DNA from: Balneolaceae bacterium
GTDB lineage: Bacteria; Bacteroidota; Rhodothermia; Balneolales; Balneolaceae
Length of the DNA: 35,549 bases
Direction: 5' to 3'
Assembly: GCA_007134085.1 (NCBI GenBank)
Contig: SLLL01000040.1
Location: 1-35,549, forward strand
Below are positions 1 through 35,549 of the stretch, piece by piece. The position numbers and the translations under genes were made by a program. The notes beneath the pieces were generated by a model. That model saw only the letters and a program-made list of their open reading frames with translations. It was not told the origin of the DNA and did not search any database. Positions within the stretch are counted from its first letter, which is position 1. Each line of letters begins with the position of its first letter.

Positions 1-458
1 TAGATCTTGAAACGGGAGAAAGTGTGGCAATCACTGAAAACATGCGCTATGAGTTCAGCATAAATGAAGCAGCAAAGGCTCCCACAGACCCATTCGCTAT
101 GCTTTCTGATGACCCCCGCAAAACCAGTGTTGATTCTCACAGATTTGTAATTAGCTCAAAACAACAAAATCAGGTTGAACCTGTTGTTATGCCGGAAGAA
201 ATCACACTCAGGCAAAACTACCCCAATCCGTTCAACCCTGCTACAGTTATCAGCTACGATCTGCCGGAACAAAGCCATGTAACACTGCAGGTATACGATA
301 TTATGGGGCGGTATATCACTACACTGGTAAACGATCAGGTACCGGGCGGGCAACATCAGGTTACGTTTGATGCGGCTGATCTTTCCAGCGGAACTTACAT
401 CTATCGTTTGCAGGCAGGTAATGTTGTTTTAACAAGGTCTTTAACGCTGATCAAGTAG
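1..458 (+). CDS. T9SS type A sorting-domain protein, C-terminal fragment
   Basis: This is the 3' end of a gene whose start lies before the window; the frame is open from base 3, and the GTG at 24 is only an internal codon. The last 85 or so residues form a Por-secretion (TIGR04183-type) sorting domain: the NYPNPFNP motif, then a beta-rich stretch with the YDIMGR and GGQHQVTFDA signatures, then SSGTYIYRLQAG and a basic end (residues LIK). Such domains are recognised by the type IX secretion system, which exports the cargo across the outer membrane and anchors or releases it. The visible upstream part (LETGESVAITENMRYEFS) cannot be assigned, so the catalytic or binding part of the protein is unknown. 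It converges on truA across a hairpin terminator. The sorting domain is certain in kind; the passenger is not. Confidence 0.9.
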   Translation, partial: DLETGESVAITENMRYEFSINEAAKAPTDPFAMLSDDPRKTSVDSHRFVISSKQQNQVEPVVMPEEITLRQNYPNPFNPATVISYDLPEQSHVTLQVYDIMGRYITTLVNDQVPGGQHQVTFDAADLSSGTYIYRLQAGNVVLTRSLTLIK

Positions 459-469
459 CATAAAATTCT

Positions 470-502
470 GGATATGAAGGACTTCCGAAGTCTTTCATAT
501 CC
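470..502. terminator. Rho-independent terminator between convergent genes
   Basis: A 15-bp stem (arms 470-484 and 488-502, one G-T wobble) closes on a CCG loop and is followed on the plus strand by ATTTTT. It lies 12 bases after the stop of the T9SS cargo gene and just before the truA stop codon at 507. The plus-strand U-tract makes it a good terminator for the cargo gene. The minus-strand flank is only A/T-rich, so termination of truA from the same hairpin is weaker. Confidence 0.85.
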
Positions 503-506
503 ATTT

Positions 507-1235
507 TTAATATTCTATCCTTTCCAAAATCAACCCATGAGCCGGGGCGGTATGCCCTTTTTGAGTTGTCTTTTCTCCTAACAATAACTGTTTAAAATCA
601 TCCTTACCTATTTCCCCTGACGACACTTTCACCATAGTTCCCACCAGCCTGCGCACCAAGTGCCGCAAAAAGCGGTTGCCTGTAATTTCGTAGATCAGCA
701 GATTACCCTCCTTCTTCCAGCTGCTTTGGGTGATGGAGCAAATGGTTGTTTGGTGTTCATCTCCCGAAGGGATACAGAAATTGACAAAATCGTGCTCCCC
801 AATCACCAATTCTGCGCATTGTTGTAACAGGGCTTCATCAAGGCTGCCATTTACCTGCCAGGCTTGCTGCCTCATTAATGGCGCCGCCCTATTTATCACC
901 TGATATCGATACGATCGGGATTGAGCATCAAATCGGGCATGAAAATCATCTGCTACAATTTCGGCTTCCAGCAGTGCAACGTCTTCCGGTAAGAGCCCTT
1001 TCATAGCGTGGAGAATTCGGGGTGGCGGGTATCGGTTCGGTAAATCTGCATGGGCTGTCTGCCCGCAGGCATGAACGCCGGCATCAGTCCTCCCCTGCCC
1101 TATAACATCAATTTCATGCTGGTAGAGAGTTGACAGTGCCTCTTCTACGGTACCTTCTACCGTGCGGGTATCCGGCTGTTTTTGCCAGCCGCTAAATTGG
1201 GTACCATCGTATTCGAAGGTGAGCTTATATCGCAT
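507..1235 (-). CDS. truA: tRNA pseudouridine synthase A (TruA)
   Basis: The product converts uridines 38-40 of the tRNA anticodon stem-loop to pseudouridine. The 242 residues are close to the usual size for the family. The N-terminus has the family strand RYKLTFEYDGTQFSGWQKQP, and the catalytic motif GRTDAGVHA carries the nucleophile Asp51. The C-terminal half contains the second domain motif NRFLRHLVRRLVGTM. The ATG at 1233-1235 starts directly at the conserved first strand, so the start is well supported. The gene is alone on the minus strand; about 230 bp separate its start from the stop of the upstream beta-helix gene. Nothing is missing. Confidence 0.97.
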   Translation of the reverse strand: MRYKLTFEYDGTQFSGWQKQPDTRTVEGTVEEALSTLYQHEIDVIGQGRTDAGVHACGQTAHADLPNRYPPPRILHAMKGLLPEDVALLEAEIVADDFHARFDAQSRSYRYQVINRAAPLMRQQAWQVNGSLDEALLQQCAELVIGEHDFVNFCIPSGDEHQTTICSITQSSWKKEGNLLIYEITGNRFLRHLVRRLVGTMVKVSSGEIGKDDFKQLLLGEKTTQKGHTAPAHGLILERIEY

Positions 1236-1381
1236 CTTATCAAATTATCGGACATCAATTCCAGAAAATACAGAACTAAAAGAAAAAAACCTTTTAGGCA
1301 AACTGTGTTAACCCTGCTATACCTATTCCATTTGAACTCTGAATCAATTTGTATTTTTCAGGCAAAGAAGAGGGATAATTA

Positions 1382-1404
1382 ACATAATTTCTGGGAAATT
1401 ATGT
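1382..1404. repeat. Perfect inverted repeat, possible weak terminator
   Basis: Two perfect 10-base arms (ACATAATTTC at 1382-1391 and its complement at 1395-1404) surround a 3-base loop. The hairpin is 64 bases past the stop of the beta-helix gene on the minus strand. The stem is AT-rich and no clear U-run follows (TAATTATCC on the minus strand), so it may end transcription only weakly or protect an RNA 3' end. Confidence 0.4.
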
Positions 1405-1467
1405 AATCTTCCGATTGAATGATATTCGATTTGTGGCATCTGATATATCCCAATCTCTCATTTTTCC

Positions 1468-2805
1468 TCAGAATGTTTCAGCTTCAGGTTTGTGTACGCC
1501 AAACTTACCATTATATAAGCCGGCGATATTGTAAGCGTCATCAAGAGATAATCTAGGGAGCCAAATTGGTGAATCTACATTCAGGTCTTCAGCCAGCGTA
1601 TTCCATCCAAACATAGCTCTCACATCATTATACCAGGAATTGATTACACGAACCTCAGTTTCTGCTGCATTTCGGTCGATTACATTACGTGATGAATAGT
1701 ATGTACCCCATTGCGCATCAATGTTAAAAGAAATGGTATGATCCACGTTATCCATTGCATCATAAATTAACTCAGCTTCATCTTCGATATCGTCAAAACC
1801 CATTTTAATGTCGAATTCCATATAATCGGCATTTGCATTAGCTGCGATGATATTGTTGTATAAAACCAGATTATTGCTTCTTTTGGAATTGTCAATTCCA
1901 AAATTATCATTGTAAGAAAAGATACTGTTCAAAATTTCGACTTTTGTTGAGCTTTCCAGCATAATTCCACTGCCGCCAAAAGAACCAAAAGGGGTGTGTT
2001 TTTGATTAAACACACTGATATTGTTTTCAAATTTGTAATGAGGTATTTCAGAGCCGGTAAAACTTGTGCCAAGCCTGAACCCGGAACCGGTGTTATTAGC
2101 GGCAACATTATTGCGTATAGTAAATTCTGCAGATTTTCCGCCAAAAAAGCTGAATACACCTTCTGTTGGAGCAAAGTTTATTGCAATATTATTTCGAACG
2201 ATAACCGTTGAATTTACACCTGTTCGTATTGTTAACGCACCACTTTCAGGAGTTGGAGTACGGCTTGGAGTACCCTGGCGTACAATGAGTGATTCGGTTG
2301 AATCGGAATAGTAGTTGCGCGGGCCATTATCGAAAATAATCCCATCAACGATAATTGTATGTTCTGTAGGCTCTCCTCTTGCCTCTTGCAATCGGGTTGC
2401 AAAATTACTGGTATCTATCGTAAGCCTTGTCTGTGTTTCAAAGTTATTACTGTTATGAATTCCGGTAAAAACGGTTTGATATTGTCCCCATGGATCACGT
2501 TTTGTAAAATCGGGACTAAACCCTCCAATCACACTTACCGGAATCTCAATCGAATCCACGCCGCGATCACCTCTGCCTGTGTAGGTTCCTCCAGCAATGC
2601 AAACCACATCACCCGGTTCAAGATTGCTAATTATATTCCCAAGATCCCGTGCCGGACGCTCAAGTGTAGCAACCCTTCCGCTACCGCTTTCATCATGCAC
2701 AAATTTTGTGCAACTATCCCATACCGACTGCGCACTTGATTCTGTATATGCAATAAATAATAAAGTGAGAAAAACGGTTAGTTTGAAAATTGATAAAACG
2801 TTCAT
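1468..2805 (-). CDS. Secreted right-handed parallel beta-helix protein
   Basis: The 445-residue product starts with a signal peptide (about residues 1-25, hydrophobic core VFLTLLFIAY, probable cleavage at SSA|Q). The body has the repetitive pattern of right-handed beta-helix proteins: hydrophobic rungs with Asn and Gly turns such as TVIVRNNIAINF, FTIRNNVAANNTGSGFRL, YKFENNISVFNQ and VEILNSIFSYNDNFGI. The N-terminal cap contains GDVVCIAGGTYTG followed by VIGGFSPDF, a start seen in beta-helix proteins that bind or cleave polysaccharide. No catalytic residues can be assigned, so lyase activity is not claimed. There is no T9SS sorting domain at the C-terminus, so the protein is probably periplasmic or exported another way. 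Two Cys residues near the N-terminus (DSC, VVC) could form a disulfide. Confidence 0.8.
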   Translation of the reverse strand: MNVLSIFKLTVFLTLLFIAYTESSAQSVWDSCTKFVHDESGSGRVATLERPARDLGNIISNLEPGDVVCIAGGTYTGRGDRGVDSIEIPVSVIGGFSPDFTKRDPWGQYQTVFTGIHNSNNFETQTRLTIDTSNFATRLQEARGEPTEHTIIVDGIIFDNGPRNYYSDSTESLIVRQGTPSRTPTPESGALTIRTGVNSTVIVRNNIAINFAPTEGVFSFFGGKSAEFTIRNNVAANNTGSGFRLGTSFTGSEIPHYKFENNISVFNQKHTPFGSFGGSGIMLESSTKVEILNSIFSYNDNFGIDNSKRSNNLVLYNNIIAANANADYMEFDIKMGFDDIEDEAELIYDAMDNVDHTISFNIDAQWGTYYSSRNVIDRNAAETEVRVINSWYNDVRAMFGWNTLAEDLNVDSPIWLPRLSLDDAYNIAGLYNGKFGVHKPEAETF

Positions 2806-3277
2806 GGCTGTTATTTGATGGTTTAGGATTCAGATAGAAAAACGGGAATCATACCTCTGATTTCCTTCATTCGTTGGTTCTAAACCATATATGCGTTAAT
2901 CAACCATGAAATACGACATGCTTTGAATAATCCGACAGTTTGGAATTTTTATAAAGTAACCTTTATCGAAACCACGCCATCATCAATCGTCAACCTGTTC
3001 ATCCACGTCACTTTTCACCGGAAACTGACTGATATCAAAGATTTCCACACAACCATTAATTCCGCCTGTAAGGGTAAAATCTCCTAAAAAAAGATAAAGT
3101 TGGCATACTTCAGCCCGAAACCTGTCTAAGAATTAACCCATTAACTGTCCAAAACGATTTAGGAAAGTGAATAAACAATAATTCGTTCATAATCATTATG
3201 GTAATACTATATAATTTTCCATGTCAAATGTAGATCATATAGCGAATACAAAAGGGTATACCATTATTATACATAAT
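2806..3277. other. Intergenic region, 472 bp, AT-rich
   Basis: This gap separates the start of the beta-helix gene from the stop of cysNC; both are on the minus strand. It should hold the promoter of the beta-helix gene, but I see no convincing promoter boxes. A stretch in the middle (2983-3132, minus) reads like coding sequence and is listed separately as a possible gene remnant. Two small symmetric sites are visible: CATAATCATTATG at 3188-3200 and GGTATACC near 3256. No tRNA or clear riboswitch was recognised. Confidence 0.6.
2983..3132 (-). pseudogene. Possible remnant of a lost coding region
   Basis: A 49-codon frame with no ATG, GTG or TTG at its beginning runs from just after a stop codon (3133-3135) to a TGA at 2983-2985. 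Its translation looks protein-like: a hydrophobic stretch CQLYLFLGDFTLTGGINGCV, then EIFDISQFPV, then an acidic tail SDVDEQVDD. The composition (balanced hydrophobic runs, acidic C-terminal tail) resembles the end of a real protein more than random AT-rich spacer. I do not recognise the family. It may be the surviving 3' end of a deleted gene, or chance. Confidence 0.3.
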
Positions 3278-5185
3278 TTAATTTCTTAAGAGATTAATAA
3301 CCTTATCAACAGCAGCGTCAACGCTCATTTCATCGGTATTGATTACAACTTCAGGATTTTCCGGTTCCTGGTATTCCCCATCAAACCCGGTGAGGCCCTT
3401 AATCTCTCCTTTTTTGGCTTTTGCGTACAGGCCTTTTGGGTCTCTTTGGTGAGCTGTTTCAGGGTTACAGGTTATGTGAACTTCTGTAAATCGCGCTTCA
3501 GGGAATAGTTTACGAACCTTATCCCTGTCTTTGCGGTACGGGGATACAAATGTGCAAAGCACAATATTCCCGTGCTCAAAAAATAGCCGTGCTGTTTCAC
3601 CCACCCTGCGGATGTTCTCGGAACGGTCTTCCGGGCTAAACCCAAGATCTCCATTCAATCCGTGGCGAACCTGGTCGCCATCTAAAAGAATCGTTTGTTT
3701 CCCGGAATCCCATAATTTGCGCTCTACAGCTTTTGCAATTGTGCTCTTGCCGGCACCTGAAATTCCTGTAAACCAAAGTACCTGCGCTTGATGGCCGTTA
3801 CGTTTTTCCCTCTCTTCACGGGAAATATTCCACGGCTCCCAAACCACGTCGGGCGATACCGTTGTCTTTTTGTCATCAGCCTTTTCTCTGATCTGTTCGC
3901 TTGCCTCTGTTGAGGTTGAGCGAATCATACCCGCACCAACAGTTACATTCGATGCTGCATCAACTATGATAAAACTGCCCGTTCTCTGATTTACCTGGTA
4001 TGCATCAATAAAGAGTGGCTTTGCGGTTGTAAGTTTTACCCTTCCAATTTCGTTGAGCTTTAATATATCCGCATCTTCTCTTCTCAGGGTGTCCACATTC
4101 ATCCTGTAGATCACATCATCAATGTAAACCACTGTGGTTGATGTGGTGTGCATCAACATATATTGTTTGCCCGGCTGCATCTCCTCTTCGTTCATCCAGC
4201 AGAGATAAGCCTCAAAATTTGAGGTAATCTTTGGCACATTGTTCTTTCGAACAATCATATCACCCCGGGAAATATCAATTTCATCTTCTATGGTAAGCAC
4301 CACAGAATCTCCGGGAAATGCTTCATCAAGGTTACCATTTTTTGTAACAATCTCTTTTACCTTACTGGTAAGTTTTGAAGGCAAAACTGCAACTTCATCA
4401 CCGGGGCGAATCCTGCCTGACTCTATTCTGCCGGAAAAACCTCTGAAATTTTGATTTGGCCGAATCACATATTGAACAGGAAAGCGAAAATCCACAACAT
4501 TGTGCGATGCATCCACTTTTACTGTTTCAAGGTGATGTAGCAGTGTTGGCCCATTGTACCAGGGCGTTTTGCCGTTTTTATCCACAACATTATCTCCGGC
4601 AAGCGCTGATATTGGGATATAGGTGATATTATCGATCTCGAGCTTTTTGGCAAAGGCTCTGAAATCATGTACAATTTCATTGAATCGCTCCTCGCTATAA
4701 TCAACCAGATCCATTTTATTTACCGCAACTACAAGATGCGGAATCTGCAACAGGGATGAGATAAACGCGTGACGCTTTGATTGCGTGAGAACCCCTTTGG
4801 TGGCATCAATCAGAACGATTGCAAGCTCGGCAGTAGACGCGCCGGTAACCATGTTTCGGGTGTACTGAATGTGGCCGGGAGTATCGGCGATGATAAACTT
4901 ACGCTTTGGCGTGGCAAAATATCGGTATGCAACATCGATTGTAATTTTCTGCTCTCTTTCAGCTTTCAGCCCATCCGTTAGCAGAGCAAGGTTCACGGCT
5001 TCTTCACCGCTGCTTCGGCTGGTTTTCTCAATGGCTTCGAGTTGATCTTCAAATATGGATTTAGAATCGTACAGTAGCCTGCCTATAAGGGTGCTTTTTC
5101 CGTCATCTACGCTACCAGCTGTTGTAAACCGAAGCAGATCCATGTCGAGGTATTTTTTACTGTCGTACTGTTCGCCGTTGTGCAT
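3278..5185 (-). CDS. cysNC: Bifunctional sulfate adenylyltransferase subunit 1 / APS kinase (CysN-CysC)
   Basis: The N-terminal part is the GTPase subunit of ATP sulfurylase, which couples GTP hydrolysis to APS formation with CysD. The C-terminal part phosphorylates APS to PAPS. EF-Tu-like GTPase motifs are all present: P-loop GSVDDGKS (24-31), DTPGH (101-105) and NKMD (156-159), followed by the beta-barrel domains. The APS kinase begins near residue 440, with its own P-loop GISGAGKS (474-481), DGDQVRHGLN, and the FVSPYR and RDPKGLY motifs. The total of 635 residues fits an intact fusion. It is the last gene of the sulfate activation operon, 92 bp after cysD. Making PAPS in one polypeptide chain fits either assimilation through PAPS reductase or supply to sulfotransferases. 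Confidence 0.97.
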   Translation of the reverse strand: MHNGEQYDSKKYLDMDLLRFTTAGSVDDGKSTLIGRLLYDSKSIFEDQLEAIEKTSRSSGEEAVNLALLTDGLKAEREQKITIDVAYRYFATPKRKFIIADTPGHIQYTRNMVTGASTAELAIVLIDATKGVLTQSKRHAFISSLLQIPHLVVAVNKMDLVDYSEERFNEIVHDFRAFAKKLEIDNITYIPISALAGDNVVDKNGKTPWYNGPTLLHHLETVKVDASHNVVDFRFPVQYVIRPNQNFRGFSGRIESGRIRPGDEVAVLPSKLTSKVKEIVTKNGNLDEAFPGDSVVLTIEDEIDISRGDMIVRKNNVPKITSNFEAYLCWMNEEEMQPGKQYMLMHTTSTTVVYIDDVIYRMNVDTLRREDADILKLNEIGRVKLTTAKPLFIDAYQVNQRTGSFIIVDAASNVTVGAGMIRSTSTEASEQIREKADDKKTTVSPDVVWEPWNISREEREKRNGHQAQVLWFTGISGAGKSTIAKAVERKLWDSGKQTILLDGDQVRHGLNGDLGFSPEDRSENIRRVGETARLFFEHGNIVLCTFVSPYRKDRDKVRKLFPEARFTEVHITCNPETAHQRDPKGLYAKAKKGEIKGLTGFDGEYQEPENPEVVINTDEMSVDAAVDKVINLLRN

Positions 5186-5277
5186 GATTAGTTTATGGTA
5201 ATTTTTTGATTTCGATATTTTAGGAGGAAGCGTAAAGACAGAAGGCTGAAGTATTAGAACTCATTTCGGTAATCAAA

Positions 5278-6177
5278 TTAAAAATATCCTTGACGTTTTC
5301 TGTCTTCCATGGCAGTTTCACTTCGTTTGTCATCATGACGGTTGCCGCGTTCCGTTTGGCGCGCAGCTGCAACTTCCTGTATTATTTCTTCCATGTTTGA
5401 AGCGGTAGAAAGTACGGCACCGGTACAGGTTGCATCACCTATGGTTCTGAAGCGAACAATTTTATTTTCGAGCTCTTCATCTTCCTGCCTGTTTACATAT
5501 TCTGTATCTGCAAGCCAAACACCACGCCTGTTAAATACTTTCCTCTCATGCGCAAAATAGATCGAGGGTATGTCGATATTTTCCTGAGCAATATATTGCC
5601 ACACATCCATTTCTGTCCAGTTGCTGATTGGGAATACCCGAAAATGTTCACCGGGGTTTTTCCGCCCGTTATAAATGCTCCAAAGCTCCGGCCGTTGGTT
5701 TTTTGGATCCCACTGGCCAAATACATCCCTGTGAGAAAAGAACCGTTCTTTCGCACGCGCTTTCTCTTCATCTCTTCGTCCGCCGCCAAGTGCAGCATCT
5801 ACCTGATGTTCTTTCAACGTATCTAAAAGAGTTACAGTTTGGAGGGCATTCCGGCTGGCATCGGGGCCTGTCTCCTCTTTCACCCTGCCATCATCTATGG
5901 ACTTCTGTACGCTTCCAACTATCAGATCAACACCTGTTTGCTCAACAAGTTTGTCGCGAAACTCAATCGTCTCCTTAAAGTTGTGGCCGGTATCTACATG
6001 CATCAGCGGAAACGGGATTTTAGCCGGATAAAATGCTTTGAGTGCGAGGTGAACCATTACGATGGAATCTTTTCCGCCCGAGAATAGCAGAACCGGCCGT
6101 TCAAATTGTGCGGCAACTTCTCTCATGATGTAAATTCCTTCATCCTCAAGCTGCTTCAGATGGCTATTAATTTTCAT
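5278..6177 (-). CDS. cysD: Sulfate adenylyltransferase subunit 2 (CysD)
   Basis: This is the catalytic subunit of ATP sulfurylase: it adenylates sulfate to APS in partnership with the CysN GTPase encoded next. The 299 residues have the PP-loop SGGKDS at 33-38 in the context LLFSGGKDSIVMVHLALKAF, then the family motifs HVDTGHNFKET, GGGRRDEEKARAKER, FPISNWTEMDVWQYI and the C-terminal RFRTIGDATCTGAV. The length is that of the family, and the ATG puts the N-terminus at the usual distance from the PP-loop. It lies between cysQ (137 bp upstream) and cysNC (92 bp downstream), all on one strand, so the three were probably transcribed together. Confidence 0.97.
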   Translation of the reverse strand: MKINSHLKQLEDEGIYIMREVAAQFERPVLLFSGGKDSIVMVHLALKAFYPAKIPFPLMHVDTGHNFKETIEFRDKLVEQTGVDLIVGSVQKSIDDGRVKEETGPDASRNALQTVTLLDTLKEHQVDAALGGGRRDEEKARAKERFFSHRDVFGQWDPKNQRPELWSIYNGRKNPGEHFRVFPISNWTEMDVWQYIAQENIDIPSIYFAHERKVFNRRGVWLADTEYVNRQEDEELENKIVRFRTIGDATCTGAVLSTASNMEEIIQEVAAARQTERGNRHDDKRSETAMEDRKRQGYF

Positions 6178-6314
6178 AAATAGGTCGAGATTTTATTAAG
6201 TAATGAATTGTTTTAAAGGTACGGCCTTACCCGCTGAATGTCAGGTTTTGAAGTGTCGTGAATTCACAGTTCATTAGCTTGAATGCCTGTTATGATGTAT
6301 TCTGTATTTCAGGA

Positions 6315-7061
6315 TTACAAGCCAATGATGAACTCATCATTTTTCAGCGATGGTTTATTATAAGTTAGTGGCGACTTTCGGGTTCCGTTTATTCCGGAAT
6401 ATCGAAACACCGCATCGGCTGCAGCAGTATCCCACTCCATTGTAGGGCCAAAACGGGGGTAAATATCTGCTTTACCCTCTGCAACAAGACAAATTTTCAG
6501 TGAGCTGCCATAGGGTATCTCCTCAGAAACCTGAATACCCATTTTCGCAAGGCGTTCTTTTGTATCACTGCCTCCATGAGACCTGCTTACGGCAATTCGT
6601 GCAGCATTTGATTTATCATAAGGAGTGTGTGAAATTTTTTGCGGTTCATCAGTTCCGTTTTGCATCCATGAACCGCCCTTTTCATCAGCATAGTAGAGCC
6701 GTTCTTTTGCCGGGATGTACACCACTCCAAGTACAGGTTCATTTCCCTCAATAAGAGCAATGTTTACGGTAAACTCCCCATTCTTTTTGATGAACTCTTT
6801 GGTGCCATCAAGCGGATCTACAAGAAAAAAACGCCACCAATCTTTGCGAGTTTCATAATCAGGAAGTACACTCTCTTCTGAGATAATCGGTATATCGGGT
6901 GCAAGTTTTCTCAACCCATTCACTATAATGGTATGGGCAGCCATATCTGCTTTTGTGAGTGGTGATTTGTCATCCTTTTTTTCCACCTCAATCTCACCAT
7001 TATAAAATGTGAGGATGGCTTTTCCTGCCTCTATGGCAATTTCGTTAATCTGTTGAATCAT
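6315..7061 (-). CDS. cysQ: 3'(2'),5'-bisphosphate nucleotidase (CysQ)
   Basis: The enzyme removes the 3'-phosphate of PAP (and PAPS), clearing the inhibitory by-product of PAPS-using reactions. The 248-residue protein carries the inositol-monophosphatase-family metal sites: the Glu pair in ISEESVLPDYE (residues 61-70), VDPLDGTKEF (81-90) and the C-terminal MEWDTAAADAV. The TKEF version of the second motif is typical of CysQ rather than inositol monophosphatase. It sits between the SLC13 permease gene and cysD, which fits a role in PAPS metabolism. The start codon ATG gives the expected short helix before the fold. No defect is visible. Confidence 0.95.
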   Translation of the reverse strand: MIQQINEIAIEAGKAILTFYNGEIEVEKKDDKSPLTKADMAAHTIIVNGLRKLAPDIPIISEESVLPDYETRKDWWRFFLVDPLDGTKEFIKKNGEFTVNIALIEGNEPVLGVVYIPAKERLYYADEKGGSWMQNGTDEPQKISHTPYDKSNAARIAVSRSHGGSDTKERLAKMGIQVSEEIPYGSSLKICLVAEGKADIYPRFGPTMEWDTAAADAVFRYSGINGTRKSPLTYNKPSLKNDEFIIGL

Positions 7062-7130
7062 TGATTTTTTATTGATGAAATAGTTTCAAAACTGAAATTC
7101 AATAAGCACTAAAAATAGGAATTTTGAGCC

Positions 7131-8897
7131 TTAAAAGGGCCAGATGATTGGAATAAGGATCAAAGCCGTAGCACCTACCACAATATTGAGTGGCAAACCC
7201 ACTTTTAGAAAATCGCTGAATTTGTATCCTCCCGGCCCAAGTACCATCAGGTTGGTTTGATACCCAATTGGCGTGGAAAAACTTGCCGATGCTGCAAAGA
7301 TTATTGCCATGATGAAAGGCATAAAACTCACTCCCATAGAGTCTGCTAAAGTAATAGCAATAGGAAATATTAGTGCTGCTGCGGCATTATTGGTAATCAT
7401 TTCAGTTAGCAGCCATGTTGCTAAATAAGTAGCAATTAATGCTGTATAGGGATTTACTCCCGCCCATTCTATAAATCCACCTGCAAGAGTTTCAGCTACT
7501 CCTGTTAATTGTAGTGCATTTCCAATCCCTAAAGCAGATGCAATAACAATCAACACCTGCCAGTCGATGGTTCTGCGTGCATCAGAAAGTTTGCAGCATT
7601 TAAAAAGTATCATAGCACCGGCAGCAAGGAATGAAGCTTTAAACATGCTGAGTAACCCGGTTGCTGCTGCAAGTACCATCAAGCCGAGAATTAACCATGC
7701 CCGCCCTGCCCTTTCTGTATTAGGTGCACCATTCTCTGACAAGGTACTCACCAGTAGAAAATCGTTGGATGACCGAAATCTCTTTGTGAAATCTCTTGGT
7801 GTTTCGAGTAGTAAAATATCACCCGTACGCAGCCTGATATCACCTATTCTTTTTTTGATGCGTTCTCCATCGCGGCTTACAGCAAGCACTACAGCACCAA
7901 ACCTGTTTCTGAATTCACCTTCTTTTATAGTCATGCCATTTAAGGGGTTAGAGGGAGCAACTACTGCCTCAACAAGGTTGCGCTCATTTCTTGGGGCATT
8001 AAGTTTAAACACCTGCTCGGTAGCCGGTTGCAAACCAGACATTTGCTGCAGATCTGCCATAGCATCCACAACTCCTGTAAAGATAAGGCGGTCACTTTTC
8101 TTTAGCTTTTCTGAGGGTTCAACAGCTGCAATAATACGTTCACTTCTGATGATTTCTACCAAAAACAATCCTGGTAACTGACGTAAACCGGCATCCTCAA
8201 TTGTTTTTCCAATTAAAGAGCTATCATCTGGAATCATCATCTCAATGGTATATTCCCGTGTATTTTCGAATGAAGCGAAACCCGATTTTCTGTCCGGTAA
8301 AAGCTTTCTGCCTATGGTTAAAAGATAAACTACACCAACCAAAGCAATTGGAACTCCCACCCATGCAGGGTCAAAAATATTGAGGGTAATTCCCTTGTTA
8401 TCTATCAGCAGGCCGTTTACAATCAGGTTGGTGCTTGTTCCAATAAGTGTACAGGTGCCGCCAAGAATTGCTGCATAGCTAAGCGGAATTAGCAATTTCG
8501 AGTTGGCTATCTGATGCATTTTAGACCAATCTTTCAGCGCCGGAATGAATGATGCTACGATTGGTGTATTATTCAAGAATGCACTTAGGCCCATCACCGG
8601 AGTAATAATTCTTGCCTGGGCGGTGAACTCTGACTTAGTTTGCCCGAGTATTTTCTGAATTACAAACTGAATGGCTCCTGTCTCTTTAAGCCCGTAAGCC
8701 ACAATATAGAGAGCTGCAACGGTAAGCATTCCCTCATTTGAAAATCCAACTAAAGCATCACTTACAGGGATGATATTGAGAATAATGATTGCTGTAAGTG
8801 CACCTACAAACACAAAATCTGCGGGCGCATTTTTAACAATTAACAGTAAAAACGCAATTGCCAGAATGAGTAAGATCAGCAGCCCTGATGGATCCAC
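7131..8897 (-). CDS. SLC13-type anion permease with two TrkA-C domains, probable sulfate transporter
   Basis: This integral membrane protein is probably the sulfate importer for the operon. The 588 residues begin with several membrane helices, then two soluble RCK/TrkA-C domains (about 216-290 and 305-385), then the second membrane half. Substrate and sodium site motifs of the family occur in both halves: SAFLNNTPIVA (105-115) with GTSTNLIV, and MITNNAAAALIFP with STPIGYQTNLM. The start is a GTG at 8895-8897; an in-frame TAA lies immediately before it, so no longer start is possible. The substrate is inferred from the adjacent cysQ-cysD-cysNC genes, because the family also carries dicarboxylates and phosphate. 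It is the first gene of the cluster. Confidence 0.9.
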   Translation of the reverse strand: MDPSGLLILLILAIAFLLLIVKNAPADFVFVGALTAIIILNIIPVSDALVGFSNEGMLTVAALYIVAYGLKETGAIQFVIQKILGQTKSEFTAQARIITPVMGLSAFLNNTPIVASFIPALKDWSKMHQIANSKLLIPLSYAAILGGTCTLIGTSTNLIVNGLLIDNKGITLNIFDPAWVGVPIALVGVVYLLTIGRKLLPDRKSGFASFENTREYTIEMMIPDDSSLIGKTIEDAGLRQLPGLFLVEIIRSERIIAAVEPSEKLKKSDRLIFTGVVDAMADLQQMSGLQPATEQVFKLNAPRNERNLVEAVVAPSNPLNGMTIKEGEFRNRFGAVVLAVSRDGERIKKRIGDIRLRTGDILLLETPRDFTKRFRSSNDFLLVSTLSENGAPNTERAGRAWLILGLMVLAAATGLLSMFKASFLAAGAMILFKCCKLSDARRTIDWQVLIVIASALGIGNALQLTGVAETLAGGFIEWAGVNPYTALIATYLATWLLTEMITNNAAAALIFPIAITLADSMGVSFMPFIMAIIFAASASFSTPIGYQTNLMVLGPGGYKFSDFLKVGLPLNIVVGATALILIPIIWPF

Positions 8898-8985
8898 TTA
8901 AAAAGATTTGGTTAAACGGAATAACTCTAATAATAGGGATTTGTGTAACAAATAGATAAGCTCTCCTTTTACTTTTCCAATATTC

Positions 8986-9022
8986 AAAAAAAAAGAGGCT
9001 GCCGATATTCGGCAGCCTCTTT
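8986..9022 (-). terminator. Strong Rho-independent terminator of the OmpA-family gene
   Basis: Read on the minus strand, a perfect 14-bp stem (arms 9009-9022 and 8992-9005, core GAGGCTGCCGA) with a 3-base loop is followed by a run of T (complement of A8986-8994). It starts 25 bases past the OmpA-family stop codon at 9048 and separates that gene from the SLC13 operon downstream. Confidence 0.95.
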
Positions 9023-9047
9023 CTAAAAATAAGGTTTCAGGATTTTT

Positions 9048-10292
9048 TTACTGAATTACCATTTCAACTCTTCTGTTAAGCATTCTTGCTTCTTCACTTC
9101 TGTTTGGCACAAGCGGACGTGTTTCACCATAACCTCTGGTTGATATTCTGTCTGCATCAATGCCAGATGTTACGAGGTATTGCTTAACAGCAGCGGCTCT
9201 TCTTTCAGAGAGGCCTTGGTTGTAAGACTCTGAACCAATATCACAAGTGTGCCCTGCTACAGAGAGATTTTTCTCTGGGTTATTCGCAAGTGCGCGGACA
9301 ACATTAGCGAGTGTTGGTTTAGCACTTTCTCTGATTACAGCTGAGTCGAATGCAAAGAGCACATCACTATCAATTGTGAGTTCAACTCTATCCATATCTG
9401 CAACCATTTGCTCAAGGTTATTCATTCTCTCTTCGAGCTCATCCATTCTGTCTTCGAGAGCGCGAATAAGCTGCTCATGCTCATCAAGCCTTGATGTGTT
9501 GTCTGCTACTCTGCTGTCGAGATCTGAAACTCTGCTTTCTAATCTGTTTAATGCTGCCGGATCTACACCTGGAGTAAATTTATGCCAGTCTGCATCACGG
9601 TCGCTGCTTCCGAATTTGATCTGAATACCAGCAGTTAACGAACTCCAGTGATCCTGAGTTCTTCTGTTAAGATCTATATCAAGCTCCGGGCGGGTTCTAT
9701 GGCCATCAATTAAGTCATCATTAGCAATGTTATAATCGTATTGTGCAAAAAGATCCAGCCTTCGGCCAAGGTTGAAACGAACACCGGCACCGAAGTTAGC
9801 AAAAAATGCAGGCTCTGAGTGATCTTCACCTAAATATTGCTCCCATGCACCAATTGGATTTCTTGTCTCTGTTTCTACGTCATTAAAAATAAGGCCTAAA
9901 CCAACAGTAGCATAGAGATTCACTGTTTCTGATGTAGACCCCAACATTCTCAGCATATTGATCTGGGAAGTAACAGACGTGATGAAATAGCTGTTTTCGA
10001 AGTGTCTGTCGTAGAAGTTACCTTGGTTGTTCACGCCATCTTCATCAGACGAAGTGAAAGTACCAAAAAGGAAATTTGTTTGAATTGCAAAGGTTGGATT
10101 TGCAGCATAACGGAGGTTAAACCCAAAAGTAGGATCGTACTCAGTACCAATGTTCATATGTCCCTGAGTTACTCCACCCATTAAACCTATACTCAGTCTG
10201 TTGGGCTCTTGATTTTCCTGAGCATCAACGGGAGGCACAAGTGTTAATGAAGCAATTAACGCAATGACGCATAGTTTATAAATAATTTTCAT
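9048..10292 (-). CDS. OmpA-family outer-membrane protein with N-terminal barrel
   Basis: The 414-residue protein probably links the outer membrane to peptidoglycan. A signal peptide (1-24, ending VDA|Q) is followed by an outer-membrane beta-barrel domain of about 200 residues, then a proline/aspartate linker, then a heptad-rich coiled coil (about 245-300, ESRVSDLDSRVADNTSRLDE and similar). The end is an OmpA C-terminal domain starting near DVLFAFDSAVIRESAKPTL, with the peptidoglycan-binding motif HTCDIGSESYNQGLSERRA. The barrel is of the OMP_b-brl type common in Bacteroidota. A long coiled coil between barrel and OmpA domain suggests a spacer or trimer across the periplasm. It is monocistronic, with its own terminator. 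Confidence 0.92.
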   Translation of the reverse strand: MKIIYKLCVIALIASLTLVPPVDAQENQEPNRLSIGLMGGVTQGHMNIGTEYDPTFGFNLRYAANPTFAIQTNFLFGTFTSSDEDGVNNQGNFYDRHFENSYFITSVTSQINMLRMLGSTSETVNLYATVGLGLIFNDVETETRNPIGAWEQYLGEDHSEPAFFANFGAGVRFNLGRRLDLFAQYDYNIANDDLIDGHRTRPELDIDLNRRTQDHWSSLTAGIQIKFGSSDRDADWHKFTPGVDPAALNRLESRVSDLDSRVADNTSRLDEHEQLIRALEDRMDELEERMNNLEQMVADMDRVELTIDSDVLFAFDSAVIRESAKPTLANVVRALANNPEKNLSVAGHTCDIGSESYNQGLSERRAAAVKQYLVTSGIDADRISTRGYGETRPLVPNRSEEARMLNRRVEMVIQ

Positions 10293-10779
10293 AGCGAATG
10301 ATATGTTAATGTTAGCATTTACGACTGAATTGACAAATCTTATATAGGAGTATGGTATTTATGTTCCGAACCAATATATGGTTATCACTTTGTCGATTAT
10401 GGAGTTAATTTTATAACACCAATCACACAAAAATATGAATTTATATTGTCATTTGGAATATTAATAAAGTACTTAGCAAAATATAATTCTAAGGACTGTT
10501 CTTTTTCCGTGCTCTAAAACCCTCTGCCTATTCAATTATTAGATTTCTGCTTGATGTGATGATTCGGATAGCCTAAATTTACTCCATGAAACTGAATAGT
10601 TTAGCCAACGTAATTTATTATATGCCATGCACTATCAGAAAAAACCTTATTTCTGATGACATATGCATTACACCACATGCATACCCTTCGCTCCTCTCCA
10701 TCGCTTGAATTCTTTTCCCTTCCTTTTCTACCTCTACCATAAGTTTCAAAAAACAACAAAAAAAAATCGGAGCATTGCT
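10293..10779. other. Divergent intergenic region, 487 bp
   Basis: This region lies between the divergently transcribed ompA-like gene and the lyase gene and must carry both promoters. It is AT-rich and shows no convincing open frame. Visible elements are an 8-bp hairpin (ATCAGAAA at 10634-10641 and its complement at 10650-10657) and a strongly pyrimidine-rich plus strand from about 10683 to 10740. The Shine-Dalgarno GGAG before the lyase is listed separately. I could not assign promoter boxes or a TyrR-type operator. Confidence 0.6.
10769..10772 (+). promoter_or_regulatory. Shine-Dalgarno site deciding the lyase start
   Basis: GGAG lies 7 bases before the ATG at 10780. The frame is open further upstream to 10663, but that extension (117 bases) encodes a Cys/Phe-rich stretch with no family resemblance. 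The ribosome site and homology both place the start at 10780. Confidence 0.8.
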
Positions 10780-12168
10780 ATGAACAAAGAACATAAACGA
10801 TCTTGGGCTGAGCCATATAAAATCAAAATGGTTGAGCCTGTTAAAATAACAAGCCAAGAAGAGCGCATATCTGCAATTAAAGAGGCCGGCTTTAATACCT
10901 TTTTACTAAGATCCAGAGATGTTTATATAGACCTTTTAACGGACAGTGGCACCTCGGCTATGAGCGACAGGCAGTGGGCAGGCTTAATGCTTGGGGATGA
11001 ATCTTACGCAGGCAGCGAAAATTTTTATCATCTCGAAGAAGCCATTCAAAGCTATTACGGGTATAAATATCTTGTGCCTACACACCAGGGACGAGCAGCC
11101 GAACACATCATCTCACAGATTATGATTAAAAAGGGAGACGTCATCCCCGGAAATATGTATTTCACCACAACAAAAGTTCATCAGGAACTTGCAGGTGGCA
11201 CCTTTGTGGATGTAATTATCGATGAAGCCCACAACCCTGAAAACGAACACCCGTTCAAAGGGAATATTGATCTTGATAAGCTAGAATCTGTCATAAAAAA
11301 GTTCGGAGCAAATAGAATTCCTTATGTATCTGTTGCCACAACAGTAAATATGGCTGGTGGCCAGCCTATTTCGCTTGAAAACCTAAAGGCTGTGCGCGCA
11401 CTTACTGCAAATCATGGCATCAAAATTATTCATGATATGACCCGTGTAGCTGAAAATGCTTATCTGATCAAACTGCGGGAGCCAGGCTATGCTGATAAAA
11501 CTGTTCGGGAAATTGTAAAAGAGATATGTTCTTTAACTGATGGAGCTACCATGAGTGCAAAAAAAGATGCTCTTGTAAACATCGGTGGGTTTCTTGCTGT
11601 TAATGACGAAGACATTTTCGACAAGGCGAGAAACATGGTAGTTATTTATGAGGGTTTACACACCTATGGCGGTATGGCCGGCCGTGATATGGAAGCATTA
11701 GCGATTGGCATTAAAGAATCTGTAGAATACGATCACATTCGTGCAAGGGTTGGCCAGGTTATCTACCTTGGGAATAAACTGATTGAAATGGGTGTACCAA
11801 TTGTAAAACCTATTGGCAGCCATGGTATATTCCTCGATGCAAAGAAAATTCTACCCCACCTAAATCAGGAAGAACTACCTGCACAATCATTAGCAGCAGC
11901 CATTTATCTCGACTCTGGAGTGCGGGCAATGGAACGCGGTGTGGTTTCTGCAGGGAGAAATCCCGAAACTGGGGAACACAATTATCCCAACCTTGAGCTG
12001 GTAAGATTAACCATTCCGCGAAGAGTGTACACCCAGGCACATATGGATGTTGTAGCGGAATCGGTTGAAGCTGTTTTACACAACAGCAGTAACGTAACCG
12101 GCCTTAAGTTTGTGTATGAACCAAAGTATCTCAGATTTTTCCAGTCACGATTTGAGCCGGTTTCCTGA
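10780..12168 (+). CDS. tpl: Tyrosine phenol-lyase (beta-tyrosinase), PLP-dependent
   Basis: The enzyme splits L-tyrosine to phenol, pyruvate and ammonia, and the reaction is reversible. The 462 residues match the tyrosine phenol-lyase/tryptophanase family end to end, including DLLTDSGTSAMSDRQWAG, THQGRAAE, AGGQPISLENL and TIPRRVYTQAHMD. The PLP lysine is K262 in TMSAKKD; D219 and R222 hold the cofactor ring. With a constant offset of 5 from the Citrobacter freundii enzyme, the tyrosine-specific residues recur: Y76, T129, M384, R386 and F453. Tryptophanase has other residues at the R386 position (context VEIG rather than MERG). The gene stands alone, with no permease or TyrR-like regulator beside it, and has its own terminator. 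The specificity call rests on these residues; tryptophanase is the alternative. Confidence 0.82.
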   Translation: MNKEHKRSWAEPYKIKMVEPVKITSQEERISAIKEAGFNTFLLRSRDVYIDLLTDSGTSAMSDRQWAGLMLGDESYAGSENFYHLEEAIQSYYGYKYLVPTHQGRAAEHIISQIMIKKGDVIPGNMYFTTTKVHQELAGGTFVDVIIDEAHNPENEHPFKGNIDLDKLESVIKKFGANRIPYVSVATTVNMAGGQPISLENLKAVRALTANHGIKIIHDMTRVAENAYLIKLREPGYADKTVREIVKEICSLTDGATMSAKKDALVNIGGFLAVNDEDIFDKARNMVVIYEGLHTYGGMAGRDMEALAIGIKESVEYDHIRARVGQVIYLGNKLIEMGVPIVKPIGSHGIFLDAKKILPHLNQEELPAQSLAAAIYLDSGVRAMERGVVSAGRNPETGEHNYPNLELVRLTIPRRVYTQAHMDVVAESVEAVLHNSSNVTGLKFVYEPKYLRFFQSRFEPVS

Positions 12169-12175
12169 ACGGTTC

Positions 12176-12201
12176 ATCATCCTGTCAGGGTGATAGTTTT
12201 T
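12176..12201 (+). terminator. Terminator of the lyase gene
   Basis: A 7-bp stem (12176-12182 with 12188-12194, one wobble) around a TGTCA loop is followed by AG and TTTTT (12197-12201). It lies 7 bases past the lyase stop. It overlaps the last codons of the convergent lipoprotein gene, whose stop is at 12185, so the two 3' ends share DNA. Confidence 0.7.
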
Positions 12202-12688
12202 GCAACAAGGCAGCGGGCTTATTAGCCTGTTGAAGGAGTGAAATAAGATCTGTTCTATTTAAAACTGCCTTCGTGTAGATATAGTGAACACCAGTATCGG
12301 CTTCTTCATGCTCAACGGTAAATTCCGCAGAGTTGACGTCCAGATCTCGAATCGCGTTGCGTAAATCTATGATGAAAGATGTATCAGCAAATGGAGAACC
12401 ATGTTCATCAGCGAGTACTCTTCTTGCCTCTTCTGCAAGGCGGTCGATTTCGAATTTAAGATTTTGAATGGAACTCTCCCTCGAGTAGCTGGCTGCGCTT
12501 GCTGAATCTGCTGCTGAAGCCATTGCAAATCCGTAAACAGTTGATGAGTCGGATGAAGCATACAGATCACTGCTGTACCACTCGGGAACTGCCGATTCTT
12601 CTTCCGGTTCAACTTCTACGGCTACTTCGGGTGTTGCACAGGCAGCCAGCAACACTGCACTGATAGCAATTACGGATAGATATTTCAT
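12185..12688 (-). CDS. LPP20-family-like lipoprotein
   Basis: This is a predicted lipoprotein of 167 residues: signal sequence with lipobox LLAAC and acylated Cys17, then an acidic linker rich in Glu and Val (20-33). The mature domain starts PEWYSSDLYASSDSSTVYGFAMASAADSAS, the pattern of LPP20 proteins (WY motif, YG-x-A-x-A, then an Ala/Ser-rich helix SIQNLKFEIDRLAEE). The exact role of this family is not known, though members sit in the outer membrane or periplasm. It follows the DegQ-type protease gene by 9 bp and is the last gene of the four-gene RND-recO-degQ operon. The family call is from pattern, not a search. Confidence 0.7.
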   Translation of the reverse strand: MKYLSVIAISAVLLAACATPEVAVEVEPEEESAVPEWYSSDLYASSDSSTVYGFAMASAADSASAASYSRESSIQNLKFEIDRLAEEARRVLADEHGSPFADTSFIIDLRNAIRDLDVNSAEFTVEHEEADTGVHYIYTKAVLNRTDLISLLQQANKPAALLQKLSP

Positions 12689-12697
12689 GTGAACAAA

Positions 12698-14239
12698 TTA
12701 GTGTAATTTAAAATAACCGATACTCCCCTCACGGGTTTGTACTTTTAGGTTCAAAGATCGATTGTTTTGAATTGATTCGGAAATCTCTTTTTCGATTAGC
12801 TGTAGATCTGATGCTTCAATATTGTTCAATTCAAGGAGTTCAGAGCCTTCTCTCAGCCCTCTGTTCCATGCCTCTGAATTTCGTTCAACACTATGTATGT
12901 AGATGTTAAATTTCTCGGGGTCTTCAGGTGTTGACAATGCCCTCAACGTGAATCCAACTTTATCAAAAGATTTCTGTTCTACGCCCCTTGAACGGCCATC
13001 ACGCGGAATTTCACTCCATTCATCTAATTCAGGTTCATCATCAAACTGCTCAATTCTGGAAGCTATCGGCGGTTGTACAACACGCTCTCGCAGCCTGAGG
13101 GTCCTATCCATGGTTTCTCCCCGCCGCCATACAGTTAATGTTATTTCATCATTGGGCCGAAACATAGCAACCCTCTCCTGCAGGCGGTTTGATTCGTTCA
13201 CACGCTCACCATTAACTGCAAGAATTACATCATCAGGCCTGATACCGGCTTCGTAAGCAGCACTCTCATTGCCTACCCCACTTACAGCCACGCCTTCAAT
13301 AGTTTCAAGCCCTATTCTGCGGGCAATTCTTGCATTCACAGTTTCTATACTAACTCCCATCATTCCTCGCTGCACCTCACCAAATTCAATGATATCAGTT
13401 GCAACTTTAAGGGCAAGGTTACTTGGCACGGCAAATCCATACCCCTGATAGGTTCCGCTCTGTGTAGCAATTGCGGTGTTAATACCAATCAATTCACCAC
13501 TCGTATTTACTAATGCACCGCCACTGTTACCTCGGTTAATGGCTGCATCAGTTTGAATAAAACTTTCGATTCGATAATCATCATTAATAATCTGAACATC
13601 ACGGCTTAAAGCCCCAACGATTCCTGCTGTTACCGTTGACCGAAGCCTGAACGGGTTACCGATTGCCATTACCCATTCGCCCACCTCAACCAAATCGGAA
13701 TTTCCAACCGTAATTGCCGGCAGGTTCACAGCATCAACTTTTAAAACAGCGAGGTCTGTGCTTGGGTCTCTTCCAACTACGCGCCCGTCAAACGAGCGTT
13801 TATCATCCAGCGTGATTGTGATACCATCCCTCAGCGCATCTTCTATTACATGATTATTTGTGAGGATGTATCCATCAGATGAGATGATTACACCGGATCC
13901 CACTGTGCGAGCTCTTGGCGGCAAAAACCGATCCCAAAATCCTTCTTCATTTTCATCTTCCTGATCTATACGCCTGTTTCTGTTAGAAACAACTGTTTCA
14001 ATGAACACTACGGTGGGTGTTACATTTCTGGCTACATTGCGGAAAATAAACCGGTCGTCAATTTTTTCAAGTTCTTCATTCGTCCAAAATGGTGTATCAC
14101 TTCGGTTAACTTCTGTAAAACGAACTTCTGCGAGATCAAAAGAGAATGAGCCCTGACGGAAAAGCATCAGAATCATACCAAGCATGATGCCGATTAACAG
14201 TAATAGAATGCCTGATAGTAATTTTTCTCTAAATGTCAT
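12698..14239 (-). CDS. DegP/DegQ-type serine protease with two PDZ domains
   Basis: This is a periplasmic quality-control protease and chaperone. The N-terminus has a single membrane segment (about 8-26) that either anchors the protein or acts as a signal. The trypsin-like domain holds the triad H130 (ILTNNHVI), D162 (STDLAVLKV) and S239 (GNSGGAL). Two PDZ domains follow: one around 290-385 with GIRPDDVILAVNGERV, and a more diverged one at the end with GLREGSELLELNNIEA. The total of 513 residues is normal. A stretch of charged residues (DQEDENEEG, 92-100) lies in the expected position of the regulatory loop before the triad. Its ATG overlaps the recO stop by 4 bases, so translation is probably coupled. 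Confidence 0.95.
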   Translation of the reverse strand: MTFREKLLSGILLLLIGIMLGMILMLFRQGSFSFDLAEVRFTEVNRSDTPFWTNEELEKIDDRFIFRNVARNVTPTVVFIETVVSNRNRRIDQEDENEEGFWDRFLPPRARTVGSGVIISSDGYILTNNHVIEDALRDGITITLDDKRSFDGRVVGRDPSTDLAVLKVDAVNLPAITVGNSDLVEVGEWVMAIGNPFRLRSTVTAGIVGALSRDVQIINDDYRIESFIQTDAAINRGNSGGALVNTSGELIGINTAIATQSGTYQGYGFAVPSNLALKVATDIIEFGEVQRGMMGVSIETVNARIARRIGLETIEGVAVSGVGNESAAYEAGIRPDDVILAVNGERVNESNRLQERVAMFRPNDEITLTVWRRGETMDRTLRLRERVVQPPIASRIEQFDDEPELDEWSEIPRDGRSRGVEQKSFDKVGFTLRALSTPEDPEKFNIYIHSVERNSEAWNRGLREGSELLELNNIEASDLQLIEKEISESIQNNRSLNLKVQTREGSIGYFKLH

Positions 14240-14985
14240 AAGGGAGGATTCAATATGGTATCAAAAATTTTATCCGATCGTCTGGGTTTTACTCCTTCCA
14301 CGTGATAACGAATGTATCTGTCTAAATATTCGATTAGCTCACTTAGTTCATTTTTCGGAAATTTTTTTTTCAGTACCGCACTGTTATTGGAATGTAGTAA
14401 ATCCCGAACAAATGTGAATTGAGATGGTGAAAGCAAAACCGACTCTGCCCCAGAAGAATCAACTGATAGTGTACCTTTTTCAATATTCATATAGCCTTTA
14501 TCACTATCATGAGAGCCATTTGTTTCATCAGGCTGCAAACCTATTCCAATTTTATCGATAACCCTTAGCTGTACATATGGGATAATAGTTTTACTGACTT
14601 CTTGCTGATCATTTATCCATTTCAGCATTTTTTTTATGAACACAAATAGAGATTCATTCACCTCATTCTCGTGTAAAATTTGGCTAACCAGCTCCATAAT
14701 GATAGAAGAGATTGCCATCTTATGCATGTCTACCCGAAGATTGTCGAGCTTTAGGGTGTATGCTGCATCAGAAAGTGTTTGAACTGCCCGGGTTGATTTA
14801 TGATAGAAAACAACCTCTAAAACCTGCCCTGTAACGAGAAACGCCGAAAACTTGCTTTTGGGGCGCCTGGCTCCTTTTGCAATTACCGCCTGGATGCCAT
14901 TTGAGCGCGTAAAAAGTGTCGCAATAAGGCTTGTTTCACCATATTGAACAGCTCTCAGAACAATAGCTTCCGTTTTGATGATCAT
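14236..14985 (-). CDS. recO: DNA repair protein RecO
   Basis: RecO works with RecR and RecF in loading RecA on single-stranded DNA bound by SSB. The 249 residues begin with the OB-fold motif IIKTEAIVLRAVQYGETSLIATLFTRSNG, followed by VIAKGARRPKSKF and the helical C-terminal domain. No four-cysteine zinc motif is visible in the C-terminal part. The start at 14985 gives the standard RecO N-terminus. It sits 3 bp after the RND exporter stop and overlaps the protease start by 4 bp, so it is embedded in an envelope operon. Confidence 0.92.
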   Translation of the reverse strand: MIIKTEAIVLRAVQYGETSLIATLFTRSNGIQAVIAKGARRPKSKFSAFLVTGQVLEVVFYHKSTRAVQTLSDAAYTLKLDNLRVDMHKMAISSIIMELVSQILHENEVNESLFVFIKKMLKWINDQQEVSKTIIPYVQLRVIDKIGIGLQPDETNGSHDSDKGYMNIEKGTLSVDSSGAESVLLSPSQFTFVRDLLHSNNSAVLKKKFPKNELSELIEYLDRYIRYHVEGVKPRRSDKIFDTILNPPL

Positions 14986-14988
14986 CTT

Positions 14989-17493
14989 CTATTCATGCAT
15001 CATTTTCTTATCCTCAAGAAGCTGAACCATTGCGGGAAGGAATGTAAGCGCAGTGAATAGCGTCATCCCAATTCCTACTACAGCCATCACACCAATTGAC
15101 TGCAACCCCGGGTGGTTTGTAAAGAGCAGGCCTGCAAAGCCCATCATTGTGGTAAATGAACCTATTGTGATATGCTGCCCGGTGCTTCTTAGAACTTCCC
15201 ACATATTCTTTCTGCCTTCATCTCTGAATCGATGAGCTAAATGAACACCATTGTCGCACCCAATCCCTAACACGGCTGGCAACACTACAAGGTTATAGAA
15301 ATTGAATTTCAGGCCAAAAATCAACATCACACCAAACAACCAAATCAAACCGATTATTAACGGAATTAGAGCGATGAGTGCCCATCGCAGGTTGCCAAAT
15401 GAGAAGTAGATGAAAATAAATACAATTATAAATGTGGCTACTACCATGTACGGGCTTTCAGCTCTCATTAACTCAAGCATGGACGCAGCAACTATAGAGG
15501 TGCTGGCTGCGTGATAAACACGGCCATTTTCAAGCACTATTTCTGATATTTCATCTTTAAATGCTATGGACCGAAGGCCATCAGACAGGCTTTGGTTTGG
15601 ATACACAATCACAAAACGCCCTATTTCACCATCGCGCGTAGTGAAACGGTTTTTCAGAAAATCGGGGATAAGGTTTTCATCCAAAGGCTCGGTAGTTTGG
15701 GAACCGCGGCGAAGAATATCGAGTGTTTCACTTTCTTGCCCAACAATAAATGTGTTTTGAAGCAGACGCCTGACTTCCGCAATATAATTGAGTTTTTCAT
15801 TTGCAAGCTCCTCGTTCGGGGGGAATCGTTCTTGTAAAGCTTCAACATCCAGTATCATGGTTTCAGGGTTAGACTGCTTTCTTTCCCGTAAAATTTCCAG
15901 AATTTCAAACACATCATCATCATTATCTGCAATGATATAAGCTGGGTTGCGCCGAGAGCTCTCCCCCACGCCTCTTGTAAATTCCCGAAACTGTTCGAAC
16001 TCTTCGAAAACCGGTTCAAGGTTACTGAACTGATATTCAAACCTCAGGTTCCACGAGAGGGATAAAACGATCACAGAAATCAAAACACCAAAAATTACGA
16101 TGAGCCGCGAGAAGGGATATCTGCGAATAACCGGTTCAAGAACAACATCATCAGAACGTTTGATGAGCAATATCCATCTCCAGCGATCAAAAATTACGAG
16201 TAAGGCAGGAAGTATAAACAGCATAGCAAAAAGAGCCAGAAGTATTCCTGTGCCGGCAATGAACCCGAACTCTGAAAAGCCTCTGAAATCTGCAAATACA
16301 AGGATAAACAGTGCAGATGCCGTGGTTACCGCGCTTACAAATATAGCCGTCCCGGTTTTTTGGTATGCCTGTAGCACACTGTGTTCAACATCCTCACCGG
16401 ATGCCCTGAATTCAATGTAACGTGCATAAAAGTGAATGCCGTAATCAATCCCAAGCCCGAACAGGATTACAAATAGTACAGAAGTCATAGTATTAAGCAC
16501 ACCCAGATGCACATAGGTTATGCCAAATGTCCACATTAAACTGATCACAAGAGGTATCCCGATAATGAGAATGGGAACAGGCATACGGATAATATGCTGA
16601 AAAAGAGAATGGCGTTGTTTGTTGCTCGCCCCCCTGCGATAGTTTATCAGTTTTTTGATCCAAAAATAGAGCATCACCAGCAGAATTACACTGCTTATCC
16701 CGAGCGCAAAACTATTGAAAACATCATCCATGATAGACTCAAACTCGTTTAAATGACGTTTCAGCCTGCCTCCAAATTTGACTTCCATATCGGGATGGAA
16801 TGAAGCGGGATCCATTCTTTCAATAAACCTTCCATACTCCTCGAACATATCTTCGAGGTAACGAATATCACTTTGCGACCCCGTTGGGAAGAGTGTAAGT
16901 ATTACCAGCGTGCTGTCGTCGCTGGCAGGAAATTCCGGCGGGATCAAGTCATCATAACTTTCCTGAAAGCGGTCTATGTTTCTCTCGTCTTCGTCTTCGT
17001 CATCAAAATCATCAAAAAAATCAACAAAAAACGGGTTAGCCTCCTGTCGTGCAATCTCAATTTCATCCTCCAAAAAACCGATGATCTCACGAAGTTCTTC
17101 AGTAGTAGCCAGGTATAGAGCATTATCTTTCAGAATCTCCGTATCGCGCCTGAACTCTGCGCGGTTAAAGAAATAGATATCCCGGCGAGGGTAGAAAAGC
17201 TTTAGGCTCTCTTCTGCAAGTAGTTCAGCAAACGCTACATTGGCTTCAAAATCGGGCGATTGTATAGCAACTCTCATCTCAGTCTCGCCACCAACCTGTT
17301 CCTGAAGCTGTTTTAGTGCCTGTACGTTGGGGTGTGTATCCGGTAAAAGATTTGCAATGTCTGTATCAACGGTTAGTTTTACAGCAAAACTTCCGGCAAA
17401 AATGGCGAGTGCAACAGCGATGGAAACAACCCAAAACGGATGACGAATGTTGAACTGAACAATCGGCTGAAGGAAACTAATAATTTTATGCAT
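14989..17493 (-). CDS. RND-superfamily exporter, MMPL type
   Basis: This is a large inner-membrane transporter of 834 residues. The layout is one N-terminal membrane helix (about 20-40), a long periplasmic loop, a block of five or six helices, a second loop, and a second helix block, as in the COG1033/MMPL group that moves lipids or hydrophobic compounds. The helix-4 motifs are GLGIDYG (346-352) in the first half and GIGCDNGVHLAHRF in the second. An acidic patch, FFVDFFDDFDDEDEDE (155-170), lies in the first periplasmic loop. No adaptor or outer-membrane channel is adjacent, and the substrate is unknown. The group includes the hopanoid transporter HpnN. It is the first gene of the operon with recO, protease and lipoprotein. 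Confidence 0.9.
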   Translation of the reverse strand: MHKIISFLQPIVQFNIRHPFWVVSIAVALAIFAGSFAVKLTVDTDIANLLPDTHPNVQALKQLQEQVGGETEMRVAIQSPDFEANVAFAELLAEESLKLFYPRRDIYFFNRAEFRRDTEILKDNALYLATTEELREIIGFLEDEIEIARQEANPFFVDFFDDFDDEDEDERNIDRFQESYDDLIPPEFPASDDSTLVILTLFPTGSQSDIRYLEDMFEEYGRFIERMDPASFHPDMEVKFGGRLKRHLNEFESIMDDVFNSFALGISSVILLVMLYFWIKKLINYRRGASNKQRHSLFQHIIRMPVPILIIGIPLVISLMWTFGITYVHLGVLNTMTSVLFVILFGLGIDYGIHFYARYIEFRASGEDVEHSVLQAYQKTGTAIFVSAVTTASALFILVFADFRGFSEFGFIAGTGILLALFAMLFILPALLVIFDRWRWILLIKRSDDVVLEPVIRRYPFSRLIVIFGVLISVIVLSLSWNLRFEYQFSNLEPVFEEFEQFREFTRGVGESSRRNPAYIIADNDDDVFEILEILRERKQSNPETMILDVEALQERFPPNEELANEKLNYIAEVRRLLQNTFIVGQESETLDILRRGSQTTEPLDENLIPDFLKNRFTTRDGEIGRFVIVYPNQSLSDGLRSIAFKDEISEIVLENGRVYHAASTSIVAASMLELMRAESPYMVVATFIIVFIFIYFSFGNLRWALIALIPLIIGLIWLFGVMLIFGLKFNFYNLVVLPAVLGIGCDNGVHLAHRFRDEGRKNMWEVLRSTGQHITIGSFTTMMGFAGLLFTNHPGLQSIGVMAVVGIGMTLFTALTFLPAMVQLLEDKKMMHE

Positions 17494-17681
17494 GAACGAT
17501 CTGTAGAATCTTGGTAAATGGTGTAAGATAAGCTTTTTAGCTCAAAAGAAAGTTCAGGTAAACAACTTATTACGAAGCATCGCCATTCACATGACAGATG
17601 ATTTTTTTGACTACCAGTTGAGCTTTTAGTGTAAAATTCAACATCAAGTTAACTGAATGATCTGTATTTTATTTTGATCTA

Positions 17682-18197
17682 ATGTATGTACATATGAATA
17701 TGACAGAATCACTTCGGGGAATAAAAATAATTGGGATAATCCTGATTATCTATGCAGCACTGGTTGCAACGCACGAGGGGGAGTTTTGGCCATTCAGTAT
17801 CTACCCGATGTTTTCCCAGGCCGGCAATCCATGGACCCGGGCAATGGTGTTGGATGTAACCGAATTGCCTGATCATATCATTTGGCAGGAACACCAACTG
17901 GATCAAAAAATTGCCCCTCCGGTACCCTTGAGATCCATTGGTGTGGATCAGATCGACTATTCCAATTTTATATCAAAAACCGAAGAGTGGACTCCTACCC
18001 GCCTTGATGCTTTACGGCAAATGCTTGGCCCCAGCAACATTCAAGACAGGCGTTGGATGGCAGCAAAAGTTCACGGCACACTTGTAGGTGAGGATTCTGT
18101 TTCGGTTACCATTCAACCTTTTTTGCTGGTAACTGCTGATTCAATATATACAAATCCCAACCTGCCACCCGGTTATTACCAAAAGGGGGCGCAGTAA
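17682..18197 (+). CDS. Small single-pass membrane protein, module A partner
   Basis: I do not recognise the family. The 171-residue protein has one membrane segment (about 12-30, IKIIGIILIIYAALVAT) and then a soluble domain, presumably outside the cytoplasm. Right after the membrane segment comes EFWPFSIYPMF (34-44) and RAMVLDV (53-59), then PPVPLRSI (79-86). The same motifs, at nearly the same positions, occur in the 158-residue protein at 20198-20674. The stop is 1 bp before the start of the HTTM-like gene, so the two are surely co-transcribed. In-frame ATGs at 17694 and 17700 are equally plausible starts; no Shine-Dalgarno decides. Function is unknown; a partner or subunit of the membrane protein is the natural guess. 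Confidence 0.85.
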   Translation: MYVHMNMTESLRGIKIIGIILIIYAALVATHEGEFWPFSIYPMFSQAGNPWTRAMVLDVTELPDHIIWQEHQLDQKIAPPVPLRSIGVDQIDYSNFISKTEEWTPTRLDALRQMLGPSNIQDRRWMAAKVHGTLVGEDSVSVTIQPFLLVTADSIYTNPNLPPGYYQKGAQ

Positions 18198-18198
18198 G

Positions 18199-19089
18199 AT
18201 GGCCTGGATTAAATCCATAACACGAGGGCTATTTGAACCGGAGCGTAACACTTCACCCGGTGAGTTATGGTTTTTTAAGTTTTTTGAACTCTTTGTGGTT
18301 TGTTACACCATCTACTTTGTTTGGAAATGGGGGTGGTACACACAACTCAGAAATGTTGAAGTGGTGCTGCCGCTGGGCCTTGCCAACTACATTGATGTTT
18401 CACTTTTTTTTGATCACTATCTTACCCTGATCAATGCTGCTGTCATCACACTGCTCATCACTCTTTGTTTCTTGAGGAAAGGCCCTAAATGGCTCTATAT
18501 GGTTGTTTTGGTTCTTTTCCATCTACAGCATGTAATACGCTTTTCACAGGGTGAAATACCGCACAGCCAGCACCTTATTGGTATGTCTGTTTTTTGCTTT
18601 GCTATTGGAGCGTGGTTCTTCCCGGGCCATAAGCAGATGCCACGGTTTGTGATGGGTGCCATCATCTTTTTTATCGGGCTGGGTTACACTTCCGCTTTCT
18701 TCGCAAAGCTGATCGGTACGGGTATAAACTGGTACGATGGCAGGCACCTTTGGTTATGGATAAGCGAAAAGAGTATCGATATTCTATCACGCGAAGGTGT
18801 GTACAGCCCAAACTTTTTACAGCAACTGGCACTGAACAGCACTGCCATAGCTTCTGTAATTTTATTGATTGGCTGGTTTACAGAACTAATCGGCTTTACA
18901 ATGTGGTGGCACAAATTACGGCCATATACCACCACACTTCTCATCGGCATGCATTTTGGAATTACACTTACCATGAACATTCGGTTTGACGCATTTGTGA
19001 TGCAACTGATACTTGTTGGCTTCCCCTGGTATCTGCTGATTGACAACGTGGTAAAATCAGCACCGCAGTGGCTTGAAAAAATTATCTGA
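18199..19089 (+). CDS. HTTM-like multi-pass membrane protein, module A
   Basis: The 296-residue protein has about six to eight hydrophobic segments and resembles the HTTM (vitamin-K-dependent carboxylase-like) membrane superfamily. Points of resemblance to the neighbour at 19082-20194 are TSAFFAKLIGTGINW with Lys170, a TEL/FEI-type helix start, and HFGITLTMNIRF (252-263) near the C-terminus, followed by a W-containing segment. These are spaced as in the neighbour (Lys to His about 80 residues). No catalytic activity can be claimed. It follows the small membrane protein by 1 bp, and its last 8 bases overlap the end of the convergent HTTM-like gene. The N-terminal half is less clearly HTTM-like than the neighbour's. 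Confidence 0.75.
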   Translation: MAWIKSITRGLFEPERNTSPGELWFFKFFELFVVCYTIYFVWKWGWYTQLRNVEVVLPLGLANYIDVSLFFDHYLTLINAAVITLLITLCFLRKGPKWLYMVVLVLFHLQHVIRFSQGEIPHSQHLIGMSVFCFAIGAWFFPGHKQMPRFVMGAIIFFIGLGYTSAFFAKLIGTGINWYDGRHLWLWISEKSIDILSREGVYSPNFLQQLALNSTAIASVILLIGWFTELIGFTMWWHKLRPYTTTLLIGMHFGITLTMNIRFDAFVMQLILVGFPWYLLIDNVVKSAPQWLEKII

Positions 19090-20194
19090 CCTTCTTTTTC
19101 TTCAGCACTGCTGTTGCCATTTTTTTAAACCCAACAATGGCAACAAACAGAAAAGCAGTGGTTACAAGCACAAACTCATGAAGCATCAGGTCTGTCTGGC
19201 TGAGGGCGATATTTTGGGCGCTTAGCAATTTTATAGGCAGAAAAATCAATAAAACCATTCCGGAAAAGAGAAGAACAGCACGCTTGCCTGATTTAATGCC
19301 GGTTACCCCGCTAAAGCGAACATATTGCGAACGGATAGTTGAATAAATATTTTCCCAGTTTAGAAAAACAGCATATGCCAAAAAGTTTGGCAGAAAAGCG
19401 ATGTTGAGTGTCATCATTGTGGAGAAGTGAAACACCACGGCAAACCCCACAAACAGCCGAAACCATGATGCTTTGAAAAGTGCTACGATGAACCCTATCT
19501 CAAAAAGAATGGTGAGCCAGTCAAGCAGTTCCCAGAAAATTACATTATCAAATCCTACTGCCCAACCCGCCAGCAGTGCCTGCCGCTCTCTGATAAAAAA
19601 CTGGTTGAACAGATGGCCCTGAGTTGCTTGGGTAGAGGGATCTAACCAACCACCTAATATTTTAGGAAAACCTGCCGTAAACATCATAAAAGCCACAAAA
19701 AGGGCAAGAAGTGTTAACGGCCAGCTCTCTGGGTTAGCAATTTTTTTCTTCCTCATGGAATCAACAGAGTAAGCATAGCCCCAATTGCTGAATGCCATTA
19801 TAATTGGCACCAATGGCACAACAATCTCGTGGTTTACTTTCCCGATGCTGTAAATAAATCCCTGAAGAATCAGGATTGAAATTCCAGTTAGGACGGATGC
19901 CCACTTTGTATAATAACCTGCCAGCATCGCAAATAGAGAGATAACCAAAATAGTATGAACCAGCTGGAAAATGGCTAATGGCGGAAACCCATCAAAAATG
20001 CGTAAAGGCCCCGGTGAAGGTGCGTAAAAGTCATTAGGGAGCGATGCCAGAAAACCGAAATGCCCCATTCCCATTCCGGGAATTAAGAACAACAAAATGA
20101 ATAGGGAGGTAAATATACGAAGTAGTGCCAGCCCTTCTACTGAAACAGAAAATGAATTAAAAATCCAATTATCGAAGCGTTTCTTAAACCTCAT
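19082..20194 (-). CDS. HTTM-domain-like membrane protein, module B
   Basis: The 370-residue protein has eight or so membrane segments. It starts with the HTTM-style LALLRIFTSLFILLF, followed by a periplasmic loop with FYAPSPGPL. Later come MFTAGFPKILGGW with Lys178, and HFSTMMTLNIAF (256-267), which match the other module's protein. HTTM proteins include the gamma-glutamyl carboxylase, but bacterial members are mostly uncharacterised, and the conserved Lys and His here are only suggestive. The start follows 3 bp after the stop of the small partner gene (20198-20674), and the 3' end overlaps the convergent gene by 8 bp. The C-terminus is basic (KKKKVR), likely cytoplasmic. Confidence 0.8.
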   Translation of the reverse strand: MRFKKRFDNWIFNSFSVSVEGLALLRIFTSLFILLFLIPGMGMGHFGFLASLPNDFYAPSPGPLRIFDGFPPLAIFQLVHTILVISLFAMLAGYYTKWASVLTGISILILQGFIYSIGKVNHEIVVPLVPIIMAFSNWGYAYSVDSMRKKKIANPESWPLTLLALFVAFMMFTAGFPKILGGWLDPSTQATQGHLFNQFFIRERQALLAGWAVGFDNVIFWELLDWLTILFEIGFIVALFKASWFRLFVGFAVVFHFSTMMTLNIAFLPNFLAYAVFLNWENIYSTIRSQYVRFSGVTGIKSGKRAVLLFSGMVLLIFLPIKLLSAQNIALSQTDLMLHEFVLVTTAFLFVAIVGFKKMATAVLKKKKVR

Positions 20195-20197
20195 ACA

Positions 20198-20674
20198 TCA
20201 AAATTGAAGCCTGATCCGGTTGGTTTCCATTGCCATATCGAGAACAGCTCCATCTTCAGTTTGGCGATAATATTCCGTCAGTTCTATAATGTACATCGTG
20301 TTTGGAGAAAAACCGGAAATCTCTGTTGCTCTTCTTTGGAGCCAAGCGCGGCCATCATTCGAAATTTGTTGAACCGCTTCATCATCCGAAAAATGCGTTC
20401 GTACAAATCCGGGAATTTGTGAGAGTGGTATCTCTGGGAAAAAATCCTGAGGAGACATATCGAGTGAGCGCTGGCGATGCATGGTTTCCACATCAATTAC
20501 AGTTCTTTTAATTTCGAATCCATCATCATAAACATGTACACTTTTAAAGCCGGGAAATACAAATGCCGGCCACGGCTCAGCATCGTAATATCCAACAATA
20601 CCCACTACTGCATACTGCAAAGGAAGGTAGATAAGAATACAAATAAACAGAGTTCGAACAGCCTTGCGGTTCAT
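20198..20674 (-). CDS. Small single-pass membrane protein, module B partner
   Basis: The 158-residue protein has one N-terminal membrane segment (about 8-28, LFICILIYLPLQYAVVGIV) and a soluble domain. It shares EPWPAFVFPGF (33-43), RTVIDV (57-62) and PEIPLSQI (80-87) with the small protein of module A (17682-18197), in the same order and at the same distances. The C-terminal half is different in sequence (QISNDGRAWLQRRATEISGF, a strand-rich end). Family unknown. It is the first gene of a two-gene unit with the HTTM-like protein, 3 bp apart, and is divergent from the GT4 gene across 106 bp. A chaperone, subunit or substrate of the membrane partner are all possible. Confidence 0.85.
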   Translation of the reverse strand: MNRKAVRTLFICILIYLPLQYAVVGIVGYYDAEPWPAFVFPGFKSVHVYDDGFEIKRTVIDVETMHRQRSLDMSPQDFFPEIPLSQIPGFVRTHFSDDEAVQQISNDGRAWLQRRATEISGFSPNTMYIIELTEYYRQTEDGAVLDMAMETNRIRLQF

Positions 20675-20730
20675 CTCAATACCGATATTTAGCGGTGGTT
20701 GATAGCATCAATTAACGAGTGGTAATTTAT

Positions 20731-20738
20731 TATCTTTG
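20731..20738 (+). promoter_or_regulatory. Candidate Bacteroidota-type -7 element
   Basis: TATCTTTG fits the Bacteroidota -7 consensus TAnnTTTG and lies 42 bases before the GT4 start codon at 20781. No TTTG box is seen at the expected -33 position, so this rests on one element and remains tentative. Confidence 0.3.
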
Positions 20739-20780
20739 TCTTGAAAACTGAAATAAATCGTTCTGCCTCAAACTGATTGC

Positions 20781-21890
20781 ATGGGCTCTGTACTGCATTA
20801 CAAAACGAACTTTCTTAACAGGTCAGAAACATTCATCCATCGGCTTGTAAGCAATCATCAAAGATATACTCCGGCAGCACTCTGCTACCGAAAGCTACAT
20901 TTTTGTGATGGCCTGCCTGTGCATTTTGTACCGGATGCCTTTTACCAAAAAACAGTCAATGCTGCAGCTTTTCATCTTAACCGCCCCCTTCCTTTCTATA
21001 AAAAAAGTGTGCGGGAGAAGAAGCCAGACATCATACATGCACACTTCGGCTACGATGCTTACAAAATGTTAGCCATTGCCAGGAGAGAAAATATTCCGCT
21101 TGTGGTGAGCTTTTACGGTTCGGATGTTTCGCGCCTCCCCGGAGAATTCGGGTGGAAAATGCGTTATAAAAAGCTGGCACGATACGGAGCGGCATTTATT
21201 GCTGCTTCAGATTTTATGAAGAGGCAATTAATTGATCTTGGGTTCCCATCAGACAAAATCAGCGTAATCTATTTCGGGCTGGATACGGATCTGTTGCCGT
21301 ACCAAACAAAAACCTTCAGCAGCCTGAACATATTGATGGCAGGCAGGCTGGTGGAAAAAAAGGGATTCGAGTATGCAATACAAGCTATTGCCTTGTTAAA
21401 GCTGAAAGGCATCGAGCTGCCAGTTACCATTTTTGGTAATGGGCCGTTGCTCTCAAAACTTAAAAAGCTCACAAAAGAGAATGGTATTGATTCGCAGATA
21501 ACGTTTAAGGGATTTCAACCTGTTGAAGAGATTGTAAACGCGCATAAAAAACACTCCCTGTTTCTTGCTCCAAGCGTAACCGCTATTGATGGTGACATGG
21601 AGGGGCTACCGAACACAATTCTTGAAGCGATGGCATTAGGCACACCCGTAATTGCAACAAAGCATGCCGCAATTCCGGAGGCAATAACACATCAAAAATC
21701 AGGCTTTCTGGTTGATGAAAGAGATGCAAATGGCATCGTCAACACTATTTCAGAGATCATATGCGGCAGCTATAACCTTATGGAAATTGCAAAAAATGCA
21801 CGCTTAGAAATAGAAAGAACTTTCACAATCAATAAGATGGTAAAACAGGTAGAAGAACTTTATGATAAAGTAACACAGGAAGAGTGTTGA
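20781..21890 (+). CDS. Glycosyltransferase family 4 (GT-B fold)
   Basis: This transferase of 369 residues probably adds a sugar to a surface polysaccharide or glycan at the cytoplasmic face. It has the GT-B layout: an N-terminal acceptor domain with FLNRSETFIHRL and DIIHAHFGYDA, and a C-terminal donor domain with AGRLVEKKGFEYAI (187-200), the glycine-rich IFGNGPLL, and the EX7E motif EGLPNTILE (274-282). The N-terminal SETF is common in colanic-acid-type GT4 enzymes. Acceptor and donor sugars cannot be told. The gene is alone on the plus strand and ends 6 bp before the convergent flippase stop. Confidence 0.9.
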   Translation: MGSVLHYKTNFLNRSETFIHRLVSNHQRYTPAALCYRKLHFCDGLPVHFVPDAFYQKTVNAAAFHLNRPLPFYKKSVREKKPDIIHAHFGYDAYKMLAIARRENIPLVVSFYGSDVSRLPGEFGWKMRYKKLARYGAAFIAASDFMKRQLIDLGFPSDKISVIYFGLDTDLLPYQTKTFSSLNILMAGRLVEKKGFEYAIQAIALLKLKGIELPVTIFGNGPLLSKLKKLTKENGIDSQITFKGFQPVEEIVNAHKKHSLFLAPSVTAIDGDMEGLPNTILEAMALGTPVIATKHAAIPEAITHQKSGFLVDERDANGIVNTISEIICGSYNLMEIAKNARLEIERTFTINKMVKQVEELYDKVTQEEC

Positions 21891-21896
21891 TACCGC

Positions 21897-23411
21897 CTAT
21901 CTCAGAAATTTGAGTGACAGCCAATCCCGAAGCTTACCCCAATCACTCTTTGTGATAACACCAAAAGCTGTGGCTGTAACTGCGAATAAAAATAGATATG
22001 TAAAAAGGGAGAATAGCAGGCCGGTTAACACGCTATCAGCCGCAATATATGTAACACGGCTATACCACACCGGAATAGCACTACCGGCAGCTATCAACAA
22101 AACTTTACTGTAAAAAGGGAATGGCAAAACTTTGCTTGCCGGCAGTTGCATGTGGCCACCAATACGCCGGAGAGTAATGAGCCAGTTGTAAAAATTGGCT
22201 ATGAAGGTGCCTGCTGCGGTACCAATAATTCCGAAATAAATAGTAAGTGGAATGCTCAGAATAATATTTGCCACCACAAGATTAAGGCTTAGATAAAATA
22301 CCCCTTTTGTATCTCCAAAAGCCTGCAAAATGCTGCCATAATTGGTTACGCGCAGCAGTACAATGAGATTAAAAATCTGGAATGGAATTACCGAGTTTCT
22401 GTAATCAGTACCCTCTGATTCGGCTACAATTGCAATCAAGTCCGATGCGATAATGATAGAAACTACGGTTAGCGGTACCACGAGCAGGCTCACTTTTTCA
22501 ACTGCTTTATACCACAGCGCAAGCAGCTCTTCACGCTTATCTTCCAGCTGAAATGCTACATATCTGCTTATTAATACCGTACCTACTGCAAACGGAATTA
22601 CCCGAATGATGGGCACTTCTTGTGCACCTATAGTGTATTCAGCATAAGCAGCAGCCGGGAGTAAAATGGAAACCACAAACTTGTCGGTATAGCGGTTAAT
22701 TTTATTCACCAATGATGACAATCCCAGTGGAATTGCAAAATGAGCCTGCTGCCTCATAGTAATGCCGGAATCTGCCATTTTACCACTCGGCAAAACTATC
22801 CTCATCCAGAACCATGAACCCACAAAACGTACAAAAGCATAAAACGTGAGTCCATATATGGCTGCTTCAAGTCCGAATCCAAGGGCAAGTGGCCCAACAA
22901 GGCAAACCAATGTTAACAGGCTGGTAATCATTTCATACCATGCCGAATCCTTTTGCCTGTCCAGCGCTAGTAAAATATTTGTTACAGGCCAGGTTGGCAC
23001 TTCCAGTAGAACTACAAGTGCCATAAATGGCAGCAGGTATTGTACCTGCGCTATACTTTCTGCATCCCACTGGGGCAATAGCTCGGGCGCAATTTGGCTT
23101 ATCCACAAAACAATCAGGGCTGATATTACAGCCGTAGCCGCTAGAATAGCTGTGGTCTGCATCACAAATCCTCGCCGAGCGCTGCCCGATACTCGCTCAA
23201 AATAGTAGAAAACACTATCCGGAAAGCCCATTGTGGCAACATTTCTGGCCACTTCGTGTATCATTAGCAGGTAACCAATAATCGCAAAATCAGTTTTTGA
23301 GAGGATTTGAATAGTGGCGATTACAATGGCAAGATCAATGAATGTGGTTACAATTCGTGCGAATACCACTACCCCTGTTTTCTCAGTGAGATTTGATGAT
23401 CTTTCAGCCAT
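21897..23411 (-). CDS. Polysaccharide flippase, Wzx/MATE-like
   Basis: A 504-residue integral membrane protein with about 12-14 hydrophobic helices, consistent with the oligosaccharide flippase (Wzx, PST) family that moves lipid-linked repeat units across the inner membrane. Supporting features are VVVFARIVTTFIDLAIVIAT at the start, the NKINRYTDKFVVSILL segment and the ADSVLTGLLFSLFTYLFLFA end. The start codon overlaps the 3' end of the GT4-like gene by 8 bp, so they are coupled. The substrate is unknown; adjacent transferases suggest a surface polysaccharide. Confidence 0.88.
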   Translation of the reverse strand: MAERSSNLTEKTGVVVFARIVTTFIDLAIVIATIQILSKTDFAIIGYLLMIHEVARNVATMGFPDSVFYYFERVSGSARRGFVMQTTAILAATAVISALIVLWISQIAPELLPQWDAESIAQVQYLLPFMALVVLLEVPTWPVTNILLALDRQKDSAWYEMITSLLTLVCLVGPLALGFGLEAAIYGLTFYAFVRFVGSWFWMRIVLPSGKMADSGITMRQQAHFAIPLGLSSLVNKINRYTDKFVVSILLPAAAYAEYTIGAQEVPIIRVIPFAVGTVLISRYVAFQLEDKREELLALWYKAVEKVSLLVVPLTVVSIIIASDLIAIVAESEGTDYRNSVIPFQIFNLIVLLRVTNYGSILQAFGDTKGVFYLSLNLVVANIILSIPLTIYFGIIGTAAGTFIANFYNWLITLRRIGGHMQLPASKVLPFPFYSKVLLIAAGSAIPVWYSRVTYIAADSVLTGLLFSLFTYLFLFAVTATAFGVITKSDWGKLRDWLSLKFLR

Positions 23412-24687
23412 CTTCTAAAACTTCGTCAAAAATAGACGCGAGCTGCTTTGTGGTTTGCTTTGCCTCATATATTCCCCGGTCAGGTAGAATAGATTCGGGC
23501 ATAAAAAGTGAGTTGCTTCTGTTCGCTTTTTCAATTGAAAACGACTCTAAAAGTGCAGCGATTTCCATTTTCTCTCCCGGATGAACCTGTACTCCGGCTT
23601 TACTTCTCATGATGATATCTGCCACCTCTGGGTTAGGTGCGATAGAAAAAATCGGGGTATGAACAGAAAGGTAATCCCACAGTTTTGCCGGAATAACTTC
23701 TTCCCTTTTCTCATCAGTGCTAAGCAATAGAATATCAGCATGTTTCAAAACCTGATCTTTTTTTTCGGGTTCAACAGGTTCATGGAACGTAAAATTTTGA
23801 AGTAAACCGGCATCTTTTATCCTATTCATATTTTGTTCATCCGGCAAGCCAAAGCTGTGAATTTTGATTCTTTTTGAAGCTTCATGATTTTTATTCTGTA
23901 AAATTTTGAGTGCCTTCACAATCGATTTCACAGGGCTAAGCCTTCTAAATTGGCCGAAGAAAATCATGTTCAAATTTCCAGGGTCAATCTCAGCATCCCA
24001 TTCATCAACCTCGGTGTCAGAGATGGTATTGGCATAAGAATTGTAAATAGTGGCTGTTTTATCCTCCGGGAGGTTATAAAAATCGGAGTATAAATATTCT
24101 GTGAGCATCGCGGTAAAAATCAACTTATCAGCCGATTGTACGATACGTTTTTCTATCTCCATATCAATGCCTTCAGAAAATGATGACCGGTTGCGAAGCG
24201 GTAAATTCGACAAAGTCCAAGGGTCTCTGAAATCGGCAATGAAGGGTATTTCAAGTGACTTGGAGAGCTTTTCTCCCAGCCAAAGTGATGACCATGGGTC
24301 GCCCGTTGCCCATATTAAATCCGGTTGTACTTGAGTTACATTCTTTTTAATGGAAAAATACCTGGCAAGAAACAGGAATATCCATGAATCCATGGGCGTC
24401 TGTTTATCTATCCAGTCAAGCAAATCTTGCCCTAATTTTGATTTTTTCTCGCCTTTTTTTGACGGTTTTTTAACTGTTTGATCAAATGGAGCACCAACTG
24501 AAATAATTTCGATTCCCTCTAACATTTCTTTTTCATTTTCAGTCATAGCTGCCCCGGGAGTGCCGATCGTCAGAATAACAGGTTCGTAGCCATAATCGCG
24601 CAAGTGAATGACAAATTTGAATGGCCTTTGGGCGCCAACACGTCTTCTGGGCACAAAGTAGGGAGCTATCATTAAGACCTTTTTCAT
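23404..24687 (-). CDS. GT4-like glycosyltransferase
   Basis: The 427-residue protein begins KKVLMIAPYFVPRRRVGAQRPFKFVIHLRDYG, a typical GT-B start. The acceptor half includes PDLIWATGDPWSSLWLGEKLSK and FIADFRDPW, and the donor half includes MIFFGQFRRLSPVKSIVKALKIL and HSFGLPDEQN. The usual EX7E is replaced by EEVIPAKLWDYLS, a version seen in some GT4 enzymes that have PAKLWDY instead. The sugar specificity is unknown. It overlaps the flippase gene by 8 bp and follows the GT-A-like gene by 47 bp on the same strand. Confidence 0.87.
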   Translation of the reverse strand: MKKVLMIAPYFVPRRRVGAQRPFKFVIHLRDYGYEPVILTIGTPGAAMTENEKEMLEGIEIISVGAPFDQTVKKPSKKGEKKSKLGQDLLDWIDKQTPMDSWIFLFLARYFSIKKNVTQVQPDLIWATGDPWSSLWLGEKLSKSLEIPFIADFRDPWTLSNLPLRNRSSFSEGIDMEIEKRIVQSADKLIFTAMLTEYLYSDFYNLPEDKTATIYNSYANTISDTEVDEWDAEIDPGNLNMIFFGQFRRLSPVKSIVKALKILQNKNHEASKRIKIHSFGLPDEQNMNRIKDAGLLQNFTFHEPVEPEKKDQVLKHADILLLSTDEKREEVIPAKLWDYLSVHTPIFSIAPNPEVADIIMRSKAGVQVHPGEKMEIAALLESFSIEKANRSNSLFMPESILPDRGIYEAKQTTKQLASIFDEVLEDG

Positions 24688-24734
24688 AGAAATAAAGTGC
24701 CTTTCAGTGACGCGTTAAATAAGTGTTTGAGCAA

Positions 24735-25712
24735 TTAGCTGTTGGTTAACTCTCTCCAACAATTTTCTGAAAATGTTTTCAAAGCTTGTTTTTGATGCAT
24801 CCATCCAAAATGGAGGCAATATGGAGTTACATAAAAATGATCCCCCTTTCCGGGTAACATAGAGAGAATACGAATCAAAATCTTTTGAAGGGTTCTGTTT
24901 TTCAAGCCTTTTAAATCATACACAAACTGATCACTATAATAATGGCACTTTACATTTTCGAAACCCGGCGTATACTCAGTGAGGCTTTCAATAAAATCAA
25001 GCTGTGGGCTTTCATACCCATTAAGCCAGGGATAGACCTGAATTTTGCAGCTTGCCATTGCCATAGCAAGACTCCATTCACAACTCTCTTCTTCCCTTCC
25101 TTTTTCCTCACGCCGGCTTCTGAAGTGAGTTTCATCCTGCCGCTGGAAATACTCTTTAGAAAGCTCACAAACTTTTGCTGCTGTCTCTTGATCGGCTGCA
25201 TAGATCATACCTGCCTGAACACGGCTCAGGTAAGTTAATCCAAAGCGTTTAAGCGTTCTCTCCCTTCGTCTTAACAGAATGTCTATCAATACAGAGAACC
25301 CTTTTGGCCCCCCAAAAAAAACATCTGCTTTTTCATTTCCTGTTATCGTGAATTTAATTGATGAGAACGACTGCCATAGAGGGCCTGGATCCCGGCACCA
25401 AACGATATCTGAATCAAGAATCAGATTTTTATCAAATGGCATAAATTTCTGAATATTGTGCTTAAAACCGGGGATTGATGCATTTTCAGGTTCAAGCAGC
25501 TCAACACTTTTGAAGAGATAGTGTAGTGAGTACTTTTCAACAAGCTCTTTATGTTCTGCTGAGCAGTAGAGGATTACCGGGCGTGTTGTATCATAACGGC
25601 GAAGTGTAATTACACTGGCTATTACATTTTTGAGATATCCGGCTGATCCATACGAGGCGTACACATACCCTTCGGGTGATTTCGTCTGGAATTTGATAAG
25701 ATTTTCATTCAT
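24735..25712 (-). CDS. Putative GT-A glycosyltransferase (family 8-like fold)
   Basis: The 325-residue protein resembles nucleotide-diphospho-sugar transferases. It starts with SPEGYVYASYGSAGYLKNVIASVITLRR, has the DxD-type metal motif LILDSDIVWCRDP (DSD 100-102), and a later AGMIYAADQETA stretch. There is a strongly charged insert, RSRREEKGREEESCE, near residues 198-212. A precise family was not assigned; family 8 and related putative sugar transferases are candidates. It is first in the minus-strand transcript with the GT4-like and flippase genes and follows mlaC across a 191-bp gap that shows no clear terminator. Confidence 0.72.
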   Translation of the reverse strand: MNENLIKFQTKSPEGYVYASYGSAGYLKNVIASVITLRRYDTTRPVILYCSAEHKELVEKYSLHYLFKSVELLEPENASIPGFKHNIQKFMPFDKNLILDSDIVWCRDPGPLWQSFSSIKFTITGNEKADVFFGGPKGFSVLIDILLRRRERTLKRFGLTYLSRVQAGMIYAADQETAAKVCELSKEYFQRQDETHFRSRREEKGREEESCEWSLAMAMASCKIQVYPWLNGYESPQLDFIESLTEYTPGFENVKCHYYSDQFVYDLKGLKNRTLQKILIRILSMLPGKGDHFYVTPYCLHFGWMHQKQALKTFSENCWRELTNS

Positions 25713-25903
25713 AAAATGCCGGATAAATATACCTCTCTTTAAGCTTTTTGAGGGCTTTGCATAAATCTAATACTAGCAATAAGCCTGAAAGATAATAAAG
25801 TGGAGAGACAAATCGGCAGGGTTATCCCGCATTTTATTTTAGGCTTTCAATTCTTACACCTTTATGAAAAACAAATCTACATTCAGCAAAACAAGGAGAG
25901 CGG

Positions 25904-26488
25904 CTATGCTCTTGCAGCCCGTCTTCTCAAACTCTCCAGAAGGGCATCAAAACCTCGTTGCCGTATGATACTTTGAAACTGCCTGTTGTAAGATTCTGCC
26001 GTAGATACATCATCTATGGTCATGTCTGTAATCATCCAAACGCCATCTATAAGTTCCATTTTATAATCAACCGGGGTGCGAACATTATCCAGTTGGGCAG
26101 TTGTTTCAACAAACGCACTGCCGCTATTTACTTCAATATTATTGTAAACCACATCAGCGCGATAAATATCAAGGCGGTTTAGAGAATTGTCGCGAATTAT
26201 TGTAGCAAACAGAGTAACAAATTCATCTCTTATCTCTTCAGACAGTTCATCGTAAGTATTGCCAAGGGCAAATTGTGCCATCGATCTGTAATGGATTACA
26301 TCATTAATAATATCCTTAAGCTGATCTCGCTGTTCCTGAGTGTAATCTGTGCCTGCTGGCCCCAAAAGCTCTTTAATTTCTGCGTCTCTTGCTTCGAGCA
26401 TCTCTCTGATTTCAGCTGCGTCAGATTCCATTAAACTCACGGAAGGCATCGTTAGTAGCGAGATGATTAAAAAGAGTATTACTTTCAT
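25904..26488 (-). CDS. MlaC/Ttg2D-family periplasmic lipid-binding protein
   Basis: The 194-residue protein has a signal peptide (hydrophobic VILFLIISLLTMPSVSL) and the MlaC fold signature: a helical N-terminal half with INDVIHYRSMAQFALGNTYDEL, strands YKMELIDGVWMITDMTIDDVS, and the ending AESYNRQFQSIIRQRGFDALLESLRRRA. MlaC shuttles phospholipids between outer- and inner-membrane complexes; the related HpnM acts with an RND exporter in hopanoid transport. No MlaE, MlaF or MlaD genes are beside it. Instead it follows a TolC-family gene by 11 bp. The name mlaC is a family label; orthology is not proven. Confidence 0.88.
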   Translation of the reverse strand: MKVILFLIISLLTMPSVSLMESDAAEIREMLEARDAEIKELLGPAGTDYTQEQRDQLKDIINDVIHYRSMAQFALGNTYDELSEEIRDEFVTLFATIIRDNSLNRLDIYRADVVYNNIEVNSGSAFVETTAQLDNVRTPVDYKMELIDGVWMITDMTIDDVSTAESYNRQFQSIIRQRGFDALLESLRRRAARA

Positions 26489-26499
26489 TTTCGTAGTTT

Positions 26500-27891
26500 T
26501 TAATTTACTTGTAACTGATTTACAGGAATTCCACTTGCTTTGTAGAGCTCTGCAATTCTTTTATTCAATTCGAATACATTTTGTTTCAGCTGAATTCGAA
26601 GTTCGAGCTCTTTTTGTAAAGAGTCGAGTAGGTCTTCTACATCGCCAAAACCGATATCGTAGTTTAACTGTTCATTTCGTACCCAATTCCTTGCAATTGA
26701 TAATGCAGCTTCTGTCTGCTTCATTTTTGCTTCAGCTATTAAAGCAGCTCTGTACTTTTCATTCAACTCTAAAGTAACACCATCAGATACAGCCTGGTGC
26801 AGGTCCTGCACTCTTCTGTACTCAATTTGAGTTCTTTCAACACTATTTCTCATAGAAGAAAAGTTCAAATTTTGCCTGATACCAAACCCAATACCAGCAG
26901 TAGCAAAGTTAGTACTATTAATGATAAACGGATTTGTTTGCCTTGGCCTATTAGGTGTATTTGCATAGCTGCCTGTTATCCCTAAAAACAGGAACGGATA
27001 TTGTTGTGCTCTAACCGCTTCTACACTGTTTCTTAAAGCTTCTATTCCAAATTCCACTCCTCTGAGCTCCGGACGGGAGTGCATTGCCATATTTTGATAA
27101 TACTCAAAATCTTCAATAGCATAGGCAATGGGATCCAGAAAACTTTCTGAAGGCATAAATTTCTGAGTGGCCGTAGCTCTGAGAGCATAGCTCCAAACTC
27201 TCTCTATAAAATTCATTGATTCACGAACCTCCACAACCTCAACTTCAAATTCGGTTTTCAAGATGTCGAATTTGAAAAGATCAGATTCTTTCAAATCAGG
27301 ATCGCCATCATCTTTCATTTGTTGTAAAGTTCGGTCAACCCTATCAATCTGATCCCTTGCCTCTTCAATTATTCGTGTTATTTCCATTGCGAGGAGATAG
27401 CTGTAGTAAAGCTCAAAAAGTTGCATTTCTGCCTCAGCCTTTACAGCGCTAAACTGATAGGATGAAGCTCTTGCAGCCGCTTCTGCCGCTGATACCGCCC
27501 TGTTGATCGCGCCCCAGCTAAAAACAGGTTGTACTGCACTTATTTCAGCCCGGGTAAAAATTGCCCAGTCTTCCCAATCGTTTTCAAGGTTCGGGTCCAG
27601 ATAGAGTTGCCCTCTTGGTAAATCGAGCTGGCTCACCACGCCCGGTATTATACCGTGCTGGCTGCTGAAATCTATTCTTGGTAAAATTCTCTGTGAACGA
27701 GCATTATCAAGCCTATTACCCGCAAGATCAACTGCTCTGCTCTCGTAGGCAACCTGCCCTGAGTTCTCCAGCCCTATTTCAATAAATTCTTGCAGGCTGA
27801 CTCTCAGCGTATCCTGTGAAAAGATATTTTGGAAAAATAAAAGCTGAACAAGCAGAAATGAGATAATGATTACGGTTATTCGATATATCAT
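26500..27891 (-). CDS. TolC-family outer-membrane efflux protein
   Basis: The 463-residue protein has a signal peptide (1-25, ending FSQ) and two OEP repeats with long coiled-coil helices: QEFIEIGLENSGQVAYESRA, LYYSYLLAMEITRIIEEARDQ, and the second half with LNEKYRAALIAEAKMKQTEAA and RNWVRNEQLNYDIGFGDVEDLLDS. Such proteins form the outer-membrane duct of efflux or secretion pumps. No inner-membrane pump or adaptor is in the operon; the partner is the MlaC-like protein 11 bp downstream. The RND exporter 10 kb away could be related but is in another operon. Confidence 0.9.
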   Translation of the reverse strand: MIYRITVIIISFLLVQLLFFQNIFSQDTLRVSLQEFIEIGLENSGQVAYESRAVDLAGNRLDNARSQRILPRIDFSSQHGIIPGVVSQLDLPRGQLYLDPNLENDWEDWAIFTRAEISAVQPVFSWGAINRAVSAAEAAARASSYQFSAVKAEAEMQLFELYYSYLLAMEITRIIEEARDQIDRVDRTLQQMKDDGDPDLKESDLFKFDILKTEFEVEVVEVRESMNFIERVWSYALRATATQKFMPSESFLDPIAYAIEDFEYYQNMAMHSRPELRGVEFGIEALRNSVEAVRAQQYPFLFLGITGSYANTPNRPRQTNPFIINSTNFATAGIGFGIRQNLNFSSMRNSVERTQIEYRRVQDLHQAVSDGVTLELNEKYRAALIAEAKMKQTEAALSIARNWVRNEQLNYDIGFGDVEDLLDSLQKELELRIQLKQNVFELNKRIAELYKASGIPVNQLQVN

Positions 27892-27955
27892 TAAAATAGA
27901 TTGTGAATTATTGAATTATGCCACAAACGAACCAGCCAGCACTTTATTTAAAAGA

Positions 27956-27982
27956 AAAGCCCCGGTTTAAGGCCGGGGCTTT
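27956..27982 (-). terminator. Terminator after tRNA-Ser
   Basis: Read on the minus strand, a 10-bp GC-rich stem (27973-27982 with 27956-27965, AAAGCCCCGG) has a 7-base loop and is followed by TCTTTT. It begins 5 bases past the tRNA 3' end and ends the tRNA transcript before the TolC gene. Confidence 0.9.
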
Positions 27983-27987
27983 GAAAG

Positions 27988-28074
27988 CGGAGGGAGAGGG
28001 ATTCGAACCCCCGGAGACCGTGAAGCCTCAACGGTTTTCAAGACCGCCGCATTCGACCACTCTGCCATCCCTCC
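27988..28074 (-). tRNA. tRNA-Ser (anticodon UGA)
   Basis: The 87-base minus-strand sequence folds as a class II tRNA. The acceptor stem GGAGGGA pairs with TCCCTCC and the discriminator base is G. The D arm contains AGAGTGGTCGAATGC. The anticodon loop is CTTGAAA with anticodon TGA, on stem GCGGT/ACCGT. A long variable arm follows, as in all serine tRNAs, and the T loop is TTCGAAT. The CCA end is not encoded. It stands alone between the atp cluster and the TolC gene and has its own terminator. Confidence 0.97.
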
Positions 28075-28155
28075 AGTCGTAGGACATCCCTGAGGCTGTC
28101 CATTAATCAATAAGTTTTAAAGATAAAAAAATTTTATCTGATATTAATCAAAAAT

Positions 28156-28172
28156 GTAACTTTATCAGTTAC
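28156..28172 (-). terminator. Possible terminator of the atp cluster, overlapping the atpG stop
   Basis: On the minus strand, GTAAC pairs with GTTAC across a 7-base loop, and ATTTTTG follows. The stem is only 5 bp, and the atpG stop codon (28165-28167) lies in its loop. The arrangement fits a compact Rho-independent terminator, but the short stem makes it uncertain. Confidence 0.4.
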
Positions 28173-29070
28173 CTTCAAGAGCTGCTGCACCGGATACAAT
28201 CTCGGATATCTCAGTAGTAATAGCACTCTGTCTTGCCTGGTTGTATCGAAGTTTTAGTTCCTGCTCTAACTCCTTCGCATTTTCAGTTGCATTATCCATT
28301 GCGGCCATTCTGGCACCCTGCTCAGATGCGTTCGATTCAAGTACAGCTCGCCATAATTGCATATTAAGGTGTACAGGGAGCAAGCTGTTTAGAATTGAGT
28401 CAGCGTCCGGTTCATAAATATACTCGGTAAATGTCTCAATCTTTTTGCCCTCATCAGCCTGATCTTCTTCTGAAAGTGCCTCTGTTTTGATTGGCAAAAC
28501 TTCTTCGACAAGCCTGTTTTGAGAAATAACTGATTTAAACTCATTGAAAGCGATAAAAACTTTATCGTAATCGCCATCGGCAAACTTAGCAGAGGCAGCT
28601 TCCATTATTGCCGATGTGTCTTCATAGTTCAAATTGTCAAAAAAACCGGGATGTGATTCTATCACTTTGTAATCTCGCTTTTTGAAATAAGCACCGGATT
28701 TTCTTCCGATGGTTATTAGATCAAGATCTCCGGATTGATTGAAGGAATCGAGATGCTCACGAATATACAGCTCTACCACTCTGAACAGGTTGTTATTAAA
28801 ACCACCACAAAGGCCTTTGTCAGATCCGACAACTATCAAAAGAACATGCTCTGTTTCAGATGGTTGACGAAGAAGTTTGTTATCTGAATTGTTTGCAGAT
28901 ACCAGCCGGGACATCACCTCGCGCATTTTATTAGCGTACGGGCGTGTAGCCGCCATTCGTTGCTGCGCTTTTCTAAGTTTAGCAGCAGCTACCATCTTCA
29001 TCGCCTTGGTGATCTGCTGTGTATTCTTAATAGAAGAGATCCGGGTTCGTATATCTCGCAGATTTGCCAT
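28165..29070 (-). CDS. atpG: F0F1 ATP synthase gamma subunit
   Basis: Gamma is the rotor shaft between the catalytic head and the membrane ring. The 301 residues have the family N-terminus MANLRDIRTRISSIKNTQQITKAMKMVAAAKLRKAQ and the C-terminal MAAMDNATENAKELEQELKLRYNQARQSAITTEISEIVSGAAAL. The middle contains SDKGLCGGFNNNL. The gene is last in the atpB-E-F-H-A-G cluster, 3 bp after atpA. In the classic order atpD and atpC would follow; here the next item is tRNA-Ser. Confidence 0.97.
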   Translation of the reverse strand: MANLRDIRTRISSIKNTQQITKAMKMVAAAKLRKAQQRMAATRPYANKMREVMSRLVSANNSDNKLLRQPSETEHVLLIVVGSDKGLCGGFNNNLFRVVELYIREHLDSFNQSGDLDLITIGRKSGAYFKKRDYKVIESHPGFFDNLNYEDTSAIMEAASAKFADGDYDKVFIAFNEFKSVISQNRLVEEVLPIKTEALSEEDQADEGKKIETFTEYIYEPDADSILNSLLPVHLNMQLWRAVLESNASEQGARMAAMDNATENAKELEQELKLRYNQARQSAITTEISEIVSGAAALEGN

Positions 29071-29073
29071 CTG

Positions 29074-30690
29074 TTATGCCTCTGCTACAGCTAAGATTTG
29101 TTCAATAGTTGTATTTGCAGTGTCAATCAGTTCTTTACCAAACTCATCATCAAGAACACCGGAAGCTGCTAGATCATCCATTTTCTTGGTGTACTTAATG
29201 CCAATTGCCTCCAGGAATGCTTCCTCGAATTCCTGAATCTTATCAACAGATAATTTATCCAGAATGCCTTCACTGTTAATTTTCAGCAAGGCTATTTGCT
29301 TGTCAACTGAAAGTGGTTTGTATTCACCCTGCTTCATCAGTTCAACTGTGCGCTCACCGCGCTTAAGTTGTCTTTGAGTCGCAGCATCAAGATCTGAACC
29401 AAACTTCGCAAAAGCTTCGAGTTCTCTATACTGGGCAAGATCAAGTTTCAGTGTACCGGATAATTTTTTCATCGATTTAACCTGAGCTGAACCACCCACA
29501 CGAGAAACTGAAATACCAACATCAATTGCCGGCCTTATACCTGAGTTAAACAAATCAGTATCCAAAAATATCTGGCCGTCGGTAATTGAAATAACGTTTG
29601 TGGGGATATATGCAGCCACGTCGCCTGCCTGAGTTTCAATAACAGGAAGCGCAGTTAATGATCCACCACCTTTTACCTTTGGCACAAGTTCTTCAGGAAT
29701 GTTATTCATCTGCTTGGCAACGCCATCGTTGTCAATAATTTTTGCAGCCCGTTCAAGAAGACGGCTGTGCAGATAAAATACATCACCCGGGTATGCCTCA
29801 CGGCCCGGAGGCCTTCTGAGAAGTAACGAAAGTTCACGATAAGCTACAGCCTGCTTTGAAAGATCATCATAAATCACAAGAGCGTGACGGCCAGTATCCC
29901 GGAAATACTCGCCAATTGTTGCTCCGGCAAAGGGTGCTACATAACGCAGCGGTGCAGATGAACTTGCAGGTGCAGAAACCACGACTGTGTAATCGAGTGC
30001 ACCGTATTCTTTAAGAGTGTTTACGATAGATGCTACTGTAGAGCCTTTTTGCCCAACCGCTACATAAATACAGAAAACCGGCTTATCTGTATTCTGTGTA
30101 TTTTTTTGGTTGATGATGGTATCAATTGCAACAGCAGTTTTACCTGTCTGCCTGTCACCAATAATAAGCTCTCGCTGGCCACGGCCGATAGGAATGAGCG
30201 AGTCGATTGCTTTGATACCGGTTTGCAGCGGTTCATTAACTGGTTGCCGATAAATTACACCGGGGGCCTTACGCTCAAGGGGCAGGTCAATCGTTTCACC
30301 AGTAATTGCGCCTTTGCCATCAATTGGGCGCCCGAGAGGGTCGATCACACGCCCCAACAGTCCCTCGCCAACTTGCAGGGATGCAATATTTTCAGTCCGG
30401 CGAACGGTGTGCCCTTCTCCAACCACTTTTGATGATCCGAAAAGCACAACACCCACGTTGTCTTCTTCAAGGTTAAGCACCATCCCTCTCACAGGATTTC
30501 CCTCACTATCGAGAGAGTCGGGCAACTCTACAAGTTCACCCGCCTGTACTTTGGATAATCCGTAAACACGTGCAATACCGTCACCCACTTCGAGCACAGT
30601 ACCTACATCGTAAACATCGGCTTCACCGTCAAAACCGGAGAGTTGTTTTCGTAAAATTGCAGATACTTCGTCAGGCCTAACTTGACTCAT
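29074..30690 (-). CDS. atpA: F0F1 ATP synthase alpha subunit
   Basis: The alpha subunit forms the non-catalytic sites of the F1 hexamer. The 538 residues include the Walker A motif GDRQTGKTA (178-186), the Walker B context [41 protein letters not shown], and the C-terminal helical domain. Length and start ([17 protein letters not shown]) are those of the family. It lies 17 bp after atpH and 3 bp before atpG. Confidence 0.98.
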
Positions 30691-30707
30691 TTTTTATTCC
30701 TAAATTT

Positions 30708-31253
30708 TTATTCTACTGCAGCTGATGTGAATTTCTCTTTCAGCTGATTTAATTTGAATTTGACCGAACCATCAATCACTGTGTCATCAATACGCACCAT
30801 TAATCCACCGAGCAGATCTTCCTGTATATTCGTAATGATTTTTACCTTTTTGCCGGTTGATTGCTCAAGCTCTTTAATGAGGGCTTTTTGCTGTTTATCA
30901 TCCAGCTCGGAAGCAGAGTAGATATTTGCTTCGATGATTCCGTGATGATGGTTGTAGAGAGAAAGAAAATTCGCGGATATTTCTTCCAGTAAATTTTCCC
31001 TCTTCTTATCCAGCAATAGCTTTATCAGGCCGAACGTAAGTTTGTCTGTTTTATCAGCAAATATGGCTTCAAGTGCTGCCCTTTTTTGCGAACTGCTAAT
31101 GATTCGGTTTTTTAGAAACAGGCGAAGTTCCTTAGACGAATCCAGCGTACTGCTGATGGTAGACATATCGTCTTTAGCTGTCTCTAATTTACCTTCCTCA
31201 ATTACAGTTTTAAGAAAAGCATTTGCATAACGTTTTGCTGCAGTTGAACTCAT
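30708..31253 (-). CDS. atpH: F0F1 ATP synthase delta subunit
   Basis: Delta links the top of F1 to the b-subunit stalk. The 181 residues begin SSTAAKRYANAFLKTVIEEGKLE, the family pattern for the N-terminal helical bundle, and the end has GLMVRIDDTVIDGSVKFKLNQLKE, the conserved C-terminal motif. It is 2 bp downstream of atpF and 17 bp upstream of atpA. Confidence 0.96.
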   Translation of the reverse strand: MSSTAAKRYANAFLKTVIEEGKLETAKDDMSTISSTLDSSKELRLFLKNRIISSSQKRAALEAIFADKTDKLTFGLIKLLLDKKRENLLEEISANFLSLYNHHHGIIEANIYSASELDDKQQKALIKELEQSTGKKVKIITNIQEDLLGGLMVRIDDTVIDGSVKFKLNQLKEKFTSAAVE

Positions 31254-31255
31254 TC

Positions 31256-31771
31256 TTAATTCTTCTTAGACAAATCTTTAATAAACGAATCGACCAAGTG
31301 CCGGCTCTTCTCTTTATCCAACTCAGATTTAATAATAATTGTAGCAGACTGCACAGCCAGCTCAGCAACATGATTTCTGAGTTCATTGAGCGCGCTCTTT
31401 TTCTCCTGCTCTATTTTTAAACGTGCATTTTCGAGCAGTTTTTCAGCGTCTTGTGTAGCTTTTTCAATCCGTTCATTTCGAACTTTTTCGGCATCTTCTA
31501 ATGCCTCTTTACGGATTTTTTGCGCTGTTATTTCTGCGTCTTTTAATGCTTTCTCGTTGTTACGTGAGATTTTTTCAGCTTCGGCAAGGGCTTTTTCCGC
31601 AGTCTCTAACGATTCGCGGATGCGGTCTTCCCTCTCTTTCAAGGCACTCATGATAGGTGGCACCAGCCACTTATTCATTGCCCAAAGAAAGACAATTGTT
31701 GTAAAAAATACCCAAAACCCAAAGCCCGTATCAAACGAGAGCAGGGCGTTTCCATTCAGGAAATAATGCAT
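31256..31771 (-). CDS. atpF: F0F1 ATP synthase b subunit
   Basis: The b subunit forms the peripheral stalk. The 171 residues have one N-terminal membrane helix (about 16-34, TGFGFWVFFTTIVFLWAM) followed by a long charged coiled coil rich in Ala, Glu and Lys (DRIRESLETAEKALAEAEK onward). No soluble fusion is present. It lies 15 bp after atpE and 2 bp before atpH. Confidence 0.95.
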   Translation of the reverse strand: MHYFLNGNALLSFDTGFGFWVFFTTIVFLWAMNKWLVPPIMSALKEREDRIRESLETAEKALAEAEKISRNNEKALKDAEITAQKIRKEALEDAEKVRNERIEKATQDAEKLLENARLKIEQEKKSALNELRNHVAELAVQSATIIIKSELDKEKSRHLVDSFIKDLSKKN

Positions 31772-31786
31772 AAAGCTATCCTGATA

Positions 31787-32008
31787 TTACTGGCCAATAC
31801 CGAGTGCGAGGATAATACAAACAATCGCGCCGATAAGGGCAACACCTTCAATAAATACGGCTGTAAGAAGCATAGCTCCACGAATATCGCCGGCAGCTTC
31901 AGGCTGTCTTGCAATACTTTCTACCGAACTTTTACCGATCATACCGATACCGAATGCTGCTGCAAGTGCAATGATACCGGCACCGAATCCTGCTGCTATA
32001 AAACTCAT
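31787..32008 (-). CDS. atpE: F0F1 ATP synthase c subunit
   Basis: The c subunit makes the membrane rotor ring. The 73 residues form two helices with a polar loop SIARQPEA (31-38). The ion-binding carboxylate is Glu54 in TAVFIEGVAL. The Gln in helix 1 and the Ser/Thr after the Glu that mark sodium-type rings are replaced by Ile and Gly, so the ring is probably proton-coupled. It is 24 bp downstream of atpB. Confidence 0.96.
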   Translation of the reverse strand: MSFIAAGFGAGIIALAAAFGIGMIGKSSVESIARQPEAAGDIRGAMLLTAVFIEGVALIGAIVCIILALGIGQ

Positions 32009-32032
32009 AATTTACCTTTGTTTAGTTATTAT

Positions 32033-33103
32033 TTAGTGATTTTGTAATGCAACATCTTTAGCGTTAGCTACAGATGAGTCTTCATGGTCGTGATTATGCT
32101 CTTCTATTGCCATTCCAATAAATACACTGGATAGCAGTGTAAATACGTAGGCTTGAATGAGAGCTACCAAAGCTTTTAAGAAATATAGTGCCACTGTCAA
32201 GAGCACCCAAAACACCCCGGATGTAACTCCAATTGCTGCGCCAAAGAGCTCGGTGAACACAAATATCAATCCGAGAATACAAACAATCATGATTTTGCCT
32301 GACAACATATTGGCAAAAAGACGAATGGCAAGCGCAAATGGCTTTGTGAAAAGCCCAAGTATTTCTACTGGAGTCAAAATGATTAACGCCCATTTCGGCA
32401 CACCCGGAAATACAAACACATGCTTCCAGTGATCTTTTGTTCCGTTTAACTGTGTTACCAAAAAGGTAATGATCGCTAATGTGGCCGTAACGGTGAGGTT
32501 TGCTGTTGCCGCGGCTGCCCATGGCAGCAACCCAAAGAGATTCATAAAAGCAATACACATAAATATGGTAAACAGAAAAGGAACAAATTTTTCGTACTTA
32601 TCTTTGGGCATGAATTCCTTTGCAATCTGATCCCTTATAAAAACAAAAAGTGTTTCAAAAATATTAAGCAGTGCGCCTTTAGGCTCCGAATCCCTGCCTA
32701 TTCCTTTTTTGTACTTTCTCCCCGCCATAAAGGTTATGAAAACTGTAAGAATAAGGCTTAACCATAGGTAAATAAGATGCGATGTGATCGACAGATCAAA
32801 CGCAATCGATTCACCTGTATCTGCTCTTACAATTCCACCTTCCTCACCGCGCACAAATTCACCTGAATCTAGGGCACTGTAGGTGTCTCTGAAAAAATAC
32901 CATTCACCACCTGAATAAAACATTCTGGGAAGATAAACTTTTGCCCCAAAAATGAGCTCAAAATAGTCGTGATCAGTTACTTTCCCCATCACATCAATTG
33001 GGGCTGAGTTTTGTTCAGTATCAGCATTTGAGGCTAATAATACAGGGCCGAAAACAATCAAAAAAAACAGGGTAGCAAGTGCCCGGCGCACTACGTATAT
33101 CAT
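32033..33103 (-). CDS. atpB: F0F1 ATP synthase a subunit
   Basis: The a subunit carries the proton half-channels. The 356 residues include a signal-like N-terminus (VVRRALATLFFLIVFGPVLLAS) and about 100 extra residues before the membrane part, as is usual for Bacteroidota-type AtpB. The conserved channel helix is FTKPFALAIRLFANMLSGKIM, with the essential Arg. The C-terminus is rich in His and Asp (EEHNHDHEDSS). It starts the F0 genes, 24 bp after the 125-residue membrane protein. Confidence 0.96.
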   Translation of the reverse strand: MIYVVRRALATLFFLIVFGPVLLASNADTEQNSAPIDVMGKVTDHDYFELIFGAKVYLPRMFYSGGEWYFFRDTYSALDSGEFVRGEEGGIVRADTGESIAFDLSITSHLIYLWLSLILTVFITFMAGRKYKKGIGRDSEPKGALLNIFETLFVFIRDQIAKEFMPKDKYEKFVPFLFTIFMCIAFMNLFGLLPWAAAATANLTVTATLAIITFLVTQLNGTKDHWKHVFVFPGVPKWALIILTPVEILGLFTKPFALAIRLFANMLSGKIMIVCILGLIFVFTELFGAAIGVTSGVFWVLLTVALYFLKALVALIQAYVFTLLSSVFIGMAIEEHNHDHEDSSVANAKDVALQNH

Positions 33104-33127
33104 GCTGAATCTTCTATTTGGACGTGG

Positions 33128-33505
33128 TTAGTCTAATAATTTGTTGTTCAAAAAAATCACTTCGATTACAGAATGGAAAAGATATGAAATAACGAAGCTA
33201 AATGTAAAACTTATTTCTTCAATTTCTGTCCAGATAATGATCATTGCGTAGATAAAACAGACAGCGAAAAAACGTGCAATTAAACTCCAGAAGTAAGCTT
33301 TTAAAAACTGTTTGCCTTCTTTTCTCCCAAAGACATAAGAACTTACAAGGTGCAAAATTACAGTTACCATGCCAAGAAGGTGCCCCGTGTACCACGACCC
33401 TATAGAGATACCGTTAATAGTGATTGCAGCGAGCGAACTCAGGATGGCATAAATAAAAATCCCAATCAAAACCTTGCGGATTGATTCCGTATTGCTGTAC
33501 GTCAC
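33128..33505 (-). CDS. Small four-helix membrane protein, AtpI-like position
   Basis: A 125-residue protein with about four hydrophobic helices (VLIGIFIYAILSSLAAITI, YTGHLLGMVTVILHLVSSYVFG, AYFWSLIARFFAVCFIYAMI, FSFVISYLFHSVIEVIFL). It occupies the place of AtpI, the ring-assembly factor, directly before atpB. Sequence similarity to AtpI is weak by eye, so the call rests mostly on position, size and helices. Its start overlaps the AtpZ-like gene by 4 bp. Confidence 0.75.
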   Translation of the reverse strand: MTYSNTESIRKVLIGIFIYAILSSLAAITINGISIGSWYTGHLLGMVTVILHLVSSYVFGRKEGKQFLKAYFWSLIARFFAVCFIYAMIIIWTEIEEISFTFSFVISYLFHSVIEVIFLNNKLLD

Positions 33506-33735
33506 TCTCTTCCGTTTTTCTTATCTGTACTGCTGATATCCTTAATCACTCTTGAAAAAATACCAATCAGCAATATTATCCCAAGCATTATACCTCCAAG
33601 AAGATACCACGGTGATGTTTCCCATTGTAAATCTAGCCAATATCCAAGAAAAATTGGGGCACTGAGTGCAACAGCTATTTCAGCGCCAAGCCCCAAATAA
33701 CGGGCATATCGTTTATGCCTTGGATCACTAAACAA
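33502..33735 (-). CDS. AtpZ/AtpI-family small membrane protein
   Basis: The 77-residue protein has two membrane helices: LGLGAEIAVALSAPIFLGYWLD and YLLGGIMLGIILLIGIFSRVI. This is the pattern of AtpZ-type proteins found upstream of F0 genes, which are linked to magnesium transport or c-ring assembly. The motif GYWLD and the following GxxxG-like helix fit the family. It overlaps the next gene by 4 bp and follows the bactofilin by 2 bp. Confidence 0.85.
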   Translation of the reverse strand: MFSDPRHKRYARYLGLGAEIAVALSAPIFLGYWLDLQWETSPWYLLGGIMLGIILLIGIFSRVIKDISSTDKKNGRE

Positions 33736-33737
33736 AT

Positions 33738-34181
33738 TCAGGCTTCCTGTTTGGCAGGCTCTTTAATTTTTGTTGATTTCGCAAATTCAGCATCAAGCAT
33801 TCCATTAAGTTCTGTATTGCCTTCGCCCATTTTACAGCTGCCATTAAACTGCGCTCCCTCTTCCACAATTAATGTTTTGGTATGCAAATCGCCACCAACA
33901 ACTGACCCCTGTCGCAAGGTAAGTTTACCGGCTACTTTTACTGTGCCATCCACATAACCGGAAATATCTGCATCAGTTGAAATAAGATTGCCGCTTAAAT
34001 TTGCGGTTGAAGTGACGATGATTTTTCCTTTACAGATGCAGTCGCCATCTATTCTGCCGGCTATGCGCAAATCACTTTTCGAGTTAATAGTACCTTTTAT
34101 ATGGGTACCTTCGCTTATCATATTCAGAGAGGGAGGTTTTTGAGCAGTATTATTCACTTTCACTGGTTGTTTTTTGAACAT
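33738..34181 (-). CDS. Bactofilin
   Basis: Bactofilins self-assemble into membrane-associated filaments that organise cell-wall enzymes. The chosen ATG gives 147 residues beginning MFKKQPVKV. A longer frame reaches 34238 but would overlap the upstream peptidase gene, so the shorter start is preferred; a GGA lies just before it. The core (about 25-125) has the repeating beta-helix turns GTHIKGTINSKSDLRIAGRIDG, GNLISTDADISGYVDGTVKV and GSVVGGDLHTKTLIVEEGAQF. It sits 8 bp after an M23 peptidase gene, a pairing seen in several bacteria. Confidence 0.92.
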   Translation of the reverse strand: MFKKQPVKVNNTAQKPPSLNMISEGTHIKGTINSKSDLRIAGRIDGDCICKGKIIVTSTANLSGNLISTDADISGYVDGTVKVAGKLTLRQGSVVGGDLHTKTLIVEEGAQFNGSCKMGEGNTELNGMLDAEFAKSTKIKEPAKQEA

Positions 34182-34189
34182 GTGTCCTT

Positions 34190-35044
34190 TTATTGTTGAA
34201 GTAACATTAACGGATTTTGAGGTGTGCCATCTTTCCACAATTCTAAGTGCAGATGCGAGCCTGAACTCAATATACCGCGATCACCTACAAGGCCAAGAAT
34301 ATCACCTTGCAGTACAAAGTCACCCTGATTTTTTAACAGGTGTGCTCCGTGCTTGTAAACACTCATCATGCCATCGGCATGCTGAATATATAGAACATAA
34401 CCATAATTTATGGTCCAAATTGCAGAAACTACAACACCATCAGCTATAGACCGAAATTCTGAATTTGTTTCCGCTGCAATGTCTATTCCATAATGGCCGG
34501 TATCAACAGAAAAACGTTGTGTAATAGAACCCTCAATTGGAAAAGGCGCCGGGAAAGCTGACTCACGATCTAAGCGTGATGAAGAAATGATCTCGTGACG
34601 GGTAAGCATCTCGTAGGTATTGGCGGATGAACTCTCCAAAAAGAAACTTCTGTCATCGTAGGCGAAGTTCAGCATGGGCCTCTGCTCCACTTCGAAAAGA
34701 GTATCGGGTACAGTTCGTACAAAACCTTTCAAATCATTGAGCTGTACTTCCCGGGCATATAAAGAATCCTGCAGTGCCGTAACCCTTTCACTAATTTCAA
34801 TAACCTGATCGCGAAACCTTTCATCCAGCCGCTCTTGGTAAATTGAGCTTAGCGGAGTTGCATAAAAAATAGCAATTGTAAAAATAATGGCTGCTGTGGT
34901 GATAGATACCAGCAGCAAAACAACATCCAGCGACTTGAGTTTGAATGTTTTTGCAGCATCAGGATCGTTCTCATCAAAAACGATCACCGTTACATCACCT
35001 TCTTTTTCGGATAAGATTTTTTTTAAAAATTGCCACATACTCAA
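34190..35044 (-). CDS. M23 (LytM-type) peptidoglycan endopeptidase
   Basis: The 284-residue protein has one membrane helix (39-61), a short coiled coil (65-105) and a C-terminal M23 domain. Zinc-site residues are H184 and D188 in TGHYGIDIA, and H266 in the HLH motif SGSHLHLELW; H232 is in the YKHGA segment. All are present, so an active peptidase is likely. With the bactofilin it may locally trim or remodel peptidoglycan. It lies 28 bp after guaB and 8 bp before the bactofilin start. Confidence 0.93.
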   Translation of the reverse strand: MSMWQFLKKILSEKEGDVTVIVFDENDPDAAKTFKLKSLDVVLLLVSITTAAIIFTIAIFYATPLSSIYQERLDERFRDQVIEISERVTALQDSLYAREVQLNDLKGFVRTVPDTLFEVEQRPMLNFAYDDRSFFLESSSANTYEMLTRHEIISSSRLDRESAFPAPFPIEGSITQRFSVDTGHYGIDIAAETNSEFRSIADGVVVSAIWTINYGYVLYIQHADGMMSVYKHGAHLLKNQGDFVLQGDILGLVGDRGILSSGSHLHLELWKDGTPQNPLMLLQQ

Positions 35045-35072
35045 TCAGGAAAAAACAGAAATCTGATCCGTA

Positions 35073-35549
<477 letters not shown>

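What the first reader, a model, noticed from the sequence alone, without database searches (positions are those of the whole stretch)
17682..20674. Two facing two-gene membrane modules that look like a diverged inverted duplication
Each module is a small protein with one N-terminal membrane helix, 1-3 bp from a multi-pass HTTM-like protein. The small proteins share, in order and at matching positions, E[FP]WP-x(3)-[YF]P-x-F (34-44 and 33-43), a R-x(2-3)-[VLI]-D-V strand, and P-x-[VI]PL-x(2)-I (79-86 and 80-87). The big proteins share a FAK/FPK lysine (170 and 178) and HF-x(3-4)-T[ML]x[NL]NI-type segment (252 and 256). The genes converge, overlapping by 8 bp. Pairing plus duplication suggests that the small and large proteins work together. 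I know of no named system with this make-up. A lipid, sterol-like or polysaccharide-modifying role beside the GT genes is only a guess.
Basis: partly seen in the sequence, partly recalled or inferred. Interest (0 to 1): 0.75.

Follow-up and report, generated by a model that had tools for sequence, protein, structure and literature searches.

The report
Paired two-part vitamin-K-carboxylase-like membrane enzymes
Two neighbouring gene pairs each encode a membrane protein distantly related to the human vitamin-K carboxylase plus a small partner protein; such pairs recur in many bacteria, often beside sugar-coat genes, and their chemistry is still unknown.

Summary
The finding is real. The window holds two modules, each a one-helix protein (A-small, B-small) 1-3 bp from a polytopic protein (A-big, B-big); the big genes converge with an 8-bp overlap. 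Both big proteins belong to the HTTM superfamily (vitamin-K carboxylase GGCX, SdpB): a profile built without them finds 52 of 52 A-big and 21 of 21 B-big relatives, and 0 of 73 reversed sequences. GGCX's Lys218 and His160 align with residues invariant in both. Small and big belong together: A-small lies directly upstream of A-big in 70 of 71 loci (in the other a contig starts inside A-big). Natural fusions carry an HTTM domain followed by an A-small-like domain. In three genomes the order is B-small, a B-big/A-small fusion, A-big, so the four parts form one system. A and B are old paralogues, not a local inverted duplication. Neighbours are rich in glycosyltransferases and flippases. The small families have no Pfam match; kinship with SdpA or the GGCX lumenal domain is not shown. 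Most likely these are split, quinol-using HTTM enzymes that modify surface glycans or their lipid carriers. The chemistry is inferred.

The parts
17682..18197 (+). A-small: 171 aa, one N-terminal membrane helix plus a predicted extracytoplasmic domain
   Evidence: family of 68 rows; none of the 68 matches Pfam or NCBIfam at E<=0.01; AlphaFold2 model mean pLDDT 89.3
17781..17813 (+). A-small codons 34-44, EFWPFSIYPMF: signature after the helix, nearly invariant
18199..19089 (+). A-big: 296 aa polytopic HTTM-superfamily protein
   Evidence: independent SdpB/SdpB-like/VKGC profile finds 52 of 52 relatives at E<1e-3; none of the 52 matches Pfam HTTM at E<=0.01
18562..18564 (+). A-big His122, aligned with B-big His122 (GGCX His160 position)
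   Evidence: H in 52 of 52; A-big/B-big alignment, VKGC/B-big alignment
18706..18708 (+). A-big Lys170 (GGCX Lys218 position)
   Evidence: K in 52 of 52; aligned
18952..18954 (+). A-big His252 of the MHFGI segment, conserved in the HTTM groups looked at
   Evidence: 52 of 52; invariant in the 11-row alignment
19082..20194 (-). B-big: 370 aa polytopic HTTM protein
   Evidence: same-genus relatives pass Pfam's HTTM cut-off of 27.7 bits (G044 39.3 and 38.5, G047 28.2); 4 of 21 relatives match HTTM at E<=0.01, P0003 itself does not; 21 of 21 found by the independent profile
19661..19663 (-). B-big Lys178 (GGCX Lys218 position)
   Evidence: 21 of 21; alignment with VKGC
19829..19831 (-). B-big His122 (GGCX His160 position); Asn121 before it matches GGCX Asn159
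   Evidence: H 21 of 21, N 18 of 21; alignment
20198..20674 (-). B-small: 158 aa, one N-terminal membrane helix plus a predicted extracytoplasmic domain
   Evidence: family alignments; none of 20 matches Pfam at E<=0.01; AlphaFold2 model mean pLDDT 83.8
20546..20578 (-). B-small codons 33-43, EPWPAFVFPGF: signature after the helix

Best explanation
Each module is a split HTTM enzyme. The big protein is the polytopic catalytic subunit. The small protein is its membrane-anchored extracytoplasmic partner, supplying the piece that in GGCX follows the last membrane helix: a linker dipping into the active site, then a substrate-binding domain. The A and B modules are old paralogues that act together, probably as one four-part complex, at the outer face of the inner membrane during synthesis of a surface polysaccharide or glycolipid. 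By analogy with GGCX, the lysine activates reduced menaquinone, whose oxidation yields a strong base that takes a proton from the substrate. Shown: pairing, fusions, HTTM homology, conserved Lys/His/Trp, glycan-gene context. Inferred: quinol use, small protein as linker plus substrate domain, complex formation, glycan substrate.
For: HTTM membership: a profile of SdpB, SdpB-like and VKGC HTTM domains, aligned without A, B or fusion rows, finds 52/52 A-big and 21/21 B-big at E<1e-3 and 0 of 73 reversed; of 776 neighbour proteins one is found, itself a fused HTTM protein. Catalytic residues: Lys, His and the Trp aligned with GGCX W223 are 52/52 and 21/21; roles from PMC12589487. Pairing: 70 of 71 loci. 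Fusions: L053-L055 (HTTM, then helix, then WPFAVYPTFA domain); L192, L193, L198 carry B-small, a B-big/A-small fusion and A-big on one strand. A profile of five C-terminal or paired small domains (three fusions, one KSB1 fusion, the L188 small protein) finds 62 of 68 A-small at E<1e-3, 0 of 116 scored reversed sequences (best 0.032) and 0 of 352 scored neighbours. Co-inheritance: 20 of 22 genomes with B-big also have A-big. Context: 94 neighbours from 27 loci include 14 GT4-type, 10 GT2-type, 8 flippase and 14 DUF3047 matches; none of these families reached 2 of 60 arbitrary genes.
Against: A-small and B-small are not detectably related by sequence to the VKGC lumenal domain or SdpA (0 of 68, 0 of 25); the five-domain profile reaches only 2 of 25 B-small at E<0.1. 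Fold searches gave no significant match. A-big usually has Pro, not Asn, before the His (P 42, S 7 of 52), and a VKGC-only profile finds 0 of 52 A-big. VKOR shows no positive association with A-big (16 both, 29 A only, 28 VKOR only, 24 neither; p 0.10). The glycan role rests on gene context alone; 13 of 71 loci hold none of the glycan-type clusters, four of them full-length (lengths), and loci share synteny. A-big is without B-big in 25 of 45 genomes, so a four-part complex is not universal.
Confidence: 0.45

Rival explanations
1. SdpAB-like peptide maturation: the pairs process a secreted ribosomal peptide, as SdpA/SdpB do for SdpC.
For: Same layout (one-helix small gene, then HTTM gene, overlapping or a few bases apart) in four of the five annotated SdpA loci fetched; the fifth record ends before SdpB. 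A profile of SdpB types only finds 51 of 52 A-big and 13 of 21 B-big.
Against: No peptide gene in the gaps beside the modules (188 and 106 bp; only antisense frames of 22-36 aa). The SdpA-type profile finds 0 of 68 A-small and 0 of 25 B-small. Pfam SdpA is not found in the window's genome and in 1 of 198 genomes of the phylum sample. Neighbours are rich in glycan genes.
Confidence: 0.15
2. Non-catalytic membrane factors: the HTTM proteins serve as lipid-handling, transport or assembly partners of the polysaccharide machinery, and the Lys and His are structural.
For: Glycan gene context and an MMPL-family transporter gene in 51 of 71 loci. No activity is known.
Against: Invariance of the GGCX residues Lys, His and Trp over 73 sequences is best explained by conserved chemistry.
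Confidence: 0.2
3. Protein gamma-carboxylases: the pairs are bacterial vitamin-K-dependent carboxylases acting on glutamates of secreted proteins.
For: Catalytic residues conserved; B-big keeps Asn before His in 18 of 21.
Against: Propeptide-binding domain not recognisable by sequence; no VKOR association; separate VKGC-type proteins of about 456 aa exist in many related genomes.
Confidence: 0.08
4. Two independent modules that merely sit together by synteny, with unrelated roles.
For: In 8 of 20 genomes with both, they lie on other contigs or far apart; A occurs without B in 25 of 45 genomes.
Against: B-big is fused to A-small between B-small and A-big in L192, L193, L198; all four lie on one strand in L114, L117, L226; B rarely without A (2 of 22: G088, G090).
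Confidence: 0.12

Closest known systems
Vitamin K-dependent gamma-carboxylase (GGCX / bacterial VKGC)
   Same: HTTM membrane domain with Lys218/His160/Trp223 equivalents; B-big aligns over about 250 columns with bacterial VKGC (score 68-72, best controls 21); a helix plus further domain follows the HTTM domain in the natural fusions
   Different: Enzyme split over two genes; small domains not recognisable as the lumenal domain; two paralogous pairs; glycan gene context
SdpAB (sporulation-delaying protein maturation pair)
   Same: Two-gene layout, one-helix small protein plus HTTM protein; A-big is found by SdpB-type profiles
   Different: Small protein not SdpA by sequence; no SdpC-like peptide gene; the five SdpB rows aligned have a DGGDQ-type segment where the His lies; the best tree puts A and B apart from SdpB, though the alternative is not rejected
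HTTM protein of linaridin clusters (crdG)
   Same: HTTM protein assumed to take part in maturation of a natural product; passages of PMC9927463 seen
   Different: Ribosomal peptide cluster; no sequence comparison was made here

Membership tests
HTTM domain superfamily (PF05090) | match over Pfam's curated cut-off | tested here: inconclusive
   B-big relatives in G044 (two) and G047 pass it; P0003 itself does not; A-big members 0 of 52 even at E<=0.01
HTTM domain superfamily (PF05090) | homology by a sensitive profile with controls | tested here: met
   52/52 A-big and 21/21 B-big, 0/73 reversed; hhalign
HTTM domain superfamily (PF05090) | conserved Lys and the later His | tested here: met
   both invariant in the 11-row alignment of P0002 and P0003 with SdpB types
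VKGC/GGCX | Lys218, His160, Trp223 equivalents | tested here: met
   roles read in PMC12589487
VKGC/GGCX | Asn159 before His160 | tested here: inconclusive
   B-big Asn 18 of 21, Asp 3; A-big Pro 42, Ser 7 of 52
VKGC/GGCX | lumenal (propeptide-binding) domain | tested here: inconclusive
   profile of VKGC C-termini finds 0 of 68 A-small and 0 of 25 B-small; fold searches without significant match do not exclude it
VKGC/GGCX | quinol epoxidation and Glu carboxylation activity | not testable with these tools
   needs biochemistry
SdpAB | small protein of the SdpA family (PF17418) | tested here: not met
   no SdpA match in the window's genome; SdpA-type profile 0 of 68 and 0 of 25
SdpAB | HTTM gene directly downstream of the small gene | tested here: met
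   annotated SdpAB loci
SdpAB | SdpC-like peptide precursor beside the pair | tested here: not met
   gaps of 188 and 106 bp hold only antisense frames of 22-36 aa

The most novel reading that the evidence does not exclude
The two modules form one four-subunit enzyme that uses vitamin-K-type (menaquinol) chemistry to break a C-H bond in a membrane-linked glycan or its lipid carrier, for instance carboxylating or epimerising a sugar. It would be a vitamin-K-dependent modification of a carbohydrate, by a carboxylase relative split into separate catalytic and substrate-binding subunits.
Probability: 0.15. Interest if true: 0.88.

Novelty: new variant of a known kind. Interest (0 to 1): 0.58.

Why it matters
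It links unannotated pair families, found here in Balneolota, Rhodothermota and other Bacteroidetes-type genomes, KSB1, Gemmatimonadaceae and Polyangia (record titles), to the superfamily of the human blood-clotting carboxylase. Natural fusions show which parts belong together. If the conserved residues do what they do in GGCX, vitamin-K-type chemistry reaches beyond protein carboxylation, perhaps to cell-surface sugars, and the split enzyme offers a simple system for dissecting the mechanism.

Tried and rejected

Rows left out before counts: A3 has 21 of 27 places (left out: L034 with an in-frame TAG, L052 and L057 which are two pieces of one gene, fusions L053-L055). A9 has P0001 plus 67 of 72 A-small sequences, A11 P0002 plus 51 of 73 A-big sequences (near copies and cut ones left out), A10 P0004 plus 19. 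The context scan used 94 of 158 listed proteins from 27 of 71 loci, long ones mostly left out. The careful tree left out 6 long rows of 58, L188 and the KSB1 fusion among them. The independent big profile still holds L188's HTTM protein, which the quick tree puts with A, B and the fusions; the SdpB-type-only profile leaves it out. hhalign control lists show only the best 3 or 4 of 13 or 17 controls. Pfam tables show 25 of 59 and 25 of 86 families, so single glycosyltransferase hits among the 60 arbitrary genes are possible. B-big in G083 is a two-piece reading, and in G071 and G090 it is only 33% identical.
Full report
What is there. The window comes from a Balneolaceae-type genome; the nearest named loci are Balneolaceae MAGs and, at 68-73% for A-big, Rhodohalobacter. 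It holds A-small 17682-18197 (+), A-big 18199-19089 (+), B-big 19082-20194 (-) and B-small 20198-20674 (-). Spacings are 1 and 3 bp, and the convergent ends overlap by 8 bp. To the left lies an MMPL-family gene; to the right a glycosyltransferase, a polysaccharide-flippase-type gene and a second glycosyltransferase.

What the big proteins are. Alone they match nothing useful in Pfam or NCBIfam. With families of relatives, B-big aligns over about 250 columns with the HTTM domain of bacterial VKGC proteins (score 68-72; best of 17 unrelated neighbour families 21). Three B-big relatives in two same-genus genomes pass Pfam's HTTM cut-off, and so do the B-big/A-small fusions of G141, G104 and G099. 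A-big reaches HTTM through the fusion proteins (49-50), B-big (37-42) and SdpB (32-34), and hardly through VKGC (26-29 against a best control of 21-22). A cleaner test: a profile of SdpB, SdpB-like and VKGC HTTM domains, aligned without A, B or fusion rows, finds 52 of 52 A-big and 21 of 21 B-big at E<1e-3, 0 of 73 reversed sequences, and of 776 neighbour proteins one, itself a fused HTTM protein in KSB1. Parts of that set behave differently: VKGC alone finds 15 of 21 B-big and no A-big; SdpB types alone find 51 of 52 A-big and 13 of 21 B-big. A bacterial VKGC-type protein (L059) aligns with solved vitamin K-dependent gamma-carboxylase at E 1.3e-46, which fixes the residue correspondence.

Catalytic residues. 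[quoted passage not shown] Lys218 and His160 also in passages of PMC9146348). The aligned residues are invariant: A-big H122, K170, W178 and H252 in 52 of 52; B-big H122, K178, W183 and H256 in 21 of 21, with Asn121 in 18 of 21. A-big has Pro before the His in 42 of 52. SdpB keeps Lys and Trp (5 of 5) but has a DGGDQ-type segment where the His lies.

The small proteins. None of 68 A-small rows matches Pfam or NCBIfam, and none of 20 B-small rows matches Pfam, at E<=0.01. The A-small model is confident (mean pLDDT 89.3): helix 7-30, helix 37-48, strand 51-58, helices 83-86, 90-99 and 105-115, strands 125-135 and 139-150. Residues 31-50, which hold the WPFSIYPMF signature, are the least sure stretch (58-63), as a piece that needs a partner might be. 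B-small (83.8) lists a like order: helix 3-31, helix 35-39, strands between 46 and 73, helices 84-94 and 106-120, strands 126-139 and 142-157. W-P-x4-P-x-F is invariant or nearly so in both families at the same distance from the helix and is kept in the three fusions. Profile against profile, A-small and B-small score 29-35, best controls about 22; by hmmsearch the link is not significant. I take common descent of the two small proteins as likely, not proven.

Pairing and fusions. A scan of genome contigs with the A-big family returned 71 loci, titled Balneolaceae and other Balneolia, Rhodothermales, Reichenbachiella and other Bacteroidetes, KSB1, Gemmatimonadaceae and Polyangia. A-small lies directly upstream of A-big in 70 of the 71; in the other (L108) the contig starts inside A-big. 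B-big occurs in 20 of these loci, with B-small beside it in 19; in the other (L076) the contig ends inside B-big. Many of the loci are close relatives, so these are not independent cases. Proteins of 541-547 aa in G051, G061 and G072 (L053-L055) join a B-big-like HTTM domain (hhalign probability 99.4%) to a helix and a WPFAVYPTFA domain. A profile of these three C-terminal domains, the like end of a KSB1 protein (L095) and the small protein of L188 finds 62 of 68 A-small at E<1e-3, with no reversed sequence below 0.03 and no neighbour below 0.1; it reaches 2 of 25 B-small only at E<0.1. In L192, L193 and L198 (G141, G104, G099) the order on one strand is B-small, one protein of 520-565 aa made of B-big and A-small, then A-big. 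All four parts thus form one operon-like unit there.

Duplication or not. In a careful tree of 52 HTTM sequences, A, B and the fusion family lie together against SdpB, SdpB-like and VKGC (98/93), and B joins the fusion family (98/89). AU tests do not reject an exclusive A+B clade (p 0.36), A with SdpB types, or B and fusions with VKGC (p 0.34 each). Identity between A-big and B-big is about 17% in the profile alignment. In the KSB1, Gemmatimonadaceae and Polyangia loci no B module lies in the DNA held. So A and B look like old paralogues brought and kept together, and their exact kinship is open. In 97 genomes of the order A-big is found in 45 and B-big in 22, after setting aside three weak hits that are fusions; 20 of the 22 also have A. 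Reading coordinates, 11 of these 20 are convergent, 1 divergent, and 8 on other contigs or far apart (draft assemblies, so distance is often unknown).

Context. Of 94 neighbour proteins from 27 loci, 14 match Glyco_trans_4_4, 10 Glycos_transf_2, 8 Polysacc_synt_3, 14 DUF3047 and 4 Wzi; of 60 genes from 20 arbitrary stretches of related genomes no such family reached two. By homology clusters, 54 of 71 loci hold a GT4, GT2 or flippase gene in the DNA held, and 58 if Wzi and DUF3047 are added; 13 hold none, four of them full-length loci. Much of this is shared synteny, but glycosyltransferase-cluster genes also appear in Rhodothermales (L126, L134), Salinivenus (L132) and Polyangia (L098) loci. 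Near the fusion proteins the genes look like glycosyltransferases and flippases, by eye only.

How it probably works. In GGCX the segment after the last membrane helix dips back into the membrane, lines the quinone and glutamate pockets, and leads into the substrate-binding domain. The small proteins have the same layout (helix, conserved aromatic/proline segment, then an alpha/beta domain), and the fusions place it after the HTTM domain as in GGCX. I therefore propose that the small protein completes the active site. This is inference: neither sequence nor fold search links the small domain to GGCX's lumenal domain or to SdpA. That the substrate is a glycan or glycolipid is inferred from context. 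That menaquinone is the quinone at hand in these bacteria is recalled, not tested. VKOR, expected if the epoxide were recycled as in animals, shows no positive association, although the window's own genome has one VKOR-like gene.

What is known. SdpAB is the closest named two-gene layout; in B. subtilis its paralogues YitP and YitO stand with a toxin gene (passages of PMC6818787). The window differs in its small proteins and lacks a peptide gene. The pair families have no name in Pfam as far as scanned (A-small also NCBIfam), apart from HTTM for some B-big members, and the paper searches listed under Tried and rejected showed no description of them. I file it as a new variant of HTTM two-component systems, not as a VKGC or SdpAB member.

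Noticed in passing
L222 (G065 C45), 2028-2930 and 2949-3476 +: A VKGC-type gene in two reading frames: an HTTM part of 300 aa and, 18 bp on, a separate 175-aa frame with the helix and lumenal-type domain. Either a naturally split VKGC or a frameshift.
   Followed up: no
L186, L187, L212, L213, L215, L216: Other one-helix small protein plus HTTM pairs in Bacteroidota-type genomes, beside short or paired candidate precursor genes: possible new SdpABC-like peptide systems, judged by eye.
   Followed up: partly
L095, 6181-8882 +: In a KSB1 genome the A module is followed by a methyltransferase and a 648-aa fused HTTM protein ending in a YPLTAMQMFS domain.
   Followed up: partly
L086, 7481-8891 + and 15371-16830 -: Two A modules facing each other about 6.5 kb apart, with a B module between them, in one MAG.
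   Followed up: no
28 of 71 loci, e.g. L111 5448-6230 -: A DUF3047 gene often lies near the A module; one paper in the library mentions the family.
   Followed up: no
window 14989-17493 - and 51 of 71 loci: An MMPL-family transporter gene of about 835 aa stands near the A module in most loci, with RecO and an HtrA-type protease beside it in the close relative L064.
   Followed up: partly
L034 (G088 C55): B-big with one in-frame TAG in a genome where no A-big was found; described only.
   Followed up: no
L098, 4642-7585 +: Polyangia genome with two A modules in tandem.
   Followed up: no
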